From Amycolatopsis sp. NBC_01480 (GTDB lineage Bacteria; Actinomycetota; Actinomycetes; Mycobacteriales; Pseudonocardiaceae), in NCBI RefSeq assembly GCF_036227205.1, contig NZ_CP109442.1, forward strand, positions 7,936,001-8,000,000: DNA of 64,000 nt, given 5' to 3'. The notes under the pieces are model-generated. The model had not been told where the DNA came from. It ran no database searches and worked only from the letters and a program-made list of their open reading frames with translations. This document shows, piece by piece, positions 1 through 64,000 of the stretch. The position numbers were made by a program, and so were the translations under genes. Numbering within the stretch: position 1 is the first letter of the stretch; each line of letters starts with the position of its first letter.

Positions 1-106
1 CGACGCTGAAGACCTGCAGGGTGTAGGTGCTGGTGACCGCAAACGTGGCTCCACGTCGGTGCGCGACTCCATCCATCACCCGTGCCTGGCCGGCCGCGCT
101 ACGGGA

Positions 107-1099
107 TCAGCTGACCACGACGGTGTACCGGGACTGGGGGAGCAGCTCGCCGATCACCGGGTACCCCGGCACTTCGCCCGCGACGAGCAGGCCACCCGAG
201 GTCTGGGCGTCGGCCAGGAGCAGGGCCTCGTCTTCGGTGACGCGGGTGAGGTCGGTGTGCGGGCGGACCCAGTCGAGGTTGCGGCGGGTCCCGCCGCTCA
301 CATGGCCGGCGGCCAGCGCCTCGCGGGCGCCGTCGAGGTAGGGCACGGCCGCGGGGTCCACCCGGGCGGTGACTCCGCTGGCGCGGGCGAGTTTGTGGAG
401 GTGCCCCAGCAATCCGAAACCGGTCACGTCGGTGGCGCAGACGGCGCCGGCGGCCAAAGCGGCGCGTGAAGCGTCGGCGTTCAGGGTGGTCATGGTCTCG
501 ATGGCGTTCTCGAACCGTTCGCCGGTGGCTTTGTGCCGAGAGTTGAGCACGCCGATGCCGAGCGGCTTGGTCAGCGTCAGTGGCACGCCGGGACGGCCGG
601 TGTCGTTGCGCAGCAGACGATCCGGGTCGGCCACACCGGTGATGGCCAGGCCGTACTTCGGTTCGGGATCGTCGACGCTGTGGCCGCCGGCCAGGTGACA
701 GCCCGCCGCGGCGCACACGTCCAGGCCACCGCGCAGGACTTCAGCGGCGAGTTCGAACGGGAGGACGTCGCGGGGCCAGCCGAGGAGGTTGACCGCGACC
801 ACGGGGGTGCCGCCCATCGCGTAGACGTCGGAGAGGGCGTTCGCGGCGGCGATGCGGCCCCAGTCGTAGGCCTCGTCGACGACCGGGGTGAAGAAGTCGG
901 TCGTCGCGATGAGGGCAGTGCCGTTCGGGAGGCGCACCGCGGCCGCGTCGTCGCCGTGGTCGAGCCCGACGAGAAGCTCGCCCACCGGCTTCGACGGGGC
1001 GCGCCCGGTGAGGCCGCGGACCACTTCTTCCAGCTCTCCCGGCGGGATCTTGCAGGCGCAGCCGCCGCCGTGGGCGTACTGGGTCAGGCGGTGGGTCAT
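107..1099 (-). CDS. selD: Selenide, water dikinase (selenophosphate synthetase)
   Basis: Makes selenophosphate, the selenium donor for selenocysteyl-tRNA, from selenide and ATP. The 330-residue length fits the family. The N-terminus carries the signature HGGGCACK: Cys14 and Lys17 match the essential Cys17/Lys20 of the E. coli enzyme, so this is a Cys-type SelD, not a selenoprotein. An aspartate-rich nucleotide/metal segment (DHGDDAAA) follows, then the AIRS-like domains, including a GGHSVDDPEPKYG stretch. It is divergent from the tRNA-Sec gene, whose 5' end lies about 60 bp away, and completes the Sec set with selA and selB. Confidence 0.97.
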   Translation of the reverse strand: MTHRLTQYAHGGGCACKIPPGELEEVVRGLTGRAPSKPVGELLVGLDHGDDAAAVRLPNGTALIATTDFFTPVVDEAYDWGRIAAANALSDVYAMGGTPVVAVNLLGWPRDVLPFELAAEVLRGGLDVCAAAGCHLAGGHSVDDPEPKYGLAITGVADPDRLLRNDTGRPGVPLTLTKPLGIGVLNSRHKATGERFENAIETMTTLNADASRAALAAGAVCATDVTGFGLLGHLHKLARASGVTARVDPAAVPYLDGAREALAAGHVSGGTRRNLDWVRPHTDLTRVTEDEALLLADAQTSGGLLVAGEVPGYPVIGELLPQSRYTVVVS

Positions 1100-1161
1100 C
1101 CGCGCATTCTCCTCGTGGTGCGGGAACGCCGCGACCTTGGCAGGATGACGGGATGTCCCAG

Positions 1162-1256
1162 GGAGGCGTCTCCGGCCTGGTGGCCGGCGCGGTCTTCAAA
1201 ACCGTTGAGCGGCAGGTACTGCCGCTGGCGGGTTCGATTCCCGTCCGCCTCCGCCA
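1162..1256 (+). tRNA. selC: tRNA-Sec (anticodon TCA)
   Basis: A 95-nt tRNA gene with encoded CCA (1254-1256). The acceptor arms GGAGGCG (1162-1168) and CGCCTCC (1246-1252) pair. The anticodon loop CTTCAAA (1194-1200) presents TCA at 1196-1198, reading UGA, and sits on a CGGT/ACCG stem. The long variable arm is an 8-bp stem (AGCGGCAG/CTGCCGCT) with a GTA loop. The T arm has GGTTCGATTCC. Length, long extra arm and TCA anticodon are diagnostic of bacterial tRNA-Sec. It lies just upstream of selA; the selA ATG is 13 bp beyond its 3' end. Confidence 0.97.
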
Positions 1257-1268
1257 CCGGGCCCGGCC

Positions 1269-2558
1269 GTGACCGACCCGCGCCGCGCGATCCCGCGCAC
1301 CGACGCGCTCCTGACCGACCCGCGGGTGGCGAAGGCCGCGGAAACACTGGGCCGGGAGCTGGTCAAGCGCGTGGTTTCCGAAGCCCAGCGAAGGGCCCGT
1401 GCCGGTGAAATCGCGCCGGCACAGGTTCTCGACGAGGTGGTGGCGAAGCTGCCGGGCCGGGCCTCGTCGCTACGGCCGGTGGTGAACGCGACCGGCGTGG
1501 TCGTCCACACGAACCTCGGCCGGGCCCCGCTGTCGCAGGCCGCGCTGGACGCCGTGGTGGCCGCAGGCGGCAGCACGGACGTCGAGTTCGACCTCACCGA
1601 TGGAAGCCGCGCGCGCCGGGGCCGGGGCGCACTCGAAGCGCTCGCCGCCGCCGTGCCCGCGGCCGGCGGAGTGCACGTGGTCAACAACAACGCCGCCGCG
1701 CTGCTGCTGTGCGCGCTCGCCTTGGCCCCGGGGCGGGAGATCGTGGTCAGCCGCGGGGAGCTGGTGGAGATCGGCGACGGGTTCCGCATCCCGGAGCTGC
1801 TCGCCTCGGCCGGCGCCCGGTTGCGGGAGGTCGGTACCACCAATCGCACCCGGCTCGCCGACTACGCGGCGGCGATCGGGCCGGAAACCGGGTTCGTGCT
1901 CAAGGTGCACCCCTCCAACTACCGGGTCACCGGGTTCACGGCCGAGGCGTCGGTCGCGGAGCTGGCGAGGCTGGACGTGCCGCTGGTCGTCGACATCGGC
2001 TCCGGCCTGCTCTCCCCGCATCCGCTGCTGCCGGACGAACCGGATGCGGCGACGGTGCTGCGCGATGGCGCGGACCTGGTCACCGCCAGCGGCGACAAGC
2101 TCCTCGGCGGCCCCCAAGCCGGGCTGCTGCTCGGGAAAGCGGAGCTGGTGGACCGGCTCAGGCGGCATCCGTCAGCCCGCGCGATGCGCGTGGACAAGCT
2201 GACTTGGGCGGCGCTGGAAGCCACCGTGCGCGGGCCGCTCCCGCCGGTCCGCACGGCGCTGGAGGCCGATGCGGCGACGTTGCGACAGCGGGCCGAGGCG
2301 ATCTGCGAGGCGTTGCGGCGAGCCGGTGTCGAAGCCGAACCCGTCGACTCGGTCGCCGCGGTCGGCGGCGGGGGAGCGCCCGGTGTCGAGCTTGCCGGCG
2401 CCGCGGTGAGCCTGCCCGCGCGGTACGCGGCGGCGCTGCGGCTGGGCGAGCCCGCGGTCGTGGGCCGGGTCGTGCGGGACCGGTGCCTGCTCGACCTGCG
2501 TACCGTCGCCCCCGGGCAGGACCCGCTGCTGACCGACGCCGTGCGCCGATGCGGGTGA
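1269..2558 (+). CDS. selA: L-seryl-tRNA(Sec) selenium transferase
   Basis: PLP enzyme converting seryl-tRNA-Sec to selenocysteyl-tRNA-Sec with selenophosphate. It has 429 residues, slightly shorter than the E. coli protein. The N-terminal helical segment that contacts tRNA is followed by VVNATGVVVHTNLGRAPL, a hallmark of the family. The PLP lysine lies in SGDKLLGGPQAG, at Lys277. The start follows the tRNA-Sec gene directly, so both may share a transcript. The 3' end overlaps the selB start by 10 bp in another frame, suggesting translational coupling. Confidence 0.97.
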   Translation: MTDPRRAIPRTDALLTDPRVAKAAETLGRELVKRVVSEAQRRARAGEIAPAQVLDEVVAKLPGRASSLRPVVNATGVVVHTNLGRAPLSQAALDAVVAAGGSTDVEFDLTDGSRARRGRGALEALAAAVPAAGGVHVVNNNAAALLLCALALAPGREIVVSRGELVEIGDGFRIPELLASAGARLREVGTTNRTRLADYAAAIGPETGFVLKVHPSNYRVTGFTAEASVAELARLDVPLVVDIGSGLLSPHPLLPDEPDAATVLRDGADLVTASGDKLLGGPQAGLLLGKAELVDRLRRHPSARAMRVDKLTWAALEATVRGPLPPVRTALEADAATLRQRAEAICEALRRAGVEAEPVDSVAAVGGGGAPGVELAGAAVSLPARYAAALRLGEPAVVGRVVRDRCLLDLRTVAPGQDPLLTDAVRRCG

Positions 2559-4267
2559 TCGCGACCGCGGGGCACGTCGATCACGGCAAGTCGACGCTCG
2601 TGCGCCGGCTGACCGGGATGGAACCCGACCGCTGGGCGGAAGAGCGGCGCCGCGGCCTGACCATCGATCTCGGGTTCGCGTGGACGGAGCTCGGCGGCGA
2701 GGAGGTCGCGTTCGTCGACGTGCCGGGGCACGAGCGGTTCGTGCCCACCATGCTCGCGGGCACGGGGCCGGTGCCCGCGGTGGCGTTCGTGGTGGCGGCC
2801 GACGAGGGCTGGATGCCCCAGTCGGCCGAGCACCTGGCCGCGCTCGACGCGTTCGGGGTGGCGCACGCGCTGCTCGTCGTCACCAAGGCTGACCGCGCCG
2901 ATCCGGCGCCCGCGACCCGTGCGGCGCTCGCGGAGTTCGCCGGGACCTCGCTCGGCACGGTGCCCGCCGTCGCGGTGAGCGGCACGACCGGTGCCGGCCT
3001 CGACGAGCTGCGCGCGGCCCTGACGCGCCTGGCGACGGCGCTCCCGGTGCCCGATCCGGACGGCGACGTGCGGCTGTGGCTCGATCGCGCGTTCACCATC
3101 CGGGGAGCGGGCACAGTCGTGACGGGGACCCTCGGGGCGGGCACGATCGCGGTCGGCGACGAGCTGGTCCTCGGCGGGACCACGGTGGGTGTCCGCGGGC
3201 TGCACGCCCTCGGCACGGCCCGCGAACGGGTCAGCGGCGTCGCCCGGGTGGCGGTGAACCTGCGCGGCGTACCGCGTGAAGCCGCGGCTCGGGGTACGGC
3301 ACTGCTCACGCCGGACGCGTGGCGCGCGACGGAGGTGGCCGACGTCCGGCTGCGCGGCGCGGAAGAACTGCACCGCGAAGCCGTGCTGCACCTCGGCACG
3401 GCGGCGGTCGCGGTCCGCGTCCGTCCATTGGGGACGGACACCGCGCGCCTCACCCTGCGCCGGCCGTTGCCGCTGCGGGCCGGCGATCGCGGGCTGCTGC
3501 GGGACCCGGGTGAGCACCGGATCGCGGCGGGCGTCACGGTGCTCGACGCCGACCCGCCCGGGCTCACCCGCCGGGGGGCCGCGCGGGCCCGCGCGGCGGA
3601 GCTGGCCGCGCCCGACCAAGCCGAAGCCCGCCTGCGGCGCCAAGGGTTCGCGCGGGAACAGGAATTCCGGGCGCTCGGTCTCCGGCCCACCGGGGAGCGG
3701 GTCGGGGGCTGGCTCGCCGATCCGGCCCGGCTCGCGGCGATCCGCGCGGAAGCGCCGGAGGTGGTGGCCGCGTGGGGCCGGGAGCACCCGGTCGCGGCGG
3801 GGATGCCCACCGAGGAGCTGCGGCGGCGTCTCGGGCTGCCCGCCGCGGAGCTGTTGCCCGCCGTTCTCGGTGACCTGGCGGTGGCCGGAGGCGTGGTACG
3901 GCGGCGCGACGCGGGGCTCACAGCTCCGGTCGAAGCCGCGCTCGCCGCGCTGGACAAGCACTTCTCGGAACATCCGTTCCGCGCGCCGGAGGCTGACGAA
4001 CTGCGCGCACTCGGGCTGGGCAGACGAGAACTGGCCGCGGCCGTGCGGCTGGGCAGGCTCACCGCCGTCGCCGAAGGGGTCGTGCTGGGTCCGGGCGCCG
4101 AGGCCCGCGCCGCCGCGGCGCTGGCCGGGGTCGAGCAGCCCTTCACCGTCTCGTCGGCACGGAGGGCGCTGGACAGCACCCGCCGCGTGATGGTCCCGCT
4201 GCTCGAACGGCTCGACGCGGCCGGGCATACCGAGCCGCTGGGCGACGGGCGCCGTCGCGCCGTTTGA
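2549..4267 (+). CDS. selB: Selenocysteine-specific elongation factor
   Basis: GTPase that delivers Sec-tRNA to UGA codons followed by a SECIS hairpin. It has 572 residues. The ATG at 2549, overlapping the selA stop, starts MRVIATAGHVDHGKST, which places the P-loop (GHVDHGKS) at residues 8-15; the longer open frame upstream lies inside selA and is not coding. Further G motifs are DVPGHE and TKAD. EF-Tu-like beta-barrel domains follow, then a C-terminal set of winged-helix segments of the SECIS-binding type, including HFSEHPFRAPEADELRALGL. It lies 37 bp before the selenoprotein gene that needs it. Confidence 0.96.
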   Translation: MRVIATAGHVDHGKSTLVRRLTGMEPDRWAEERRRGLTIDLGFAWTELGGEEVAFVDVPGHERFVPTMLAGTGPVPAVAFVVAADEGWMPQSAEHLAALDAFGVAHALLVVTKADRADPAPATRAALAEFAGTSLGTVPAVAVSGTTGAGLDELRAALTRLATALPVPDPDGDVRLWLDRAFTIRGAGTVVTGTLGAGTIAVGDELVLGGTTVGVRGLHALGTARERVSGVARVAVNLRGVPREAAARGTALLTPDAWRATEVADVRLRGAEELHREAVLHLGTAAVAVRVRPLGTDTARLTLRRPLPLRAGDRGLLRDPGEHRIAAGVTVLDADPPGLTRRGAARARAAELAAPDQAEARLRRQGFAREQEFRALGLRPTGERVGGWLADPARLAAIRAEAPEVVAAWGREHPVAAGMPTEELRRRLGLPAAELLPAVLGDLAVAGGVVRRRDAGLTAPVEAALAALDKHFSEHPFRAPEADELRALGLGRRELAAAVRLGRLTAVAEGVVLGPGAEARAAAALAGVEQPFTVSSARRALDSTRRVMVPLLERLDAAGHTEPLGDGRRRAV

Positions 4268-4304
4268 ACTGCGCACCACGGGGTACCGGACTAGCGTGCG
4301 AGAC

Positions 4305-7300
4305 ATGAGTTTCCGGCGGTGGATCGAAGGCTGGCCGGTGTACCGGCAGCTGACCGGTCCCGACCGGACCGCCCGCGGGGCCGCCGCCAAGTCGGACGGC
4401 TCGCGGGAGTGGCACGCCCGCACCGAGGACGCCGATCGGGTCGTGAAGTCCGTCTGTCCCTATTGCGCCGTCGGCTGCGGCCAGAAGGTGTACGTGAAGG
4501 GCGGCCGCGTCACGCAGATCGAGGGCGATCCGGATTCGCCGATCTCCCGCGGCCGGCTCTGCCCGAAGGGCTCGGCCAGCAAACAGCTCGTGACCAGCCC
4601 GAGCCGGGTGACCGAAGTCCTCTACCGCCGCCCGTACGGCACCGAATGGGAGCGGCTGCCGCTCGATCGGGCGATGGAGATGATCGCCGACCGCGTCCTG
4701 AAGACCCGCGCCGAGACGTGGCAGGACACGGACGGGAACGGGGTCCCGCTGAACCGCACCCTGGGCTTCGCCAGCCTGGGCGGCGCGACGCTGGACAACG
4801 AAGAGAACTACCTGATGAAGAAGCTCTACACCGCGCTCGGCGCGATCCAGATCGAGAACCAGGCCCGTATTTGACACTCCGCCACGGTTCCCGGTCTGGG
4901 GACCTCCTTCGGTCGTGGGGGCGCCACGACGTTCCAGCAGGACCTCGCCAACGCCGACTGCATCGTGATCCAGGGCTCGAACATGGCCGAAGCCCATCCG
5001 GTCGGGTTCCAGTGGGTGATGGAGGCCAAGGCCCGCGGCGCGAAGATCATCCACGTCGACCCGCGGTTCACCCGCACCAGCGCGGTCGCGCACACGCACG
5101 CGGCCCTGCGCGCGGGCTCGGACATCGCGTTCCTGGGCGGGCTGATCCACTACGTCCTCGACCGTGGGCTGGACTTCCGCGACTACGTGCTGGCCTACAC
5201 CAACGCCGCGGCGATCCTGCGCGAGGACTTCCGGGACACCGAGGACCTCGACGGCCTGTTCTCCGGCTACGACCCGGAGCGCAAGCAGTACGACGTGTCC
5301 ACCTGGGCGTACGAGGGCGTCGGCACCCTGCCCGCGGCGGGCAGCGGTGAGGCCGAGCTGCCGGGCGAACAGCACCATGGCGGCGAAGGCCACCAGTCGT
5401 CGGCACGCGCCGAGTCCTACGGCAGCGGCGGCGCCGCGATCGGCGGGAAGCCGCGAGAGGACAAGACCCTGCAGCACCCCCGCTGCGTCTACCAGGTCCT
5501 CAAACGGCATTTCTCCCGCTACACGCCCGAGATGGTCGCCGACATCTGCGGTGTCCCGGAGAAGCAGTTCCTGGAGATCGCCGAGGCCGTGACCGCCAAC
5601 TCGGGCCGGGACCGCACCACCGCGTGGGTGTACTCGGTCGGCTGGACCCATCACACCGTGGGCGCGCAGTACATCCGCACCGCGTCGATCCTGCAGACGC
5701 TGCTGGGCAACATCGGCCGCCCGGGCGGCGGGATCCTCGCGCTGCGCGGGCACGCCAGCATCCAGGGCTCCACGGACATCCCGACGCTTTTCAACCTGCT
5801 GCCGGGCTACCTGCCGATGCCGCACGCGCACCAGCACTTCGGGCTGGACGAGTACGTGGCCACCGACGCCGGGGCCACCGGCTTCTGGGGCAACATGCGG
5901 TCGTACACGGTGAGCCTGCTCAAGGCCTACTGGGGCGACGCTGCCCAGCCGCACAACGACTTCCGCTTCGGGCACCTGCCGCGCCTGACCGGCGACCACG
6001 GCACCTACGCCACGGTCAAGGCGCAGCTCGACGGCGAGTGCAAGGGCTACTTCCTGGTGGGGGAGAACCCGGCCGTCGGCTCGGCGAACGGCAAGATGCA
6101 GCGGCTCGGGCTGGCCAACCTGGACTGGCTCGTGGTGCGCGACCTGCAGCTGATCGAATCCGCCACGTTCTGGGAGAACGGCCCCGAGATCGAGTCCGGG
6201 GAACTGGCGAGCACCGAGATCGGCACCGAGGTGTTCTTCCTGCCGGCCGCCGCGCACACCGAGAAGGACGGCAGCTTCACCAACACCCAGCGGTTGCTGC
6301 AGTGGCACCACAAGGCCGTCGAGCCGCCCGGCGAGGCCCGCAGCGACCTGTGGTTCTACTACCACCTCGGCCGGATGATCCGGGAACGGCTGGTGGACAG
6401 CACGGAGCCCCGCGATCTGCCCGTGCAGGAGCTGACCTGGAGCTACCCGACCGAAGGCCCGACGGCGGATCCGTCGGCGGAGTCGGTGCTCGCCGAGATC
6501 AACGGCCACGGTCCCGACGGCCCGCTCTCGGCCTACACGCAGCTGAAGGACGACGGCTCCACCTCCTGCGGCTGCTGGATCTACTGCGGTGTCCGCGCCG
6601 ACGGGCACAACCACGCCGCGGACCGGAAGCCGGGTTCCGAGCAGGACTGGGTGGCGGCCGGCTGGGCGTGGGCGTGGCCCGCGAACCGGCGCATCCTCTA
6701 CAACCGCGCGTCCGCGGACCCCGACGGGAAACCGTGGAGCGAACGCAAGAAATACGTCTACTGGGACGAGGAGTCCGGCCGCTGGACCGGGCCCGACGTG
6801 CCCGACTTCGAGCCGGCCAAGCGCCCGGACTACGTGCCGCCCGAGGGGGCGAAGGCGCAGGACGCGCTCGGCGGCGCGGACCCGTTCATCATGCAGACCG
6901 ACGGCCGGGCCTGGCTCTACGTCCCGGCCGGGCTGGCCGACGGGCCCCTGCCCACGCACTACGAGCCGTTCGAGTCCCCTGTGGACAATGGCCTCTACGG
7001 TCAGCACGACAATCCGGCCCGGCAGACCCTGCGGACGCCGAGCAATCCGTACAACCCGGCCCGGAGCGCGGTGTACCCGTACGTGTTCACCACCTACCGG
7101 CTCACCGAGCACCACACCGCGGGCGGGATGAGCCGCACGCTGCCGTACCTGTCGGAGCTGCAGCCCGAGTTCTTCTGCGAGGTCTCGCCCGAGCTGGCGG
7201 CCGAGCGCGGGCTGGAGAACCTCGGCTGGGCCACGATCGTCTCGGCGCGCACCGCGATCGAGGCCCGGGTCCTGGTGACGTCGCGGATGAAGCCGCTGAA

Positions 7301-7526
7301 GGTGCGCGGCCGCACCATCCACCAGGTCGGGCTGCCGTATCACTGGGGCTCCAACGGGCTCTCGCGCGGCGACCCGGCCAACGACCTGCTCTCGGTCGTG
7401 ATGGACCCGAACGTGCACATCCAGGAAGCGAAGGCGGCGACCTGCGACATCGTCGCGGGCCGCCGGCCCCGCGGCCGTGGCCGGCTGGACCTGGTCGAGG
7501 ACTACCGGAGGAGAGCGGATGGCTGA
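4305..7526 (+). CDS. fdhA: Formate dehydrogenase catalytic subunit, selenoprotein (Sec at in-frame TGA)
   Basis: Molybdenum/tungsten-bis-MGD formate dehydrogenase of about 1073 residues, read through TGA 4872-4874 as selenocysteine (residue 190 from the ATG at 4305). The frame before the TGA ends IENQARI and the frame after it continues HSATVPGLGTSFGRGG; the two are in phase and match the family's U-H-S active-site block. The N-terminus binds a 4Fe-4S cluster through CPYCAVGCG and LCPKG. There is no convincing Tat or Sec signal, so a cytoplasmic location is inferred. A Gly/Glu/His-rich linker lies near 5330-5460. GTG 4296 is an alternative start. An ordinary gene caller would split this gene at the TGA. 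The 3' end overlaps fdhB by 8 bp. Confidence 0.96.
4886..4904 (+). promoter_or_regulatory. Bacterial SECIS element of fdhA
   Basis: Hairpin inside the coding sequence: 5' arm GGTTCCC (4886-4892), apical loop GGTCT (4893-4897), 3' arm GGGGACC (4898-4904), seven pairs with one T-G wobble. The loop sequence GGUCU and its distance from the UGA (first loop G is base 22 counting U of UGA as 1) match the E. coli fdhF SECIS as I recall it. The TT at 4888-4889 falls where fdhF has its bulged U. Confidence 0.92.
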
Positions 7527-8361
7527 GTACGGCGCACAGCCCCGGATGGGGTTCTTCACCGACACCTCCGTGTGCATCGGGTGCAAGGCGTGCGAGGTCG
7601 CCTGCAAGGAGTGGAACGAGGTGCCCGGGCGGGACCTCGACCTGCTCGGGATGTCCTACGACAACACCGGTGACCTCGGCGCGAACGCGTGGCGGCACGT
7701 CGCGTTCATCGAGCAGCCCGTCGCGGCGCCGCCGGTGCCGGCGGTCGAGCTGGGGATGCCCACGGTGGGCGCGCCCGCGCAGAACGGCGATTCCGGCGTC
7801 CGCTGGCTGATGTCGAGCGACGTGTGCAAGCACTGCACGGACGCCGCCTGCCTCGACGTGTGCCCGACCGGGTCGCTGTTCCGTACCGAGTTCGGGACCG
7901 TGGTGGTGCAGGAGGACATCTGCAACGGCTGCGGCTACTGCGTGCCCGCGTGCCCCTATGGCGTGATCGAGAAGCGTGAGAGCGACGGGCGCGCCTTCAA
8001 GTGCACGCTCTGCTACGACCGGCTCGGCGCGGGCCTCGAGCCCGCGTGCGCGAAGGCGTGCCCCACCGACTCCATCCAGTTCGGCGAGCTGGACGAGCTG
8101 CGCGAGCGCGCCGCCGCCCGCGTCGAAGACCTGCACGGCACCGGAGTGCCCGAGGCGCGGATGTACGGACACGACCCGGACGACGGGGTGGGTGGCGACG
8201 GCGCGTTCTTCCTGCTGCTGGACGAGCCCGAGGTGTACGGCCTGCCGCCCGATCCGGTGGTGACGACCCGGGACCTGCCGCAGATGTGGAAGCGGGCGGC
8301 GGCCGCCGCCCTCGGCGTCGCGGGCGCGCTGGCCGTGTCGTTCCTGGGCGGGCGCCGATGA
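7519..8361 (+). CDS. fdhB: Formate dehydrogenase iron-sulfur (beta) subunit
   Basis: Electron-transfer subunit of 280 residues with four cysteine clusters of the DMSO-reductase/FDH beta family: CIGCKACEVAC, CKHCTDAACLDVCPTG, CNGCGYCVPACPYG and CTLCYDRL with CAKACP. These should hold four 4Fe-4S clusters between FdhA and the membrane subunit. A short hydrophobic segment near the C-terminus (AAAAALGVAGALAVSFLGG) can anchor it, as in FdnH-type subunits. The ATG at 7519 has a strong GGAGGAG site and overlaps the fdhA end; its stop overlaps the next start (ATGA). Confidence 0.95.
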   Translation: MAEYGAQPRMGFFTDTSVCIGCKACEVACKEWNEVPGRDLDLLGMSYDNTGDLGANAWRHVAFIEQPVAAPPVPAVELGMPTVGAPAQNGDSGVRWLMSSDVCKHCTDAACLDVCPTGSLFRTEFGTVVVQEDICNGCGYCVPACPYGVIEKRESDGRAFKCTLCYDRLGAGLEPACAKACPTDSIQFGELDELRERAAARVEDLHGTGVPEARMYGHDPDDGVGGDGAFFLLLDEPEVYGLPPDPVVTTRDLPQMWKRAAAAALGVAGALAVSFLGGRR

Positions 8362-9272
8362 GCCCCCGTGGAGACCGGCCGATGGTCGCGCCGGCCGAGT
8401 TCACCTCTTACTACGGCCGGCCGATTCTCAAGGAGCCGGCGTGGAAGCAGCCCGACGTGCCGCTGTACCTGTTCCTGGGCGGCATGGCCGGCTCTTCGGC
8501 GTCGATCTCGGTGCTGGCGGACCTGACCAGGCGCCCCGGGCTGGCGCGCGTCGGGCGGCTGGCGGCGGCCGGCGGCGCGGTGGCGAGTGTGGTGGCGCTG
8601 ATCCACGACCTGGGGCGGCCGACGCGGTTCCTGCACATGCTGCGGGTGCTGAAGCCGACCTCGCCGCTCTCGGTGGGCTCATGGATCCTCGCACCGTTCT
8701 CGGGCCTGGCGTCGGTGGCCGCGGGATCCGCCGAAACCGGGCTGCTGAAGCCGATCGGCACACTCGCCGGAATCGCGGCGGGCGTGGCCGGACCGGCGAT
8801 GTGCACCTACACCGCCGTGCTGCTGGCCGACACCGCCACGCCGTCGTGGCACGAGGGCCGGCGCCTGCTGCCGGTGCTGTTCGCGGGCAGCGCGGTGACC
8901 AGTGGCGCGGGGATCTCGCTGATCGCGGCGCCGAAAGCCGAGACCGGGCCGGTCGTGCGGGCCGCGCTGGCCGGCGCGGCGGCGGAACTCGTGGCCGCGC
9001 ACCAGCTGGAGCACAGCCTCGGCCTCGTGTCCGAGCCTTACCGCACCGGCCGCGCGGGCAAGCTCCTCAAGGCCGCCCGCGGGCTGACCGTCACGGCTGC
9101 CGGGCTGTCACTGGCCGCCCGGCGGAGCAAGGCCGCTGCCGTGGCGAGCGGGGCCGCGTACCTGGCGGCCGGGCTGTGCACCCGGTTCGGCGTGTACCAG
9201 GCCGGCGTGGAGTCGGCTCGCGACCCGAAGTACGTCGTGGTGCCGCAACGCGCCCGTCTCGACGGTCAGTGA
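8358..9272 (+). CDS. NrfD/PsrC-like membrane subunit of formate dehydrogenase
   Basis: Integral membrane protein of 304 residues with about eight hydrophobic segments and conserved NrfD-family features: YYGRPILKEPAWKQPDVPLY near the start, FLGGMAGSS, and HDLGRPTRFLHMLRV. In such complexes it carries quinone chemistry in place of a cytochrome b subunit, so formate oxidation would feed the respiratory chain (family knowledge). It starts at ATG 8358 inside the fdhB stop. Its end overlaps the stop of a truncated minus-strand acetate kinase. A degraded second copy of its 3' end lies at about 12.3-12.5 kb. Confidence 0.9.
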   Translation: MSPRGDRPMVAPAEFTSYYGRPILKEPAWKQPDVPLYLFLGGMAGSSASISVLADLTRRPGLARVGRLAAAGGAVASVVALIHDLGRPTRFLHMLRVLKPTSPLSVGSWILAPFSGLASVAAGSAETGLLKPIGTLAGIAAGVAGPAMCTYTAVLLADTATPSWHEGRRLLPVLFAGSAVTSGAGISLIAAPKAETGPVVRAALAGAAAELVAAHQLEHSLGLVSEPYRTGRAGKLLKAARGLTVTAAGLSLAARRSKAAAVASGAAYLAAGLCTRFGVYQAGVESARDPKYVVVPQRARLDGQ

Positions 9273-9883
9273 GCCTCGATCGCCGCTCGGGCCAGGGCCA
9301 GCTCCTCACGGGATTCGATCGCCAGTACCGGGACTGCCGCGTCGGCGGGGCTGATCACGGCGTCGTGCTCACGGCCGGTGGCCAGGCCGCCGTGGATGCC
9401 GAGCACGCCGAGGCCGTCCGCGATGGCCTCGGCGACTTCCGGCTGGTCCCAGCCGATGTCACCGGTGAAGACGAGGGCGTCCACGCGGTCGAGGCTCGCC
9501 GCCATGGCCGCGAGTTCGCGGCGCGCGCGGTGCTCGAAGACCGCGAGGGCGAAGCGGGCCTGTTCACCGTCGTCGCGCACGAGGTCGCGGGTGTCGTCCG
9601 AGGTGCCGGAAAGGCCCAGCAGCCCGGAGCGGTGGTAGAGGCCGTCTTCCAGCTCTGCGGCGTCCAGGTGGCCTTCGCGCAGCAGCCACAGCAGCGTCCC
9701 GGGGTCGGCGGTGCCGGACCGCTTGGCCATCATCGTGCCTTCCAGCGGGGTGAAGCCCATGGAGGTGTCGACGCTGCGCCCGCCCGCAACCGCGGTCACC
9801 GAGCAGCCACCGGAGAGGTGGGCCACCAGCAGGTTCAGCTCGGCGGGCGGGCGGTCGAGCAGCTCGGTGGCGCGGCGGGCTGA
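9266..9883 (-). pseudogene. Truncated acetate kinase (C-terminal half only)
   Basis: About 205 residues align with the C-terminal half of acetate kinase: ARRATELLDRPPAELNLLVAHLSGG, SVTAVAGGRSVDTSMGFTPLEGTMM, RSGTADPG, and the terminal DAAVPVLAIESREELALAR. The N-terminal half, with the substrate arginine and the catalytic region of the roughly 400-residue enzyme, is absent; the frame upstream (9884-10015) runs into the end of a neighbouring SDR gene. I see no start codon with a ribosome site at the homology edge. It is most likely a deletion remnant, convergent with and overlapping the membrane-subunit gene by 7 bp. Confidence 0.8.
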
Positions 9884-9929
9884 AGACTCCTTTCTCCTGT
9901 CCGGCGCACCGGGTTCGCTCCCCTTCGTC

Positions 9930-10781
9930 CTAGCCTGGCAGGGTCTCGCCGCCGAGCGGTGCGATGATCTCGCCGCTGTAGTACGAAGAAAGCCGGTTGG
10001 CGGCGAGGAACACATAGGACGGTGCCAGGTCGTCGGGATGCGCGGCTCGTTCGAAGGGCGCTTGCGAGCCGAACTTCTCCACCTTCTCCGGTGGGAAGGT
10101 CGAGGGGATCAGCGGTGTCCACACCGGACCCGGCGCCACGCAGTTGATCCGCACCCCGCGGCCGGCCAGTGCCTGTGCCATGGCGTACGTCCAGGCGTGG
10201 ATGGCGCCCTTGGTCGCCGAGTAGTCGATCAGGGTCTTGTTGCCGCGCAAGCCGTTCACCGAACCGGTGTTCACGATCGCGGCGCCCTCGCCGAGGTGGG
10301 GGAGCGCGGCCTGGGTCACCCGGAAGTAGCTGTGCATGTTCACGTCGAAGGTGTGGAGCCACTGCTCTTCACTGAGATCCTCGGGCCGATCGACCGGCCA
10401 CTGGGTCGCCGCGTTGTTCACCAGCAGGTCCAGCCCGCCGAGGTACCGCACCGCGTCGGCGACGACCTCCGCGCAGTGCCGCGGCTTGCCGAGATCACCC
10501 GGCAGCAGCACGCATTTCCCGCCCGCGGCCGTCACCTTTTCCCGGGTGTGCTCGGCGTCCTCGTGCTCGTCGAGGTACGCGATGGCGACGTTCGCGCCCT
10601 CCTTGGCGAAGGCGATCGCGGTCGCGCGCCCGATTCCGGAATCACCGCCGGTGATCAGCGCACGTTTCCCCTCGAGCAACCCGCGGCCCTCGTAGTCCTC
10701 CATGGTGTCCCGCGGCCGGGGGTCCATCCGCGCGGTCGTCCCGGGCGGCTCCTGCTGCTGCGGTGGTTGCTGCTGTGTCAC
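9930..10781 (-). CDS. General-stress type short-chain dehydrogenase/reductase
   Basis: NAD(P)-dependent SDR of 283 residues resembling the YghA/YhdF stress family: Pro/Gln-rich leader (about 45 residues), cofactor motif TGGDSGIGRA, NNAA, and catalytic YSATK with an upstream Ser. The physiological substrate is unknown. Transcribed toward the acetate kinase remnant and 77 bp downstream of ku; this pairing of a stress SDR with a repair gene suggests stationary-phase or stress expression, which is inference. Confidence 0.88.
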   Translation of the reverse strand: MTQQQPPQQQEPPGTTARMDPRPRDTMEDYEGRGLLEGKRALITGGDSGIGRATAIAFAKEGANVAIAYLDEHEDAEHTREKVTAAGGKCVLLPGDLGKPRHCAEVVADAVRYLGGLDLLVNNAATQWPVDRPEDLSEEQWLHTFDVNMHSYFRVTQAALPHLGEGAAIVNTGSVNGLRGNKTLIDYSATKGAIHAWTYAMAQALAGRGVRINCVAPGPVWTPLIPSTFPPEKVEKFGSQAPFERAAHPDDLAPSYVFLAANRLSSYYSGEIIAPLGGETLPG

Positions 10782-10858
10782 GATCGCTCCTTGGTCGGGT
10801 GGGTACTGTGCGAGCGGCGGCGTTCGCGCTGCCGGGGGTGCTTCGCACGGACGGTGAC

Positions 10859-11782
10859 TCAGGAGGCCTTCAACGCTGCCTCCAGGTCGTCGCGCGTCAT
10901 CTTCGAGCGGCCCTTGAGGTCACGGTCCTTGGCCAGCTTCTGCAGCTGGGCCTTGGACAGCCCGGCGAGGTCCGGTGTCCCGCGCTTCGTGGACCGGCCT
11001 CGCCGCCCGTCCCGGTCGCGCAAGCTCTTGGACAAGGCTTCGAACAGGTCGACGACCTTCGTGTCCTCTTCCGGTTCCGCTGCCGGCGTCACCGTCCCAC
11101 CGGCCTTCTTGGCGTCGATGAGGTCGCGGACCCGTTCGTTGTAGGTGTCGTGGTACTCCTGCGGCCGCCACCGCTCGGTCATCGCGTCGATGAGCCGGAC
11201 AGCCATGTCGATCTCCTTCCCGCTCGTCTTGGCGTCCGCGGGGAGCAGGGGGACCTCCTTCGCCGGGTCACGCACGTCCGCCGCGAAATGCAGGGTATTG
11301 AGCACCAGGACGCCCTTCCCGGACCGGACGAGCGCGAGGTGTTCACGGCCGTGCAGGGCGAATTTCGCGACCGCGGCCTTGTCCCGCTGGCCGAGGGCTT
11401 TGACGAGCAGCACGTACGGCCGCTCGGCGTCCTCTTTGGCCGGTGCGAGCCAATACGTGCGGTCGAAGTAGATCGGGTCGACTTCCGCCAGGTCGACGAA
11501 GCGTTCGACTTCGAGCGAACGCGACCGGCCGGGCGCCGCCTCGTCGAGTTCCTGCTGCTCGATCAGGACGTACTCGCCGTCTTCGAGCTCGTAGCCTTTG
11601 ACGATCTCCTGGTAGGGCACCTCGTCGCCAGTCCGCTCATTGACCCGGCGGTACCGGATGCGGTCCTGCGTGCCCTGCTGGAACTGGGTGAAGTGCACGG
11701 TGTGGTCGTCAACGGCCTTGTACAACCGCACTGGCACGCTGACCAGGCCGAAGGCCAGAGATCCCTGCCAGACCGGACGCAT
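10859..11782 (-). CDS. ku: Non-homologous end joining protein Ku
   Basis: Bacterial Ku of 307 residues, a homodimeric ring that binds DNA ends and recruits LigD. The N-terminus MRPVWQGSLAFGLVSVPVRLY is the classical start, so I prefer the ATG at 11782 (preceded by GAAGGGAG) over a start 17 codons upstream. The core beta-barrel segment is followed by a basic tail and a SAP-like motif (GLSKAQLQKLAKDRDLKGRSKMTRDDL), typical of actinobacterial Ku. No ligD is in the window. The upstream gene on the same strand is the DUF5709-like protein. Confidence 0.95.
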   Translation of the reverse strand: MRPVWQGSLAFGLVSVPVRLYKAVDDHTVHFTQFQQGTQDRIRYRRVNERTGDEVPYQEIVKGYELEDGEYVLIEQQELDEAAPGRSRSLEVERFVDLAEVDPIYFDRTYWLAPAKEDAERPYVLLVKALGQRDKAAVAKFALHGREHLALVRSGKGVLVLNTLHFAADVRDPAKEVPLLPADAKTSGKEIDMAVRLIDAMTERWRPQEYHDTYNERVRDLIDAKKAGGTVTPAAEPEEDTKVVDLFEALSKSLRDRDGRRGRSTKRGTPDLAGLSKAQLQKLAKDRDLKGRSKMTRDDLEAALKAS

Positions 11783-11854
11783 CCCGCTACTCCCTTCGCT
11801 GACCGGTGAGTACCCGGTGCCGGGTGCCGTCACACGGCGTTCGGGCCGGTCCCG

Positions 11855-12304
11855 TCACCCGTCGCGCAGGGCGTCCGCGACCGAGCCGCCCGCTTCGTCG
11901 GCCTGTTCGCCTGGATCCGGGTTCGCTCGGCGGTCCGGCACGCTCTCCGGCGGGGCGACGGGCTCGACCGGCTCGCCTTCGCGCAACTCGGCCGGCGTTG
12001 TGCCGTATCGGCTCGCCGGGCTCAGCTGTTCGGCCGGTTCGACACCGGCTTCCAACGGGTCCACGCGCAGGTCGTCCTCGTCCAGCAAGTCGCCGGTGCC
12101 CGCCTTGAAAGCCCAGCCCGGCACGCCGATCCGAACGCCCGCGAGCGAACCGTCGCCCGTGCCGTCGCCGTCGCCGGTGCGGCGGGCAACCTGACTATCC
12201 GCGCGCTGGCGTTCGCTGAGCCGCACCGTGTCGCGCACCAGGTCGAATCCGAGGCTGACTGACTCGGCCTGATCGGCATGGCTATGGGACTCGCCGCGAA
12301 GCAT
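11855..12304 (-). CDS. Small acidic protein, DUF5709-like
   Basis: Hypothetical protein of about 149 residues, Asp/Glu/Gly rich. The segment LLDEDDLRVDPLEAGVEPAE, then RYGTTPAELREGEPVE and VPDRRANPDPGE, has the pattern of actinobacterial DUF5709 proteins (function unknown). The start is uncertain: ATG 12304 falls inside the antisense nrfD remnant, and GTG codons near 12235-12245 are alternatives. It probably belongs with ku on the minus strand. Confidence 0.5.
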   Translation of the reverse strand: MLRGESHSHADQAESVSLGFDLVRDTVRLSERQRADSQVARRTGDGDGTGDGSLAGVRIGVPGWAFKAGTGDLLDEDDLRVDPLEAGVEPAEQLSPASRYGTTPAELREGEPVEPVAPPESVPDRRANPDPGEQADEAGGSVADALRDG

Positions 12305-12545
12305 CACGTGGAGACCGGGCTGGGCGTTGAGTCGGAGCCCCTGTCCCACCACCGGCAGGGCAGGCAGGCTCCTCAAGGCGGCTCGTGCTCGGACGGCGGA
12401 GGGTGCGGGGCTGTCGCTGGTAGCGCGCCGTAACCGAGCGGCGGGGGCGGCGTACTTGGCGGCCGGGCTGCCGGCCAAGGACCCGAAGCACGTGGTCGCG
12501 CCACAACTCGGACGCCTGCGGGCGCTCGGCGTCGCCGGACGGTAG
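12276..12545 (+). pseudogene. Degraded duplicate of the NrfD-like subunit 3' end
   Basis: Read on the plus strand, this stretch repeats the last ~90 codons of the intact membrane-subunit gene (9000-9272) with decay. GLAAKHHVETGLGVESEPL matches the intact LVAAHQLEHSLGLVSEPY. After a frameshift near 12350, AGRLLKAARARTAEGAGLSLVARRNRAAG and AAYLAAGLPAKDPKHVV match AGKLLKAARGL, AAGLSLAARRSKAA and AAYLAAGLC plus DPKYVV. The intact gene's CTRFGVYQAGVESAR block is deleted. No start codon or upstream part of the gene remains. Confidence 0.8.
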
Positions 12546-12557
12546 TGCGCCGCCTGG

Positions 12558-12917
12558 TCAGCGGCGGGGGAGTACGCAGAATTCGTTGTCCTCCGGGTCG
12601 GCGAGGACGATCCAGCGGTCTCCCTCGGCTTCGTCGACCAATTTCGCGCCGAGCGTGACGAGCCGCTCGACTTCGTCGCGCTGCTCGATCGAGGTGGGCG
12701 CGATGTCCAGGTGGAGCCGGTTCTTGACCTGCTTGACTTCCGGTACCGGCTGGAACAGCAACGAGGGCCGGCCGGGCGATTTCACCTCGACATAAGTCAC
12801 GCCGTGGTTGTCGGTCCAGCGTTCGGTCTGCTGATAGTCCAACGACTCCCGCCAGAATTCGGCAAGGGCGTCGGGTTGCCGACAGTCGAACGCGACGGCG
12901 ATCATCCGGGTAGTCAT
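12558..12917 (-). CDS. Glyoxalase/bleomycin-resistance-like (VOC) protein
   Basis: 119-residue VOC-fold protein. MIAVAFDCRQPDALAEFWRE opens the first beta-alpha-beta-beta-beta unit; RLHLDIAPTSIEQRDEVERLVTLGAKLVD opens the second; it ends VLADPEDNEFCVLP, the usual last strand with the metal-ligand Glu position. This matches the actinobacterial glyoxalase-like class. Substrate unknown. Divergent from the endonuclease-like gene at 13030 across 112 bp. Confidence 0.85.
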   Translation of the reverse strand: MTTRMIAVAFDCRQPDALAEFWRESLDYQQTERWTDNHGVTYVEVKSPGRPSLLFQPVPEVKQVKNRLHLDIAPTSIEQRDEVERLVTLGAKLVDEAEGDRWIVLADPEDNEFCVLPRR

Positions 12918-13029
12918 CCCTTCACCATGACAGCGTCACCTCCGGGACGCCGGGCGAAGCCTGTTTGTCGGCGCTCCCGTCGGGTAGCCGGAGTGAGAAG
13001 CCATACACAGCGCGAAAGGGGCACGGAGC

Positions 13030-13671
13030 ATGTCCGGTGAGAAGACGATCGTCCGACGTTTGCTGGAGCGGGCCGGCCCGACCTACGCCGCCGAAGCTGG
13101 AATCAGGCTCGCCGACAAGCCGTCGCCTCTGTACCGGCTGCTCGTGCTCTCGACGCTGCTCTCGACCCGGATCAGTTCGGGCATCGCCGTGACTGCGGCG
13201 AAGGAGCTGGCGGCCGGCAAGCTGACCACACCGCGGGCGATGGGGGAGGCGAGCTGGCAGGACCGGGTCGACGCGCTGGGCCGTGCGCACTACAAACGCT
13301 ATGACGAGCAGACGGCGACGGCACTGGGCTCCGGCGCGGAGATGCTGTTGGAGCAATATTCCGGGGACCTGCGCAAGCTCCGAGAGGAAGCCGGCCGAGA
13401 CCGGGACGAGATCGGCAGGCGGCTGCGGAAATTCTCCCGGGTCGGGCCGGTCGGGGCCGACATCTTCTGCCGGGAGGCTCAGGTCGTCTGGCCGGAGTTG
13501 CGGCCGTATCTGGACAAGAAGGCTTTGGACGGCGCGAAACGGGTGGGGCTTCCTCAGGACGCCGTCAAGCTCGCCCGGCTGGTCGAGGATGAGGACACCG
13601 CCTTGCTCGCGGCCGCGCTCGTGCGGGTCGCGCTCGACCGGGAGCTGGCCCGGGACGTCACCGGTGCCTGA
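13030..13671 (+). CDS. HhH-GPD / endonuclease III-like protein
   Basis: 213 residues. PSPLYRLLVLSTLLSTRISSGIAVTAAKELAAGKLTTPRAM resembles the N-terminal helices of endonuclease III/HhH-GPD base-excision enzymes, and LRKFSRVGPVGADIFCREAQ stands where the helix-hairpin-helix and catalytic segment fall. The C-terminal 4Fe-4S cysteines and the usual catalytic Lys of Nth are not evident, so glycosylase activity is unproven. GAAAGGGGCACGGAGC precedes the ATG. Confidence 0.65.
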   Translation: MSGEKTIVRRLLERAGPTYAAEAGIRLADKPSPLYRLLVLSTLLSTRISSGIAVTAAKELAAGKLTTPRAMGEASWQDRVDALGRAHYKRYDEQTATALGSGAEMLLEQYSGDLRKLREEAGRDRDEIGRRLRKFSRVGPVGADIFCREAQVVWPELRPYLDKKALDGAKRVGLPQDAVKLARLVEDEDTALLAAALVRVALDRELARDVTGA

Positions 13672-14049
13672 CCCACGGCGCTGGGAGTCCTGGCCGGCAG
13701 GCGCGATGTCGTCGACCACGGCCGCGGCGAGACCGCGGATCTCGCGGTGCCGGGTGGCGAGCCGGTGGCGGTCGCGTCGCGCCGTACACAGCCGGCCATG
13801 GCGGGTCGGTTTCACAGTCGAGTCAGGAGTTGTCCTGTCGGCAAGACGCGTGCCCTCCGCCGCTACCTGCCTGCCGGTGTGTGATCGCGGGCGGCGGTGT
13901 AGCCCGGCCGGACGGGGGCGCCGCGAACGGGGTTTGGCAGGCGTTGTCGACGCTGTCGAAGGCGAGGAAGATGTCGGATCGCGGGAGCGGATTGATGTTG
14001 CCGCGACGAGGCCCGCCGCCGGGTCGGCGAGGCGCTGCAGCGCGGGCGC
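13672..14049. other. No recognisable gene
   Basis: About 380 bp between the endonuclease-like gene and a sugar-isomerase remnant. Frames are open, as expected at this GC content, but none gives a protein I recognise or a start with a clear ribosome site. It is probably decayed sequence. Confidence 0.5.
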
Positions 14050-14344
14050 CGAACTGGCGCACCTGCACATCGCGGATTCGTTCAACCATAAGGGTTCTTC
14101 GGGCCTGCGTTACATCATGAACCCGCCAGGGACGCCGGCGCGCATTCACCAGCACCTCGACATCGGCCAGGGTGAAGTCGACTGGGACGCCTTCTTCGGA
14201 ACCCTGCGCGATACCGGGTTCGACGGCGTAGCCACCGTCTGCGTCTTCGCCTGGGAAGAGCGGGCCGTCGAGTCCTCGAAGTTCATGCTCGACCGAGTGA
14301 CGAAAGAGCGCCGGGTAAGGCCGGCCGGGCCCGTCTCGCGATAG
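14050..14344 (+). pseudogene. 3' remnant of a sugar phosphate isomerase/epimerase (TIM-barrel)
   Basis: About 97 codons with the C-terminal signature of xylose-isomerase-like TIM-barrel proteins: AELAHLHIADSFNHKGSSG, PARIHQHLDIGQGEVDWDAFF, and GFDGVATVCVFAWEERAVESS. The HIADS and HLDIGQGEVDWD blocks carry family metal/substrate residues. Everything before these is missing, so it is a 5'-deleted pseudogene. It ends next to the stop of the GH31 gene (convergent) and may once have belonged to the same sugar pathway. Confidence 0.7.
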
Positions 14345-14348
14345 CCGG

Positions 14349-16349
14349 TCACAGGCGTAGCGGGACGTCTGCTCCTTCGCGGAGGAACACCGGGATGGTG
14401 CTGATGGGCGTGTCGGCTCGTAAGCGGGTGCCTCCGGCGTGGCGTTGTCCGGTGGCGACGTCGACCCATGCCGAGCCGAGCGGCAGGTAGACCTCGCGGC
14501 TGGTGACGCCGGCGTGGAGCACGGGGGCGACCAGGACGTCCGGGCCGAGGAGGAATTCGTCGTCGGTTTCCCAGGCGGCGTCGTCTTCCGGGAAGTCGAC
14601 GAACAGCGGCCGCATCGGGGGGATGCCTTGTTCGTGGGCGACCCGCATCTGCCGTAGGAGGTAGGGGCGCAGGCGTTCGCGCATTCTGAGTGACTGCTCG
14701 ATCAGCTCGAAGGCAGCCTCACCGTAGGACCACGCTTCGTTCGGGCCGCCGGTCATCTCCGGGCCGAACGCCGTCCGCCGGTCGCGGAAGCCGTGCAGCC
14801 GCAACAGCGGGCAGAACACGCCGTACTGGAACCAGCGAACCATCAGTTCCCGGTACTGCGGGGATTCGGGGTCGCCGCCGTGGAACCCGCCGATGTCGGT
14901 GGTCCACCAGGGGATCCCGGAGACGGCCACGTTCAGCCCCGCTTTGACCTGCGCCCGCAGCGATTCCCAGGTCGGCGAGATGTCGCCCGACCACAGGGCG
15001 GCGCCGTAGCGCTGGCTGCCGGCCCAGGCCGACCGGGCCAGCAGGACGATCTCGTCGTCGCCCGCGGCCAGCATGCCCTCGTGGAAGGCCTGGGCGTGTT
15101 TCATCGGGTACATGTTGAAGACCTCGGCGCCCGCGCCGAGGTGGAAGCGGAGGTTCTGCGGGTGTCCGGGCTGGATCTCCGGCTCGCAGCCGTCGAGCCA
15201 CCAGACGCGGGCGCCCTTGTCGTAGTAGTTCTGTTTTACCTTGTCCCAGATGAACTTCCGGGCTTCGGGGTCGGTGGCGTCGTAGAACGCGACCGGCATT
15301 TCGACGTCGAATCCCTTGTCGCGCCAAGGGGCGTGGTGGGGAACGCCGTGTTCGGTGCCGACGAGCAGGCCGTCTTCGAGCATCTTCGGGTAGTTCTCCG
15401 ACAACGGGCTGACCGTGGGCCAGACCGAGATCATGAGCTTGACGCCGAGTTCGGCGAGTTCGGCGGTCATCGCTTCGGGGTCGGGCCATTCGGCCGGGTC
15501 GAACCGCCAGTCGCCGAGGTGGGTCCAGTGGAAGAAGTCGGCGACGATCACCGACAGGGGGAGTCCGCGGCGCTGGTACTCGCGCGCGACGTCGAGGAGC
15601 TCTTCCTGACTCCGGTAGCGAAGTTTGGACTGCCAGAAGCCCGTGGCCCATTCGGGCAGCATCGGGGCGTGCCCGGTGGCGTCGGCGTAGTGCGACAGGA
15701 TCGCGGCGGGGTTCTCGCCGGTGGTGATCCAGTAGTCGATCTGCCTCGCGCTGTCAGCCACCCAGCGGGTGCCGTTGTCGGCCAGCTCGACCCGGCCGAC
15801 CGCGGGGATGTTCCAGAGGAAGCCGTAGCCGCGGTCGGACAGCAGGAACGGGATCGACACTTCGGCGTTGCGCTGGACGAGGTCGAGCACGAGGCCCTTC
15901 TGGTCGAGCCGTCCGTGCGTGTGCTGACCGAGGCCGTAGAGCCGCTCGCCTTCGTAGGCGCTGAATCGCTGCTCCAGCCGGCCGTAGCCGTTACCGGCCG
16001 AGACGAACTGGCGCGCGCCCGGCCACCAGAAATGGGCCCGCTGCTCGGAAAGGAGCTCGGCGCCGGTGTCGGTGCGCACGAAACGGACGAGCGGATCGAC
16101 GCCGGTGTCGGTCTCCAGCAACTCCACCATCGCGGTGAGGGACCCGTTGGTGACGCTCGCGCTGTCGGCGTTGACGACGGCTCCGGCCGGGCTGGGCTTC
16201 TGCGGGATCAGCGCCCCGGGCACGTCGTCGAGGATGGTGTGCTGCCCGGCCCGGACACGGAGGCTGTCCGGACCCCAGGGCTCGATGCGCAGTACTTCCT
16301 GGCGAACGGTCACCTCTACGGTGCGGCCGTCCTCGCTGAGGGTGATCAT
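14349..16349 (-). CDS. GH31 alpha-xylosidase/alpha-glucosidase
   Basis: 666-residue intracellular glycoside hydrolase family 31 enzyme. An N-terminal beta-sandwich (to about 230) precedes the TIM barrel. The nucleophile is Asp386 in VWWLDGCEPE, and the acid/base is probably the Asp of LWSGDISPTWESL. The C-terminal part has RMRERLRPYLLRQM and DDEFLLGPDVLVAPVL. The extended barrel insert and the FFHWTHLGDWRFD motif favour alpha-xylosidase over plain alpha-glucosidase. No signal peptide. It is the last gene of the minus-strand transporter operon (29 bp after the permease), so it should trim imported oligosaccharides. Confidence 0.88.
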   Translation of the reverse strand: MITLSEDGRTVEVTVRQEVLRIEPWGPDSLRVRAGQHTILDDVPGALIPQKPSPAGAVVNADSASVTNGSLTAMVELLETDTGVDPLVRFVRTDTGAELLSEQRAHFWWPGARQFVSAGNGYGRLEQRFSAYEGERLYGLGQHTHGRLDQKGLVLDLVQRNAEVSIPFLLSDRGYGFLWNIPAVGRVELADNGTRWVADSARQIDYWITTGENPAAILSHYADATGHAPMLPEWATGFWQSKLRYRSQEELLDVAREYQRRGLPLSVIVADFFHWTHLGDWRFDPAEWPDPEAMTAELAELGVKLMISVWPTVSPLSENYPKMLEDGLLVGTEHGVPHHAPWRDKGFDVEMPVAFYDATDPEARKFIWDKVKQNYYDKGARVWWLDGCEPEIQPGHPQNLRFHLGAGAEVFNMYPMKHAQAFHEGMLAAGDDEIVLLARSAWAGSQRYGAALWSGDISPTWESLRAQVKAGLNVAVSGIPWWTTDIGGFHGGDPESPQYRELMVRWFQYGVFCPLLRLHGFRDRRTAFGPEMTGGPNEAWSYGEAAFELIEQSLRMRERLRPYLLRQMRVAHEQGIPPMRPLFVDFPEDDAAWETDDEFLLGPDVLVAPVLHAGVTSREVYLPLGSAWVDVATGQRHAGGTRLRADTPISTIPVFLREGADVPLRL

Positions 16350-16378
16350 CTGTTGTGCTCCAGGATGTCAGTGGGGGA

Positions 16379-17203
16379 TCAGTCTTTGACGGCACCGCTG
16401 GTGAGGCCCGCGACGACGTAGCGCTGGGCGATGACCAGGAGGATCGCCGCGGGAACGGACGCGAGAGTGGCGGTGGCCATGATCCCGTTCCAGTCCGCGG
16501 ACTGGTTGCCGAGGAACCGGTAGATGCCGACGGTCACCGGCGCGAAGCCCTGCCCGGTGGTCAGGGTGATCGCGAAGAGGAAGTCGGCCCACGCGAACAG
16601 GAACGAGAACAAACCGGCGGTGACCATCGCGTTCCGGCTGACCGGCACGATGATCGACACGAACGTCCGCCAGTGGCCGGCACCGTCCACTCGCGCCGCT
16701 TCGGAGAGATCCCGGGGGATCGAGATCATGAACGCCCGCAGCAGCAGGATCGCGAACGGGATCGTGGCCGTGGAGTCCGCGAGGACGAGCCCGAAGTAGC
16801 TGTCGACGAGCCCGAGGTTGGAGAACACCGTGTAGAGCGCGTTGGCCATCACGATGCCGGGAATCATCTGCACGATCAGCAGCACGAACAGGATCAGCGG
16901 CCCGCCTCGGACCCTGAGCTGCGCCAGGGCGTACGACGCGGGCATCGCGATCGCGAGCGACACCACGACCGTGCCGAGCGACACGATCAGGCTCGACCCC
17001 AGGTGGCCGAGCTGGGTGGTGAGCGCGGTGCGGTAGCCGTCGAGGGTGCCGTGCAGCGGGAACAGGTCCGGTGCGGGTTTGAGCAGTGCGCCGCTGGGCT
17101 GTAGTGAGGCGTTGACCATCCAGTACAGCGGGAACAGCAGCACCACCACGATCACCACGCCGATCGCGGTGCGGGCCCGGCTGCTTCCGGTGCGCGTGCT
17201 CAT
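16379..17203 (-). CDS. Sugar ABC transporter permease, MalG type
   Basis: 274 residues with six hydrophobic segments, a MalG/UgpE-type inner-membrane permease. The EAA loop is EAARVDGAGHWRTFVSIIVPVSRNAM. The start at 17203 overlaps the stop of the preceding permease by 4 bp (TCAT on the plus strand). It partners the MalF-type permease and the lipoprotein encoded upstream. The ATPase is not encoded here; such systems often use a shared MsiK-type ATPase elsewhere (family knowledge). Confidence 0.92.
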   Translation of the reverse strand: MSTRTGSSRARTAIGVVIVVVLLFPLYWMVNASLQPSGALLKPAPDLFPLHGTLDGYRTALTTQLGHLGSSLIVSLGTVVVSLAIAMPASYALAQLRVRGGPLILFVLLIVQMIPGIVMANALYTVFSNLGLVDSYFGLVLADSTATIPFAILLLRAFMISIPRDLSEAARVDGAGHWRTFVSIIVPVSRNAMVTAGLFSFLFAWADFLFAITLTTGQGFAPVTVGIYRFLGNQSADWNGIMATATLASVPAAILLVIAQRYVVAGLTSGAVKD

Positions 17204-18150
17204 GAGGCCGTCTCCGCCAGTGAGGCCCGCGCCGAGCGCAGGTAGACCAGGCCGAAGACCGTCGCGAGGACGATCAGGATGTTGCCGACCGCGGCGCCCT
17301 GGCCGAAGGCGAAGTCGTGGAACGAAAGCCCGTACGACATCGTGGTGAGCGTCTGTGTGGCGTTGGCCGGCCCGCCGCCGGTGACGACCATGATCACGTC
17401 GAACACCTTGATCGTGTAGACCAGCCCGAGCATGAGCACGATGCCGGTCACCGGCCGCAGCAGCGGCCAGGTCACGTGCCGGAAGCGCTGCCAGGCGTTC
17501 GCACCGTCGAGAGCCGCGGCCTCGTAGAGGTTTTCGGGGATGGCCCGCAGGCCGCCGTGCAGGATCACCAGGTTGAACGGCACCCCGATCCAGATGTTGG
17601 TGAGGATGACCGCGGGCAGCGCCCAGCCGGTGCTGGTGAGCCACGGCGCCGGCCCGCTGGCCAGGTGTACCGCGCGCAGTGCGGCGTTGATGATCCCGTG
17701 GTCCTGGTCGAGCATCCACCGCCACACCGCGCCGCTGACCACCAAGGGCAGCAGCCACGGCAGCAGGAGCAGTGAGCGCAGCGTCGCGCTGCCGAGGAAA
17801 CGGCCGTTGAAGAACATCGCCAGCCCGAGCCCGATCGCGAACTGGAACACGATGGACCCGACGGTGAACAGCACGGTGTTCAGGACCGCGGTGCCGAACA
17901 CCGGGTTGCGGAACACGGCCGCGTAGTTGTCCAGCCCGACGAACGGCGCCTGCCCGGTGTAGAACGAGCGGACGGTGTAGTTCTGGGTGCTCATCACGAG
18001 GTTGCTGATGAGCGGGTACCCGAAGAACACCAGCACGTAGAGCAGCGCGGGGAGCAGGAAGGCCAGGCCCGTCAGCCGCGACGGGGCGCTCCGTCGCGGC
18101 CGGGCGGGGGCGGGGGGCCGGCCGGCCGGCCTGGTCGCGGTCAACGTCAT
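17200..18150 (-). CDS. Sugar ABC transporter permease, MalF type
   Basis: 316 residues with about six membrane segments after a Pro/Arg/Ala-rich cytoplasmic leader. The EAA loop EAAALDGANAWQRFRHVTWPLLRP is clear. The start ATG at 18150 overlaps the binding-protein gene stop, and the end overlaps the MalG-type start, so the three are translationally coupled. It forms the transmembrane channel for the oligosaccharide importer. Confidence 0.92.
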   Translation of the reverse strand: MTLTATRPAGRPPAPARPRRSAPSRLTGLAFLLPALLYVLVFFGYPLISNLVMSTQNYTVRSFYTGQAPFVGLDNYAAVFRNPVFGTAVLNTVLFTVGSIVFQFAIGLGLAMFFNGRFLGSATLRSLLLLPWLLPLVVSGAVWRWMLDQDHGIINAALRAVHLASGPAPWLTSTGWALPAVILTNIWIGVPFNLVILHGGLRAIPENLYEAAALDGANAWQRFRHVTWPLLRPVTGIVLMLGLVYTIKVFDVIMVVTGGGPANATQTLTTMSYGLSFHDFAFGQGAAVGNILIVLATVFGLVYLRSARASLAETAS

Positions 18151-19409
18151 GATCCGCCGGCCTGCTGGGCGGTCTGCAGGGCCTGCGCCGGGGACTTCTG
18201 GCCGGTGATCGCGGATTGGATCGCGGTCGCCAGCGCTTCGGAGACCTTCGGGTACTTCTCCCCGAGGTCGGCCGTGCGGGACTTCGCGGTGCCGACCTCG
18301 TCGATGAAGGGCTGCATCTCCGGGTCCTGCTTCCCGAACTCGGCGGCGACGGCCGCCTTGGACGGGACGTAGGCGTGTGCCTTGCTCCACTCGAGCATGG
18401 TCGGGTCGGACAGGATGCAGGACAGGACCTTTCCGGCGGCCTTCTGCGTGCCGTCGCCGGTGGCCGGGATGGCGCCGACCTCGCCGCCGAGCGCGACCGT
18501 GGGCTTACCGCCGGCCTGTGGGGCGGGGATCGGGACGACGCCGTAGTGCAGCGACTTCTCGGCGTCGAGCCGGGCCAGGTTCCACGAACCGTTGATCATC
18601 ATGGCCGCGTTGCCGGCGACGAACTGGTCCGCGACGTCGTTCTGGCTCCAGTTCAGCACGGACTTCGACGCCGCTCCACCCGACACGAGGTCGCTGACAT
18701 ACTGCAGTGCCTGGACGGCCGGTGGAGAGTCCACATGGGACAGATCGCCGCCGTTGCTCCAGAAGAACGGCAGGAACTGCCAGGTGCCCTCCTCGGACGG
18801 GATCGCCGAGAACGCGAGGCCGTACTTGCCGTTCGCGCTCAGCTTCGCGGCCGCGGCCTTGAGATCGTCCCAGGTCTTCGGCGGCTCGATCCCAGCCGCG
18901 GACAGCAGGTCCTTGTTGTAGATCAGGGCGAGTCCGTTGACGCCGGGCGCCAGGCCGTACACCTTGTCCTGGTAGGTGCCGGCCTTGATGATGCCGGGGT
19001 AGTAGCCGTCCGTGGAGATGCCGTAGTCGGTCAACGGCGTCAGCGCGCCGGTGCCGGCGATCTGCTGCAGGGTCGGGTTGTCGGTGAAGAGCAGATCGGG
19101 CAGCGTCTTGGAACCGGCGCCCTGCAGGATCTTCGGCAGCATCTGCGCGGTGGGGATGCTCTGGCGCGCGATTTTGACGCCGGTCTGCTGCGCGCAGGTG
19201 TCGAGGATCTTCTGCCACGCCGCCGTTCCCTGCGCGTCCGCGTAGTAGTCGAGTTCCGTGATCGAGGTCGCGGCGGAGGCCGGACCGGTCCCGCCGGAGC
19301 CGGGCGCGGGACTGGGGGAGCACGCCGCCGCGAGCAGGACCGTGGTGGTCACGCCGATCCCGGTCATCACCCGCCCGCGGGCGCGGGGGAGCCGCTTGTT
19401 CTTGGACAT
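18147..19409 (-). CDS. Extracellular sugar-binding lipoprotein of ABC importer
   Basis: 420-residue family-1 solute-binding protein. The signal peptide ends in the lipobox LAAAC, so it should be lipid-anchored outside the membrane. The mature part has the usual TGVKIARQSIPTAQMLPKILQ beginning and NAAMMINGSWNLARLD near the hinge. Genome context (GH31, GH3, GH12) suggests a xyloglucan- or glucan-derived oligosaccharide ligand; this is inference. First structural gene of the minus-strand transporter operon, 28 bp downstream of the lacI-type gene. Confidence 0.93.
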   Translation of the reverse strand: MSKNKRLPRARGRVMTGIGVTTTVLLAAACSPSPAPGSGGTGPASAATSITELDYYADAQGTAAWQKILDTCAQQTGVKIARQSIPTAQMLPKILQGAGSKTLPDLLFTDNPTLQQIAGTGALTPLTDYGISTDGYYPGIIKAGTYQDKVYGLAPGVNGLALIYNKDLLSAAGIEPPKTWDDLKAAAAKLSANGKYGLAFSAIPSEEGTWQFLPFFWSNGGDLSHVDSPPAVQALQYVSDLVSGGAASKSVLNWSQNDVADQFVAGNAAMMINGSWNLARLDAEKSLHYGVVPIPAPQAGGKPTVALGGEVGAIPATGDGTQKAAGKVLSCILSDPTMLEWSKAHAYVPSKAAVAAEFGKQDPEMQPFIDEVGTAKSRTADLGEKYPKVSEALATAIQSAITGQKSPAQALQTAQQAGGS

Positions 19410-19437
19410 GGCCTTTCCTCCTGTGTTCGGGCGAAGC

Positions 19438-20445
19438 TCAGTTCGGGGGCGCGGCGCTGCTGGACCGCTGGGTCAGCTGCGGGGACAGCAGCCGGACCTC
19501 CCCGGCGACCTGGCCGCCCAGGTGCCGGATGGTCATCTCGACCGCCAGCTCCCCGACTTCGGCCGCGGGAATGGCGACCGTGGTCAGGGAGACGGCGTGG
19601 TTTTCGGCCATGCTCTCGGGACAGATCGCGACCACCGAGAGGTCTTCGGGCACCCGGCGGCCGCGATGGCGCAGATCGGAGAGCAACGCCGGGAGCACGG
19701 CCTCGTTGTGCACGACGAGGCCGGTGATGCCGGGGTCTCCGGCGAACAGCTCGTCGAGGCAGGAGCTGACCGCTTCGTAGGAATGCGCGCAGGAGTGCGA
19801 CGTGGCGCTCACTCGCCGCGCCTGTGCCGCTTCGGTGAAGCCGCGCAGGAACCGGCCGGCGTAGCTGGTGCGGCGCTGATAGACCGCGGGGGAAGGCCCG
19901 ACCAGCGCGATCGACCGGTGGCCGAGGTCGGCGAGGTGGTTCACGCATCGCGCGCCGGCGGCGGCGAAGTCGAGGTCGACGCACGTGAGGCCGGCCGGCT
20001 CGTCCGGTGCGCCGATGAGGACGACTGGGCGGTCCAGCGCGAGCAGCATCGGCACCCGGGGATCGTCGGCTTCGACGTCCATCACGATGAGCGCGTCGGC
20101 GATGGCGGACGACGCGACCCGTTGCAGCGCGGCCGGCCCCTCGTCCTTGGTCAGCAGGAGCAGGTCGTAGTCGTGGGCGCGGGCGGCGGTGACCACCGAG
20201 GCCACGAACTGCATGACGACCGCGACGTTCAGGTCGGTGCGCAGCGGCACGACCAGCGCCAGGACATTGGTCTTGCTGCTGGCGAGCGCCCGGGCGCCGG
20301 CATGGGGGTGGTAGCCGAGCTTGCGGATGCTCTGTTCGACCAGGCGCCGGGTCTCCGGGGAGATCGACCGTTTGCCGCTGATCACGTACGAGACGGTGCT
20401 GGGGGCCACGCCGGCGGCGTTCGCGACGTCGGTGATGGTCACCAC
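19438..20445 (-). CDS. LacI-family transcriptional regulator
   Basis: 335 residues. The N-terminal helix-turn-helix is ITDVANAAGVAPSTVSYVISGKRSIS, with hinge KLGYHPHAGARALASS; a periplasmic-binding-type sugar sensor domain follows. It heads the transporter operon and faces the GH3 gene across 331 bp. Two matching palindromes lie in that gap, one 20 bp upstream of its own start and one 28 bp upstream of the GH3 start. It is therefore the likely sugar-responsive repressor of the whole locus, with autoregulation. Confidence 0.93.
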   Translation of the reverse strand: MVTITDVANAAGVAPSTVSYVISGKRSISPETRRLVEQSIRKLGYHPHAGARALASSKTNVLALVVPLRTDLNVAVVMQFVASVVTAARAHDYDLLLLTKDEGPAALQRVASSAIADALIVMDVEADDPRVPMLLALDRPVVLIGAPDEPAGLTCVDLDFAAAGARCVNHLADLGHRSIALVGPSPAVYQRRTSYAGRFLRGFTEAAQARRVSATSHSCAHSYEAVSSCLDELFAGDPGITGLVVHNEAVLPALLSDLRHRGRRVPEDLSVVAICPESMAENHAVSLTTVAIPAAEVGELAVEMTIRHLGGQVAGEVRLLSPQLTQRSSSAAPPN

Positions 20446-20464
20446 GGCGGGCCTCCTCGCTCGC

Positions 20465-20480
20465 GTCGAAGCGCATCGAT
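20465..20480. promoter_or_regulatory. Candidate LacI operator (lacI side)
   Basis: GTCGAAGCGCATCGAT differs from the perfect palindrome at 20734-20749 at two positions. It has the central CG of LacI-family operators and sits just upstream of the lacI-type start. Confidence 0.6.
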
Positions 20481-20733
20481 GATGGAGAAGCTAAGTGACA
20501 TGTCGGCGAAACACAAGACCGAAAACCTGCTTGCGCGTATTCGATTCGAATTCGCCGTCGAACGCCGATTGTCGAATTCATCGAATGGCCTGATAGGGGC
20601 TATTGTCGGCAGAGGTTCGCAGGTCAGATGCTTGAACCCGACTGATGTCCGTTATCGATCAAGGTCGGTGATCTGCTGGTTGACCAGCTCGTAATCCGGC
20701 TGCAATAGTCCTTGCCGCGGTATCGGCGACGGC

Positions 20734-20749
20734 GTCGAAGCGCTTCGAC
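20734..20749. promoter_or_regulatory. Candidate LacI operator (GH3 side)
   Basis: GTCGAAGCGCTTCGAC is a perfect 16-bp inverted repeat centred on GC, typical of LacI-family operators in actinomycetes. It lies 28 bp before the GH3 start, where a bound repressor would block transcription. Confidence 0.7.
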
Positions 20750-20776
20750 AACGCGACATCCTTGGAGGCGGTTCAC

Positions 20777-23773
20777 ATGCGCAGATCTGCTGCCTGGCGA
20801 ACGCGGTGCGCACGCGGGGTGATCGCCGCGCTGGCCGCGCTGCTGGCCCTGCCCGTGGCGGCGGGCACCGCGCCGGCCGCCCCGCTGCCGTTTCGCGACC
20901 CGAGCCTGCCGCTGAGCGAACGGATCTCGGACCTGCTCTCCCGGCTCACCCTGCCCGAAGAGATTTCGCTGACCCACCAGTACGAACCGGCCATCCCGCG
21001 GCTCGGCATCGCGATGTTCAAAACCGGCACCGAAGCGCTGCACGGCGTCGCCTGGTCGACCGACTACAACAACCAGGGCGCCGTCGATTACGCCAACGGC
21101 ACAGTGTTTCCGCAGGCCATCGGCCTGGGCAGTACCTGGGACCCGGCGCTGATCAGGCAGGTCGGCACCGCCGTCGGACAGGAAGCCCGCGGGTTCAACG
21201 CCGAAAACCCTGCCGTCTGGGGCCTGAACCTCTGGGCGCCGGTGGTCAACCTGCTGCGTGACCCGCGCTGGGGCCGCAACGAGGAGGGCTACTCGGAGGA
21301 CCCGTACCTGACCGGGCAGATCTCCACCGCCTACGGCAAAGGCATCCAGGGCGACGACCCGCACTACCTGCAGGCCGCCCCCACCCTCAAGCACTACCTC
21401 GCCTACAACAACGAGACCGACCGCACGATCAGCAACTCCTCGGTCCCGCCGAAGATCCTGCACGACTACGACCAGCAGGCGTTCGAACCGGCGCTGCGGG
21501 CCGGCGCCGCGAACGCCGTCATGCCTTCGTACAACCTGGTCAACGGCCGGCCCGACACCGTCAGTTCGGACCTCAACACCGTCGTGCGCAAGTGGGCCCC
21601 GCAGGACATCGCCGTCGTGACCGACGCCGGCGCGCCCTCGAACCTGACCGGTTCCGAGGCCTACTACCAGACCGCCGCCCAGGCCGCCGCCGCCCAGCTC
21701 AACGCCGGGGTCGACAGCTTCACCGACAACAACACGGACGGCTCGATCACCAACGCGGCCGTGCAGGCCGCGCTCGATCAGGGGCTGTTGACGAAAGCCA
21801 CCCTCGACAGGGCCGTCGGGCACTTGCTCTCGCTCCGCTTCCGTCTCGGCGAGTTCGACCCGCCGGGCCGCAATCCCTACGGGCACATCACCCCCGCGGT
21901 GATCAACTCGCCCGCCCATCAGGCACTCGCGCGCCGAGCCGCCGACGAGCAGGCCGTGCTGCTGCGCAACGACAACAACGCGCTGCCGCTCGACGCGTCG
22001 ACGGACAAGAAGGTCGCCGTCGTCGGCCCGCTGTCCAACACTCTCTACACCGACTGGTACAGCGGCTCGCTGCCCTACGGAGTCACCCCCCTGCAAGGCA
22101 TCCAGCAGCGACTCGGCTCCAACGGAACCGTGGCGTCGGCCGAGGGCGTCGACCAGATCGCGCTGAAGAACCTCGCGACCGGCAAGTACCTGACGGCGTC
22201 GACCGCCGCGGCCGGTGCCCCTCTCATGCAGGGTGGCACGACCGCGGGCAGGAACGAGACCCTCGACGACTACGACTGGGGCAACGGGATCTCCACCCTC
22301 AAGACCGAGTCCAACGGCAAGTTCCTCTCCCTCGACGGCCGGAACCTGAGCAACAACGCCGTGCAGCCCAACGGCTGGTACGTCGACCAGCAGCTCAAGC
22401 TCGACCAGCAGCCCGACGGCAGCTACGTGCTGGAGTTCGCGGGCAACGAAGTCAGCGAGTCGTGGTTCGGCCCCGACAAGTTCGCCGTGGTCGACGCGGC
22501 GGGCAACCTGTCCATCGCCTCCCCGGACGCCGCCCACGCGACGCACTTCGCCCGCGAGGTCAGGACCAGCGGCGTCGACAGCGCGGTGGCCGCGGCCACC
22601 GGCGCCGACACCGCGGTCGTCGTGGTCGGCAGCATGCCGTTCATCAACGGCCGCGAAGCCGACGACCGCACGAACACCGACCTCGCCGCCGCCCAAAAGG
22701 AACTCGTCGAGGCCGTGCAGAAGGTCAACAAGCACACCATCGTCGTGGTGGAGAACAGCTACCCGACCTCCGGCTGGGACAAGGAGTCCGCGCCCGGCAT
22801 CCTCTGGACCACCCACGCCGGGCAGGAAACCGGGCATGCCGTCGCCGATGTGCTCTTCGGCGACTACAACCCCAGCGGACGGCTGACCCAGACCTGGTAC
22901 GCCGACGCTTCGAAACTGCCGAGCATCAACGACTACGACATCGCCAAGACCGGCATGACCTATCAGTACTACCAGGGCAAACCGCTCTACCCGTTCGGCT
23001 ATGGCCTGAGCTACACCTCGTTCGGTTACCACGACATCCGGGTCGACCGGCGGGCCGTGACCGCGGACGGCAAGGTGACCGTGAGCGTGGCCGTCACCAA
23101 TACCGGCGCACGGGCGGGCTCGGACGTCGTGCAGCTCTACTCGAGCTTGCGCACGTCCCGAGCGCAGCAGCCCCTCAAGGAACTCCGCGCGTTCCAGAAG
23201 GTCACCCTCGCCCCGCACCAGACGAAAACCGTCACGCTGCAGGTCAACGCCGCGGATCTGGCGAACTACGAGCCCAGCCTGGCCAGGGACGTGGTGGAGA
23301 CCGGGCTGTACGACTTCTCCGTCGGCAGCTCCGCGACCGACCTCAAGCCAGCCGGCCCGGTGTTCGTGGCCGGCCGGGAGGTCGGACCGCGCGACCTGAG
23401 CAAGCTGACACTGGCCGAGAACTTCGACGACTACCAGGGCGTCACGCTGACCGACCAGAGCAAGACCTCCGGCACCTCGGCAGCGGTGTCGGCCGGGAGC
23501 TGGCTGAAGTTCTCGAACGCCGACTTGTCCCAGTGTGGCAGCAAGATCACGGTTTCGGCGTCCAAAGCGGACACCGGCACCACCGGCATCACCGTGCGGC
23601 TGGACAACCCCACGAGTGGCCGGATACTCGGCACCGTCCCGGTTTCCGGCACCGGCACCAGGTACGCCTACGCCGATTTTTCCGCCGCAGCGGGCAAGGT
23701 AACCGGAACACACGACGTCTACCTGGTGACCGATGGCACGGCGAACATTCACTCGTTCCAGTTGACGCAGTAG
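20777..23773 (+). CDS. Secreted GH3 beta-glucosidase/beta-xylosidase with CBM-like modules
   Basis: 998 residues. A signal peptide (RRSAAWRTRCARG then a hydrophobic stretch to AAAP) sends it outside. The GH3 barrel includes DPRWGRNEEGYSEDP and APTLKHY; the nucleophile is Asp283 in AVVTDAGAP. The C-terminal GH3 sandwich is split by a roughly 100-residue beta-trefoil-like insert starting ALKNLATGKYLTAS. An Fn3-like domain follows (VSVAVTNTGARAGSDVVQLY), then a CBM6-like end (ITVSASKADTGTTGITVRLDNP). The ATG at 20777 has GGAGG; a start five codons upstream is less likely. It probably removes sugars from glucan or xyloglucan oligomers. Confidence 0.92.
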   Translation: MRRSAAWRTRCARGVIAALAALLALPVAAGTAPAAPLPFRDPSLPLSERISDLLSRLTLPEEISLTHQYEPAIPRLGIAMFKTGTEALHGVAWSTDYNNQGAVDYANGTVFPQAIGLGSTWDPALIRQVGTAVGQEARGFNAENPAVWGLNLWAPVVNLLRDPRWGRNEEGYSEDPYLTGQISTAYGKGIQGDDPHYLQAAPTLKHYLAYNNETDRTISNSSVPPKILHDYDQQAFEPALRAGAANAVMPSYNLVNGRPDTVSSDLNTVVRKWAPQDIAVVTDAGAPSNLTGSEAYYQTAAQAAAAQLNAGVDSFTDNNTDGSITNAAVQAALDQGLLTKATLDRAVGHLLSLRFRLGEFDPPGRNPYGHITPAVINSPAHQALARRAADEQAVLLRNDNNALPLDASTDKKVAVVGPLSNTLYTDWYSGSLPYGVTPLQGIQQRLGSNGTVASAEGVDQIALKNLATGKYLTASTAAAGAPLMQGGTTAGRNETLDDYDWGNGISTLKTESNGKFLSLDGRNLSNNAVQPNGWYVDQQLKLDQQPDGSYVLEFAGNEVSESWFGPDKFAVVDAAGNLSIASPDAAHATHFAREVRTSGVDSAVAAATGADTAVVVVGSMPFINGREADDRTNTDLAAAQKELVEAVQKVNKHTIVVVENSYPTSGWDKESAPGILWTTHAGQETGHAVADVLFGDYNPSGRLTQTWYADASKLPSINDYDIAKTGMTYQYYQGKPLYPFGYGLSYTSFGYHDIRVDRRAVTADGKVTVSVAVTNTGARAGSDVVQLYSSLRTSRAQQPLKELRAFQKVTLAPHQTKTVTLQVNAADLANYEPSLARDVVETGLYDFSVGSSATDLKPAGPVFVAGREVGPRDLSKLTLAENFDDYQGVTLTDQSKTSGTSAAVSAGSWLKFSNADLSQCGSKITVSASKADTGTTGITVRLDNPTSGRILGTVPVSGTGTRYAYADFSAAAGKVTGTHDVYLVTDGTANIHSFQLTQ

Positions 23774-23796
23774 CGGTACACGGAAAGGAATGGGAA

Positions 23797-24498
23797 ATGA
23801 AAAACTCGATACGCGTGGTCGTCGCCGCGGCGGCGGTGCTGGTCACGGCGGCGTTGACGGCGCAGGCAGCGTTCGCCGCGACCTGGTCGTCGTCGGATAA
23901 ATACGGGTCGTGGTCCAACGGCGGCTACACCGTCTACAACGACGAATGGGGCAGCGGGGCCGGCGCCCAGACGATCTACGCCAACTCCTACAGCAACTTC
24001 TGGGTCGATTCGAACCAGCCCGCCACCAGCGGGGTGAAGTCCTATCCCAATTCCGAGAAGGCCGGCATCAACAAGGCCGCGGGTTCGTTGAACAGTGTCA
24101 AAAGCAGCTTCAACGTCAGCCGCCCCGGTACCGGTGACTACGAAACGGCCTACGACATCTGGGATTCGGCCAACGCCTACGAGATCATGCTGTGGGTGAA
24201 CAAGACCGGCAACGTCGGCCCGATCGGCAGCAAGCAGACCACCGCGAGCGTCGGCGGGCACACCTGGGACGTCTACAAGGGCAGCAACGGATCGAACGCC
24301 GTATTCTCGTTCCTCATCACTGCGGCGACGAACTCGGCCACGGTGGACATCCTGGCCATCTGGAAATGGCTCGGGAGCAACGGCTACTTCTCCAGCAGCA
24401 CGAAACTGGGCAGGGTCCAGTTCGGCTTCGAAATCTCCGGAACCGGCAGCGCCACCCAGCGGTTCACCGTGAACAGCTACTCTGTGACGACGTCCTGA
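23797..24498 (+). CDS. Secreted GH12 endoglucanase/xyloglucanase
   Basis: 233 residues: signal peptide to AAFA, then a compact GH12 jelly-roll. The nucleophile is Glu129 in NAYEIMLWVNK and the acid/base is Glu212 in VQFGFEISGTG. NDEWGSGAGAQTIYANS is a family block. GH12 enzymes cut beta-1,4-glucan or xyloglucan backbones; specificity cannot be read here, but the neighbouring GH31 and GH3 favour xyloglucan. It lies 23 bp behind the GH3 gene with its own GGAAAGGA site and is probably cotranscribed under the LacI operator. Confidence 0.92.
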   Translation: MKNSIRVVVAAAAVLVTAALTAQAAFAATWSSSDKYGSWSNGGYTVYNDEWGSGAGAQTIYANSYSNFWVDSNQPATSGVKSYPNSEKAGINKAAGSLNSVKSSFNVSRPGTGDYETAYDIWDSANAYEIMLWVNKTGNVGPIGSKQTTASVGGHTWDVYKGSNGSNAVFSFLITAATNSATVDILAIWKWLGSNGYFSSSTKLGRVQFGFEISGTGSATQRFTVNSYSVTTS

Positions 24499-24716
24499 CT
24501 GCGCCAAGGCACCTCGCGAGGACCGTGTTCTGCCGCCGCGCCCGCCTCAACGCTCATTCCTGAGCAGGACGGCCGGACCACGCCGTCGGCGGGAACGGAC
24601 GGCGCCCCGACCACGCCCGTTCCCTCCGATCACCACGCCCGGCGAGGCGCCCGACGAGCGTTCGCCTGATCATCGGGCGCCCGTTGCCCGGCACGGTTGG
24701 CGAGTCTCGCCGTGTC

Positions 24717-24830
24717 GTTCACGTGTTCCCGGTCCCGGCGGGGGAGGCCACGCCAGAACGACTGACCGCGTACTGCGGCGAAACATTCGGGCCAGGCGAG
24801 CTTGAGTCGCTGGAGCGTTCGGTCGGGGTG
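24717..24830 (+). pseudogene. Possible remnant of a small conserved actinobacterial protein
   Basis: The reading VHVFPVPAGEATPERLTAYCGETFGPGELESLE resembles the core of small actinobacterial hypothetical proteins that normally continue with a CxxC-like ending. Here the frame loses that ending. The identification rests on recall of a pattern only. Confidence 0.25.
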
Positions 24831-24873
24831 ATCCGGTCGTGCCGGCGGTGGGCACCCATGGTGGGGGTTGCTT

Positions 24874-25155
24874 TCAGGCGGGGCCGAGCGCGGGCGGTGG
24901 CAGGGGGCGGTGCGGGTCGAGTTCGATGCCTCCGGCGCGGAGCGTGTCGTCCAGGATTCGCCAGATCCAGCGGGCGAGCAGACCTGCCAGCTCGACTTTC
25001 GTGACGCCGTGCGGGTTTTCGAGCCATTGTGCGGCACTCGAGTCGACCAGGCCCACCACGCCGAACGCGATTGTTTCGGCGATGTGTGTGTCCATGCCGA
25101 ATATCGGCAGGTAGTACTCGAACAACTGGGTCAGCTGGCGCGCGATGACGGTCTT
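24874..25155 (-). pseudogene. TetR regulator remnant (C-terminal domain)
   Basis: About 93 codons ending at the stop near 24874. KTVIARQLTQLFEYYLPIFG, then IAETIAFGVVGLVDSSAAQWLE and ELAGLLARWIWRILDDTLRAGGIELD, is a typical TetR ligand-domain C-terminus. The helix-turn-helix half is missing: upstream of about 25155 the frame enters antisense of a sigma-factor fragment. It is a 5'-deleted pseudogene. Confidence 0.7.
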
Positions 25156-25164
25156 GACATCGGC

Positions 25165-25485
25165 GACGAGCGGGTGCTGCGGCGCTCGGCCGACCAGCTG
25201 GTCAGATCGGCGTTCCACAGCCTGCCCGTGCGCTGGCGGACAGTGCTGTGGAGCATGGTCGCCGAGGGTCGCACTCCGGCCGAGCTGGCCCCGGTGCTGG
25301 GCGTGTCGCCGAACGGGGTCGCCGCGCTGGCGTGCCGTGCGCGCAAGGGCCTGCGGCAGGCGTATCTCCAGGCCGAGGCGGAGGCCGGAACAGACCGGGA
25401 GGAGCCGGTCGTGGCCGGCGGTCCGGTGGGGAGTCCGGACCACCGCTGCCCGGCCGGTGTCACCGTGCGACAGGACCGCGAATGA
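25165..25485 (+). pseudogene. ECF sigma factor remnant (region 4)
   Basis: ERVLRRSADQLVRSAFHSLPVRWRTVLW, then EGRTPAELAPVLGVSPNGVAALACRARKGLRQAYLQ, is sigma region 4 with the helix-turn-helix of actinobacterial ECF factors. Region 2 is absent because the upstream DNA is the antisense TetR remnant, so the two fragments abut at about 25155-25165. It ends near 25485 without the C-terminal extension such factors often have. Confidence 0.72.
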
Positions 25486-25586
25486 GTTCGGCCACGCCCA
25501 TCTTCGACATGCTGGTCGCCGAGCTCGGGCGGCGTCGGCCGGACTCCGCCACGCAAACCCCGGTGACCGAACCGAATCCGGGGAAG

Positions 25587-25847
25587 TCACGCCCCGACGC
25601 GGGCCGTCACCAGGTCGGCCAGGACGGTGACCCGGCCGGCCCCGAGGCGGTCGGCGGGGAGCAGAGTGATCGTCCGGCGGCGGGTGAGTTCGCCGAGGCG
25701 GCTCAGCGCGGGCCGAGCCTGTTCGAGCCGGTATCGGCGGGTGATCCTCCCGGAACGGGCGGGGCCGGACCTGCACCAGGCACTCAGCCTGGATGACGGG
25801 CCGATCTGCCGCCACCACTCGTCAAACCGTGCGGCGTCGCCGGTCAG
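25587..25847 (-). pseudogene. DUF488 protein remnant (C-terminal part)
   Basis: The frame ARFDEWWRQIGPSSRLSAWC, then RITRRYRLEQARPALSRLGEL and ITLLPADR, is the C-terminal part of DUF488 (uroporphyrin-III-methyltransferase-like name in databases; role unknown). The N-terminal half is gone and the frame upstream is unrelated. Confidence 0.5.
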
Positions 25848-25975
25848 GTTCGGAGGCCGGCTGCGGCCGACCGGCACCGTGTTTCGTCGTCGGGAGAGAG
25901 AACGGCGCGCACGACACCCCCTGCGGTAGAGCACGGCACTGCGTCCACCGTCCACAGTACGAACAGCGCGAGCCG

Positions 25976-26482
25976 ATGCTGGCCGTGCTGCGCGACGTGA
26001 CAGTCGCCCGCGCGGGGGTGAGTCCCCTGTACCGGTCGCTCGTCGACACACCACGCGCCCTGCACCTGGCGCGCACGGCACTCGCCGGGCTCCCGCCCGG
26101 CAAGCCGGAGGTCCGCGCGTTCAGCCCCAGCCCGCTCGCCGCGTTCCTCGCCTATGACCCGGACGAGGGACGGCGCCTGGCCGAGGAGGTCCTCGGCGGG
26201 GTCCTGGACCAGCCGGCCGGGGAACGCGACATCCTGCTGGAAACCCTGCAGGCCTATCTCTCCCACGGCGGGTCCTCCGAGCACGCAGCACAGGTCCTGC
26301 ACTGCCACGCGAACACCGTCCGGTACCGGCTGCGCCGGATCCGTGAGCTCACCGGCCGGTCGCTGACCGACCCGCGCACCGTCGCCGAACTGGTGACCGC
26401 GATACAGGCACTGCACCTGAATCCCGGACACCGGACCCACGGATCGTCCTCCGCGGCTCAGCCGACTGAAAGCGACAACTGA
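25976..26482 (+). pseudogene. PucR-family regulator, C-terminal fragment
   Basis: About 168 codons. VSPLYRSLVDTPRALHLARTALAGLPPG, SPLAAFLAYDPDEG, and the C-terminal helix-turn-helix HAAQVLHCHANTVRYRLRRIRELTGRSLTDPRTVAEL are typical of PucR/CdaR regulators, which are 350-600 residues long. Only the C-terminal half is present. ATG 25976 could start a small DNA-binding protein, but no ribosome site is evident, so a remnant is more likely. Confidence 0.65.
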
Positions 26483-26686
26483 GGCAGGAGAACACGGCTC
26501 GCTGTCATGGTCCGCCGACCGGCTCGGATCGAACGCCGTGGTCATGCACCTCGTCATCGACCAACTCCGCCCCGGCGTTTGCCCGGGGGCTCCGCCGGCA
26601 AACGATCACGACCCGGATGGGACACACTCGCCACGCGAGCCCGCAACCAGCCGACACCGGCTGAGCCCACAACTCGAGGAGCACCT

Positions 26687-27088
26687 GTGACCACTGTTGG
26701 TCGTGACGTCAAGACCGAACACCCTGTCGTCGTCCACATGCGGGAGCGTCGCGCCGCCGATGTGCAACTGCGGGTGGCCGACGCGATCACCAGGTTCGCC
26801 GGCTCGATGGCGTTCGTCTATCTGCATATCGTCGTCTTCGCGATCTGGATGATCTTCATCGAGAAGAGCCCCTGGCCGACCCTGACGCTGGTCGTGTCCC
26901 TCGAAGCGATTTTCCTCTCGACCTTCGTCATGATCGGCCAGAACCGGGCGGCGGCCTTCCAGCAGGCCAAGGCCGACCACGACTTCGTCGAACAGGAGAC
27001 CGAACTCAAAACCAACACCCAGCTCACCCGAGAGATCCACGTGCTGACCACCGAGCTGGCTCGCCGGGCCGCCGCCGGCGACGCGTAG
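26687..27088 (+). CDS. DUF1003 membrane protein
   Basis: 133 residues. A GTG start at 26687 follows GAGGAG at good spacing. Two hydrophobic segments (FVYLHIVVFAIWMIFI and LTLVVSLEAIFLSTFVMIGQ) and the block QNRAAAFQQAKADHDFVEQETELKTN identify DUF1003, a small inner-membrane family of unknown role. The C-terminal half is a charged, probably coiled-coil, cytoplasmic tail. It is the only intact gene between the glycan locus and the araC gene. Confidence 0.85.
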   Translation: MTTVGRDVKTEHPVVVHMRERRAADVQLRVADAITRFAGSMAFVYLHIVVFAIWMIFIEKSPWPTLTLVVSLEAIFLSTFVMIGQNRAAAFQQAKADHDFVEQETELKTNTQLTREIHVLTTELARRAAAGDA

Positions 27089-27653
27089 CCGAACGCTCCG
27101 CCACCGTCACAAGGCTCGCCGGATACCTGTTCGTCGACGTGGAGGTAAGGAACGGACGCCAGCGTGGCCCGGCTGTCAGTGGCGGCAGGGACACGATGGC
27201 GCGGGGGCAGGCTCAGGTGGCGCAGGCGATGGCTACCGGCGGCGGGATCTCATTTTCCTCCCGGAGATGTGTTTACGGGCTCTATGAACGGAGACACCAC
27301 GCGTAGGGCCGCACCTTGGAATGGTGGCGGGCGACCCGGCGCGAGGGTAGGTGGGTTGGTCCCGTGGGTTATTCGGTGTCCCCGGTCGTTTTGCAGCCGC
27401 CATCCGGCGCTGTCGTACCCGATGAACTGTCCTGAGTCGGGTAGCGCTGGGGCGATGCGTCTGCCGGGTGTCCGCTCAGGCCGGAGCCGTGGCCGTGCTC
27501 CCCGCTGCCAGCACGGACGGACGAAGTCGTGCCGGATGTCCTCCGCACGCGAATCCACACCAAGCCGCCCGGAATCCGCAGTCCCGCGGGCCCGGCCGCG
27601 GCCTACCGTGGGGTACCGGGCCGACGAGGGCCCGCGGACGGGAGGCGACGAAC
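27089..27653. other. Intergenic region upstream of araC gene
   Basis: 565 bp without a gene I can support. Open frames exist but have no recognisable product. The 3' part holds the direct repeats listed separately and the ribosome site of the araC gene (GGAGG at 27641). Confidence 0.5.
27551..27580 (+). promoter_or_regulatory. Candidate AraC direct repeats upstream of araC gene
   Basis: GAATCCACA at 27551 and GAATCCGCA at 27572 are direct repeats exactly 21 bp apart, two helical turns, as AraC-family dimers prefer. The same GAATCC-GCA word recurs upstream of the monooxygenase operon, suggesting autoregulation by the same protein. Confidence 0.45.
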
Positions 27654-28607
27654 GTGACGGACGTGCTCCGGCCGCTCGAAGAACGTCATACGGCGGGTGA
27701 CCTGCTCGCCGAAATCGCGGACCGCGCGCCCGCCGTCGGCGGCAATCCCGGCGGCTGGCCGGGCCTGACCTTCTACCGCTACACCCGGCCCGTCGCCCCG
27801 CAGTGGGAAGAGGTGCGGTCGCTCTCGCTGTGCATCATCGCGCAGGGCCGCAAGTGCGTGGTAGCCGACGGGCGCGCGCACGACTACGACCCGTTCAACT
27901 ACCTGGTGCTGAGCGATCGCCAGCACTTCACCGCGGAGATCCTCGAAGCCACGCCGGCCAAGCCGTTCCTGTCGCTGGTGCTGCAGGTGGACCCCGCGCT
28001 CGTGCGGCGGGTGTCGGCCGACGTCGTGGACCGGCGGGCGACCACGTTCGACCGCGTGGCCCACAGCCAGCCCGAGCCGGCGTTCGTCACGCCACTGGAT
28101 TGCACGCTGATGTCGGCCACCGTGCGGTTCCTCCGCGCGACGGCCACCGGCGCGGACCGCCGGGTGCTGGCCCCCATCTACCTGGCCGAGATGGTGTATC
28201 GGATCCTGCAGGCCGAGCAGTACTCGCGGCTGCTGGAGATCGCGGCGTCGGAGGTGGCGCGCAACCCGGTCAGCGAGGTCATCTCCTACGTGCAGGACAA
28301 CATGTCCGAGCCGCTGACGGTGAGCGACCTGGCGGAACGGGTTTCGCTCAGCCCCTCGGCGTTTTCGCACCTCTTTCGCGAGGTGACCGGGAAATCGCCG
28401 TACCAGTTCGTGAAGGAGATGCGGCTCAACCGCGCGCGCGACCTGCTGATCGAAGGCAGGCTGAGCGTCACCCAGGTTTCGAAGGCGGTCGGTTACGCGA
28501 GCGCGTCGCATTTCATCAACGAGTTCCGCGCGCGATTCGGGGCGACCCCGCGCGCGTATTCCGATCTTCGCTCGCTGCGGGAGGAATTCGGCGTCCGGAA
28601 CGGGTGA
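27654..28607 (+). CDS. AraC-family transcriptional activator (paralogue 1)
   Basis: 317 residues. The N-terminal cupin-like effector domain has SLSLCIIAQGRKCVVADGRAHDYDPFNYLVL, the AraC_N type. The C-terminal double helix-turn-helix has LTVSDLAERVSLSPSAFSHLFREVTGKSPYQFVKEMRL and VSKAVGYASASHFINEFRARFGATPRAY. The GTG start is preceded by GGAGGCG. A close paralogue lies at 37525, on the far side of the monooxygenase genes. It probably activates the operon starting at 29606 in response to its substrate. Confidence 0.92.
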   Translation: MTDVLRPLEERHTAGDLLAEIADRAPAVGGNPGGWPGLTFYRYTRPVAPQWEEVRSLSLCIIAQGRKCVVADGRAHDYDPFNYLVLSDRQHFTAEILEATPAKPFLSLVLQVDPALVRRVSADVVDRRATTFDRVAHSQPEPAFVTPLDCTLMSATVRFLRATATGADRRVLAPIYLAEMVYRILQAEQYSRLLEIAASEVARNPVSEVISYVQDNMSEPLTVSDLAERVSLSPSAFSHLFREVTGKSPYQFVKEMRLNRARDLLIEGRLSVTQVSKAVGYASASHFINEFRARFGATPRAYSDLRSLREEFGVRNG

Positions 28608-28632
28608 CGGGGGTGCCCGCGGGCACCCCCGT
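28607..28632. terminator. Bidirectional terminator between araC and PfpI genes
   Basis: A perfect 26-bp inverted repeat: left arm ACGGGGGTGCCC (28607-28618), centre GC, right arm complementary (28621-28632). It starts at the last base of the araC stop codon and lies 6 bp from the end of the convergent minus-strand gene. There is no strong T tract, as is common in high-GC actinomycetes. Confidence 0.75.
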
Positions 28633-28638
28633 CCCGGC

Positions 28639-29361
28639 TCAGTGGGCGGTCCCGACCGGTTTCACCGCGCCGGCGAGCCGCTCGGCCAGCGGGGTCGATG
28701 AGGCCGGATTCTGCCCGGTGTAAAGGTTTCCGTCCACCACCACGTGCGGATTCCAGGCGTCAGCGCTCTTTTCGAACCGTCCGCCACTGTCGACGAGCCG
28801 GTCTTCCAGCAGCCACGGTGCCTGGTCGGCGAAACCGACCTGACTCTCCTCGGCGTTGCTGAAGCCGGTCACCCGGCGGCCCGCGAACAGCCACCGGCCA
28901 TCGGCGCCGGTCGCCGGCAGCAGTGCCGCGGGCCCGTGGCAGACCGCGGCCACGGGCTTGCCCGCGGCATCGAACTCTGCGATCAGCCGGCCGAACTCCT
29001 TGCTGGCGGCCAGATCCTCCATCGGCCCGTGTCCACCCGGGACGAACACGAAGTCGAACTCGGCCGGGTCGGCCTCGTTCAGGTCGGCGGGCGCGCCGAG
29101 TTCGCCGCCGATGCTGTCGAGATAGGCGCGGAACCGTTGCCCCGGCTCGGCCGAGCCGCCGTTCATCTCGGGACTGAAACCGGCTTCGTCGGCGGTGGGG
29201 ACCACCGCGCCCGGGGTGGCGATCACGAGGTCGAAACCGTGGTCGCGGAAGATCTCGTGCGGCACCGCCAGCTCTTCGGGCCAGAAGCCGCACGGGTGCC
29301 GGGTGCCGTCGGCCAGCGTCCAGTGGGCCGAGCCGGACACCGCGAACAGTACGCGTGTCAT
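28639..29361 (-). CDS. DJ-1/PfpI family protein (type 1 glutamine amidotransferase-like)
   Basis: 240 residues. The fold has the nucleophile elbow AVCHGPAALL with its Cys, FVFVPGGHGPMEDLA, and the HPCGFWPEELAVPHEIF block of the stress-chaperone/glyoxalase III-like subgroup. The start ATG at 29361 is chosen because the family begins MTRVLFAVSG; the frame extends 34 codons further without homology. Divergent from the second PfpI-type gene at 29606 across 244 bp. It may detoxify reactive aldehydes arising from the monooxygenase, which is inference. Confidence 0.88.
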   Translation of the reverse strand: MTRVLFAVSGSAHWTLADGTRHPCGFWPEELAVPHEIFRDHGFDLVIATPGAVVPTADEAGFSPEMNGGSAEPGQRFRAYLDSIGGELGAPADLNEADPAEFDFVFVPGGHGPMEDLAASKEFGRLIAEFDAAGKPVAAVCHGPAALLPATGADGRWLFAGRRVTGFSNAEESQVGFADQAPWLLEDRLVDSGGRFEKSADAWNPHVVVDGNLYTGQNPASSTPLAERLAGAVKPVGTAH

Positions 29362-29463
29362 GGGAAGGACCTCGCTCTCGAAAAGGGTGACTCCGGCGCC
29401 GTCGGCCGGAAAGACCGTCCCGAAGGTAACCGCGCCGGCCGTGGTGCGAGCCGGTTCGTGCAC

Positions 29464-29534
29464 GAATCTTGCAGACCTCGACCGGAACCCGCACCGGTCG
29501 GCGGAATCCGCACATCTTCCGCAGGAATCTTCGA
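29464..29534 (+). promoter_or_regulatory. Candidate AraC binding array upstream of monooxygenase operon
   Basis: Four direct repeats: GAATCTTGCA at 29464, GAACCCGCAC at 29485, GAATCCGCAC at 29504, GAATCTTCGA at 29525. Spacings are 21, 19 and 21 bp. They lie 70-140 bp before the operon start at 29606, in the gap shared with the divergent PfpI gene, as expected for AraC activator sites. Confidence 0.5.
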
Positions 29535-29605
29535 TGCGGCCGGGATCACCCCGGAGCTAGCGTTTCGGCACGCCCACGGAAACCGCACGTTCACCTGGAG
29601 GTCAC

Positions 29606-30625
29606 ATGGCGCGCATCGCCTACCTCGTCTCGAGTGCGAAGGAGATCGAACTCGCCGACGGCAGCCGGCACCCCACCGGCTACTTCGCCGAAGAGGCCGT
29701 CAAACCCTACGACCGGTTCGTCGACGCCGGGGCAGAGGTGGTGGTGCTGACGCCCGACGGCGAGCCGCCGTTCGCGGATCCCTACGGGCTGGAGCCCTTT
29801 TTCCACTACCCCGAAGAGGATCAGGACTTCTTCGCCGCCGTGACCCGCACGTTCCACCACGACCCGGACGACATCCGGATCACGCTGCACCAGAACACCG
29901 AGCTGGGCCTGGTCGCGGCGCGGCGGATCGCCGAACGGCTGAAGGCCCGCGGGTTCTCGCCCGCGGAGGCCCACACGCTGGTCAGCAAGGCGGCCAAGAT
30001 CGCCTGGCGCGAGGACCGGCCGCTTGCCGACGTGATGGTGGGCGAGGGGCTCGACGGCGGCCTGCCCGCCGAGGAGATCCGCGCCGCCGTCGCCGAACTG
30101 GACGCCGCCAGCCGTCAGCTGGCCGCGGACCGCAAGGCGAAGCTGGACGCCATCCCCGGCTTCCGGCAGCCCACCTCGCTGGCCGGCTTGAGCGACGAGC
30201 AGCTCGCCGGGTTCGACGCCGTTTTCGCCCCCGGCGGGCACGGGCCGATGGTCGACCTCGCCGACAACCCCGACGTGGCGAGGCTGCTGAAGGCGCTGCA
30301 CGACAGGCAGGCCCCGATCGCCGCACTGTGCCACGGGCCCGCGCTGCTGCTGTCGGCCCCCGAACGCGAAGACGGGCAGTGGCTCTTCGACGGCTACCGC
30401 CTGACCTGCTTCACCGACGAGGAGGAGGACCAGACGGTGCCGGGCAAGCTCGGCCTGCCGTGGTACGTCGACACGGCGCTGAAGAACGCGGGCGCGGTGT
30501 TCGACGACGGGCCGTCGGCGTGGGTCTCGCACGTGGTCGTGGACCGGAACCTGATCACCGGCCAGAACCCCGCCTCCACCGAGGCGACGGCCGACGCGCT
30601 GCTGAAGGCGGTGGGACAGCGATGA
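29606..30625 (+). CDS. DJ-1/PfpI family protein with internal helical insertion
   Basis: 339 residues, longer than the usual 230. The N-terminus (LVSSAKEIELADGSRHPTGYFAEEAVKPYDRF) and C-terminal half (FAPGGHGPMVDLADNP, ALCHGPALLLSAP with the Cys elbow, LITGQNPAST) are PfpI-like. Between them, roughly residues 85-185 form an extra helical segment (LGLVAARRIAERLKARGFSPAEAHTLV and later LADVMVGEG) that resembles the C-terminal domain of the fumarase/argininosuccinate lyase superfamily. First gene of the monooxygenase operon; its stop overlaps the next start. Confidence 0.85.
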   Translation: MARIAYLVSSAKEIELADGSRHPTGYFAEEAVKPYDRFVDAGAEVVVLTPDGEPPFADPYGLEPFFHYPEEDQDFFAAVTRTFHHDPDDIRITLHQNTELGLVAARRIAERLKARGFSPAEAHTLVSKAAKIAWREDRPLADVMVGEGLDGGLPAEEIRAAVAELDAASRQLAADRKAKLDAIPGFRQPTSLAGLSDEQLAGFDAVFAPGGHGPMVDLADNPDVARLLKALHDRQAPIAALCHGPALLLSAPEREDGQWLFDGYRLTCFTDEEEDQTVPGKLGLPWYVDTALKNAGAVFDDGPSAWVSHVVVDRNLITGQNPASTEATADALLKAVGQR

Positions 30626-31101
30626 AACTCTTCACCCGCAAGGACCAGGCCGAAGACCGGGCCGGCGCAGCGGAGGTGACTCCCGCAGAGACCGTGTCGG
30701 CCTTCCTGACCGCGTTCGGCCGGCGAGACGTCGAGGCCGCACTGTCCGTTGTGGACGATTCCGTGCGGGTCGACATCCACCCGACCGGACTGCGCGAAGG
30801 CGGCTCGGCCGAGCTGCGGGCCTTTCTCACCGAGACCGCCACGGCGTTCCCGGACCTGCTCGTGACGGTGAAGAACCTCATCGAGACCGGCTCCGTGGTC
30901 ACCGCGGAACTGAAGGTGGAGGGCACGCAGGCGGCGGTTTACCTCGGCGCGATCAACCAGGAGAAGCACCTCGACGTGGACCAGGCCTGGCGGTTCACCG
31001 TCTCCGGTGACCGGGTCACCGCAGTCGACGCGTACTGGTGCCAGAACCAGCTGTACCGGCGGCTCGCCGTGAAGCGCCTCGACCAGATCTCGCTCGTGTG
31101 A
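30622..31101 (+). CDS. SnoaL-like (NTF2-fold) protein 1
   Basis: 159 residues. VSAFLTAFGRRDVEAALSVVDDSVRVDIHPTG, then FPDLLVTVKNLIETGSVVTAEL, fits a SnoaL/ester-cyclase-like polyketide-cyclase fold. The role in monooxygenase clusters is unknown. It starts inside the PfpI stop (ATGA) and precedes a second SnoaL-like gene by 10 bp, so the two may form a heterodimer. Confidence 0.75.
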   Translation: MKLFTRKDQAEDRAGAAEVTPAETVSAFLTAFGRRDVEAALSVVDDSVRVDIHPTGLREGGSAELRAFLTETATAFPDLLVTVKNLIETGSVVTAELKVEGTQAAVYLGAINQEKHLDVDQAWRFTVSGDRVTAVDAYWCQNQLYRRLAVKRLDQISLV

Positions 31102-31111
31102 GGGGAACCCG

Positions 31112-31585
31112 ATGACGACAACCGAACTGCAGAGCCGCAGCCGGGAAGCGGCAGACCAGGTCACCGCCTTCTTCGACGCCTACCGGCGCCACGACGTCGA
31201 CGCGATGACCGACCTGTGCGCCGACAACGCCGACTTCTCCTACGTGCCGTTCGAGGTCTGGGGAAAGCAGCGTGTGCTGCGCGGCGACGGCAAGGTGAAG
31301 ACGGTCGGCAAGACCATCTGGGTCGGGCTGATCGCCTCCTTCCCCGACCTGTTCACCGACGTCCACACCGTCGACGCGAACGACGCCGGCGACGTGGTGG
31401 TCACCTGCGACATCGGCGGCGGGCAGCAGCTCGCCTGGGGCCCCGCCGAACCTCGCGGAGGGAAGTTCAGCGAGCCCCACCTGTTCATCTTCCACGTCGA
31501 TGGCGACGGGCTCATCGACCGGATCTCCGCGTACTGGGACGGGGCGGGCATCAACCGCCAGCTCGGCCACCTCGAAGTCGACTGA
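31112..31585 (+). CDS. SnoaL-like (NTF2-fold) protein 2
   Basis: 157 residues. VTAFFDAYRRHDVDAMTDLCADNADFSYVP, then FPDLFTDVHTVDANDAGDVVVTCD and HLFIFHVDGDGLIDRISAYWD, is a classic SnoaL-like pattern. It is related to the preceding protein but more family-typical. It lies 14 bp before the hydroxylase alpha-subunit gene, so it should be made with the enzyme. Candidate roles are binding of epoxide or hydroxylated product; this is speculation. Confidence 0.8.
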   Translation: MTTTELQSRSREAADQVTAFFDAYRRHDVDAMTDLCADNADFSYVPFEVWGKQRVLRGDGKVKTVGKTIWVGLIASFPDLFTDVHTVDANDAGDVVVTCDIGGGQQLAWGPAEPRGGKFSEPHLFIFHVDGDGLIDRISAYWDGAGINRQLGHLEVD

Positions 31586-31599
31586 GAAGGGAAGCACCG

Positions 31600-33129
31600 A
31601 TGGCTCTGCTGAAACGGGAAGAGTGGCAGGGGTTCGTCCGCGACGTTGACTGGACCTACAGCTACGTCGACGACGAGGCCGTGTTCCCCGAATGGCACAG
31701 CGGCACCGGCAAGGTGCCGCGGGAGGCCTGGCTGGATTGGGAAGAGGACTACAAGGTCACCTACCCCGACTATGTGGCGACCCAGCGCGACAAGGAGCAG
31801 TCCGCGTACGCGGTCAAGGCCGCGCTCCAGCGTTCGACCACGTTCGACCACCTCGACGAGGGCTGGAAGTCCTCGACCAAGATGCACTTCGGCGGCGTCG
31901 CGCTGGTCGAGTACGCGGCCGTGCTCGGCGAGCTGAAAATGGCGCGGTTCGGGCTCAACGCGGCCTGGCGCAACATGGCCGCCTTCGGCCAGCTGGACGA
32001 GCTGCGGCACGCGCAGATCACCACGTTCTTCGGGCACGAGTTCATCAAGAAGGACCCGCAGTACGACTGGACCCAGAAGACGTTCCACATGGACAACTGG
32101 GTGCCGATCTCGCTGCGGAACCTGTTCGACGGCATGATGATCGCCCCGAACGTGGTGGACCTCGCGATCGCGCTGCCGTTCACCTTCGAGACCGGCTTCA
32201 CCAACCTCCAGTTCGTGGCGCTCGCGTCCGACGCGCTGGAGGCCGGCGACGTCAACTTCGCCAACATGATCTCCTCGATCCAGACCGACGAGGCCCGCCA
32301 CTCCCAGCAGGGCGGCCCGACGATGGAGATCCTCGTCGAGCACGACCCCGTGCGCGCCCAGTGGATCATCGACAAGAACTTCTGGGGCTCGGCCCGCGCG
32401 TTCGCCGCGCTCACCGGGCCGGCGATGGACTACTACACCCCGCTGGAACACCGGAAGCAGTCCTACCGGGAGTTCATGGAGGAGTGGATCGTCGACCAGT
32501 TCGTGCACACGATCGAGGACTACGGGCTGAAGAAGCCGTGGTTCTGGGACGAGTTCATGCGCGGCCTCGACACCTGGCACCACGGTCTGCACATGGGCCT
32601 GTGGACTTGGCGCCCGACGCTGTGGTGGCGCCCGAAGGCCGCCGTCAGCAAGGACGAACGCGATTGGCTGCGTGAAAAGTACCCGAACTGGGAGCGGGTC
32701 TACGGCGACAAGTGGGACGTGATCATCGACAACATCAACGCCAACAACGTCGAGGCCACGCTGCCCGAGACGCTGCCGTGGCTGTGCAGCATGTGTAACC
32801 TGCCGTGCTGCAACGCCGTGCAGACCCGGTCCGGCCGCTGGCGCATCCCGAGCTACCAGCTGGACTACGACGGCAAGACGCATCATTTCTGCACCAACGC
32901 CTGCCGCCAGATCTGGTGGAAGGACCGCGACAACGTCAACCACGAGACGCTGATCGACCGGTTCCTCGCCGGGCAGATCCAGCCGATGGACGTCGGCGGC
33001 ATTCTCGCCCACATGGGGCTCACGCCCGAGGTGATGGGCGACGACCCGGACTACGAGGCGTGGACGAGGGACTACGTCGGCCGCCCCGCGGCCGGCCTGG
33101 CACTGGCCACCGGCGCGGGGGAGGACTGA
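31600..33129 (+). CDS. Toluene/alkene-type di-iron monooxygenase, hydroxylase alpha subunit (TmoA-like)
   Basis: 509 residues. The diiron ligands are Glu104, Glu134, His137, Glu197, Glu231 and His234 (in VEYAA, LDELRH, FETGF, TDEARH), the same numbers I recall for toluene-4-monooxygenase alpha, so the active site is intact. The C-terminal part has a YHS-type cysteine motif (CSMCNLPCC and HHFCTNACRQIWW), as in TmoA. This is a group 2-like soluble di-iron monooxygenase that would hydroxylate an aromatic or epoxidise an alkene. The ATG at 31600 follows GAAGGGAAG. Confidence 0.93.
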   Translation: MALLKREEWQGFVRDVDWTYSYVDDEAVFPEWHSGTGKVPREAWLDWEEDYKVTYPDYVATQRDKEQSAYAVKAALQRSTTFDHLDEGWKSSTKMHFGGVALVEYAAVLGELKMARFGLNAAWRNMAAFGQLDELRHAQITTFFGHEFIKKDPQYDWTQKTFHMDNWVPISLRNLFDGMMIAPNVVDLAIALPFTFETGFTNLQFVALASDALEAGDVNFANMISSIQTDEARHSQQGGPTMEILVEHDPVRAQWIIDKNFWGSARAFAALTGPAMDYYTPLEHRKQSYREFMEEWIVDQFVHTIEDYGLKKPWFWDEFMRGLDTWHHGLHMGLWTWRPTLWWRPKAAVSKDERDWLREKYPNWERVYGDKWDVIIDNINANNVEATLPETLPWLCSMCNLPCCNAVQTRSGRWRIPSYQLDYDGKTHHFCTNACRQIWWKDRDNVNHETLIDRFLAGQIQPMDVGGILAHMGLTPEVMGDDPDYEAWTRDYVGRPAAGLALATGAGED

Positions 33130-33132
33130 GCC

Positions 33133-33435
33133 ATGCCCGAAACCGTCGAGCTGGGGCCGGAGGACCAGGCCCCGCAGCTGGTGCCGCTCAACGCGATCTT
33201 CGCGGACGACTTCGTGCAGATCCTGGTGCCGGTCACCACCGCGGACACGATCCGGGAGGTGGCGGCCGCGGTCGCCCACCACGTCGAGGGCAAGCGAGTG
33301 CGGGCCCGCGACGCCGAGAAGGTCGTGTTCCACAAAGGACGGCGGCTGGCGCCGGAGCTGACCGTGGCCGAGGCGGGCATCGGGCCGCTCGACCACGTCC
33401 GTGTCGAGTACGACCTGCCGGAGGGAGCACGGTGA
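33133..33435 (+). CDS. Monooxygenase hydroxylase gamma subunit (TmoB-like)
   Basis: 100 residues. VPLNAIFADDFVQILVPVTTADTIREVAAAVAHHV and the terminal LDHVRVEYDLPEG match the small ubiquitin-fold gamma subunit of toluene-type hydroxylases. It starts 3 bp after the alpha stop and overlaps the next gene by 4 bp. Confidence 0.88.
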   Translation: MPETVELGPEDQAPQLVPLNAIFADDFVQILVPVTTADTIREVAAAVAHHVEGKRVRARDAEKVVFHKGRRLAPELTVAEAGIGPLDHVRVEYDLPEGAR

Positions 33436-33749
33436 AGAACCCAGTGGGCCCGATCCTGCGCATGGGCGACGAGGTGGAGCAGGTGATCGCGGCGATCGAG
33501 GACGACAACCCGGACCAGGAGATCGAAGTCATCGACCGGGGCGCGTACGTCCGGGTGCAGGGTGAGGACCGGGTGGTGCTGACCGAGGAGACGCTGCGCC
33601 GCTACCTGGGCGGCGAGTTCGAGATCCGCTCGCTCGAGACCATGATGTCGTCCTTCGCCGGGCGAGTGATCACCACGAGCGGCTCGATCGTCTGGGAGAA
33701 GATCTCGGCGCGGCGGGCCGCGTCGGCCGGTGAAGGGGTGAAGGCATGA
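33432..33749 (+). CDS. Monooxygenase coupling/effector protein (TmoD/MmoB-like)
   Basis: 105 residues with GTG start at 33432. VGPILRMGDEVEQVIAAIEDDNPDQEIEVIDRGAYVRVQGED, then LRRYLGGEFEIRSLETMMSSFAG, matches effector proteins that bind the hydroxylase and tune dioxygen activation. In classic tmo operons the Rieske gene stands before this one; here it comes after beta. Confidence 0.9.
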   Translation: MKNPVGPILRMGDEVEQVIAAIEDDNPDQEIEVIDRGAYVRVQGEDRVVLTEETLRRYLGGEFEIRSLETMMSSFAGRVITTSGSIVWEKISARRAASAGEGVKA

Positions 33750-34777
33750 CCCAGCCGAAGAAAACAAGGCCACGTAAGACGTTCAGCGCGTTCGGTGACA
33801 TCCGCCGGATGCCGAGCGACTACGAGATCGTCACGCACGCGCAGAACTGGACGCTGCGCAAGAACCGCACCGGCGCGTTCGAGCAGAACCCGTCCTCGGC
33901 GGCCAACCTGTGGTTCCTGACCTACCGTGACAAGTCGCCGTTGCAGGTCGACGACTGGGACGCCTTCCGCGACCCCGACGCGCTGACCTACAAGACCTAC
34001 GTCACGGTGCAGGCCGAAGCCGAGGCCAAAACCGGTGGTGTGCTCGAAGAGTACGCAGGTTCGGACGCCGCGCTGACGCCCGGGCAGCTGTCCCTGCTGA
34101 CCTCGCTGTTCACGCCGTCGCGCTACCTCCTGCACGGCTGCCAGCAGATCCAGGCGTACCTCGGTTACCTGGCCCCGACCTCGTACGTGACCAACACGGC
34201 GGGTTTCGCCACGGCCGACTACCTGCGCCGGGTCACGCTGACCGCGTACCGGACCCGCGAACTGCAGATCGCGCACCCGGACAGTGGGGCCGGCACCGCC
34301 GAGCGGCAGGTCTGGGAAACCCTCGGCGCCTGGCAGCCCGCCCGGCGCGCGGTGGAGAAGGCGCTCGTCAGCTACGACTGGGGAGAGGCGTTCGTCGCGC
34401 TGAACCTGGTGCTCGCGCCGACCTTCGACGACGTGCTGGTGCGGCAGTTCAAGGAGGTTTCGCGGGAGAACCGCGACGAAGAGTCCTGGCTGCTGTTGTC
34501 GTTCCTGCAGGAGGACAACAACCGGCGCAACCGGTGGAGTTCGGCGCTGGCGCGGTTCGCCGTGGAGCAGCGGCCGTCCAACGCCGGCGTGCTGCGGCGC
34601 TGGATCGACCGCTGGTCGCCGATCGCGGACGCGGCGGCGGCCGGGCTGGGCGAGCTGCTCGAGGCCCGGCCGGAGCACGGTCGTCCGGCGAGCGAGGTGG
34701 CCGCCGGCGCGAAGGCCGCCCGTGAGGCCTTCCACGAACCGATCTTCGAACCGGAAGGGATGCGTGCGGCGCGGTGA
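33746..34777 (+). CDS. Monooxygenase hydroxylase beta subunit (TmoE-like)
   Basis: 343 residues, the paralogous non-iron subunit of the hydroxylase. KTFSAFGDIRRMPSDYEIVTHAQNW and SRYLLHGCQQIQAYLGYLAPTSYVTN are family blocks; RTRELQI sits where alpha has an iron ligand, so it binds no iron. It starts inside the coupling-protein stop. Together with alpha and gamma it should form an alpha2-beta2-gamma2 hexamer. Confidence 0.92.
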   Translation: MTQPKKTRPRKTFSAFGDIRRMPSDYEIVTHAQNWTLRKNRTGAFEQNPSSAANLWFLTYRDKSPLQVDDWDAFRDPDALTYKTYVTVQAEAEAKTGGVLEEYAGSDAALTPGQLSLLTSLFTPSRYLLHGCQQIQAYLGYLAPTSYVTNTAGFATADYLRRVTLTAYRTRELQIAHPDSGAGTAERQVWETLGAWQPARRAVEKALVSYDWGEAFVALNLVLAPTFDDVLVRQFKEVSRENRDEESWLLLSFLQEDNNRRNRWSSALARFAVEQRPSNAGVLRRWIDRWSPIADAAAAGLGELLEARPEHGRPASEVAAGAKAAREAFHEPIFEPEGMRAAR

Positions 34778-35100
34778 GCGGAGCGGTGACCGGGCAGTGG
34801 CAGGAGGCCATGCAGCTCGACGAGCTGTGGGAAGGCGAGATGGCGGGTGTCGAGATCGGCGGGGAGAAGGTCCTGCTGATGAACGTCGACGGTCACGTGC
34901 GGGCGTACCGGAACCGCTGCCCGCACCAGGCCTGGGCACTCGACGAGGGTGACTTCGACGGCGAGACCCTCACCTGCGCCCGGCACCTGTGGGTGTTCGA
35001 CGCCCGCAGCGGCACCGGCGTGAACCCGGACAACTGCCGGCTGGCCTCGTTCCCCTGCAAGGTGGACGAGGACGGCACGATCCGGGTGGACCTCGGATGA
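34774..35100 (+). CDS. Rieske-type ferredoxin of the monooxygenase (TmoC-like)
   Basis: 108 residues. The 2Fe-2S Rieske ligands are Cys49 and His51 (RCPHQ) and Cys68 and His71 (CARH), with the 16-residue spacing of toluene-monooxygenase ferredoxins. It carries electrons from the reductase to the hydroxylase. GTG start at 34774 overlaps the beta stop; its own stop overlaps the reductase ATG. Confidence 0.93.
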   Translation: MSGAVTGQWQEAMQLDELWEGEMAGVEIGGEKVLLMNVDGHVRAYRNRCPHQAWALDEGDFDGETLTCARHLWVFDARSGTGVNPDNCRLASFPCKVDEDGTIRVDLG

Positions 35101-36341
35101 AGACCCGGCGTTGTGTGCTCGTGGGCGGCGGTGTCGCGGCCGCGTCGGCCGCCGCCCACCTGCGTAAGCGGGGTTTCGACGGCGAGGTGGTGCTGGCCGG
35201 CGAGGAAGTGGTAGCGCCGTATGAGCGACCGCCGCTGTCGAAGGAGTTCCTGACGGGGCCGCCGGAGCTGGTGCAGCCGCTGGCGCCGGACTGGTACGCG
35301 GCGAACGGCGTCGAGTTGCGGCTCGGCGTCCGCGCCGTGGACCTCGACGTGGCCGGGCGGAGCATCGGACTGTCCACAGGGGAGCGTCTGGGCTACGACG
35401 ACCTGGTGCTGGCCACGGGTGCGCGGCCGCGGCGTCTTCCGGGCTTCGACGGTGAGGGAATCCACTACCTGCGCACGGCCGCCGACTCCGGACGGCTGCG
35501 CGCCGAGCTGGCGACGGCGCGGCGGATCGTGATCCTCGGCGCCGGGTTCATCGGCTGCGAGGTGGCCGCTTCCGCCATCACGCTCGGCACGCGGGTCACC
35601 CTGTTCGAGCCCGAGCCGGCTCCGCTCGCGCGGGTGCTCGGCCCGGCCATCGGCGCGGTGCTGATGGACATCCATCGTGAGCGAGGCGTGGAAATTCGCG
35701 CGGGCGAGTACGTCACGGCAGTGGAACGCGGCAGGCACGGTTTGGTGCTGACCACCAGCCGCGGTGACCGCGTGGAGGCCGATCTGGTGGTCGTCGGCGT
35801 CGGCTCGGTGCCGAACGTCGAGCTGGGACAGGACGCCGGGCTCGCCGTGGCGAACGGCGGGATCGCGGTCGACGAGTACGGCCGGACGTCGGCGCCGCAC
35901 GTCTACGCGGCCGGTGACGTCGCCGCCCAGCACCACCCGCGTTACGGCACGCGGATCCGGGTCGAGCACCACGACACCGCCGTGCGCCAGGGTGCGAACG
36001 TCGCCGCCAACCTGACCGGCGAGGCGACGCCGTTCGAAGAGGCGCACTGGTTCTGGTCGGACCAGTACGAGCACAGCCTGCAGTCGACCGGCCGCATGGG
36101 CGACTTCGGCTCGGCTGTGCTCCGCGGCAGCCTGGCCGAACGCAGCTTCTCGGCGTTCTCACTGGTGGACGGCCGGATCCAGGGTGTCATCTCGCTGAAC
36201 CGGCCCGGTGACGTGCTCGCGGTCCGCCGGATGCTGTTCGCACCACACGAGGTGACGGCCGCTCAGCTCGCCGACGAATCGCTGCCGCTGAAACGGCTGC
36301 TGCCGCGGACCAAAGCGGCACCCCGGGCCGGGGCCCGCTGA
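35097..36341 (+). CDS. Ferredoxin reductase of the monooxygenase (FAD, NADH-dependent)
   Basis: 414 residues of the pyridine-nucleotide-disulfide/BphA4 family: VLVGGGVAAASAAAHLRKRGF binds FAD, APYERPPLSKE is the usual second block, VILGAGFIGCEVAAS binds NAD(P)H, and APHVYAAGDVA closes the FAD site. Classic TmoF is a ferredoxin-domain/FNR-type reductase, so this operon uses a different reductase type. ATGA overlap with the Rieske gene. Confidence 0.92.
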   Translation: MKTRRCVLVGGGVAAASAAAHLRKRGFDGEVVLAGEEVVAPYERPPLSKEFLTGPPELVQPLAPDWYAANGVELRLGVRAVDLDVAGRSIGLSTGERLGYDDLVLATGARPRRLPGFDGEGIHYLRTAADSGRLRAELATARRIVILGAGFIGCEVAASAITLGTRVTLFEPEPAPLARVLGPAIGAVLMDIHRERGVEIRAGEYVTAVERGRHGLVLTTSRGDRVEADLVVVGVGSVPNVELGQDAGLAVANGGIAVDEYGRTSAPHVYAAGDVAAQHHPRYGTRIRVEHHDTAVRQGANVAANLTGEATPFEEAHWFWSDQYEHSLQSTGRMGDFGSAVLRGSLAERSFSAFSLVDGRIQGVISLNRPGDVLAVRRMLFAPHEVTAAQLADESLPLKRLLPRTKAAPRAGAR

Positions 36342-36363
36342 ATCTCACCGAGGAGGAACTGTC

Positions 36364-37098
36364 GTGACGACCCTTGCGGTGCTGGAAACGGTGGCGCCTC
36401 AGACCCGGGTGACAGCCGCCGACGCGCGGACGGCGCTGGCGAGCGTGCGTGGGCTGAGCGTGGTGGACGCGGTCGCGAAGCTGCGGCTGGGGCCCTGCCG
36501 CACGTGTGAGCCGGTGGCCCGGGTGCTCGACCGGGCGCTGGCGAACGCCGGCCGCGCCGGGCTTTCGGCCGGGCAGCTGGTCGTGGTGGGCGGTTCCGCC
36601 ACACCCGCGGAGCCGATCGTGCGGGTACGGCGGAAGGCGCACGGCAAAGCCGACTGGATCAGCAGCGAGACGGCCGACGTGCGCGTCGAGCTGCAACCGG
36701 CCGGTGCGTACGAAGCCGCTGCCGTGCCGGCGCCCGTCGTCGCCGCGGACGAAACCGTGGTCGGCGGCGCGCCGGAGGACGCGCGCTCGGTTCCGGTGCG
36801 AGAGGCGCTTTACGAAGTGCTCGACCCGGACCTGGGCGTCAACGTCGTCGATCTGGGATTCGTGCGGGGCGTGACGGTGGACGAGCACGACGTCGCCACG
36901 CTGACCATGACGCTGACCTCGCCCGCGTGCCCGCTGACCGGGATCATGGAGGACCAGATCCGCACGGCGCTGCTGGAGGACTCCGGGATCGTCGCGGACT
37001 TCCGCGTGGTGTGGGTCTGGTCCCCGTCGTGGCGGCCGTCGGACATCAGCGACGACGGCCGCGAACAGTTGCGCGCCATCGGGTTCAGCAACTTTTGA
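36364..37098 (+). CDS. Fusion of ribosomal-L22-like domain and MIP18/DUF59 iron-sulfur assembly domain
   Basis: 244 residues in two parts. Residues about 20-107 read like ribosomal protein uL22: ARTALASVRGLSVVDAVAKL, a VLDRALANAG block, then RKAHGKADWISSETADVRVEL. Residues about 140-225 are a MIP18/PaaD domain: REALYEVLDPDLGVNVVDLGFV and LTSPACPLTGIMEDQI with the conserved Cys. MIP18 proteins help load Fe or Fe-S centres, so a role in maturing the diiron hydroxylase or Rieske protein is plausible. 22 bp behind the reductase gene with a GAGGAGG site. The L22 reading is pattern recognition and needs a structure check. Confidence 0.75.
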   Translation: MTTLAVLETVAPQTRVTAADARTALASVRGLSVVDAVAKLRLGPCRTCEPVARVLDRALANAGRAGLSAGQLVVVGGSATPAEPIVRVRRKAHGKADWISSETADVRVELQPAGAYEAAAVPAPVVAADETVVGGAPEDARSVPVREALYEVLDPDLGVNVVDLGFVRGVTVDEHDVATLTMTLTSPACPLTGIMEDQIRTALLEDSGIVADFRVVWVWSPSWRPSDISDDGREQLRAIGFSNF

Positions 37099-37133
37099 GC
37101 AGTTCTGGCAATTCTGAGCACTTCGGAGGGTTC

Positions 37134-37424
37134 ATGGCTTACGTCGTCGTCGCCACCTGGGTCGCGAAGCCGGGGCAGGCGGAGAAGATCCGGCAGATCC
37201 TGGAAACGGTCACGCCCGGCAACCGGGCGGAGGAGAAGATGCTGGAATTCCAGGCACACGTCAGCCGGGACGACCCGGACACCTTTGTGCTGTACGAGAA
37301 GTACGTCGACGCCTCCGGGTACGCCGACCACCGCGCCACCGACGCGTTCCAGAAGCACGTGCTCGGCGAAGCGATCCCGAACCTGGCCGAGCGGAGTGTG
37401 CGGGAGTTCGAGACCATCGGGTGA
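37134..37424 (+). CDS. ABM-domain (antibiotic biosynthesis monooxygenase-like) protein
   Basis: 96 residues. MAYVVVATWVAKPGQAEKIRQIL, then EEKMLEFQAHVSRDDPDTFVLYEKYVD, is a dimeric alpha+beta-barrel ABM/quinol monooxygenase fold. GGAGGG precedes the ATG at 37134. As the last gene of the operon it may act on a phenolic or quinol product, or protect against it. The catalytic role is unproven. Confidence 0.85.
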   Translation: MAYVVVATWVAKPGQAEKIRQILETVTPGNRAEEKMLEFQAHVSRDDPDTFVLYEKYVDASGYADHRATDAFQKHVLGEAIPNLAERSVREFETIG

Positions 37425-37524
37425 CCGGCGCCTCGCTTCGCTCGTCTGCGGGGCGTAAACTCCCAGGTCCAAACGGCAGAGTCGCCGCTGCGGTCGGGGC
37501 GGCTCCGTGACGTCGGAGGCAGGC

Positions 37525-38490
37525 ATGGTGCGGTCCGTTCCGCCGCTGGAAGACCGGATGACACCCGGCGACCTGATCGCCGAGCTGGCGGGACGCGCAC
37601 CGGAGGTCGGCGGCAACACCGGCCTGTGGCCGGGGCTGACGATCTACCGCTTCCACGAGCCGACCGCGCCGAGCTGGGAAGAGGTCCAGTCGTTGTCGCT
37701 GTGTGTGGTCAGCCAGGGCCGCAAGTGCGTGACGGTGGACGGGCAGCCCTACCGGTACGACCCGTTCAACTACCTGGTCCTGAACAGCCACCTGCATTTC
37801 CAGGCCGAGATCCTCGAGGCCACCGTCACGAAGCCGTTCCTCTCCTTCGTGCTCCAGATCGACCCCGCGGTGGTGCGGCGGGTGTCGGTGGAAATGCTGG
37901 AACAGCGGCGCGCGGAAATGCTGGTCGACAGCCCGCCGGACCCGTCGAAGGCGTTCGTCTCGGCGCTGGACTCCGGGCTGATGAGTTCGGTCGTCCGGTT
38001 CCTGCGGGCGCTGTCCACCGGGCCGGACCGGCGGATCCTGGCGCCCGCGTACCTGCAGGAGATGGTCTACCGCGTGTTGCAGGCCGAGCAGTACGAGCGG
38101 CTGCTGGAAATCGCCGCGGCGCAGCAGAACCACGATCCGGTCGCGCGGGTCGTCACGTTCATCCAGGACAACCTGGCCGAGCCGCTGACTGTCACCGACA
38201 TGGCGGAGCAGGTGGCGATGAGCCCGTCGGCGCTGACCGCGCTGTTCCGGCAGTCCACCGGGAAGTCGCCGTACCAGTTCGTCAAGGAGATGCGGCTGAC
38301 CAGGGCACGGGACCTGCTGGTACGCGGCGACGGCACCGTGGTGTCGGTGTCCCGAGCCGTCGGCTACCCGAGCGCGTCGCACTTCATCAACGAGTTCCGC
38401 CGGCGGTTCGGGTTGCCACCGCGGGCGTACTGCGACCTGAGCACGCTGCGTTCACAGCTGGGTGCGCAGCACACCGCGAACCCGACCTGA
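37525..38490 (+). CDS. AraC-family transcriptional activator (paralogue 2)
   Basis: 321 residues, clearly paralogous to the araC product at 27654: both share WPGLTxYR, WEEVxSLSLC, QGRKCV, YDPFNYLVL and the tail GKSPYQFVKEMRLxRARDLL. The AraC_N effector domain and double helix-turn-helix are complete. ATG 37525 has GGAGG at 37513; GTG 37507 is an alternative. It lies 100 bp behind the monooxygenase operon. Two similar sensors could respond to different inducers or form a cascade. Confidence 0.92.
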   Translation: MVRSVPPLEDRMTPGDLIAELAGRAPEVGGNTGLWPGLTIYRFHEPTAPSWEEVQSLSLCVVSQGRKCVTVDGQPYRYDPFNYLVLNSHLHFQAEILEATVTKPFLSFVLQIDPAVVRRVSVEMLEQRRAEMLVDSPPDPSKAFVSALDSGLMSSVVRFLRALSTGPDRRILAPAYLQEMVYRVLQAEQYERLLEIAAAQQNHDPVARVVTFIQDNLAEPLTVTDMAEQVAMSPSALTALFRQSTGKSPYQFVKEMRLTRARDLLVRGDGTVVSVSRAVGYPSASHFINEFRRRFGLPPRAYCDLSTLRSQLGAQHTANPT

Positions 38491-38894
38491 TCCCGTTCGG
38501 CCGGCACGCGCGCGCTCCACTTCGGGCACTCGCAGCGCACCAAGGATCCGCGTCACGGACTGCTGTGTGCACCAGGCGACTTGGCTTGCGCAGCCGGACC
38601 CCGTACCTCTTGGGCGGAGCGCGAACTGCCGGCCCGGATCAGCTCGGAACGCCGCCGGTCGACCGACGGCGCCATCGAGGGCGAGCGGGCTGTCACAAGG
38701 CCCCGTAGCCTCCGTTGAGGTGGCCCTTTTCGCTGAAGTGACTTGCAAGCGAAGGGCGAACGCGAGTGCCGCCGATGTTCGGCGAACAAGGCGGTGATCG
38801 ACTGTCCGGTCGTCGCGGCGTTCGGGCCGGCCGGACTCCTTTCCGTTTCCTCTGTGCCAGGGCGCGTCGGTGCCCCGTAGATCCGTTTTCGCCG
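38491..38894. other. Gap without recognisable gene
   Basis: About 400 bp between the second araC gene and a convergent hydrolase gene. No frame gives a recognisable protein and I see no strong hairpin terminator. Confidence 0.5.
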
Positions 38895-39776
38895 TCACGA
38901 TCGCCGATCGGTGATCTTCCGGTCGAGCCAGGCCAGCAGTTCGGTGACGACCTCGGCGCGGTTGGTCTCGTTGAGGATCTCGTGCCGGGCGCCCGGATAG
39001 GTCACGAGGGTGACGTCGGTGAGACCGGCCGCCCGGTAGCGGCCCGCGAGCGGCTCGACGAGCGCGAGCTGCCCGTTCACGGGATCCTGTTCCCCGACGG
39101 CGAGGTACACCGGCAGGCCGGCGCGTATCGCCTTGAGCGTGTCCGGTTCGGCCAAGCGACGTGCCTCGGCGAACATCGCTTTGACCGACTCCCGGTCCAG
39201 GCCGAAACCACAGCGCGGGTCCTTGAGGTAAGCGTCGACGATCGTCTCGTCGCGGGTCAGCCACTCGAACTCGGTCCGCGCCGGCTGGAACGGCGCGTTG
39301 AACATGGCCAGGTCGAGTTCCTGGTCCAGATCCAGTGCGGGTTCGAGCAGGTCGAGCAGCGCGGTGCCGGTGAGTACGAGGGCGTCGAGTCGATCGCTGT
39401 GCCCGGGCAGGTACTGCTGGGCCGCGAAGGAGCCCATGCTGTGCGCCAGCAGGGCGAGCGGGAGCCCGGGTTGTTCCGCGCGGATCAGCTTCGAGAGCCT
39501 GCCGATGTCCTCGACGAGGTGGTGCCAGCCGCCCGGACCGAGCTTGCCGAGATCGTCCTCGGAGGTGGCGGTGTTTCCGTGGCCGCGGTGGTCCTGGCCG
39601 TAGACCACGTAGCCGGCGGCGGCCAGCGCCAGTGCAGTCTCGTCGTAGCGCAGGACGTGCTCGCCCATGCCGTGCGTCAGCTGGACCGCGCCCACCGGCG
39701 GTGTGGCCGGGTCCCAGCGGTAGGCCGTGATGGCGAGACCGTCCGCGCCCGGATAGGTGAAGCGCTCGGTGTGCAT
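38895..39776 (-). CDS. Alpha/beta hydrolase, monoacylglycerol-lipase-like
   Basis: 293 residues. QLTHGMGEHVLRYDE holds the oxyanion block, LLAHSMGSFAAQQ the nucleophile Ser, VGEQDPVNGQ the Asp region and YPGARHEILNE the His, giving a complete lysophospholipase/monoacylglycerol-lipase (Hydrolase_4) triad. No signal peptide. It follows an SDR gene on the same strand by 39 bp, so the two are probably an operon reading away from the CoA-ligase gene. Confidence 0.88.
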   Translation of the reverse strand: MHTERFTYPGADGLAITAYRWDPATPPVGAVQLTHGMGEHVLRYDETALALAAAGYVVYGQDHRGHGNTATSEDDLGKLGPGGWHHLVEDIGRLSKLIRAEQPGLPLALLAHSMGSFAAQQYLPGHSDRLDALVLTGTALLDLLEPALDLDQELDLAMFNAPFQPARTEFEWLTRDETIVDAYLKDPRCGFGLDRESVKAMFAEARRLAEPDTLKAIRAGLPVYLAVGEQDPVNGQLALVEPLAGRYRAAGLTDVTLVTYPGARHEILNETNRAEVVTELLAWLDRKITDRRS

Positions 39777-39815
39777 GGCGGGCCTTTCCGTTGTGTGGTG
39801 CGGAACCCGGGCGGG

Positions 39816-40598
39816 TCAGCCCGCGGAGATGCCGCCGTTGACGCTGATGGCCTGGCCGGTCAGCTTGGCCGCGCCCGGGCCGCCGAGGAAAACGATCAGC
39901 GACGCGAGGTCTTCCGGCTCGGCGACGCCCAGGTGTGCTTGGGCGGCGGCCTTTTCGAACAGCGCCTTGCTGAACCCGTCCCGCAGCACGTTCTCGGCGG
40001 TCGGGGTGCCGGCGATCAAGGACGGGGTCACGGCGTTCACCCGCACCCCGTCGCGCTTGGCCTCGATCGCGGTGACCCGCGAGAACATCACGATGGCCGC
40101 CATGGCGGCGCCCAGCACCGCTTCGCCCGGCGTCGGGACCTTGGCGGCGTCGGAGGCGATGTTCACGATGCTGCCGCCGCCCTGCTCCCGCATGAGCGGC
40201 AGCACCGCGCGGGTCAGGTGCATCGGCGGCAGTGCCTGCCCGGTCAGGATCTTGGCGAGATCGGCCGGGGGCGTCCGGTGCAGGAGCTCGGGCCGGTAGG
40301 TCGCGGTCACCGAGTTCACCAGCACGTCGATCGCGCCGAGGGCCGAGCGCACCTCGCCGACCGCGGCGTTCACCTGGTCGAGGTCGCCGGCGTCGGTGGG
40401 CACGAACACGACCTCGGCCTCCGGGTGCCGGTCTCGGAGCGCCTGGCGGGCGGCGTCCCCGCGCTCGGTGTTCCTGGCCAGGAGCGCGATGCGGCGGACC
40501 CCGGCCGCCAGGAACCCGAAGGCGCTGGCCAGCCCCACACCGGAGGTCCCGCCCGCGATGAGCACCGCGGACTCGGGATAGTCGCGAACAAGGGGCAC
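39816..40598 (-). CDS. SDR-fold protein lacking the YxxxK catalytic pair
   Basis: 260 residues. The cofactor motif AGGTSGVGLA, LVNSVT in place of the NNAG block, and the terminal SVNGGISAG show an SDR. At the active site, where YxxxK is expected, the sequence reads AVLGAAMAAIVMFSRV, so Tyr and Lys appear replaced by Leu and Met. Catalysis by the normal mechanism is doubtful; a binding or altered role is possible. Divergent from the CoA ligase at 40757, sharing a GntR-type operator-like site. Confidence 0.8.
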   Translation of the reverse strand: MPLVRDYPESAVLIAGGTSGVGLASAFGFLAAGVRRIALLARNTERGDAARQALRDRHPEAEVVFVPTDAGDLDQVNAAVGEVRSALGAIDVLVNSVTATYRPELLHRTPPADLAKILTGQALPPMHLTRAVLPLMREQGGGSIVNIASDAAKVPTPGEAVLGAAMAAIVMFSRVTAIEAKRDGVRVNAVTPSLIAGTPTAENVLRDGFSKALFEKAAAQAHLGVAEPEDLASLIVFLGGPGAAKLTGQAISVNGGISAG

Positions 40599-40676
40599 AG
40601 AGACCTCCGGGGCTGTCGGGTACCGAGCGGTTCAGTTTCCACCCTGGTCGGCCGAACCGTCGGGCCAGTGTGCCAT

Positions 40677-40691
40677 ATCGGCCAGACCATT
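40677..40691. promoter_or_regulatory. GntR-type operator-like site A (weak)
   Basis: ATCGGCCAGACCATT: the right half ACCATT and centre CAG match the recurring motif; the left half is degenerate. It lies between the SDR and CoA-ligase genes. Confidence 0.4.
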
Positions 40692-40756
40692 GGCATAGTT
40701 GGACCGCAGAGGTACGCTCGACCGGCCTGACTCACCTCGATACAAGGGAGTAGCGG

Positions 40757-42415
40757 ATGGTCGGCGTGCCGGTTCTGGAGACGTCCTATTGGCCCGCGGA
40801 GCCCGGGGACGTCCTCGACGCCACGGTCTGCGAGACACTGCGCATCGCCGCGGAGACGGTGCCGGACCGCTTGGCCCTGGTCGACTGCGTGGCGGACCGC
40901 GAGGCCAGGGATGCCTGGACCTATGCCGAGTTCGTCGCGGACGCGGAACGGGTCGCCCGGGCGTTGCTGAAGCGGTTCTCGCCGGGAGACCGGATCGCCA
41001 TCTGGGCGCCGAACAGCGCCCGGTGGATCGTGCTCCAGCAGGGGATCGCCATGGCCGGAATGGTGCTGGTGGCCCTCAATCCGGCGTACCGGGCCAGGGA
41101 AGTGACCTTTGTGCTCGACCAGTCCGGGGCGGTCGGCCTGTTCTGCCCGAGGACCTACCGGGAGTTCGACATGGTGGGCCTGCTCGAAGGCATCCGGGCG
41201 GAGACGCCGGACCTCCGGGAGATCGTCACGTTCGACGAGTGGGAGGCCTTCGCCACGAGCGGTGATCCGGATCAGCCGCTTCCGGTGGTGCGCCCGGAGG
41301 ACATCATCCAGATCCAGTACACCTCGGGGACCACCGGATTCCCGAAGGGCGCCATGCTGCACCACAAAGGACTCCTGAACGAGGCCCGGCACGTGGCCGA
41401 GCGCGCGGGCATGGCCGACGGCGGCGTTTATGTGAACGCCATGCCGATGTACCACATCGGCGGCGGCGCGGTGACTTCCTTCGGGGCGTGGGCCAAGCGC
41501 GGCACCTTCGTGATCCTCCCCGGCTTCGAACCCGCGCTCCTGCTCGAAGCGTTCGAGACCTACCGGGGCACGCACACCCTGGTCGTTCCGACCATGCTGA
41601 TCGCGATGCTCGACCACCCGGACTGCGCCCGGCGGGATCTGGCGAGCCTTCAGACCATCCTGAGCGGCGCCGCGTCCGTGCCGGCGTCGCTGGTGCGGAA
41701 AACGCAGCAGCGGCTGGACTGCCAGTTCAGCATCCTGTTCGGGCAGACCGAGGCCCACGGGGTGGTCAGCCAGACCAGGGTCACCGACTCCGCCGAGGAT
41801 CAGGCGGAGACGGTGGGGCAGCCACTCCCGCGGCTGGAAGTGAAGATCGCGGACGCGGAGACCGGCGATCCCGTGCCGCTGGGCGAAACGGGGGAGATCT
41901 GCTGCCGCGGATACCAGAACATGCTCGGGTACTACCGGATGGAGGCCGAGACGAGCGCGGCGATCGACGCGGACGGCTGGCTCCACCTCGGCGATCTCGG
42001 CTCGATGGACGAGCGTGGTTTCATCCGGATCAGCGGCCGGATCAAGGACATGATCATCCGGGGTGGCCTGAACATCTACCCCGCCGAGATCGAAGCCGCG
42101 CTCGGCGATCACCCCGCCGTGGAGTACGCCGCGGTCATCGGTGTGCCCGACGACAAGTGGGGAGAGCAGATCGGTGCCGTCGTCAAGTTGAGGCACGGCG
42201 CCGAACAGCCTTCGGTGGAAGCGCTCACCGCGTACCTGAGGGCGGAGATCGCTCCGCACAAGACGCCGGTCTACTGGGCCTTCGTGGCGGCGATGCCGAC
42301 CACGCCGAGCGGCAAGATCCAGAAATTCGTCCTGCGCCGGCAGGCGGAGGAGGGTGCGCTCAGCTTCGACTTCGTGCGGTCCGCGGGCGCCGACAACGTG
42401 GGAGCACAGGTTTAG
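40757..42415 (+). CDS. Acyl-CoA ligase (AMP-forming), FadD-type 1
   Basis: 552 residues. P-loop-like YTSGTTGFPKGAML, A5 motif FGQTEAHG, A8 hinge GRIKDMIIRGGLNIYPAEIE and catalytic Lys in PSGKIQKF show a complete ANL ligase that activates a carboxylic acid with ATP and CoA. The substrate is unknown. First gene of the plus-strand part of the cluster, under operator-like site A. Two further ligases follow at 51610 and 55236. Confidence 0.93.
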   Translation: MVGVPVLETSYWPAEPGDVLDATVCETLRIAAETVPDRLALVDCVADREARDAWTYAEFVADAERVARALLKRFSPGDRIAIWAPNSARWIVLQQGIAMAGMVLVALNPAYRAREVTFVLDQSGAVGLFCPRTYREFDMVGLLEGIRAETPDLREIVTFDEWEAFATSGDPDQPLPVVRPEDIIQIQYTSGTTGFPKGAMLHHKGLLNEARHVAERAGMADGGVYVNAMPMYHIGGGAVTSFGAWAKRGTFVILPGFEPALLLEAFETYRGTHTLVVPTMLIAMLDHPDCARRDLASLQTILSGAASVPASLVRKTQQRLDCQFSILFGQTEAHGVVSQTRVTDSAEDQAETVGQPLPRLEVKIADAETGDPVPLGETGEICCRGYQNMLGYYRMEAETSAAIDADGWLHLGDLGSMDERGFIRISGRIKDMIIRGGLNIYPAEIEAALGDHPAVEYAAVIGVPDDKWGEQIGAVVKLRHGAEQPSVEALTAYLRAEIAPHKTPVYWAFVAAMPTTPSGKIQKFVLRRQAEEGALSFDFVRSAGADNVGAQV

Positions 42416-42477
42416 CCGCTTCGCCTCACCCGAATGGGGGAAGTCGTCGAGATGGCCAAGCTTTGGTTGCATCCGTA

Positions 42478-42492
42478 TATGGTTAGACCATA
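42478..42492. promoter_or_regulatory. GntR-type operator-like site B
   Basis: TATGGTTAGACCATA: perfect 6-bp arms (TATGGT/ACCATA) around a 3-bp centre, about 100 bp before the secreted hydrolase gene. Confidence 0.6.
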
Positions 42493-42595
42493 ATGAGGGC
42501 ACCCCGCCGGCGAGTCTCCTGGGGAGGATGACGTTCGTGGTGCGGAGTTCCGCGCGGCAGCTTCTGCCTTCGAAGAATCAGATACGGAGATTTGT

Positions 42596-44035
42596 ATGCA
42601 ACGGAGCATGCGTTGTCTGCTTGTGCTGGCCAGTGCCGTACTCGTGGCGCTGGTCGGCTCGGCCTCGCCCGGTGCTTCGGCCACCACCGGAAATGCGGCC
42701 GGATCACTGATACCGGCCGATCTGCTGTCGATTCCGGATGGCTTGCCGAATGGGCCGTTGCGTGACTACGGCACCCCGACGAAAGCGCCGGCAAAGACCT
42801 GCCCGTTTGTCGGGAAAATCCCGGTCTCGCTCCCGGTGGTGACCTCGCCGGTGGGCACGTCGATTCCCGGCCTGGCCGGCCTCGACCTTGCCGAGCCGGC
42901 TGTCGCGACGCACGTGTACGGCGAACTGTGCATGAACGAGGCGGCGCTGGCTGGCGCCCGGCAGGGGCATCCGCCCGCAATTCTCGTGCTGGTGCACGGA
43001 ATCACCTACGGCACCTACTACTGGGACTTCCCCTACCAGCCGGGGACCTATTCGACGGTCAACGACCTGGTCGGCCATGGCTACGCGACGCTGAACCTGG
43101 ACCGGGTCGGCGACGGGCGGAGCGACCACCCGCTGAGCCCCCTCGTCAACGCCCCCGCGCAGGCCGAGATCGTGCACCAGCTGGTGCAGAAGCTGAAGGG
43201 CGGGCAGCTCGGCGGAGTCGCGTTCGATCACGTCGGGCTGGTGGGGCACTCCTACGGGACCGTGATCAACTGGATCGAATCGGCTTTGTACAACGACACC
43301 GACATCAACATCGGAACCGGTTACAGCGACCGCGTCAACCCGGTGACGGCCGGAACGTTCATCGGCATGGCGACCCCGGCGCTGGCCTCCAAGCTGCAGC
43401 AGTCGCAGCCGTGGGCGGTCGACCCCGGGTACCTGCAGCCGCTCGACACCGCGCGAGGACTCCCGCAGCTCTACTACGGTGCCAACGTGGATCAAGGCGT
43501 GGTGGACACGGACCGGCGGCTGGCCAATACGGTGACCGTCGGCGAGGCCGCGACCTTCGTGCCCCGGGAATACGACGGCACGCACAAGAACATCAAGATC
43601 CCGACGTTCTCGATTCAAGGCGAATACGACATCATGACCTGCGGAAACAACGCGGAGGAATGTTCGACCCAGGCCACAAAATCCGACGATCCGGCCACGA
43701 TCGAGCAGAAGTCCGCTCGGTACACCGATTGGCAGTCCACCGCGATGAACTCGCAGTCCTGTTTCCGGGGAGCGGTCATCCCGGATGCCGCGCACAATGT
43801 GGCACTGCACCAGAACGCCCGGCAGTTCCAGCAGCAGGTCGAATTCTTCGCGGACCAGGCCATGGGTGTGCACGGTGAAAACACCGCTCGGTATCGGTCG
43901 GTCTGCGCCACCCAGGGCCCGGGTATCTTCGACAACCTGCCGGAATTGTCGCGGCTGGTCCCGCCCTTCCCGATCTCGCCGCCTCCGCTGAGCGCGGTCA
44001 CGGATCCGATTCTGGGGCTGCTGCCCAAGAACTGA
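42596..44035 (+). CDS. Secreted alpha/beta hydrolase
   Basis: 479 residues with a Sec signal peptide (RSMRCLLVLASAVLVALVG to GASA). ILVLVHGITYGTYYWD is the oxyanion block, VGLVGHSYGTVINW holds the nucleophile Ser, and IPDAAHNVALHQN gives the His. The long insert between Ser and His and several Cys suggest an extracellular esterase/lipase-like enzyme. Its promoter carries operator-like site B, so it is likely induced with the acyl-CoA genes and may release their substrate outside the cell (inference). Confidence 0.85.
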   Translation: MQRSMRCLLVLASAVLVALVGSASPGASATTGNAAGSLIPADLLSIPDGLPNGPLRDYGTPTKAPAKTCPFVGKIPVSLPVVTSPVGTSIPGLAGLDLAEPAVATHVYGELCMNEAALAGARQGHPPAILVLVHGITYGTYYWDFPYQPGTYSTVNDLVGHGYATLNLDRVGDGRSDHPLSPLVNAPAQAEIVHQLVQKLKGGQLGGVAFDHVGLVGHSYGTVINWIESALYNDTDINIGTGYSDRVNPVTAGTFIGMATPALASKLQQSQPWAVDPGYLQPLDTARGLPQLYYGANVDQGVVDTDRRLANTVTVGEAATFVPREYDGTHKNIKIPTFSIQGEYDIMTCGNNAEECSTQATKSDDPATIEQKSARYTDWQSTAMNSQSCFRGAVIPDAAHNVALHQNARQFQQQVEFFADQAMGVHGENTARYRSVCATQGPGIFDNLPELSRLVPPFPISPPPLSAVTDPILGLLPKN

Positions 44036-44044
44036 CCGGACCGG

Positions 44045-44081
44045 AAAGCGGTGGCACCCAGGACGCGGGTGCCACCGCTTT
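44045..44081. terminator. Bidirectional terminator
   Basis: 15-bp arms AAAGCGGTGGCACCC (44045-44059) and its complement (44067-44081) around a 7-nt loop, followed by TTCC. The A and T flanks serve both the plus-strand hydrolase and the minus-strand dehydratase operon that converge here. Confidence 0.88.
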
Positions 44082-44105
44082 TCCGTCTGGCGGTGAAGCC
44101 GGGAT

Positions 44106-45044
44106 TCAGGTCCGGCGGATCGCGATCGACGCTCCGAGGTGCACGGCCCCGCCCGCGGTTCCGTCGCAGCCGGCGCAGGAGTGGCCGGCGGCGGAATGGG
44201 CATCCGGGAACAAGGCGATTTCGGTGTCCGCGTCCTGCTCCGGCGGCGTCGGGCCGGCGGGCCGGCTCGCCGACTCGAGGGCCAGCAACGCCGCCCCGTA
44301 CGCGCCGGTGATCTGCGGGTGCTCGGGCACCCGGACCTCCAGCCGGAGCGCGCTTGCGAGGAACTCGACTGCGGCGGGATTCCGGGCCACGCCACCGGTC
44401 ATGACGACGGGAGCGTGCCGTCCGACCTGAGCCACCAGCGCCAGCGTCCGACCGGCGATCGCGCGGTGCACCGAGGCCGCGATGTCCGGGGTGGGCAGTC
44501 CTTGAGCCAGCATGGAGACGATCTCGGTCTCGGCGAACGTCGCGCACATGCTGCTGACCTCGAGCTCGGCGGTGCCCTGCCGGGCCAGGTCGCCGAGGTC
44601 GTTGATATCGCATTCGAGCGCGCGGGCGAGCACCTCGTAGAAGCGGCCGGTGCCACTCGCGCAGCGATCGTTCATGGCGAAGTCGTTGACCAGACCGCTT
44701 TCGTCGACGGTGATCGCTTTGCTGTCCTGGCCGCCGATGTCGATGATCAGCTTGACGCCCGGGCACATCGCCGCGGTGCCCCGGGCGTGACAGGTGATCT
44801 CGGTGAAGGTGCGGCGCACGCCGGGTACGAGCTTGCGCCCGTACCCGGTCGACACCGTGCCCGACAACTCCGCTTCGCCGATCCCGGCCTGGGCCAGCGC
44901 CCGGTCCACGGCCCGCTGCATGCCCTGGCGGCTCACCGCGCCCATCTGGACGACGCTCGTGCCGAGCATCGCGCCGCGGTCGTCGACGATCACGGCCTTC
45001 GCGGTGGTCGAGCCCAGATCAACGCCGAGGTGGTAGCCGGTCAT
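44106..45044 (-). CDS. 2-Hydroxyacyl-CoA dehydratase activator / BadF-BcrA-type ATPase
   Basis: 312 residues of the ASKHA ATPase family: phosphate-1 GVDLGSTTAKAVIVD, phosphate-2 IDIGGQDSKAI, adenosine MTGGVARNP. Cys in NDRCASGTGRF and SSMCATFAETE are the expected ligands of the 4Fe-4S cluster bridging a homodimer. Such activators use ATP to inject a low-potential electron into a dehydratase or reductase. The single ATPase gene suggests the 2-hydroxyacyl-CoA dehydratase type rather than four-subunit benzoyl-CoA reductase. Start overlaps the upstream gene stop. Confidence 0.9.
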   Translation of the reverse strand: MTGYHLGVDLGSTTAKAVIVDDRGAMLGTSVVQMGAVSRQGMQRAVDRALAQAGIGEAELSGTVSTGYGRKLVPGVRRTFTEITCHARGTAAMCPGVKLIIDIGGQDSKAITVDESGLVNDFAMNDRCASGTGRFYEVLARALECDINDLGDLARQGTAELEVSSMCATFAETEIVSMLAQGLPTPDIAASVHRAIAGRTLALVAQVGRHAPVVMTGGVARNPAAVEFLASALRLEVRVPEHPQITGAYGAALLALESASRPAGPTPPEQDADTEIALFPDAHSAAGHSCAGCDGTAGGAVHLGASIAIRRT

Positions 45045-46411
45045 GCGAACGCGCTGAACCCGTCGGGCAGCGATCCGCGCTCGCGGCGCACGTCGATCGC
45101 TTCCAGCATCGCCACGAGGCGGCTCTCCAGGATGCCGTCCTTGTAGAACGAAGCGTCCGCGACGTCGCCCTCGAAGAAGATGGACGGGATGCCGAGCTTG
45201 TCCTGCGCCGACTTGGCCAGGAGCCGCTGCGGTCCGGTGAAGGCCCGGCACGTGCGCGTGGAGTGGAACACGAGACCGTCGAGGCCGTACTCCTCGCAGT
45301 CGCGCAGGGTCAGGTACTCCAGCGTTTTCGCGCCGTGGTTGGTGGGGCACAGGAGGTAGTGCTGGGCCATGCCCAGGATCGGGTCGCTGGTGTCGATCAG
45401 GTGCGGCTCCTGCCAGAAGGCGTTCTGGATGTAGCGGCCGGCCAGCACCGCGACGCCGTGCTCGGCGAATTTGCGGGACAGGTAGCCGAGCTTGTTCCAG
45501 TTCATGATGCCGTCGAAGTAGAGGCGGTACTTCTCGTCCTTGACCGCCGAGACGCCGTTGTCGATCCGGCCCTGGATCTCGTCGCGCACGTCGGCGAAAT
45601 AGTCGACGAGTGCCTGGTTCCCGGGCAGGAAGTTGATCGGCGCGACGCTGGCGATCCAGTCCCAGAACGTCGCCGGGGCCGGCTTCGCCTTGCACAGGTC
45701 GAGGCCTTCCCGGCGCAGCTCGCCGGCGCGCTTGATGTAGGTCATGCTTTCGCTCAGCGCGTCGTAATCGAACGGACGCCCGGTCTGGTTTTCCAGGAAT
45801 CCGATGAGTTCCCGAAGCTGATCCGCGACGAACCGGGATGCTGTTTCCCACTCCTCGCCCCGGAGGTAGCCGGAGTCCGGCTTGTTGCCCCAGAGGAAGG
45901 GGTGCGAGATGTTGAAGATCGGGAGTTCCTTGCCGAAGACGCGGTAGGAGATCCCGTCCCATTGCTGGCCCGTGCTGCAGCCCGCGTAGTTGTTGACGAA
46001 GAAGTCCGGCGCGGGCAGTTTCGCCGCGAGCACCTCCTGGTCGTGCACGCCGACCACCCCGGTCTGGTCGCCTTCGGTGCCCTGCAAGGTGAGTACGGAG
46101 CAGCCGAGGTGCGTGCGGGAATACGAGCACAGCTCGGCGTTGTAGCCGTATTCCGCGCCGGCCAGCTGAGCCGGTCCTTCGAGCCGCTGGGCCGCGAGGC
46201 GGGCCGCGAACGCCTCGCCGTGGCACCAGGCCAGTCCGGCCGCCTGGAACATCGGGTTGAGCGCGCCGCCGTTGTACCAGACGATTTTCTTGCCCCGCTC
46301 ACGCGCGGTGAAGAGGTCGTCCCAGTAATCGGAGATCATCTGGCCGCCGACGCGCGTCATCCCGAGCCGGTTGCTCTTGTCTTCGACGGGCTTTTCGATA
46401 CTTCCGAGCAT
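45041..46411 (-). CDS. 2-Hydroxyacyl-CoA dehydratase/benzoyl-CoA reductase-like subunit 1
   Basis: 456 residues of the HgdB/FldB/BcrC superfamily. Candidate cluster cysteines lie in AELCSYSRTHLG, VNNYAGCSTGQQW, LCPTNHGAKT and HSTRTCRAF. The C-terminal IPSIFFEGDVADASFYKD matches the family's GD motif region. It contributes one half of the iron-sulfur heterodimer receiving the activator electron. Follows the second subunit gene by 26 bp on the minus strand; stop overlaps the activator start. Confidence 0.87.
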   Translation of the reverse strand: MLGSIEKPVEDKSNRLGMTRVGGQMISDYWDDLFTARERGKKIVWYNGGALNPMFQAAGLAWCHGEAFAARLAAQRLEGPAQLAGAEYGYNAELCSYSRTHLGCSVLTLQGTEGDQTGVVGVHDQEVLAAKLPAPDFFVNNYAGCSTGQQWDGISYRVFGKELPIFNISHPFLWGNKPDSGYLRGEEWETASRFVADQLRELIGFLENQTGRPFDYDALSESMTYIKRAGELRREGLDLCKAKPAPATFWDWIASVAPINFLPGNQALVDYFADVRDEIQGRIDNGVSAVKDEKYRLYFDGIMNWNKLGYLSRKFAEHGVAVLAGRYIQNAFWQEPHLIDTSDPILGMAQHYLLCPTNHGAKTLEYLTLRDCEEYGLDGLVFHSTRTCRAFTGPQRLLAKSAQDKLGIPSIFFEGDVADASFYKDGILESRLVAMLEAIDVRRERGSLPDGFSAFA

Positions 46412-46437
46412 TTCAGTCGTCTCCCGTGGTTGCTGGC

Positions 46438-47604
46438 TCAGACGTGGACGGGCCGGCGGCGCAGGGCGCGCTCGACCAGTGCTTCGATCCGGGTGCGGAA
46501 GGATTCCAGCGGCATTCCCTCGTGCTCGGTCTCGAGCTGGAGCTGGGGGACTTCGGCCGCGTCGAGGGCTTTGCGAAGTTCCGGGTAGTACAGCATGTGC
46601 GGTTCGCAGAACTTCGGCATGAGGTGGATGACCGCTTCGGCGCCGCTGTGCCGGACGGCCTCGAGCAGGTAGGTGTCCCAGTCGGCATCCTGCTGCACCC
46701 GGGTCGGGCACGGGATGGTCACGTTGCGCCGCGCGTACCACCCGGCCAATGCGGCGATCGGATCACCCTCTTCCTCGACATCCGTGGAGAGGTAACGCCT
46801 TCCGTGGTACAGATCGTCGTCGACCACGATCGCCCCGCTGTCTTCGATCACCTCGAGCAGCTCGCGTCGTGGTGCGTGGCAGAGGTGTCCGGACAGATGC
46901 ACCCGGACGCGGTCGTCGCGCTCGGTGCGGTGGATCCCGGCCAGCGCTTCGAACAGCAGCGCGTGGTGTTCGACGGGGTCCATGACCATGCTCGAGACGA
47001 TGATGTCCTGAAGCTCGACCGGGCTGAGCGAGGCCTCACCCGCGCTGCGGGCGTCGAGCAGCTGCCGGATCAGACGGCGGTCGCGGTTGTAGGCTTCGAT
47101 GCTCTGGCGGAGCGCGCCCTGCTCGACCGGATTCCCGGTGAACCGTTCGATTTCGGCCCGGATCTCCGCCATCGTCTCCGTGACCTTGGCCGGCGCCCAC
47201 GAGTCGTTCATCGACGAGTTCAGCATGCCGAGGAAAACGGTGGTGTCCGGCTTGAGGGTCCGGGCGATCTCGGTGGCGCCGATCAGCTGGATGCAGTGGT
47301 CGGCGGTGAAGACGGCGTCGTAGAGGTCGAACCGGCCGGTTGCCACCTGGTCGGCCAGGTTGCGGGTGTACCCGCAGTAGAACTCGGCCAGCAGCGCCCG
47401 GCCTTCGGTGATCGGCTCCTGATCGTCCTGCACGATCACCGGCAGCGCGCCGGCCGCGTGCGCGAGCTCCCGCGGGAAGTTCATCGGCAGGATCGCGAGC
47501 ACGGCGCCGCCGGGGTGTTCGGCCCGCCATCGCCCGACGTAGGCGCGCGGATCGCGGGCCACGCCGACCAGTCGTTCCATGGCCTCGGAAGGCGCGTCGG
47601 TCAT
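46438..47604 (-). CDS. 2-Hydroxyacyl-CoA dehydratase/benzoyl-CoA reductase-like subunit 2
   Basis: 388 residues. LAILPMNFPRELAHAAGALPVIVQ opens the first Rossmann-like domain; FYCGYTRNLADQ, HLCHAPRRELLE and HLMPKFCEPHMLYYPELR hold candidate Fe-S cysteines; LQLETEHEGMPLESFRTRIEALVE is the family's C-terminal helix. With the 456-residue partner and the activator it forms the usual three-gene set. First gene of the minus-strand operon, divergent from the flavin enzyme at 47706. Confidence 0.87.
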   Translation of the reverse strand: MTDAPSEAMERLVGVARDPRAYVGRWRAEHPGGAVLAILPMNFPRELAHAAGALPVIVQDDQEPITEGRALLAEFYCGYTRNLADQVATGRFDLYDAVFTADHCIQLIGATEIARTLKPDTTVFLGMLNSSMNDSWAPAKVTETMAEIRAEIERFTGNPVEQGALRQSIEAYNRDRRLIRQLLDARSAGEASLSPVELQDIIVSSMVMDPVEHHALLFEALAGIHRTERDDRVRVHLSGHLCHAPRRELLEVIEDSGAIVVDDDLYHGRRYLSTDVEEEGDPIAALAGWYARRNVTIPCPTRVQQDADWDTYLLEAVRHSGAEAVIHLMPKFCEPHMLYYPELRKALDAAEVPQLQLETEHEGMPLESFRTRIEALVERALRRRPVHV

Positions 47605-47705
47605 GAGTGTGGTTCCTCTCCTGGGTTTCGTCGGATACTCTACGCCGCGTGTAACTGAGGCACAATGACCGTAGTGAGTCTGCGGGATCGTCCGAGGAGG
47701 CCGTT

Positions 47706-48755
47706 TTGTCGCCGATCGTCAACCGCTACACCCGTCTCGTCGGGATCGAGCACCCGATCGTCCAGGAGGGCCTGGGGCCGTTCCGCACGCCGAAGCTCGC
47801 CGCAGCAGTGTCCGAAGCGGGCGGGCTCGGCACTGTGTCGATGCCGGGCATGCCCGAGGACATCGCGCAAGGCGCACGCACCTTCCGTGCCCACATCGAA
47901 GAGTGCGCCTCGCTCACGGACCGGCCGTTCGCGGTGAACATCCCGGTGGGAGTCGACAGCTCGGGGAAAGTGCTCCCGTTCACTGACGCGTATATCCGGA
48001 CCGCGCTCGAGGCCAGGGAGGCCGACCCGGCGATCGCGCGGAGGCTGCGCGTGCTGACCACCTCGGCCGGCTTCCCCGGTCCTTACATCGCGGCGATCAA
48101 GGACGCGGGCCTGGTGCACCAGCACAAGGTCGGTTCGACCCGGCAGGCGGTGAAAGCCGCGGCGGCCGGCGTGGACGTGGTGATCGCGGCGGGGTTCGAG
48201 ATGGGCGGCCACGCGCCGAGCAAGGCGGTGCACACGTTCGTCCTCATTCCGAACGTCACCGAGGCGGTCGACGTGCCGGTGCTGCTCACCGGCGGGGCCC
48301 GGGACGCCCGTGGGCTCGCCGCCGCTCTCGCGCTCGGCGCCGAGGGGGTCGCCATGGGGACGCGCTTCATCACCAGTACTGCCAACTCCGACTGGCATCC
48401 CGCATACATCCAGGCGCTGCTGGACGCGGAAGAGGGTGACGATGTCGCCTTCGACGGTGTGTACGGCCCTTGCCGTGGCCTGCGGAACGCGGCGTCCCGG
48501 CGGCTGACCGAGGCGGCCGCACACCATGACGGCGGCGAAAAGCCGGATCAGGTCGAGCTGACCCGGTGGAAGATCGAGTCGATGCAGCGGGCGCAGACCG
48601 AGGGTGATGTCACGGACAGCCTGGTGCTGACCGGGCAGGTGGCGGCCGCGATCCACGACCTCGTGGACGTCGCCGAGTTCGTCCCCCGGATGGCGTCCGA
48701 GGCGGCCGAGATCCTGCAGTCCCTGGCGGCGCGGCTCGGGAGCCTCACAGCTTAA
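47706..48755 (+). CDS. Flavin-dependent oxidoreductase, nitronate monooxygenase/FabK/IpdC-like
   Basis: 349-residue TIM-barrel FMN protein. IEHPIVQEGLGPFRTPKLAAAVSEAGGLGTVS, then AGFEMGGHAPSK and VLLTGGARDARGLAAALALGAEGVAMGTRF, are family blocks with the flavin phosphate site. TTG start at 47706 behind GAGGAGG. Relatives include nitronate monooxygenases, FabK and IpdC of mycobacterial steroid catabolism; context favours action on an acyl-CoA over nitronates. Confidence 0.85.
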   Translation: MSPIVNRYTRLVGIEHPIVQEGLGPFRTPKLAAAVSEAGGLGTVSMPGMPEDIAQGARTFRAHIEECASLTDRPFAVNIPVGVDSSGKVLPFTDAYIRTALEAREADPAIARRLRVLTTSAGFPGPYIAAIKDAGLVHQHKVGSTRQAVKAAAAGVDVVIAAGFEMGGHAPSKAVHTFVLIPNVTEAVDVPVLLTGGARDARGLAAALALGAEGVAMGTRFITSTANSDWHPAYIQALLDAEEGDDVAFDGVYGPCRGLRNAASRRLTEAAAHHDGGEKPDQVELTRWKIESMQRAQTEGDVTDSLVLTGQVAAAIHDLVDVAEFVPRMASEAAEILQSLAARLGSLTA

Positions 48756-48762
48756 TGGTATG

Positions 48763-48777
48763 TTTGGTCAGTCCATT
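48763..48777. promoter_or_regulatory. GntR-type operator-like site C
   Basis: TTTGGTCAGTCCATT: same 6-3-6 layout as site B with one arm mismatch, 17 bp before the LLM-oxidoreductase start. Confidence 0.55.
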
Positions 48778-48793
48778 TGAGAAGGGTGACGGC

Positions 48794-49738
48794 ATGACGA
48801 CGAGGTCGAGCCGGGGCGAGCCGGGCCTCGAAGTCGGCGTGGCGCTGAACGACGAGCTGCTCATCGCTGACGGGGCGAAGCGCCGCGAGATCCTGAACCA
48901 CATCGCCGAAGCCGGGCTGGGCCACGTCACGGTCGGAGACCACATCAGCTTTCACGGTGGTGCCGGGTTCGACGGGATGGTCGCCGCGACTTCGATCCTG
49001 GCCGGGCACGACTCGCTGCGCGCGGTCATCGGCGTCTACCAGCTGGCTCTGCGCCATCCGATGGTGGCTGCGCGGCAAATGGCCACGTTGTCCCAGATCG
49101 CGCCCGGACGGCTCGTGTTCGGGGCCGGCGCCGGCGGCGAGGACCGCCTGGAGGTCGTGAACGCGGGGATCGATCCGGCCACGCGAGGCCGCCGGCTGGA
49201 TGAGAGCCTGGGGCTGCTGCGGCGCCTCGCCGACGGCGAGCCGATCGAGCACGAGGGCGAGTTCTTCCGCCTGCGGGACGCCCGGATCCTTCCCGCGCCG
49301 GTGCCGCGGGTGCCGATGGTGATCGGCGGCTCGGGTGACGTGGCGGTGCGGCGGACCGCCGAACACGGTGACGGCTGGATGGGGATCTTCTGCTCGGCGA
49401 GGCGATTCGGTGCCACGGCCGGGAAGATCCGGGCGGCCGCGGCGGAACGGGGCCGCGAGGTCTCCTGGTTCGGCCTCAGCATGTGGGTGGGCCTGGGGCG
49501 TGACGACTCGACGGCACGGCGGCTGCTCGGCGAACGGATGCAGGCGCTGTACAACCTTCCCCCGGAGAAGTTCCGGCATCTCACCGCGGCCGGGACGCCC
49601 GCCACGGTCGCCGCGGCGTTGCAGCCGTACGTCGACGCGGGCGCGCGGCATTTGACCCTGGTGGTCGCCGCGGAGTCGGTGCACGACGGGATCGAGATGG
49701 CCGGAGAGGTCCGCGGCCTGCTGGACGGGCGGTGCTGA
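48794..49738 (+). CDS. LLM-class flavin-dependent oxidoreductase
   Basis: 314 residues of the luciferase-like monooxygenase fold, F420 or FMN dependent. GLGHVTVGDHISFHGGAGFDG and RLVFGAGAGGEDRLEV, then VPRVPMVIGGSGDVAVRRTAEHGDGW, are typical. It heads a run with MDR and enoyl-CoA hydratase genes (gaps of 5 bp and an overlap), so its substrate is probably a pathway intermediate. ATG at 48794 has AAGGGTGA upstream. Confidence 0.88.
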   Translation: MTTRSSRGEPGLEVGVALNDELLIADGAKRREILNHIAEAGLGHVTVGDHISFHGGAGFDGMVAATSILAGHDSLRAVIGVYQLALRHPMVAARQMATLSQIAPGRLVFGAGAGGEDRLEVVNAGIDPATRGRRLDESLGLLRRLADGEPIEHEGEFFRLRDARILPAPVPRVPMVIGGSGDVAVRRTAEHGDGWMGIFCSARRFGATAGKIRAAAAERGREVSWFGLSMWVGLGRDDSTARRLLGERMQALYNLPPEKFRHLTAAGTPATVAAALQPYVDAGARHLTLVVAAESVHDGIEMAGEVRGLLDGRC

Positions 49739-49743
49739 ACTCG

Positions 49744-50739
49744 ATGCGCGCGGCGGTTCAACGACGGTACGGCGGGCCGGATGTGCTCGAGGCGGCCGAG
49801 CTGCCCGGTCCCGTCCCGGACCGGGACCATGCGGTGATCGAGCTGCGGGCGGCCGCGCTGAACTGGCATGACGTCCTCGTCCGGCGCGGGCAGTACCGCT
49901 CTCCCTTACCTCATGTCCCGGGCGCCGACGGGGCCGGCATCGACGTCGAGACCGGCGCCGAGGTGCTGGTGCTCCCCGCTCTTCGGTGGGGCGACGACGA
50001 GTCGGCGCCGGCTCCGGACTGGGAAATCCTCGGGGACCGGCGGCACGGCACGTACGCGGAAAAGGTCCGGGTGCCACGGGACTGTGTGTTTCCGAAGCCG
50101 CCCGGTCTGACGTGGGCCGAAGCGGCCGCTCTGCCGCTCGTGGGCCTGACCGCCTATCGCGCGCTGTTCACCCGGGGACGGCTTCGCGCGGGGGAGTCGT
50201 TGCTGGTGCTCGGTGCGGGTGGCGGAGTCGCGACGATGGCGGTCTCCCTCGCCTCGGCGGCCGGTGCCCACGTCGTGGTGACTTCCTCGGCCGAGGCCAA
50301 GATCGCCGCGGCCGGCGAACTCGGCGCGGTGGGCGGGGTTCGTTACGACCGGCCGGGATGGGTGGAGGCGGCCGTCGCGCGGTCACCGCGGCGGCGCGGG
50401 TTCGACCTCGTCCTCGACCCGGTCGGTTCCTGGGCCGACGCGCTCGCCACCCTGCGCCCGGGCGGGAGGCTGGTGGTGCTCGGTGCTTCGCGGGCCGAGT
50501 CGGCCACGCTCGCCGTCCGCCCGTACTACTTCGGGCAGTACGACCTGCTCGGCACGACGATGGGCAGCTCCCGCGATTTCGAAGGCCTGCTGCGGCTGCG
50601 CGCGGAGCATGCGGTCCCGCCGCCGGTCATCGACCGCGTCTTCCCGTTGGCCCAGGCGGCGAAGGCGCACGAGTACCTCGAAAGCGGCCGGGGATTCGGG
50701 AAGACCGTGCTCAGTACCGACGTGGAAGGGATCGTGTGA
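49744..50739 (+). CDS. MDR-family NADPH:quinone reductase/enoyl reductase-like protein
   Basis: 331 residues. MRAAVQRRYGGPDVLEAAELPGP starts the GroES-like domain, and LLVLGAGGGVATMAVSLASAAGAHVVVTS is the NADPH-binding Rossmann motif. No zinc-cysteine cluster, so it is of the quinone-oxidoreductase/crotonyl-CoA-reductase type. ATG 49744 is chosen; GTG 49732 overlaps the upstream stop. Confidence 0.87.
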   Translation: MRAAVQRRYGGPDVLEAAELPGPVPDRDHAVIELRAAALNWHDVLVRRGQYRSPLPHVPGADGAGIDVETGAEVLVLPALRWGDDESAPAPDWEILGDRRHGTYAEKVRVPRDCVFPKPPGLTWAEAAALPLVGLTAYRALFTRGRLRAGESLLVLGAGGGVATMAVSLASAAGAHVVVTSSAEAKIAAAGELGAVGGVRYDRPGWVEAAVARSPRRRGFDLVLDPVGSWADALATLRPGGRLVVLGASRAESATLAVRPYYFGQYDLLGTTMGSSRDFEGLLRLRAEHAVPPPVIDRVFPLAQAAKAHEYLESGRGFGKTVLSTDVEGIV

Positions 50740-51524
50740 TGAACGAGCCTCTTGTCCGCCACGAACTCGATGACCACGGCGTGGCGTACCTGACGCTGGA
50801 CTCCCCGGCCACCCGCAACGCCTTGAGCGACGCGATGCTCGACGAACTGCTGGCCGCGCTCGAGTCGGCGAGACAGGACGAGCGCGTTCGCGTGGTCGTC
50901 CTGGGTTCCTCGCACGACAAGGTGTTCTCGGCCGGCGGTGACCTGAAATCCTTCGCCGGCAACACTTCCACGGTCGTGAAGTACCAGGGCCTGGACCGGT
51001 TCCCCCGTCTCTACCAGGCCATCGGCGGCCTGGGGAAGCCGGTCATCTGCGCCGCCGGCGGCGACGTGCTCGCCGGGGCGTTCGGGGTGGCCCTCGCCTG
51101 CGACCTGGTGATCGCCAAGGAGGGCGTGCGGTTCGGGTGCCCCGAGATCAACGTGGGTGTTTTCCCGTTCATGATCTCCAGCCTGATCTACCGCAACGTC
51201 GATCGGTTGAAGGCCAACGAGTTGATGATGCTCGGCGAGCCGATCGACACGGCGGAGGCCCGGCGGCTGAACCTCGTCAACGCGGTGGTCCCGGCCGACC
51301 GGTTCGACGACGAGGTCCGGTCGTGGGCGCGCAAGGTCGCCGGCAAGTCCCCGTTGCTCATGCGGCTGGGCAAGGACGCGATCAACGCCACCCGGGACAT
51401 GAGCCTGCCGGACGCCCTGGAGGCCTTGCGGGCCCAGCTCGCCCTCGCGTTCACCACCGAGGACATCGTCGAAGGGGTGGCGGCTTTCCGGGAGAAGCGC
51501 GAGCCCGTGTGGAAGTTGCGGTGA
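50739..51524 (+). CDS. Enoyl-CoA hydratase/isomerase (crotonase family)
   Basis: 261 residues. FSAGGDLKSF is the oxyanion block, and GGDVLAGAFGVALACDLVIAKEGVRFGCPEINVG carries the second oxyanion Gly and the Glu of PEIN. The first catalytic Glu of true hydratases (GGGxE) appears replaced, which favours an isomerase or other crotonase chemistry. The start overlaps the MDR stop by one base. Confidence 0.88.
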   Translation: MNEPLVRHELDDHGVAYLTLDSPATRNALSDAMLDELLAALESARQDERVRVVVLGSSHDKVFSAGGDLKSFAGNTSTVVKYQGLDRFPRLYQAIGGLGKPVICAAGGDVLAGAFGVALACDLVIAKEGVRFGCPEINVGVFPFMISSLIYRNVDRLKANELMMLGEPIDTAEARRLNLVNAVVPADRFDDEVRSWARKVAGKSPLLMRLGKDAINATRDMSLPDALEALRAQLALAFTTEDIVEGVAAFREKREPVWKLR

Positions 51525-51550
51525 AGCAGGCCGCCCGACCTCGTTGATTC

Positions 51551-51581
51551 AACGGTCAGACCATTGTATGGTCGTACCAGT
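51551..51581. promoter_or_regulatory. GntR-type operator-like sites D1 and D2
   Basis: Tandem sites AACGGTCAGACCATT (51551-51565) and TATGGTCGTACCAGT (51567-51581), 16 bp apart, just before the acyl-CoA ligase at 51610. Confidence 0.65.
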
Positions 51582-51609
51582 ATTGCTGGCTGGAGGGCGG
51601 TAGGTTCGC

Positions 51610-53274
51610 ATGGACGCGAAGCTCGCGACGGTCCACGATCGTTACAGCGCCACGGAGATCGCCGCCTACTACGAGGCGGGGCTCTGGGAGCCGGCGAGCT
51701 TCACGGAGCTGGCGGCCCGGCAGGCCGCGGCCCGCCCCGACCGGCCGTTCCTGATCGACTCGACGTCTTCGGTGACCTTCGCCGAGTTCCGGGACCGGGC
51801 ACTGCGGCTCGCGGTCGGCCTCCGGCGCTCGGGCATCAGCCGCGGCGACCGCGTGGCGGTGCAACTGCCGAACTGGACCGAATTCCCGGTGCTGGCCGCG
51901 GCTCTCTCGCGCCTCGGCGCGATCCTCGTGCCGATCATGCCCATCTACCGGGAAGACGAGGTGGCGTACGTCCTGCGGCATTCGGGCGCGGTCGCGGCCG
52001 TGACCTGCGGGGAGTTCCGCAAGTTCGATCATCTCGGGATGTTCGCCGGACTGCTGCAGGAGATTCCGGGTCTGCGGCAGGTCTACCTCGCGCGCCCGGA
52101 CCGCGAGCTGGACCCGGCGGTCGCCACGCCGCTGTCGGATCTCGTCGCCGAGGGCAGCATCGAGGCGCTGGAAGCGGAAGCGGGCCCCGACAGCTCACCG
52201 GATGACGGGTTCCTGATCGTGTACACGTCGGGGACGACCTCGCGGCCCAAAGGCTGTTTCCACACGTTCAACACCCTGCGGGCAAGTGCGGCGGCGATCG
52301 CCGAGGGGCTCCGGTACAGCGAGCGGGACGTCCAATTCGGACCTTCGCCGATCACCCACAGCACGGGACTGGTCACCAGTGTGGTGCTGCCGCTGCTGAA
52401 GGGCGCGACCTCGTGCCTGATGGAGGTGTTCGAGCCGGAGGCGGCGCTGCGGTGGATCGAGCGGTACGGCTGCACAGCGGCGGTGACCGCGACCCCGTTC
52501 CTGCAGATGCTGATGTCGGCCTACGACCCGGAAAAGCACGACGCGAGCAGCCTGCGGTTCTGGGTGTGCGCCGGTTCGCCCATCCCGGGCGCGGTCATCG
52601 CGAAGGCGGGTGAGCTGTTCCCGGGCTGCCGGACGCTCAGCCTCTACGGGCGGTCGGAGAACATGCTGACCACGATGTGCACCGCCGCCGACCCGGCCGG
52701 GCAGGAGGCGCATTCGGACGGTGCCGCGGTGGCGGGCGCACAGGTCGAGGTCGTCGACCAGGACGGCCGCGAGGTCCCTCGCGGGGAGGAGGGGGACATC
52801 GCCTACCGGGGGCCGAGCCACATGCTGGAGTATTTCCGCGACGAAGCCCAGACCGAGGCCTTGTTCACCCCGGACGGCTTCTCCCGCTCGGGAGACCTCG
52901 GGCGGATGGACGCCGAGGGCTACGTCCGGGTCACCGGCCGGCTCAAGGACATCGTGATCCGGGGCGGCATGAACATCAGCGCGCGGGAGGTCGAGGACCA
53001 CCTCGCCGACCACCCCGGCATCGCCGGCGTCGCGGTCGTCGGGATGCCGGACGAGCGGCTCGGTGAAAAGGTGTGCGCCTACGTCACCCCGGCCGGGCCG
53101 GGTGCCGGGCCGACGCTGCGGGAGATCACCGATTTCCTCCGCGCGCGGCACGTCGCCGTGCAGAAGCTGCCGGAGCGGCTCGAGGTGGTGTCCGAGCTGC
53201 CGATGACGGCCACGGGGAAGGTGAAGAAGCACGAACTCCGGGAAGACATCAGGAAGAAGCTGGCATCGGCCTGA
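51610..53274 (+). CDS. Acyl-CoA ligase (AMP-forming), FadD-type 2
   Basis: 554 residues. IVYTSGTTSRPKGCFHT is the phosphate loop, LYGRSENM the A5 motif, GRLKDIVIRGGMNISAREVE the A8 hinge, and TATGKVKKHELRE carries the catalytic Lys. It resembles cyclohexanecarboxylate- or long-chain acyl-CoA ligases. Preceded by tandem operator-like sites D1/D2, and followed convergently by the TetR gene. Confidence 0.93.
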   Translation: MDAKLATVHDRYSATEIAAYYEAGLWEPASFTELAARQAAARPDRPFLIDSTSSVTFAEFRDRALRLAVGLRRSGISRGDRVAVQLPNWTEFPVLAAALSRLGAILVPIMPIYREDEVAYVLRHSGAVAAVTCGEFRKFDHLGMFAGLLQEIPGLRQVYLARPDRELDPAVATPLSDLVAEGSIEALEAEAGPDSSPDDGFLIVYTSGTTSRPKGCFHTFNTLRASAAAIAEGLRYSERDVQFGPSPITHSTGLVTSVVLPLLKGATSCLMEVFEPEAALRWIERYGCTAAVTATPFLQMLMSAYDPEKHDASSLRFWVCAGSPIPGAVIAKAGELFPGCRTLSLYGRSENMLTTMCTAADPAGQEAHSDGAAVAGAQVEVVDQDGREVPRGEEGDIAYRGPSHMLEYFRDEAQTEALFTPDGFSRSGDLGRMDAEGYVRVTGRLKDIVIRGGMNISAREVEDHLADHPGIAGVAVVGMPDERLGEKVCAYVTPAGPGAGPTLREITDFLRARHVAVQKLPERLEVVSELPMTATGKVKKHELREDIRKKLASA

Positions 53275-53306
53275 GACCGGGGGAGCCCGGGTACCCCGGA
53301 GCCGCC

Positions 53307-53927
53307 TCAGCTCGTGCGGGCGCGGTCGCCGGAAGAACTGGCGCCCTCCTCCAGCCCGGGCAGCCCGGCGGTGGTGAGCAGGCGGAGGGTTTCCTCGATG
53401 TCCGTGGACTGCGCGGTCCGCCGCGGCCAGTTCGAGACCGAGAAGATCATGCCGAGGACGGCCTGGGCCGCCACCGGAATCCGGTGGCCGGCGTCCGGGT
53501 AGCGGTGTCCCAGCAGCTCTTCCCAGCGCGCCGTGTACTGGGCCCGGCGGCGATCGAACGGGCGGCGCCACGGGTCCGCGAGCGAGCGCACGTCCCGCTG
53601 GTAGAGGTTGACCAGCTCGCGGTGCTCGACGGCGAAGGTGATGTGGTGGCGGACGGCGCGGTCGAGATCCGGTCCGGGATCCCCGTGCACGGGGATCGTC
53701 GCGCTGACGAGTTCGTCCAGCGCCTCGTTCAGCAAGGTCGCCAGGATCTCGTCCTTGCCGGAGAAGTGCCGGTACAGCGAAGGGCCGCTGAGCCCCGCCC
53801 GTTTCCCGATCTCGTCGACCCCGACGCCGTGGAAACCCTTCTCGTAGAAGGCTTCGGTGGCGGCTTCGAGGATCCTGCGCTCCCTGTCCACCCGGCGCAG
53901 CCTACCAGGTTCGGAACGTTCGTTCAC
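53307..53927 (-). CDS. TetR-family transcriptional regulator
   Basis: 206 residues from GTG 53927 (a longer frame exists, start uncertain). The helix-turn-helix ILEAATEAFYEKGFHGVGVDEIGKRAGLSGPSLYRHFSGKDEILATLL is textbook. The ligand domain resembles acyl-CoA-responsive regulators such as KstR2-type or FadR-type TetR proteins of actinomycetes. Divergent from the acyl-CoA dehydrogenase at 54056; site E lies between. Confidence 0.87.
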   Translation of the reverse strand: MNERSEPGRLRRVDRERRILEAATEAFYEKGFHGVGVDEIGKRAGLSGPSLYRHFSGKDEILATLLNEALDELVSATIPVHGDPGPDLDRAVRHHITFAVEHRELVNLYQRDVRSLADPWRRPFDRRRAQYTARWEELLGHRYPDAGHRIPVAAQAVLGMIFSVSNWPRRTAQSTDIEETLRLLTTAGLPGLEEGASSSGDRARTS

Positions 53928-53980
53928 CGGTGTGCGTTCCAGCTGGAGGTTTCGTATTCGGTCGACGGCACTGTTGTCGA

Positions 53981-53995
53981 TTAGGTCTGACCATT
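53981..53995. promoter_or_regulatory. GntR-type operator-like site E
   Basis: TTAGGTCTGACCATT, same layout, in the gap between tetR and the acyl-CoA dehydrogenase at 54056. Confidence 0.55.
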
Positions 53996-54055
53996 GTAGC
54001 CTTTGACGGAGTGGTGTCACTGGCGAAGCCGCGGCGATCGGCGAAGGGCGGGGAG

Positions 54056-55231
54056 ATGGACCTGAGCGATACTCCCGAGGAGGCTCGATTCCGGGCGGGG
54101 GCGCGGAAGTTCCTCGAGGAGAGCCTGCCCCGGCTCGGCCGGCCGCAGCCGGACGACCTGGTCGGCCGGGTCCCGTTCTGGCGGCAGTGGCAGCGGATGG
54201 TCTTCGAGGCGGGCTACGCCGGGCTCACCTGGCCGAAAGAGTACGGGGGCCAGGGCCTCGACGAGCGGCTGCGCGCCGTTTTCGGCGAGGAGAACGATCG
54301 CGCCGGGGCTCCGGACCGGCTCAACATCATCGGTGAGGACTTCGGCGGGCCGACCATCGTGCACTTCGGCACCGACGAGCAGAAGGCGCGCTACCTGCGT
54401 CCGATCCTCACCGGCGAGGAGATCTGGTGCCAGTTGTTCTCCGAGCCCGAGGCCGGCTCGGACCTGGCTTCCCTGCGCACCCGGGCGACGAAGGTCGAAG
54501 GGGGCTGGAGCATCACGGGGCAGAAGATCTGGACCAGCCGCGCCCAGATCGCCGCGCACGCCATTCTGCTCGCCCGCACCGGCGGCGGCGAGCGCCATCG
54601 CGGGATCACCTTTTTCCTGCTGCCGATGGACAGTGCCGGCATCACCGTCCGCCCGCTGGCCCACATGCTCGGCGAGGCCGAGTTCAACGAGGTTTTCCTG
54701 GACGAGGTGTTCGTCCCCGATTCCGCGGTGGTCGGCGAGGTCGACGGCGGGTGGAAGGTCGCGATGGGCACGCTCGGCTTCGAGCGCGTGGCGATCGCGA
54801 CCGGCCGGGTCAACACCACCAAGGCGATCGGCGACATCATCGAGGACATCCGCGGGCGCCGGGATGCGACGGGTCGCCCCCTCGGTGCCGATCCGCTGGT
54901 GCGCCAGCAGGTCGCCGACCTGTGGTCGCGGGCGCTGGTCCACCGCACGATCAGCCAGCGCGTGGTCACCGGTGCCGCCGCCGACGGCCCGCCCGGCCCG
55001 GTCACCTCCATCGGCAAGCTCTACTTCTGTCCGCTGGTCGAGGACCTGGCGGACTTCCGGCTGTCGCTCGAGCCGCTGGGCGGCCAGTTCGGGCTCGACG
55101 ACGAGCTGGCCGAGACGCGGGCCTGGCTCCGGCTGGCCAATCAGGCCCGCGGCACCGCCATCGCGGGCGGGTCGACCTTCATCCAGCGCAACATCGTGGC
55201 CGAGCGCATCCTCGGCCTGCCCAGGAGCTGA
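54056..55231 (+). CDS. Acyl-CoA dehydrogenase 1
   Basis: 391 residues. WCQLFSEPEAGSDLASLRTRATKVEGGWSITGQKIWTSRA is the complete FAD/substrate motif, and FADE family C-terminal blocks FRLSLEPLGG and NIVAERILGLPRS follow. ATG 54056 has GGGGAG. It is coupled to the acyl-CoA synthetase 4 bp downstream. It should introduce the alpha-beta double bond in an acyl-CoA. Confidence 0.92.
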   Translation: MDLSDTPEEARFRAGARKFLEESLPRLGRPQPDDLVGRVPFWRQWQRMVFEAGYAGLTWPKEYGGQGLDERLRAVFGEENDRAGAPDRLNIIGEDFGGPTIVHFGTDEQKARYLRPILTGEEIWCQLFSEPEAGSDLASLRTRATKVEGGWSITGQKIWTSRAQIAAHAILLARTGGGERHRGITFFLLPMDSAGITVRPLAHMLGEAEFNEVFLDEVFVPDSAVVGEVDGGWKVAMGTLGFERVAIATGRVNTTKAIGDIIEDIRGRRDATGRPLGADPLVRQQVADLWSRALVHRTISQRVVTGAAADGPPGPVTSIGKLYFCPLVEDLADFRLSLEPLGGQFGLDDELAETRAWLRLANQARGTAIAGGSTFIQRNIVAERILGLPRS

Positions 55232-55235
55232 CGAC

Positions 55236-57179
55236 ATGACCACGGAACACCCCTACGTCTGGCACCCGAGCGCGGACTACCTCGAAAACAGCAATGTCGC
55301 CCGGCTGATGCGAGCCTTCGGCGTGAGGACCGCGGACGAGCTGCGCGCCCGGTCGGTCGCCGACATCGCCACGTTCTGGCGGGCCGTGGTCGACGACCTC
55401 GGCCTGCCGTTCCACTCCCCGTATTCGGCCGTCGTGGACACCAGCCGGGGCATCGCGTACCCGGAGTGGTTCGTCGGCGGCGGGCTGAACGTCGCGGAGG
55501 CCTGCCTCGGGCGCTGGGCGCGGGAGAACCCTGATGCGCCCGCCGTGGTGCACGAGGCCGAGGACGGCACCGTGCGCCGGTTGACCTTCGCCGAGCTGGA
55601 CGACCAGGTCGCCGCGGTGCGCGCAGGTCTGCGTGCGCGGGGCCTCGGGCGTGGGGACACGGTCGCGCTCTACCTGCCGATGACCCCGGAGGCGGTGGTC
55701 GCGATGTACGCGGTCGCGAGCATCGGTGCCGTGGCAGTTCCGTTGTTCAGCGGGTTCGCGACGACGGCGATCGCGTCGCGGCTGCAGGACGCCGAGGTGC
55801 GCGCGGTGATCACGGCCGATGCGACGGTACGCCGGGGCCGGACCGTCCGGATGCTGCCGCAGCTGGTCGCCGCACTGGAATCGTGCCCGCGGGTGGAGCA
55901 CGTGATCGTGGTGCCGAACGTGGCCGCCGACCTCGAGCTTTCCGGCGGCCAGATCGCGTGGTCGGAACTGCTCGCCGCCGAGCCCGATCGCAAGGTGGAG
56001 CCGACGTCCACTTCGGACATACTGCTGCTCGCGTACACCTCCGGGACGACGGGACGTCCGAAAGGGGCGGTGCACACGCACGCCGGCTTTCTCGCGAAGG
56101 TCGCGATGGAAGTCGCCTACGCCTTCGACATCAAGCCAGGACGCACTTTCTGCTGGATCACCGACATGGGCTGGATCATGGGCCCGCTGTCCATTTTGGG
56201 CACCCACGCCTGCGGCGGCACGCTGCTGCTCTACGAGGGCTCGCCGGATGTTCCGGATACGCAGCGGTTGTGGCGGCTGGCCGAAACGCACGGCGTGAGC
56301 ATGCTCGGCGTGTCGCCGACGCTGATCCGGGCACTGCGCGCGGCGGACGAGCCGCCCAGCGCGGATCTGTCGTCCGTGCGCATCCTCGGTTCGACGGGCG
56401 AGCCGTGGGATCCGGAATCCTACGAATGGCTCGCGCGGGACGTCTTCGGCTCACGCGTGCCGATCATCAACTTCTCCGGCGGGACCGAAGTCGGGGGCTC
56501 GTTCCTGTGCCCGTACCCGGTCGAAGAGATCACCAGCTGCTCGCTCGGGGGACCGGCGCTCGGCATGGACGTCGACGTGGTCGACGACGAAGCCCGGCCG
56601 TTGCGCGGCCAGGTGGGCGAACTCGTGTGCCGGCAGCCGTGGCCCGCGATGACCCGCGGGATCTGGCACGACGACCGGCAGTACCGGGAAGCCTATTGGT
56701 CGACCTTCGAGGGGCTGTGGCGGCACGGGGACTACGCGCTGGTCGACGAGCGGGGCGACTGGTTCATCCTCGGCCGGTCCGACGACGTGATGAACGTGGC
56801 CGGCAAACGGGTCGCGCCCGCGGAGATCGAGTCCGTCGTCGGCCAGGACCCCGCCGTGGCGGAGTCCGCGGTGGTCGGCGTGCCGGACCCGGCCAAGGGC
56901 GAGGCCGTGTGGGTCTTCTGGGTCGGCAAGCCGGGGGCGGACACCGACGACGAGGAGGTCGCGCGAAGGCTCCGCGCCCGGGTCGCGGAAGAAGTCGGCA
57001 AACCCTTCGCGCCCAGCCGGATCGTCCGCGTGGCGCAGCTGCCGAAGACCCGCTCGGCGAAGATCATGCGCCGGGCGATCCGCGCCGCCGTGCTGGACCA
57101 GGACCCCGGAGACCTCTCCGGCGCCGAGAACCCGCAGGCGGTCGGGGAGATCGCCGCTCAGCTCAAGGGGCGGCCATGA
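55236..57179 (+). CDS. Acetyl-CoA-synthetase-like acyl-CoA ligase
   Basis: 647 residues, close to acetyl-CoA synthetase length. The N-terminal ACAS_N-like block (HPSADYLENSNVARLMRAFGV) precedes the AMP-binding core: LLAYTSGTTGRPKGAVHT, ITDMGWIMGP, FSGGTEVGG, LGRSDDVMNVAGKRVAPAEIES, and the catalytic Lys near TRSAKIMRRA. It fits acetoacetyl-, propionyl- or other short branched acids. Third ligase of the cluster. Confidence 0.93.
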   Translation: MTTEHPYVWHPSADYLENSNVARLMRAFGVRTADELRARSVADIATFWRAVVDDLGLPFHSPYSAVVDTSRGIAYPEWFVGGGLNVAEACLGRWARENPDAPAVVHEAEDGTVRRLTFAELDDQVAAVRAGLRARGLGRGDTVALYLPMTPEAVVAMYAVASIGAVAVPLFSGFATTAIASRLQDAEVRAVITADATVRRGRTVRMLPQLVAALESCPRVEHVIVVPNVAADLELSGGQIAWSELLAAEPDRKVEPTSTSDILLLAYTSGTTGRPKGAVHTHAGFLAKVAMEVAYAFDIKPGRTFCWITDMGWIMGPLSILGTHACGGTLLLYEGSPDVPDTQRLWRLAETHGVSMLGVSPTLIRALRAADEPPSADLSSVRILGSTGEPWDPESYEWLARDVFGSRVPIINFSGGTEVGGSFLCPYPVEEITSCSLGGPALGMDVDVVDDEARPLRGQVGELVCRQPWPAMTRGIWHDDRQYREAYWSTFEGLWRHGDYALVDERGDWFILGRSDDVMNVAGKRVAPAEIESVVGQDPAVAESAVVGVPDPAKGEAVWVFWVGKPGADTDDEEVARRLRARVAEEVGKPFAPSRIVRVAQLPKTRSAKIMRRAIRAAVLDQDPGDLSGAENPQAVGEIAAQLKGRP

Positions 57180-57190
57180 AAGCGGCCGGG

Positions 57191-57964
57191 TCAGTCTTCC
57201 TGGACGTCGACGTCGGTGCGTTCCTCGACCTTGAGCACGGCCTCGGCGTACGTGTGCACGTGCCGGGTCATCCGGCGCACGGCGGCGTTGGGATCCTGGG
57301 CGCGGATGGCCGCGGTGACCGAGCGGTGGGCGCGGACCGTGGTCGCCCGGACCTCCGCGTCCACGAACTGCGTGTTCCGGGTGGACGCGTAGATGGCCCG
57401 CGACAAGGCCAGCATGAATCCCGTCAGCAGCTCGTTGTGGCTGGCCATCGCGACACCCACGTGCCAGTCGATGTTGGCCTGCAGGAAGGCATCCAGGTCT
57501 CCGGCGGCGACGAGGTCGTCGTTCGCGACCTCGAGGCGGTCCAGGTCCTCCTCGGTGCGGGCGCTCGCGGCCAGGCGGGCGCACGCGGGTTCGAGCGCCT
57601 CGCGGGTTTCGAGCAGCGCCGGGATGCGGATCTTGCGCCCGCGGATCATGAGGTTGACCGACTGGGCGACCGACTCTTCGCCCGGGTGCTCGACGAAGGC
57701 GCCACCGGCGCGGCCGGTCTTGACCCGCACCAGGCCCTGCACCTCCAGGATGCGGAGCGCTTCCCGGACGGTGGTGCGGCTCATCCCCGTCTGGGTGACC
57801 AGCTCGCGTTCGGGCGGCAGTGCGGTGCCTTCGGCGAACTCGCCGCGCAGGATGCGTTCACGCAGGTCGTTCGCGAGTACGTCCGAGGCCTTGGGCACCT
57901 GCATCGGTGACAGCCGCACAGGATTCCGGATCGTCCCGTTCGGCGTATTCGCTGGCTCTGCCAT
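57191..57964 (-). CDS. GntR-family regulator, FCD (FadR) subfamily
   Basis: 257 residues. The winged helix-turn-helix LANDLRERILRGEFAEGTALPPERELVTQTGMSRTTVREALRILEVQGLVRVKTGRAGGAFV is followed by an FCD ligand domain (AACARL, the metal-site His in IDWHVGVAMASHNELL, MTRHVHTY). The FadR/FCD subfamily binds TGGTNNNACCA-type palindromes, exactly the motif repeated across this cluster, including one 21 bp upstream of its own start. It is the prime candidate for regulator of the pathway. Confidence 0.92.
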   Translation of the reverse strand: MAEPANTPNGTIRNPVRLSPMQVPKASDVLANDLRERILRGEFAEGTALPPERELVTQTGMSRTTVREALRILEVQGLVRVKTGRAGGAFVEHPGEESVAQSVNLMIRGRKIRIPALLETREALEPACARLAASARTEEDLDRLEVANDDLVAAGDLDAFLQANIDWHVGVAMASHNELLTGFMLALSRAIYASTRNTQFVDAEVRATTVRAHRSVTAAIRAQDPNAAVRRMTRHVHTYAEAVLKVEERTDVDVQED

Positions 57965-57984
57965 CTCACGTCCTGTTCCACGAA

Positions 57985-57999
57985 TTTGGTCGTACCTAA
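57985..57999. promoter_or_regulatory. GntR-type operator-like site G
   Basis: TTTGGTCGTACCTAA, in the 92-bp gap between the gntR gene and the divergent acyl-CoA dehydrogenase at 58057, consistent with autoregulation. Confidence 0.6.
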
Positions 58000-58056
58000 A
58001 GTACCAGTGATTCCGCCCCGATCGCCGGAGCCGCCGGGGCGAGGAGAGGATTGTTC

Positions 58057-59118
58057 ATGGAGTGGAAACTCTCCGACGAGCAGATCGCCTATCAGGAGGC
58101 GCTGCGCGGTTGGTTGTCCGACACCGCTTCGTCCGCCACCGTGCGCGCTTGGCTCGACGAAGGCGACGAGCAGACTTTCGAAGCGCAGTTCGTCCGTGGC
58201 GGCTGGGCCGGGGTGGGGATTCCCGAGGAGTCCGGCGGTCAGGGCGGCGGCCTCGTGGAGCTGGCGCTCACCGCGGAGGAGCTGGCTCGCGCGGCCGTCC
58301 CGTCCTCGGCGTGGCTGGCCACCGTGCTCGCGGTGCCCGCGCTGGCGGGCCGGCCGGAGGCGGCTGAACAGGCGCTCGCCGGGAAACCGGTCACGCTGCT
58401 GGTGCCCGCGGACGAAATGCCGGATGCGGGGCCGGTGCTGGCGATGGATGCCGAGGGCCGGCTCAGCGGGAGCGTGCCCCGCGTGCTGGCCGGGTCCCGA
58501 GTGGACTCGTTCGTGGCTGTGGTGCGGCAAGGCGACCATCGCACGTTGCGATTGGTGCGGGCCGGGGACGCCGGGAAGTCCGCGCGTCGGCTGCTCGACC
58601 GCAGCCGCTCGGTCGCCGACATCCGCCTCGAATCGGTTCCGTCGGAGCCGTTGCCGGTGGCGGGGGAGGCGTTCCTGCGTGATTACGCCGCCCGGGCCGC
58701 GGTGCTGGTCGCGGCCGACGCGCTGGGCGCGACGGAACGGATGCTCGCCCTCGCGGTCGAGTACAGCAAGCAGCGCCGGCAGTTCGGGGTGCCGATCGGG
58801 TCGTTCCAGGCGGTCAAGCACGCGGCGGCGACCATCCTGGTCGGGGCCGAATCCGGGCGCTCGGTGCTCTACTACGCGGCGGCGACGGTGGACGCCGGCG
58901 AACTCGACTGCGGGCTGCACGCCGCCGCGGCCAAGGCGCAGATCACCGCGGTAAGCGCTCGTGCGGCGGACAGCGCGCTGACGATGCACGGTGCGATCGG
59001 CTACACCTGGGAGCACGATCTCCACCTGTTCTCGAAGCGCGCCAAGCTCGACGAGTACCTGTTCGGCACCCCGGCGCAGTGGAACGAGCGGATCGCCGAC
59101 GGCCTGCAGCTGGTGTGA
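58057..59118 (+). CDS. Acyl-CoA dehydrogenase family protein 2 (reduced, partner-subunit type)
   Basis: 353 residues. The N-terminal MEWKLSDEQIAYQEALRGWL and C-terminal RRQFGVPIGSFQAVKHAAATILVGAE show the fold, but the central beta domain is shortened and lacks the usual TEPxAGSD FAD block. That is typical of the non-catalytic half of heteromeric FadE pairs in actinobacteria, so it probably pairs with the product of 59203. ATG 58057 has GAGGAGAGGA. Confidence 0.85.
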   Translation: MEWKLSDEQIAYQEALRGWLSDTASSATVRAWLDEGDEQTFEAQFVRGGWAGVGIPEESGGQGGGLVELALTAEELARAAVPSSAWLATVLAVPALAGRPEAAEQALAGKPVTLLVPADEMPDAGPVLAMDAEGRLSGSVPRVLAGSRVDSFVAVVRQGDHRTLRLVRAGDAGKSARRLLDRSRSVADIRLESVPSEPLPVAGEAFLRDYAARAAVLVAADALGATERMLALAVEYSKQRRQFGVPIGSFQAVKHAAATILVGAESGRSVLYYAAATVDAGELDCGLHAAAAKAQITAVSARAADSALTMHGAIGYTWEHDLHLFSKRAKLDEYLFGTPAQWNERIADGLQLV

Positions 59119-59121
59119 CGC

Positions 59122-59158
59122 ACTGGTCCGACCAGATCTGTCTTTTGGTCAGTCCTTT
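59122..59158. promoter_or_regulatory. GntR-type operator-like sites F1 and F2
   Basis: ACTGGTCCGACCAGA (59122-59136) and TTTGGTCAGTCCTTT (59144-59158), 22 bp apart, 45-80 bp before the acyl-CoA dehydrogenase operon at 59203. Confidence 0.6.
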
Positions 59159-59202
59159 TGTTAGAATCAGGCCGCAGCCTGCCGACCGGATGAGGGGACA
59201 CC

Positions 59203-60369
59203 GTGGATTTCGAGCTCACCGAAGACCAGCTCACGATTCGCCGAGCGGTCGCGGAGCTGGCGGCCAAGTTCGACGACCAGTACTGGATGGAGAAGGACGC
59301 GGCGCACGAGTTCCCGCACGAGTTCTACCGGGCGTTCGCCGACGGCGGCTGGCTCGGCATCACCACCCCCGAGGAGTACGGCGGGCACGGCTTCGGGATC
59401 ACCGAGGCTTCGCTGCTGCTCGAAGAAATCGCCGCCTCCGGTGCGGGCATGAACGGCGCCAGCTCGCTGCACCTGTCGATCTTCGGCATGCACCCGGTGA
59501 TCGTGCACGGCTCCGAGGAGATGAAGCGTGAGTGCCTGCCGCGCATCGTCAACGGCGATCTGCACGTGTGCTTCGGGGTCACCGAGCCGGGCGCCGGGCT
59601 CGACACGACCCGGATCACCACCTTCGCCCGCCGAGACGGCTCCGACTACGTGGTCAACGGCCGCAAGGTGTGGATCTCCAAGGCGATGGAGTCGGAAAAG
59701 GTCCTGCTGCTCACCCGCACCGCGAAGTTCGAGGACTCGCCGAAGAAGACCGACGGGCTCACGCTCTTCCTGACCGACCTCGACCGCGACCACGTCGACA
59801 TCCGGCCGATCAGGAAGATGGGCCGCAACGCGGTCACCTCCAACGAGCTCTTCATCGACGATCTGCGGATCCCGGCGGAACACCGCGTCGGTGAGGAGGG
59901 CAAGGGGTTCAAGTACATTTTGGACGGTCTCAACCCGGAGCGGATGCTCGTCGCCGCGGAGGCGCTGGGCATCGGCCGGGCCGCGCTGCGCCGGGGCGTC
60001 CGGTACGCCAACGAGCGGGAGGTGTTCGGCCGGCCCATCGGCATGAACCAGGGCCTGCAGTTCCCGCTGGCCGACTCGCTGGCGCGGCTCGACGCGGCCG
60101 AACTCGTGCTGCGCAAGGCAACCTGGTTGTACGACAACGGAAAGAAGTGCGCCAGAGAGGCCAACACCGCCAAGTACCTCTGCGCGGACGCCGGTTTCGA
60201 GGCCGCCGACCGCGCGCTGCAGACCCACGGTGGCATGGGCTACTCCGAGGAGTACCACGTGGCCCGGTACTTCCGGGAAGCCCGCTTGACCAAGATCGCG
60301 CCGCTGAGCCAGGAAATGGTCCTCAACTTCCTCGGTGAGCACGTGCTCGGACTGCCCAGGAGCTACTGA
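59203..60369 (+). CDS. Acyl-CoA dehydrogenase 3
   Basis: 388 residues. CFGVTEPGAGLDTTRITTFARR is the full catalytic-domain motif, with R-E-V-F-G-R and GGMGYSEEYHVARYFREARLTKIAPLS at the C-terminus; the Glu of the GYSEEY-type block is the likely base. GTG start at 59203 after operator-like sites F1/F2. First gene of a tight operon continuing through SDR, thiolase, CoA-transferase and HMG-CoA lyase. Confidence 0.93.
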   Translation: MDFELTEDQLTIRRAVAELAAKFDDQYWMEKDAAHEFPHEFYRAFADGGWLGITTPEEYGGHGFGITEASLLLEEIAASGAGMNGASSLHLSIFGMHPVIVHGSEEMKRECLPRIVNGDLHVCFGVTEPGAGLDTTRITTFARRDGSDYVVNGRKVWISKAMESEKVLLLTRTAKFEDSPKKTDGLTLFLTDLDRDHVDIRPIRKMGRNAVTSNELFIDDLRIPAEHRVGEEGKGFKYILDGLNPERMLVAAEALGIGRAALRRGVRYANEREVFGRPIGMNQGLQFPLADSLARLDAAELVLRKATWLYDNGKKCAREANTAKYLCADAGFEAADRALQTHGGMGYSEEYHVARYFREARLTKIAPLSQEMVLNFLGEHVLGLPRSY

Positions 60370-61118
60370 TGTTCTCACTATCCGGCCGATCCGCCCTCGT
60401 CACCGGGGCGGGCAACGGCATCGGTGCCGCCGTGGCCAAGGCCTACGCCGCGGCCGGGGCCGCCGTGCTCGTCTCGGACCTCGACAAGGACGCGGCCGCG
60501 GCGGTCGCGGCCGAAATCACCGCCGCCGGCGGGCGAGCCGAATCGGCGGCACTGGACGTCCGCGAGGCCGGGCAGGCCGCCGACGTCGCCGAGCAGGCCG
60601 CGCGCCTGGGCGGCGGGACACTGAACATCCTGGTGAACAACGCGGGCGCCATCGCGCCGGCGATGTTCCCGAAGATGACGGCGGAGCAGTTCCAGTTCGT
60701 GCTCGGCGTGCACGTCGGCGGGACCTTCACGGTCAGCCAGGCCGCGCTGCCGCACCTCGCGCAGGACGGCAGCGGCCGCGTCATCAACGTCACCTCCGCC
60801 GCCGGGCTCGTCGGCACGATCGGGCAGGCGAACTACGGCGCCGCCAAGGCCGGCATCGTCGGCCTCACCAAGTCCCTCGCCCGCGAGCTGGCCCGGCAGC
60901 ACATCACGGTGAACGCCCTGGCTCCGCTCGCGGCCACCGCCATGACGGAGAACATCCGCGGCAACGAGAAGCTGGCCAAGCTGACGCTCGAACGCATTCC
61001 ACTGCGGCGCTGGGCGGAACCCGCCGAGATCGCCGGGGCGTTCGTCTTCTTCGCCTCGGACGCGGCCGGATACATCACCGGGCAGGTCCTGCCCGTCGAC
61101 GGAGGGACGGTCATCTGA
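60369..61118 (+). CDS. 3-Hydroxyacyl-CoA dehydrogenase-like SDR
   Basis: 249 residues. TGAGNGIGAAVAKAYAAAG is the cofactor loop, NNAGA, Ser of VINVTSAAG, YGAAKAG the active site: a complete classical SDR (FabG type). Between an acyl-CoA dehydrogenase and a thiolase, with overlapping stops/starts, it most likely oxidises a 3-hydroxyacyl-CoA. Confidence 0.92.
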   Translation: MFSLSGRSALVTGAGNGIGAAVAKAYAAAGAAVLVSDLDKDAAAAVAAEITAAGGRAESAALDVREAGQAADVAEQAARLGGGTLNILVNNAGAIAPAMFPKMTAEQFQFVLGVHVGGTFTVSQAALPHLAQDGSGRVINVTSAAGLVGTIGQANYGAAKAGIVGLTKSLARELARQHITVNALAPLAATAMTENIRGNEKLAKLTLERIPLRRWAEPAEIAGAFVFFASDAAGYITGQVLPVDGGTVI

Positions 61119-62314
61119 TGCCCGGCTTCGCCAGCCCCTTGACGCGCCACGGCCGTGAGGCGCTCATCGTCGATGCGCTGCGCACGCCGATGGGCAAGGC
61201 CCACCCGGACAAGGGATGGTTCCGCGACACTCACCCCAACGTGCTGCTCGGCGTCGTCTACACCGCGTTGCTGGAGTCGGCCGGGGTCGCCCCGGAGGTC
61301 GTCGAGGACCTGGTGATCGGCTGTACCGCGCCGTTCGGGGAGCAGTCGCGCAACGTGGGCCGCAATGCCTGGCTGCAGGCCGGTTATCCGCCCGAGGTGC
61401 CCGCGACGGTGCTCGACCGGCGGTGCGGCTCGGCCCAGACCGCGGTCGAGATGGCCGCCGCGCTGGTCGCGTCCGGCACGCACGAGGTGGTCATCGCCGG
61501 CGGGGTCGAGCACATGCAGCACGTGCCGATGAACGCCCCGGCGAAGATTTCCGAGCTGTACGGCGATCCCTGGCCCGACGAGCTGCGCGCGCGGTACGGC
61601 TTCGTGCCACAGGGCGAAAGCGCCGAGCTGATCGCGGACCGGTGGGGGATCACCCGGGCCGAGATGGACGAATTCGCGGTGCGTTCGCACGCGCTGGCCA
61701 CCGCGGCGGTGGAGGCCGGCCGGTTCCGCCGCGAGATGATCCCGATGGAGCTGGACGGCGAGCAGCGCGTCAGCGACCAGGCCATCCGCCCGGGCACTTC
61801 GATGGCGGGGCTGGCGGCTCTCAAACCGGCGTTCCGCCCCGAGGACGGACGGATCACCGCCGGCAGCTCCTCACCGCTCAGCGACGGCGCGGCGGGCGTG
61901 CTTCTCTCCTCTCGCGAGGCGGCCGAACACCACGGCTGGACGCCCCGGGCGCGGGTGCTCGACCAGACCACGGTCGGCGTGGACCCCGTCATCATGCTCA
62001 CCGGCCCCATCCCCGCGACCCGGAAGCTGCTGGAGCGCAACGGTTTGACGATCGACGACCTCGATCTGATCGAGATCAACGAAGCGTTCAGCTCGGTCGT
62101 GCTCGCCTGGGAGCGCGAACTCAAGCCGGACATGGCGAAGGTGAACGTCAACGGCGGGGCGATCGCGCTCGGTCACCCGGTCGGCGCTTCGGGCGCGCGG
62201 CTGTTCGGCACGCTGCTGTCCGAAATGGAGCGGCGGGACGTGGAGCTCGGGCTGGTCACCATGTGCTGTGGCGGTGGCCTGGGGACGGCCACGCTCGTTC
62301 AGCGGGTCCGCTGA
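61118..62314 (+). CDS. Acetyl-CoA acyltransferase (thiolase)
   Basis: 398 residues. The nucleophile is Cys103 in LDRRCGSAQTA; INEAFSS, NGGAIALGHPVGASGARL and TMCCGGGLG carry the His and second Cys. It cleaves a 3-ketoacyl-CoA. Note CCGGG rather than the usual CIGGG. Overlaps both neighbours. Confidence 0.94.
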   Translation: MPGFASPLTRHGREALIVDALRTPMGKAHPDKGWFRDTHPNVLLGVVYTALLESAGVAPEVVEDLVIGCTAPFGEQSRNVGRNAWLQAGYPPEVPATVLDRRCGSAQTAVEMAAALVASGTHEVVIAGGVEHMQHVPMNAPAKISELYGDPWPDELRARYGFVPQGESAELIADRWGITRAEMDEFAVRSHALATAAVEAGRFRREMIPMELDGEQRVSDQAIRPGTSMAGLAALKPAFRPEDGRITAGSSSPLSDGAAGVLLSSREAAEHHGWTPRARVLDQTTVGVDPVIMLTGPIPATRKLLERNGLTIDDLDLIEINEAFSSVVLAWERELKPDMAKVNVNGGAIALGHPVGASGARLFGTLLSEMERRDVELGLVTMCCGGGLGTATLVQRVR

Positions 62315-63549
62315 TGATCGACCTGCGGCCGTTCGTCTCCGCCGGCGACGGCGTGTGGTGGGGCCAGGGCGGCGCGGAACCCGAACCGCTGGTGAACGCC
62401 CTGCTCGACCAGGTCGGCGAGATCGGCGAGGTCCGCGCGTTCTGCGGTCTGACGTGGAATCCGCGGCTGGCGGGGGATCTGCCCGACGAGCTGACCGTGC
62501 TTTCCTACGGCGGGCTGGGCGAGCTGCGCCGGCTGAGCCGGCACGGCCGGCTCGACGTGGTGCCGTGCCACTACTCCGCGCTGCCGCGCATGTTCGCGCG
62601 CGGCCAGCTGCCCGCCGACGTCGGGCTGGTGCAGGTTTCCCGGCCGGACGGCAACGGCGAGGTGTCGCTCGGCATCGGCGTCGAGTACGCCGCGGACGCC
62701 ATCCCGCACAGCCGGGTGCTCGTCGCGGAGGTGAACCACCGGATGCCGCCCACCACCGGCAGCGCGCGGCTGCCGCTGGAGCGGTTCGCCGCCGTGGTCG
62801 AGACGGACCGCCCGCTCGCCGAAGCGTCCACCCGTCCCGCCGATGCGGTGGACCGGGCGATCGCCGACCACGTCGCCGGGCTGATCGAAGACGGCGACAC
62901 CCTGCAGATGGGGGTCGGGCCGCTGCCGAACGCGGTGCTCGACTCGCTGTCCGGTCACCGCGAACTCGGCTTTCACAGCGGCATGATCACCGACGGCGTG
63001 CTGACCCTGGTCGAGAAGGGCGTGCTGACCGGGGCGCGGAAGGAAATCGACCGGGGAATCATCGTCACCGGTGCCGCCTTGGGCACGGCGGAGTTCTACG
63101 AGCGGATCGGCGAGTTCCCGGTCGAGTTCCGGCCGGCCAGTTACACGCACTCGCCGGCGGTGCTTTCCCGGCTGCGCTCGCTGGTCTCGATCAACTCCGC
63201 GATCGAGGTCGACCTGCTGGGCCAAGTGGGCGCGGAGATCCGCCGGGGCGTGCACATCGGCGCCGTCGGCGGCCAGGTCGACTTCAGCCGGGCCGCCTCG
63301 TTGACCGGTGCCCGTTCGATCATCGCGCTGCGCTCCGAATCCGCCGGTGAATCCACGATCTCGCCGGCCCTGCGCGGTGGCGTCGTCACCACCGCGCGGG
63401 TCGACGTCGACGCCGTGGTCACCGAGCACGGCGTCGCGCTCCTGACCGGATGCACTGTCGCCGAACGAGCCCGGCGGCTCATCCGGGTCGCCGCGCCGCG
63501 GCACCGGAGCACCTTGGAAAACAGCCTTGCCGACCGGGAGTTGCCATGA
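62314..63549 (+). CDS. Acetyl-CoA hydrolase/4-hydroxybutyrate CoA-transferase family protein
   Basis: 411 residues. GDGVWWGQGGAEPEPL, then DTLQMGVGPLPNAVLDSL and SINSAIEVDLLGQVGAEIRRGVHIGAVGGQVDF, are blocks of the AcCoA-hydrolase/4HB-CoA transferase family (family I-type). It moves CoA between acids, perhaps recycling CoA from acetoacetate or the substrate acid. The start overlaps the thiolase stop. Confidence 0.9.
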   Translation: MIDLRPFVSAGDGVWWGQGGAEPEPLVNALLDQVGEIGEVRAFCGLTWNPRLAGDLPDELTVLSYGGLGELRRLSRHGRLDVVPCHYSALPRMFARGQLPADVGLVQVSRPDGNGEVSLGIGVEYAADAIPHSRVLVAEVNHRMPPTTGSARLPLERFAAVVETDRPLAEASTRPADAVDRAIADHVAGLIEDGDTLQMGVGPLPNAVLDSLSGHRELGFHSGMITDGVLTLVEKGVLTGARKEIDRGIIVTGAALGTAEFYERIGEFPVEFRPASYTHSPAVLSRLRSLVSINSAIEVDLLGQVGAEIRRGVHIGAVGGQVDFSRAASLTGARSIIALRSESAGESTISPALRGGVVTTARVDVDAVVTEHGVALLTGCTVAERARRLIRVAAPRHRSTLENSLADRELP

Positions 63550-64000
63550 CCCTGCCCAACGCGGCGCAAGACGAGAGCCGCACCGTCAAGATCCGGGAAG
63601 TCGGTCCCCGGGACGGGTTCCAGAACGAGCCCGAAACCATTCCCACGGCCGAGAAGATCCGGCTGATCAACGCGCTCGGCCGGGCCGGCCTCACCCGCAT
63701 CGAGGTCGCCAGCTTCGTCCGGCCGGACGTCATCCCCCAGCTCTCGGACGGGGTGGCCGTCCTCGAGGGCATCGACCTGCCCGAGGACGTCGACCGCCTG
63801 GTGCTGGTCCCGAACAGCCGCGGCCTCGACAACGCACTGGCCCAGCGCGACCTTTTCGAGGAGATCGCGCTGTTCGTGAGCGCGTCGGAGACGCACAACC
63901 AGCGCAACATCAACCGGCCGGTGGCCGAGACGATGGCCGACGTCAAGAAAATGGGCGAGCGCATCGTCGCCGAAGACCTCGGCTTCTGCGCGGTGATCGC
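63546..64000 (+). CDS. HMG-CoA lyase family protein (partial, runs off window)
   Basis: First 151 codons only. VKIREVGPRDGFQNEPETIPTAEKIRLINALGRAGLTRIEVASFV is the HMG-CoA lyase/DRE-TIM start with the catalytic Arg and metal Asp of RDGFQNE. These enzymes cleave 3-hydroxy-3-methylglutaryl-CoA to acetyl-CoA and acetoacetate. ATG 63546 overlaps the CoA-transferase stop. Being last in this operon, it suggests that a 3-hydroxy-3-methyl branched intermediate is made. Confidence 0.9.
   Translation, partial: MTLPNAAQDESRTVKIREVGPRDGFQNEPETIPTAEKIRLINALGRAGLTRIEVASFVRPDVIPQLSDGVAVLEGIDLPEDVDRLVLVPNSRGLDNALAQRDLFEEIALFVSASETHNQRNINRPVAETMADVKKMGERIVAEDLGFCAVI

Follow-up and report, generated by a model that had tools for sequence, protein, structure and literature searches.

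The window, a 64,000-nucleotide stretch of the genome of Amycolatopsis sp. NBC_01480, carries formate dehydrogenase genes beside genes for making and inserting selenocysteine (Sec). The genes selA, selB and selD and a tRNA-Sec, which a preliminary description had placed alongside the dehydrogenase, were all found at positions 107–4267. The selD gene (selenide water dikinase; 107–1099, minus strand; 330 aa) matches TIGR00476 at 391.6 bits (cut-off 125), and its translation has the motif GGGCACKIPP close to the N terminus, with cysteines present and an in-frame stop absent. The tRNA-Sec, with anticodon UCA, lies on the plus strand at 1162–1252 (1162–1256 according to ARAGORN) and, at 82.4 bits against a cut-off of 47, is the only above-cut-off match to the Rfam model RF01852 in the 10.1 Mb genome. 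The selA gene (selenocysteine synthase; 1269–2558, plus strand; putative start GTG 1269) scores 429 bits with TIGR00474 (cut-off 267.9). The selB gene (selenocysteine-specific elongation factor; 2549–4267, plus strand; probable start ATG 2549) scores 256 bits with TIGR00475 (cut-off 242.25), a score taken on the longer ORF 1709–4267, and its product has the C-terminal winged-helix domains SelB-wing_2 and SelB-wing_3 (Pfam).

The gene for the formate dehydrogenase alpha subunit, fdhA, follows at 4305–7526 on the plus strand and is identified by NF041513, Pfam and PDB alignments. Downstream on the same strand lie fdhB (iron–sulfur subunit; 7519–8361; 280 aa) and fdhC (NrfD-type membrane subunit; 8358–9272; 304 aa). 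Translation of fdhB gives 16 cysteines in four 4Fe4S motifs, and hydropathy indicates one hydrophobic segment, at the C terminus; the TIGR01582 score of 182 bits, taken on the longer ORF 7477–8361, is below the cut-off of 334.7. The fdhC product matches the NrfD families PF14589 (54.1 bits) and PF03916 (45.1 bits) and no other family at E ≤ 0.001. The tRNA-Sec, selA, selB, fdhA, fdhB and the NrfD-type gene share one strand, from which selD diverges. Three overlaps occur (10 nt between selA and selB, 8 nt between fdhA and fdhB, 4 nt between fdhB and fdhC), and a gap of 37 nt separates selB from fdhA; the genes from tRNA-Sec to fdhC are likely expressed as one transcript. A single fdhD is found elsewhere in the genome.

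Beyond fdhC, on the minus strand, the stretch 9266–10015 matches only the C-terminal half of acetate kinase (profile positions 186–392 of 392), and a short-chain dehydrogenase gene (9930–10781, minus strand) occupies the place of the N-terminal half. This piece is likely a truncated remnant. One of the other loci (L007) has two pieces matching acetate kinase in different frames. A gene for a Ku-type DNA end-joining protein (PF02735, 165 bits) lies near the cluster at 10859–11833 on the minus strand.

From ATG 4305 to the terminal TGA at 7524–7526, fdhA is a single frame whose only internal stop is the TGA at 4872–4874, codon 190. Read through, it gives 1073 residues including a predicted selenocysteine at position 190. 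Frame length itself is weak evidence for the gene, because the DNA is GC-rich and an antisense ORF of 1154 aa (4143–7607, minus strand) spans the same stretch; ORF length was discarded as evidence on that account. Open frames are thus cheap here, and the case for fdhA rests on homology. The read-through protein scores 1953.2 bits with the NCBIfam model NF041513 (formate_DH_Act; cut-off 1400), and residues 6–1070 align in one stretch with profile positions 2–1067 of 1067. It also scores 935.7 bits with TIGR01553, the alpha subunit of formate dehydrogenase-N (cut-off 814.2). The frame is therefore continuous across TGA 4872, as the preliminary description had proposed, with the stop standing within the U-H-S block of formate dehydrogenases: in the motif QARI*HS (asterisk, in-frame stop) it takes the Sec or Cys position of homologues and is followed by the conserved His.

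Mechanical ORF calling splits the gene into 4296–4874 and 4965–7526. The 4Fe4S domain PF04879 (Molybdop_Fe4S4) falls in the first of these pieces, and PF00384 (Molybdopterin) and PF01568 (Molydop_binding) in the second. The halves nevertheless belong to one family, since NF041513 covers both, and a placement in separate families, which would have told against the initial reading, was not found. The expectation that standard annotation would report two partial genes holds for mechanical ORF calling; as a general statement it is true only in part, because NCBIfam now has the dedicated model NF041513.

Alignment with Sec-containing formate dehydrogenases of known structure, the check that had been suggested, places the X (selenocysteine) of both 1kqf and 1h0h opposite the TGA. 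In each case a single stretch crosses the codon (FdhA residues 45–337 with 1kqf and 39–337 with 1h0h). R481 of FdhA matches R446 of 1kqf, which we take to be an arginine with a catalytic role. Homologues with Cys likewise align across the TGA (QARVCHSSTV against QARI*HSATV), so the other outcome named as telling against the initial reading, a failure of Cys enzymes to align there, was not observed either. By the hydropathy criterion, the first 60 residues contain no hydrophobic stretch for Tat export, the maximum 19-residue hydropathy being 0.24. The other five FdhA matches in the same genome have no internal stop, which leaves one Sec-type match. In the same set of analyses, comparison of P0005 with the PDB gave no related sequence at E ≤ 1.

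Immediately downstream of the TGA, on the plus strand, the sequence can form the hairpin GGUUCCC-GGUCU-GGGGACC at 4886–4904, which we examined as a candidate SECIS element. It has seven pairs and a 5-nt loop, lies wholly in coding sequence, and corresponds to nucleotides 15–33 counted from the T of the TGA; the stem begins 11 nt and the loop 18 nt from the codon. Bacterial SECIS elements are described (PMC13188914) as having a loop of 3–9 nt with G in its first two positions, an upper stem of 4–16 bp, a spacing of 16–37 nt and an energy of at most −7.5 kcal/mol. The hairpin agrees with this in its 5-nt loop, 7 bp, GG and 18 nt, and in a folding energy of −17.6 kcal/mol for 48 nt, a value that shuffled sequences equal. 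Because its stability is that of shuffled sequence (z = 0.13), fold stability was discarded as evidence and covariation was used instead. The Rfam model SECIS_3 (RF01989) matches 4869–4930, in the right place, with E = 1.8e-4; at 27.6 bits the match is below the gathering score of 63, and the hairpin was therefore not filed as a SECIS_3 member.

Covariation was analyzed in 76 distinct 51-mers from 122 stop-codon loci. With a covariation score of 0.228, the hairpin exceeds the shuffled mean of 0.105 and every one of 500 shuffles; slid registers give at most 0.085. Pair 18–30 is CG, UA, UG, GU or GC in 75 of the 76 sequences. Four of the seven pairs are invariant, hence uninformative, and two of five covariation measures (changes on both sides and further pair types) do no better than shuffles (298/500 and 296/500), so that the signal rests mainly on pair 18–30. 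The outermost pair is broken in 28 of the 76 sequences, and all seven pairs are formed in only 35 of 58 distinct stop-codon 36-mers. In the loop, G23 and U24 do not vary among these 58; in this numbering they coincide with the SelB-contact bases of Escherichia coli fdhF. A genome search with a model built on these hairpins, which is formate dehydrogenase-like and leaves room for other kinds of selenoprotein, returned the fdhA element at E = 1.7e-12 and no further SECIS element at E < 1, the next match having E = 3.0. Neither this genome nor the control genomes have a match to the UGSC family.

The seven Cys genes differ from the stop-codon genes in this stretch: all seven pairs are formed in none of them, pair 18–30 is unpaired in all, and U24 is absent from all. 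Since these genes form one clade, the loss of the hairpin with the loss of Sec counts as one event and not seven. In 122/122 stop-codon loci the codon in the loop is either GGT, which makes up 8.9% of Gly codons downstream in the same genes, or AGT, which makes up 2.6% of the Ser codons there. At the protein level the hairpin reads V-P-G/S-L-G (VPGLG or VPSLG) in all 122 stop-codon loci. The corresponding residues of the Cys genes (L116–L122) are VVGLG, VAGLG, VAALG, VSGLG or VIGLG, that is, V-[A,V,S,I]-[G,A]-L-G in 7/7. At 4886–4904 it is as if the RNA dictated the protein, in a comparison with a single Cys clade.

A match to FdhA at E = 1e-100 or better was found in 206 of 298 genomes drawn from the order. 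The active-site motif is present in 129 of 135 loci (118 distinct proteins), with TGA at the Sec position in 74, TAG in 48, TGC in six and TGT in one; no sense codon other than those for Cys occurs there in the 129. The six loci that lack a motif match are the five matches to distant paralogues in the Amycolatopsis genome itself (L002–L006) and L123, which was filtered for an extra stop. L123 (genome G248) has the TGA in its usual place, here codon 187 of the matching stretch, and an in-frame TAG eight codons before it; this gene is a decayed copy or an assembly error. The seven Cys genes are single open frames and were picked for having no internal stop among the matches listed, so their number is not a count of Cys genes for the order.

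Among named relatives, taken as the best 80 of 591 confirmed stretches and thus leaning to close relatives, codon 190 is always a stop (52 TGA and 28 TAG). In this set the nearest relatives of fdhA are from Amycolatopsis species, and the TAG loci are from Geodermatophilaceae except one, from an unclassified Frankiales MAG. The 80 loci span up to 6 kb on each side, and some are cut by contig ends. Within these limits, SelA is found in 34, SelB in 31 and SelD in 33 of the 52 TGA loci, and none of the three is found within the 28 TAG loci. FdhB accompanies the gene in 40/52 TGA and 28/28 TAG loci, and the NrfD-type subunit in 39/52 and 27/28, respectively.

Co-occurrence with tRNA-Sec was evaluated in 36 genomes picked by hand from those searched in the order. 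On its own, the Rfam cut-off of 47 bits lacks specificity, being exceeded in 5 of 14 control genomes, so a threshold of 64 bits was chosen after the scores were seen. All 20 chosen genomes for which TGA or TAG was the listed codon reach this threshold with a tRNA-Sec match, and none of the 14 chosen controls does (the seven Cys genomes and seven same-genus genomes with no formate dehydrogenase match at E = 1e-100). In two further genomes (G118 and G282) the gene is present with its codon unlisted, and both have a match of at least 64 bits. The Cys genomes reach at most 53.4 bits with RF01852, and four of them have no match at E = 1e-7; ARAGORN assigns the matches in G049 (53.4 bits) and G159 (49.1 bits) to tRNA-Ser and that in G219 (46.8 bits) to tRNA-Cys. 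Several stop-codon genomes also have second matches, of 46.8–51 bits, and the one examined (G217) is a tRNA-Ser. Inside the loci, ARAGORN reports a tRNA-Sec in 29 of 115, in every case with a TGA gene and anticodon UCA. The three TAG genomes examined (G217, G288 and G257) each have a strong RF01852 match with anticodon CUA, labeled Pyl by ARAGORN. Sec insertion had been called the only sensible reading of the TGA; the hairpin, the match of codon and anticodon in relatives, and the co-occurrence with tRNA-Sec give that reading independent support at the level of sequence.

A tree was made from the 118 distinct proteins of the 129 loci after removal of the Sec residue and the 12 positions that follow it. 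It groups the seven Cys genes in a single clade and 36 of 37 TAG rows in another. The remaining TAG row, L090 (from the Geodermatophilaceae-like genome G257; ORF 1459–4944, minus strand), stands apart with four TGA rows on a starred branch. A tree holding all TAG rows together is marginally rejected (p-AU = 0.0445). By region, the same constraint gives p = 0.027 for residues 201 onward and p = 0.71 for residues 1–200, where the constrained tree scores better. In comparisons of 100-residue segments, the best TAG relative is slightly closer to L090 in those starting at 50 and 100 and the best TGA relative is closer in the other 18, with twice as many TGA rows available, which favors TGA. Because this grouping was defined with the tree already in view, L090 is a lead and not a result; it suggests a second switch from UGA to UAG, or perhaps recombination around the codon. 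We tentatively propose, at somewhat less than even odds, that the choice of Sec codon follows the tRNA resident in the genome: a dehydrogenase of TGA ancestry, in a genome (G257) with TAG and a CUA tRNA-Sec, may have made the second UGA-to-UAG switch, by mutation or recombination, after lateral transfer. For the Amycolatopsis locus, the corresponding proposal is that the whole Sec machinery may serve a single codon, sharing an operon with the one gene that needs it. On the same tree the formate dehydrogenase of Rhodococcus rhodnii (L012) falls inside the Kibdelosporangium group and was likely acquired by lateral transfer. Its gene has a tRNA-Sec and selA upstream, and neither SelB nor SelD is matched at E = 1e-10 within the 15-kb locus.

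Three other explanations of TGA 4872 were considered and all rejected. A lone stop in an otherwise intact frame resembles the result of a recent nonsense mutation or of a sequencing error, and the TGA might then be a true stop, in a pseudogene arising by point mutation or in a misread gene with a Cys codon. The codon, however, is a stop in every one of the best 80 of 591 relatives, the downstream hairpin covaries, TAG takes its place in three examined genomes that have a CUA tRNA, and the Sec machinery is complete. Conservation largely refutes a true stop, which we consider highly improbable. It is also conceivable that two separate polypeptides are made, the first ending at 4874 and the second restarting, for example, at GTG 4965, and that they then assemble; mechanical ORF calling yields exactly these pieces. 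Such an enzyme would be without the catalytic residue and without residues 191–220, which are lost by a restart at 4965 yet align with the solved homologues, and each of the seven Cys homologues has one uninterrupted frame. An assembly of two chains thus has very little probability.

Bacteria show low-level read-through of UGA, and a standard tRNA, such as tRNA-Trp, could in principle suppress the codon and insert another residue. This position is nevertheless Sec in the solved homologues and Cys in seven relatives, with no other sense codon among the 129 loci, and both tRNA-Sec and SelB are encoded alongside fdhA; we regard suppression by a standard tRNA as a very slight chance.

We conclude, with a probability of about 0.97, that the product of 4305–7526 is the catalytic subunit of a molybdopterin-dependent formate dehydrogenase associated with the membrane, and that its active-site residue 190 is a predicted selenocysteine. 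Sec is almost certainly inserted at codon 190, as judged from the computed gene, codon, covarying hairpin, machinery and neighbors kept in many relatives. In the proposed mechanism, SelD would supply selenophosphate and SelA would convert Ser-tRNA-Sec to Sec-tRNA-Sec. SelB would bring the latter to the ribosome and bind the hairpin at 4886–4904, and UGA 4872 would thereby be decoded as Sec and not as a stop. FdhA would oxidize formate to CO2 with a molybdenum (or tungsten) pterin cofactor, and electrons would pass through the four iron–sulfur clusters of FdhB to the NrfD-type membrane subunit and from there presumably to menaquinone. Because FdhA has no recognizable export signal or hydrophobic N-terminal segment, its active site probably faces the cytoplasm.

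The protein is homologous along most of its chain to the alpha subunit of E. coli FDH-N (FdnG, 1kqf) and has Sec at the same place. In contrast to the E. coli protein, FdhA is without a hydrophobic N-terminal segment, and about 40 of its residues (338–380), between two aligned stretches, have almost no counterpart in 1kqf. The third subunit of FDH-N is a cytochrome b, whereas the third subunit encoded here is NrfD-type and does not qualify as a cytochrome b gamma subunit of the FdnGHI kind. From the actinobacterial family NF041513, which FdhA matches over its full length, no difference was found.

Within the actinobacteria, systems of this kind are in print. For Amycolatopsis mediterranei, a tRNA-Sec is described together with a formate dehydrogenase whose Sec is encoded by UGA, and the presence of selA, selB and selD is implied (PMC4048454); the likeness to FdhA is by description, and the nearest named relatives of FdhA, among the best 80 of 591, are from the same genus. 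Streptomyces incarnatus has a Sec formate dehydrogenase gene with a SECIS and clustered selABCD (PMC4498112). Addition of selenite to Actinomycetospora chiangmaiensis made formate formation almost negligible, an effect that the authors credit to FDH1 and FDH3 jointly; FDH1 subunits were seen by proteomics at low abundance, and two Sec alpha subunits, which lacked a protein accession, were put in by the authors (PMC7176365). By description, FDH1 is likewise a membrane-bound Sec enzyme, whose cluster entry also lists FdhB, FdhC, SelA and SelB. Its subunits have 1078, 362 and 366 residues, compared with 1073, 280 and 304 here, and that genome has three Sec formate dehydrogenases (PMC7176365), compared with one Sec-type match here. 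Three other Actinomycetospora species match fdhA at 70–71% (L037, L064 and L074). The formate dehydrogenases of Geodermatophilaceae belong to the same protein family and have the same hairpin, but use UAG with a tRNA anticodon CUA (PMC5330540), in contrast to UGA and UCA here.

A Sec-UGA formate dehydrogenase beside its machinery is thus a correct reading that is already known in kind, since it has been reported in the close relative A. mediterranei and in S. incarnatus, and the nearest named relatives (best 80 of 591) are from Amycolatopsis. For this organism, the annotation call is confirmed: a gene cut in two by naive ORF calling is one selenoenzyme. For the family, the UGA-Sec, UAG-Sec and Cys versions of one enzyme form, with the Cys side resting on a single clade, a natural contrast for studying the constraint that a SECIS places on protein.
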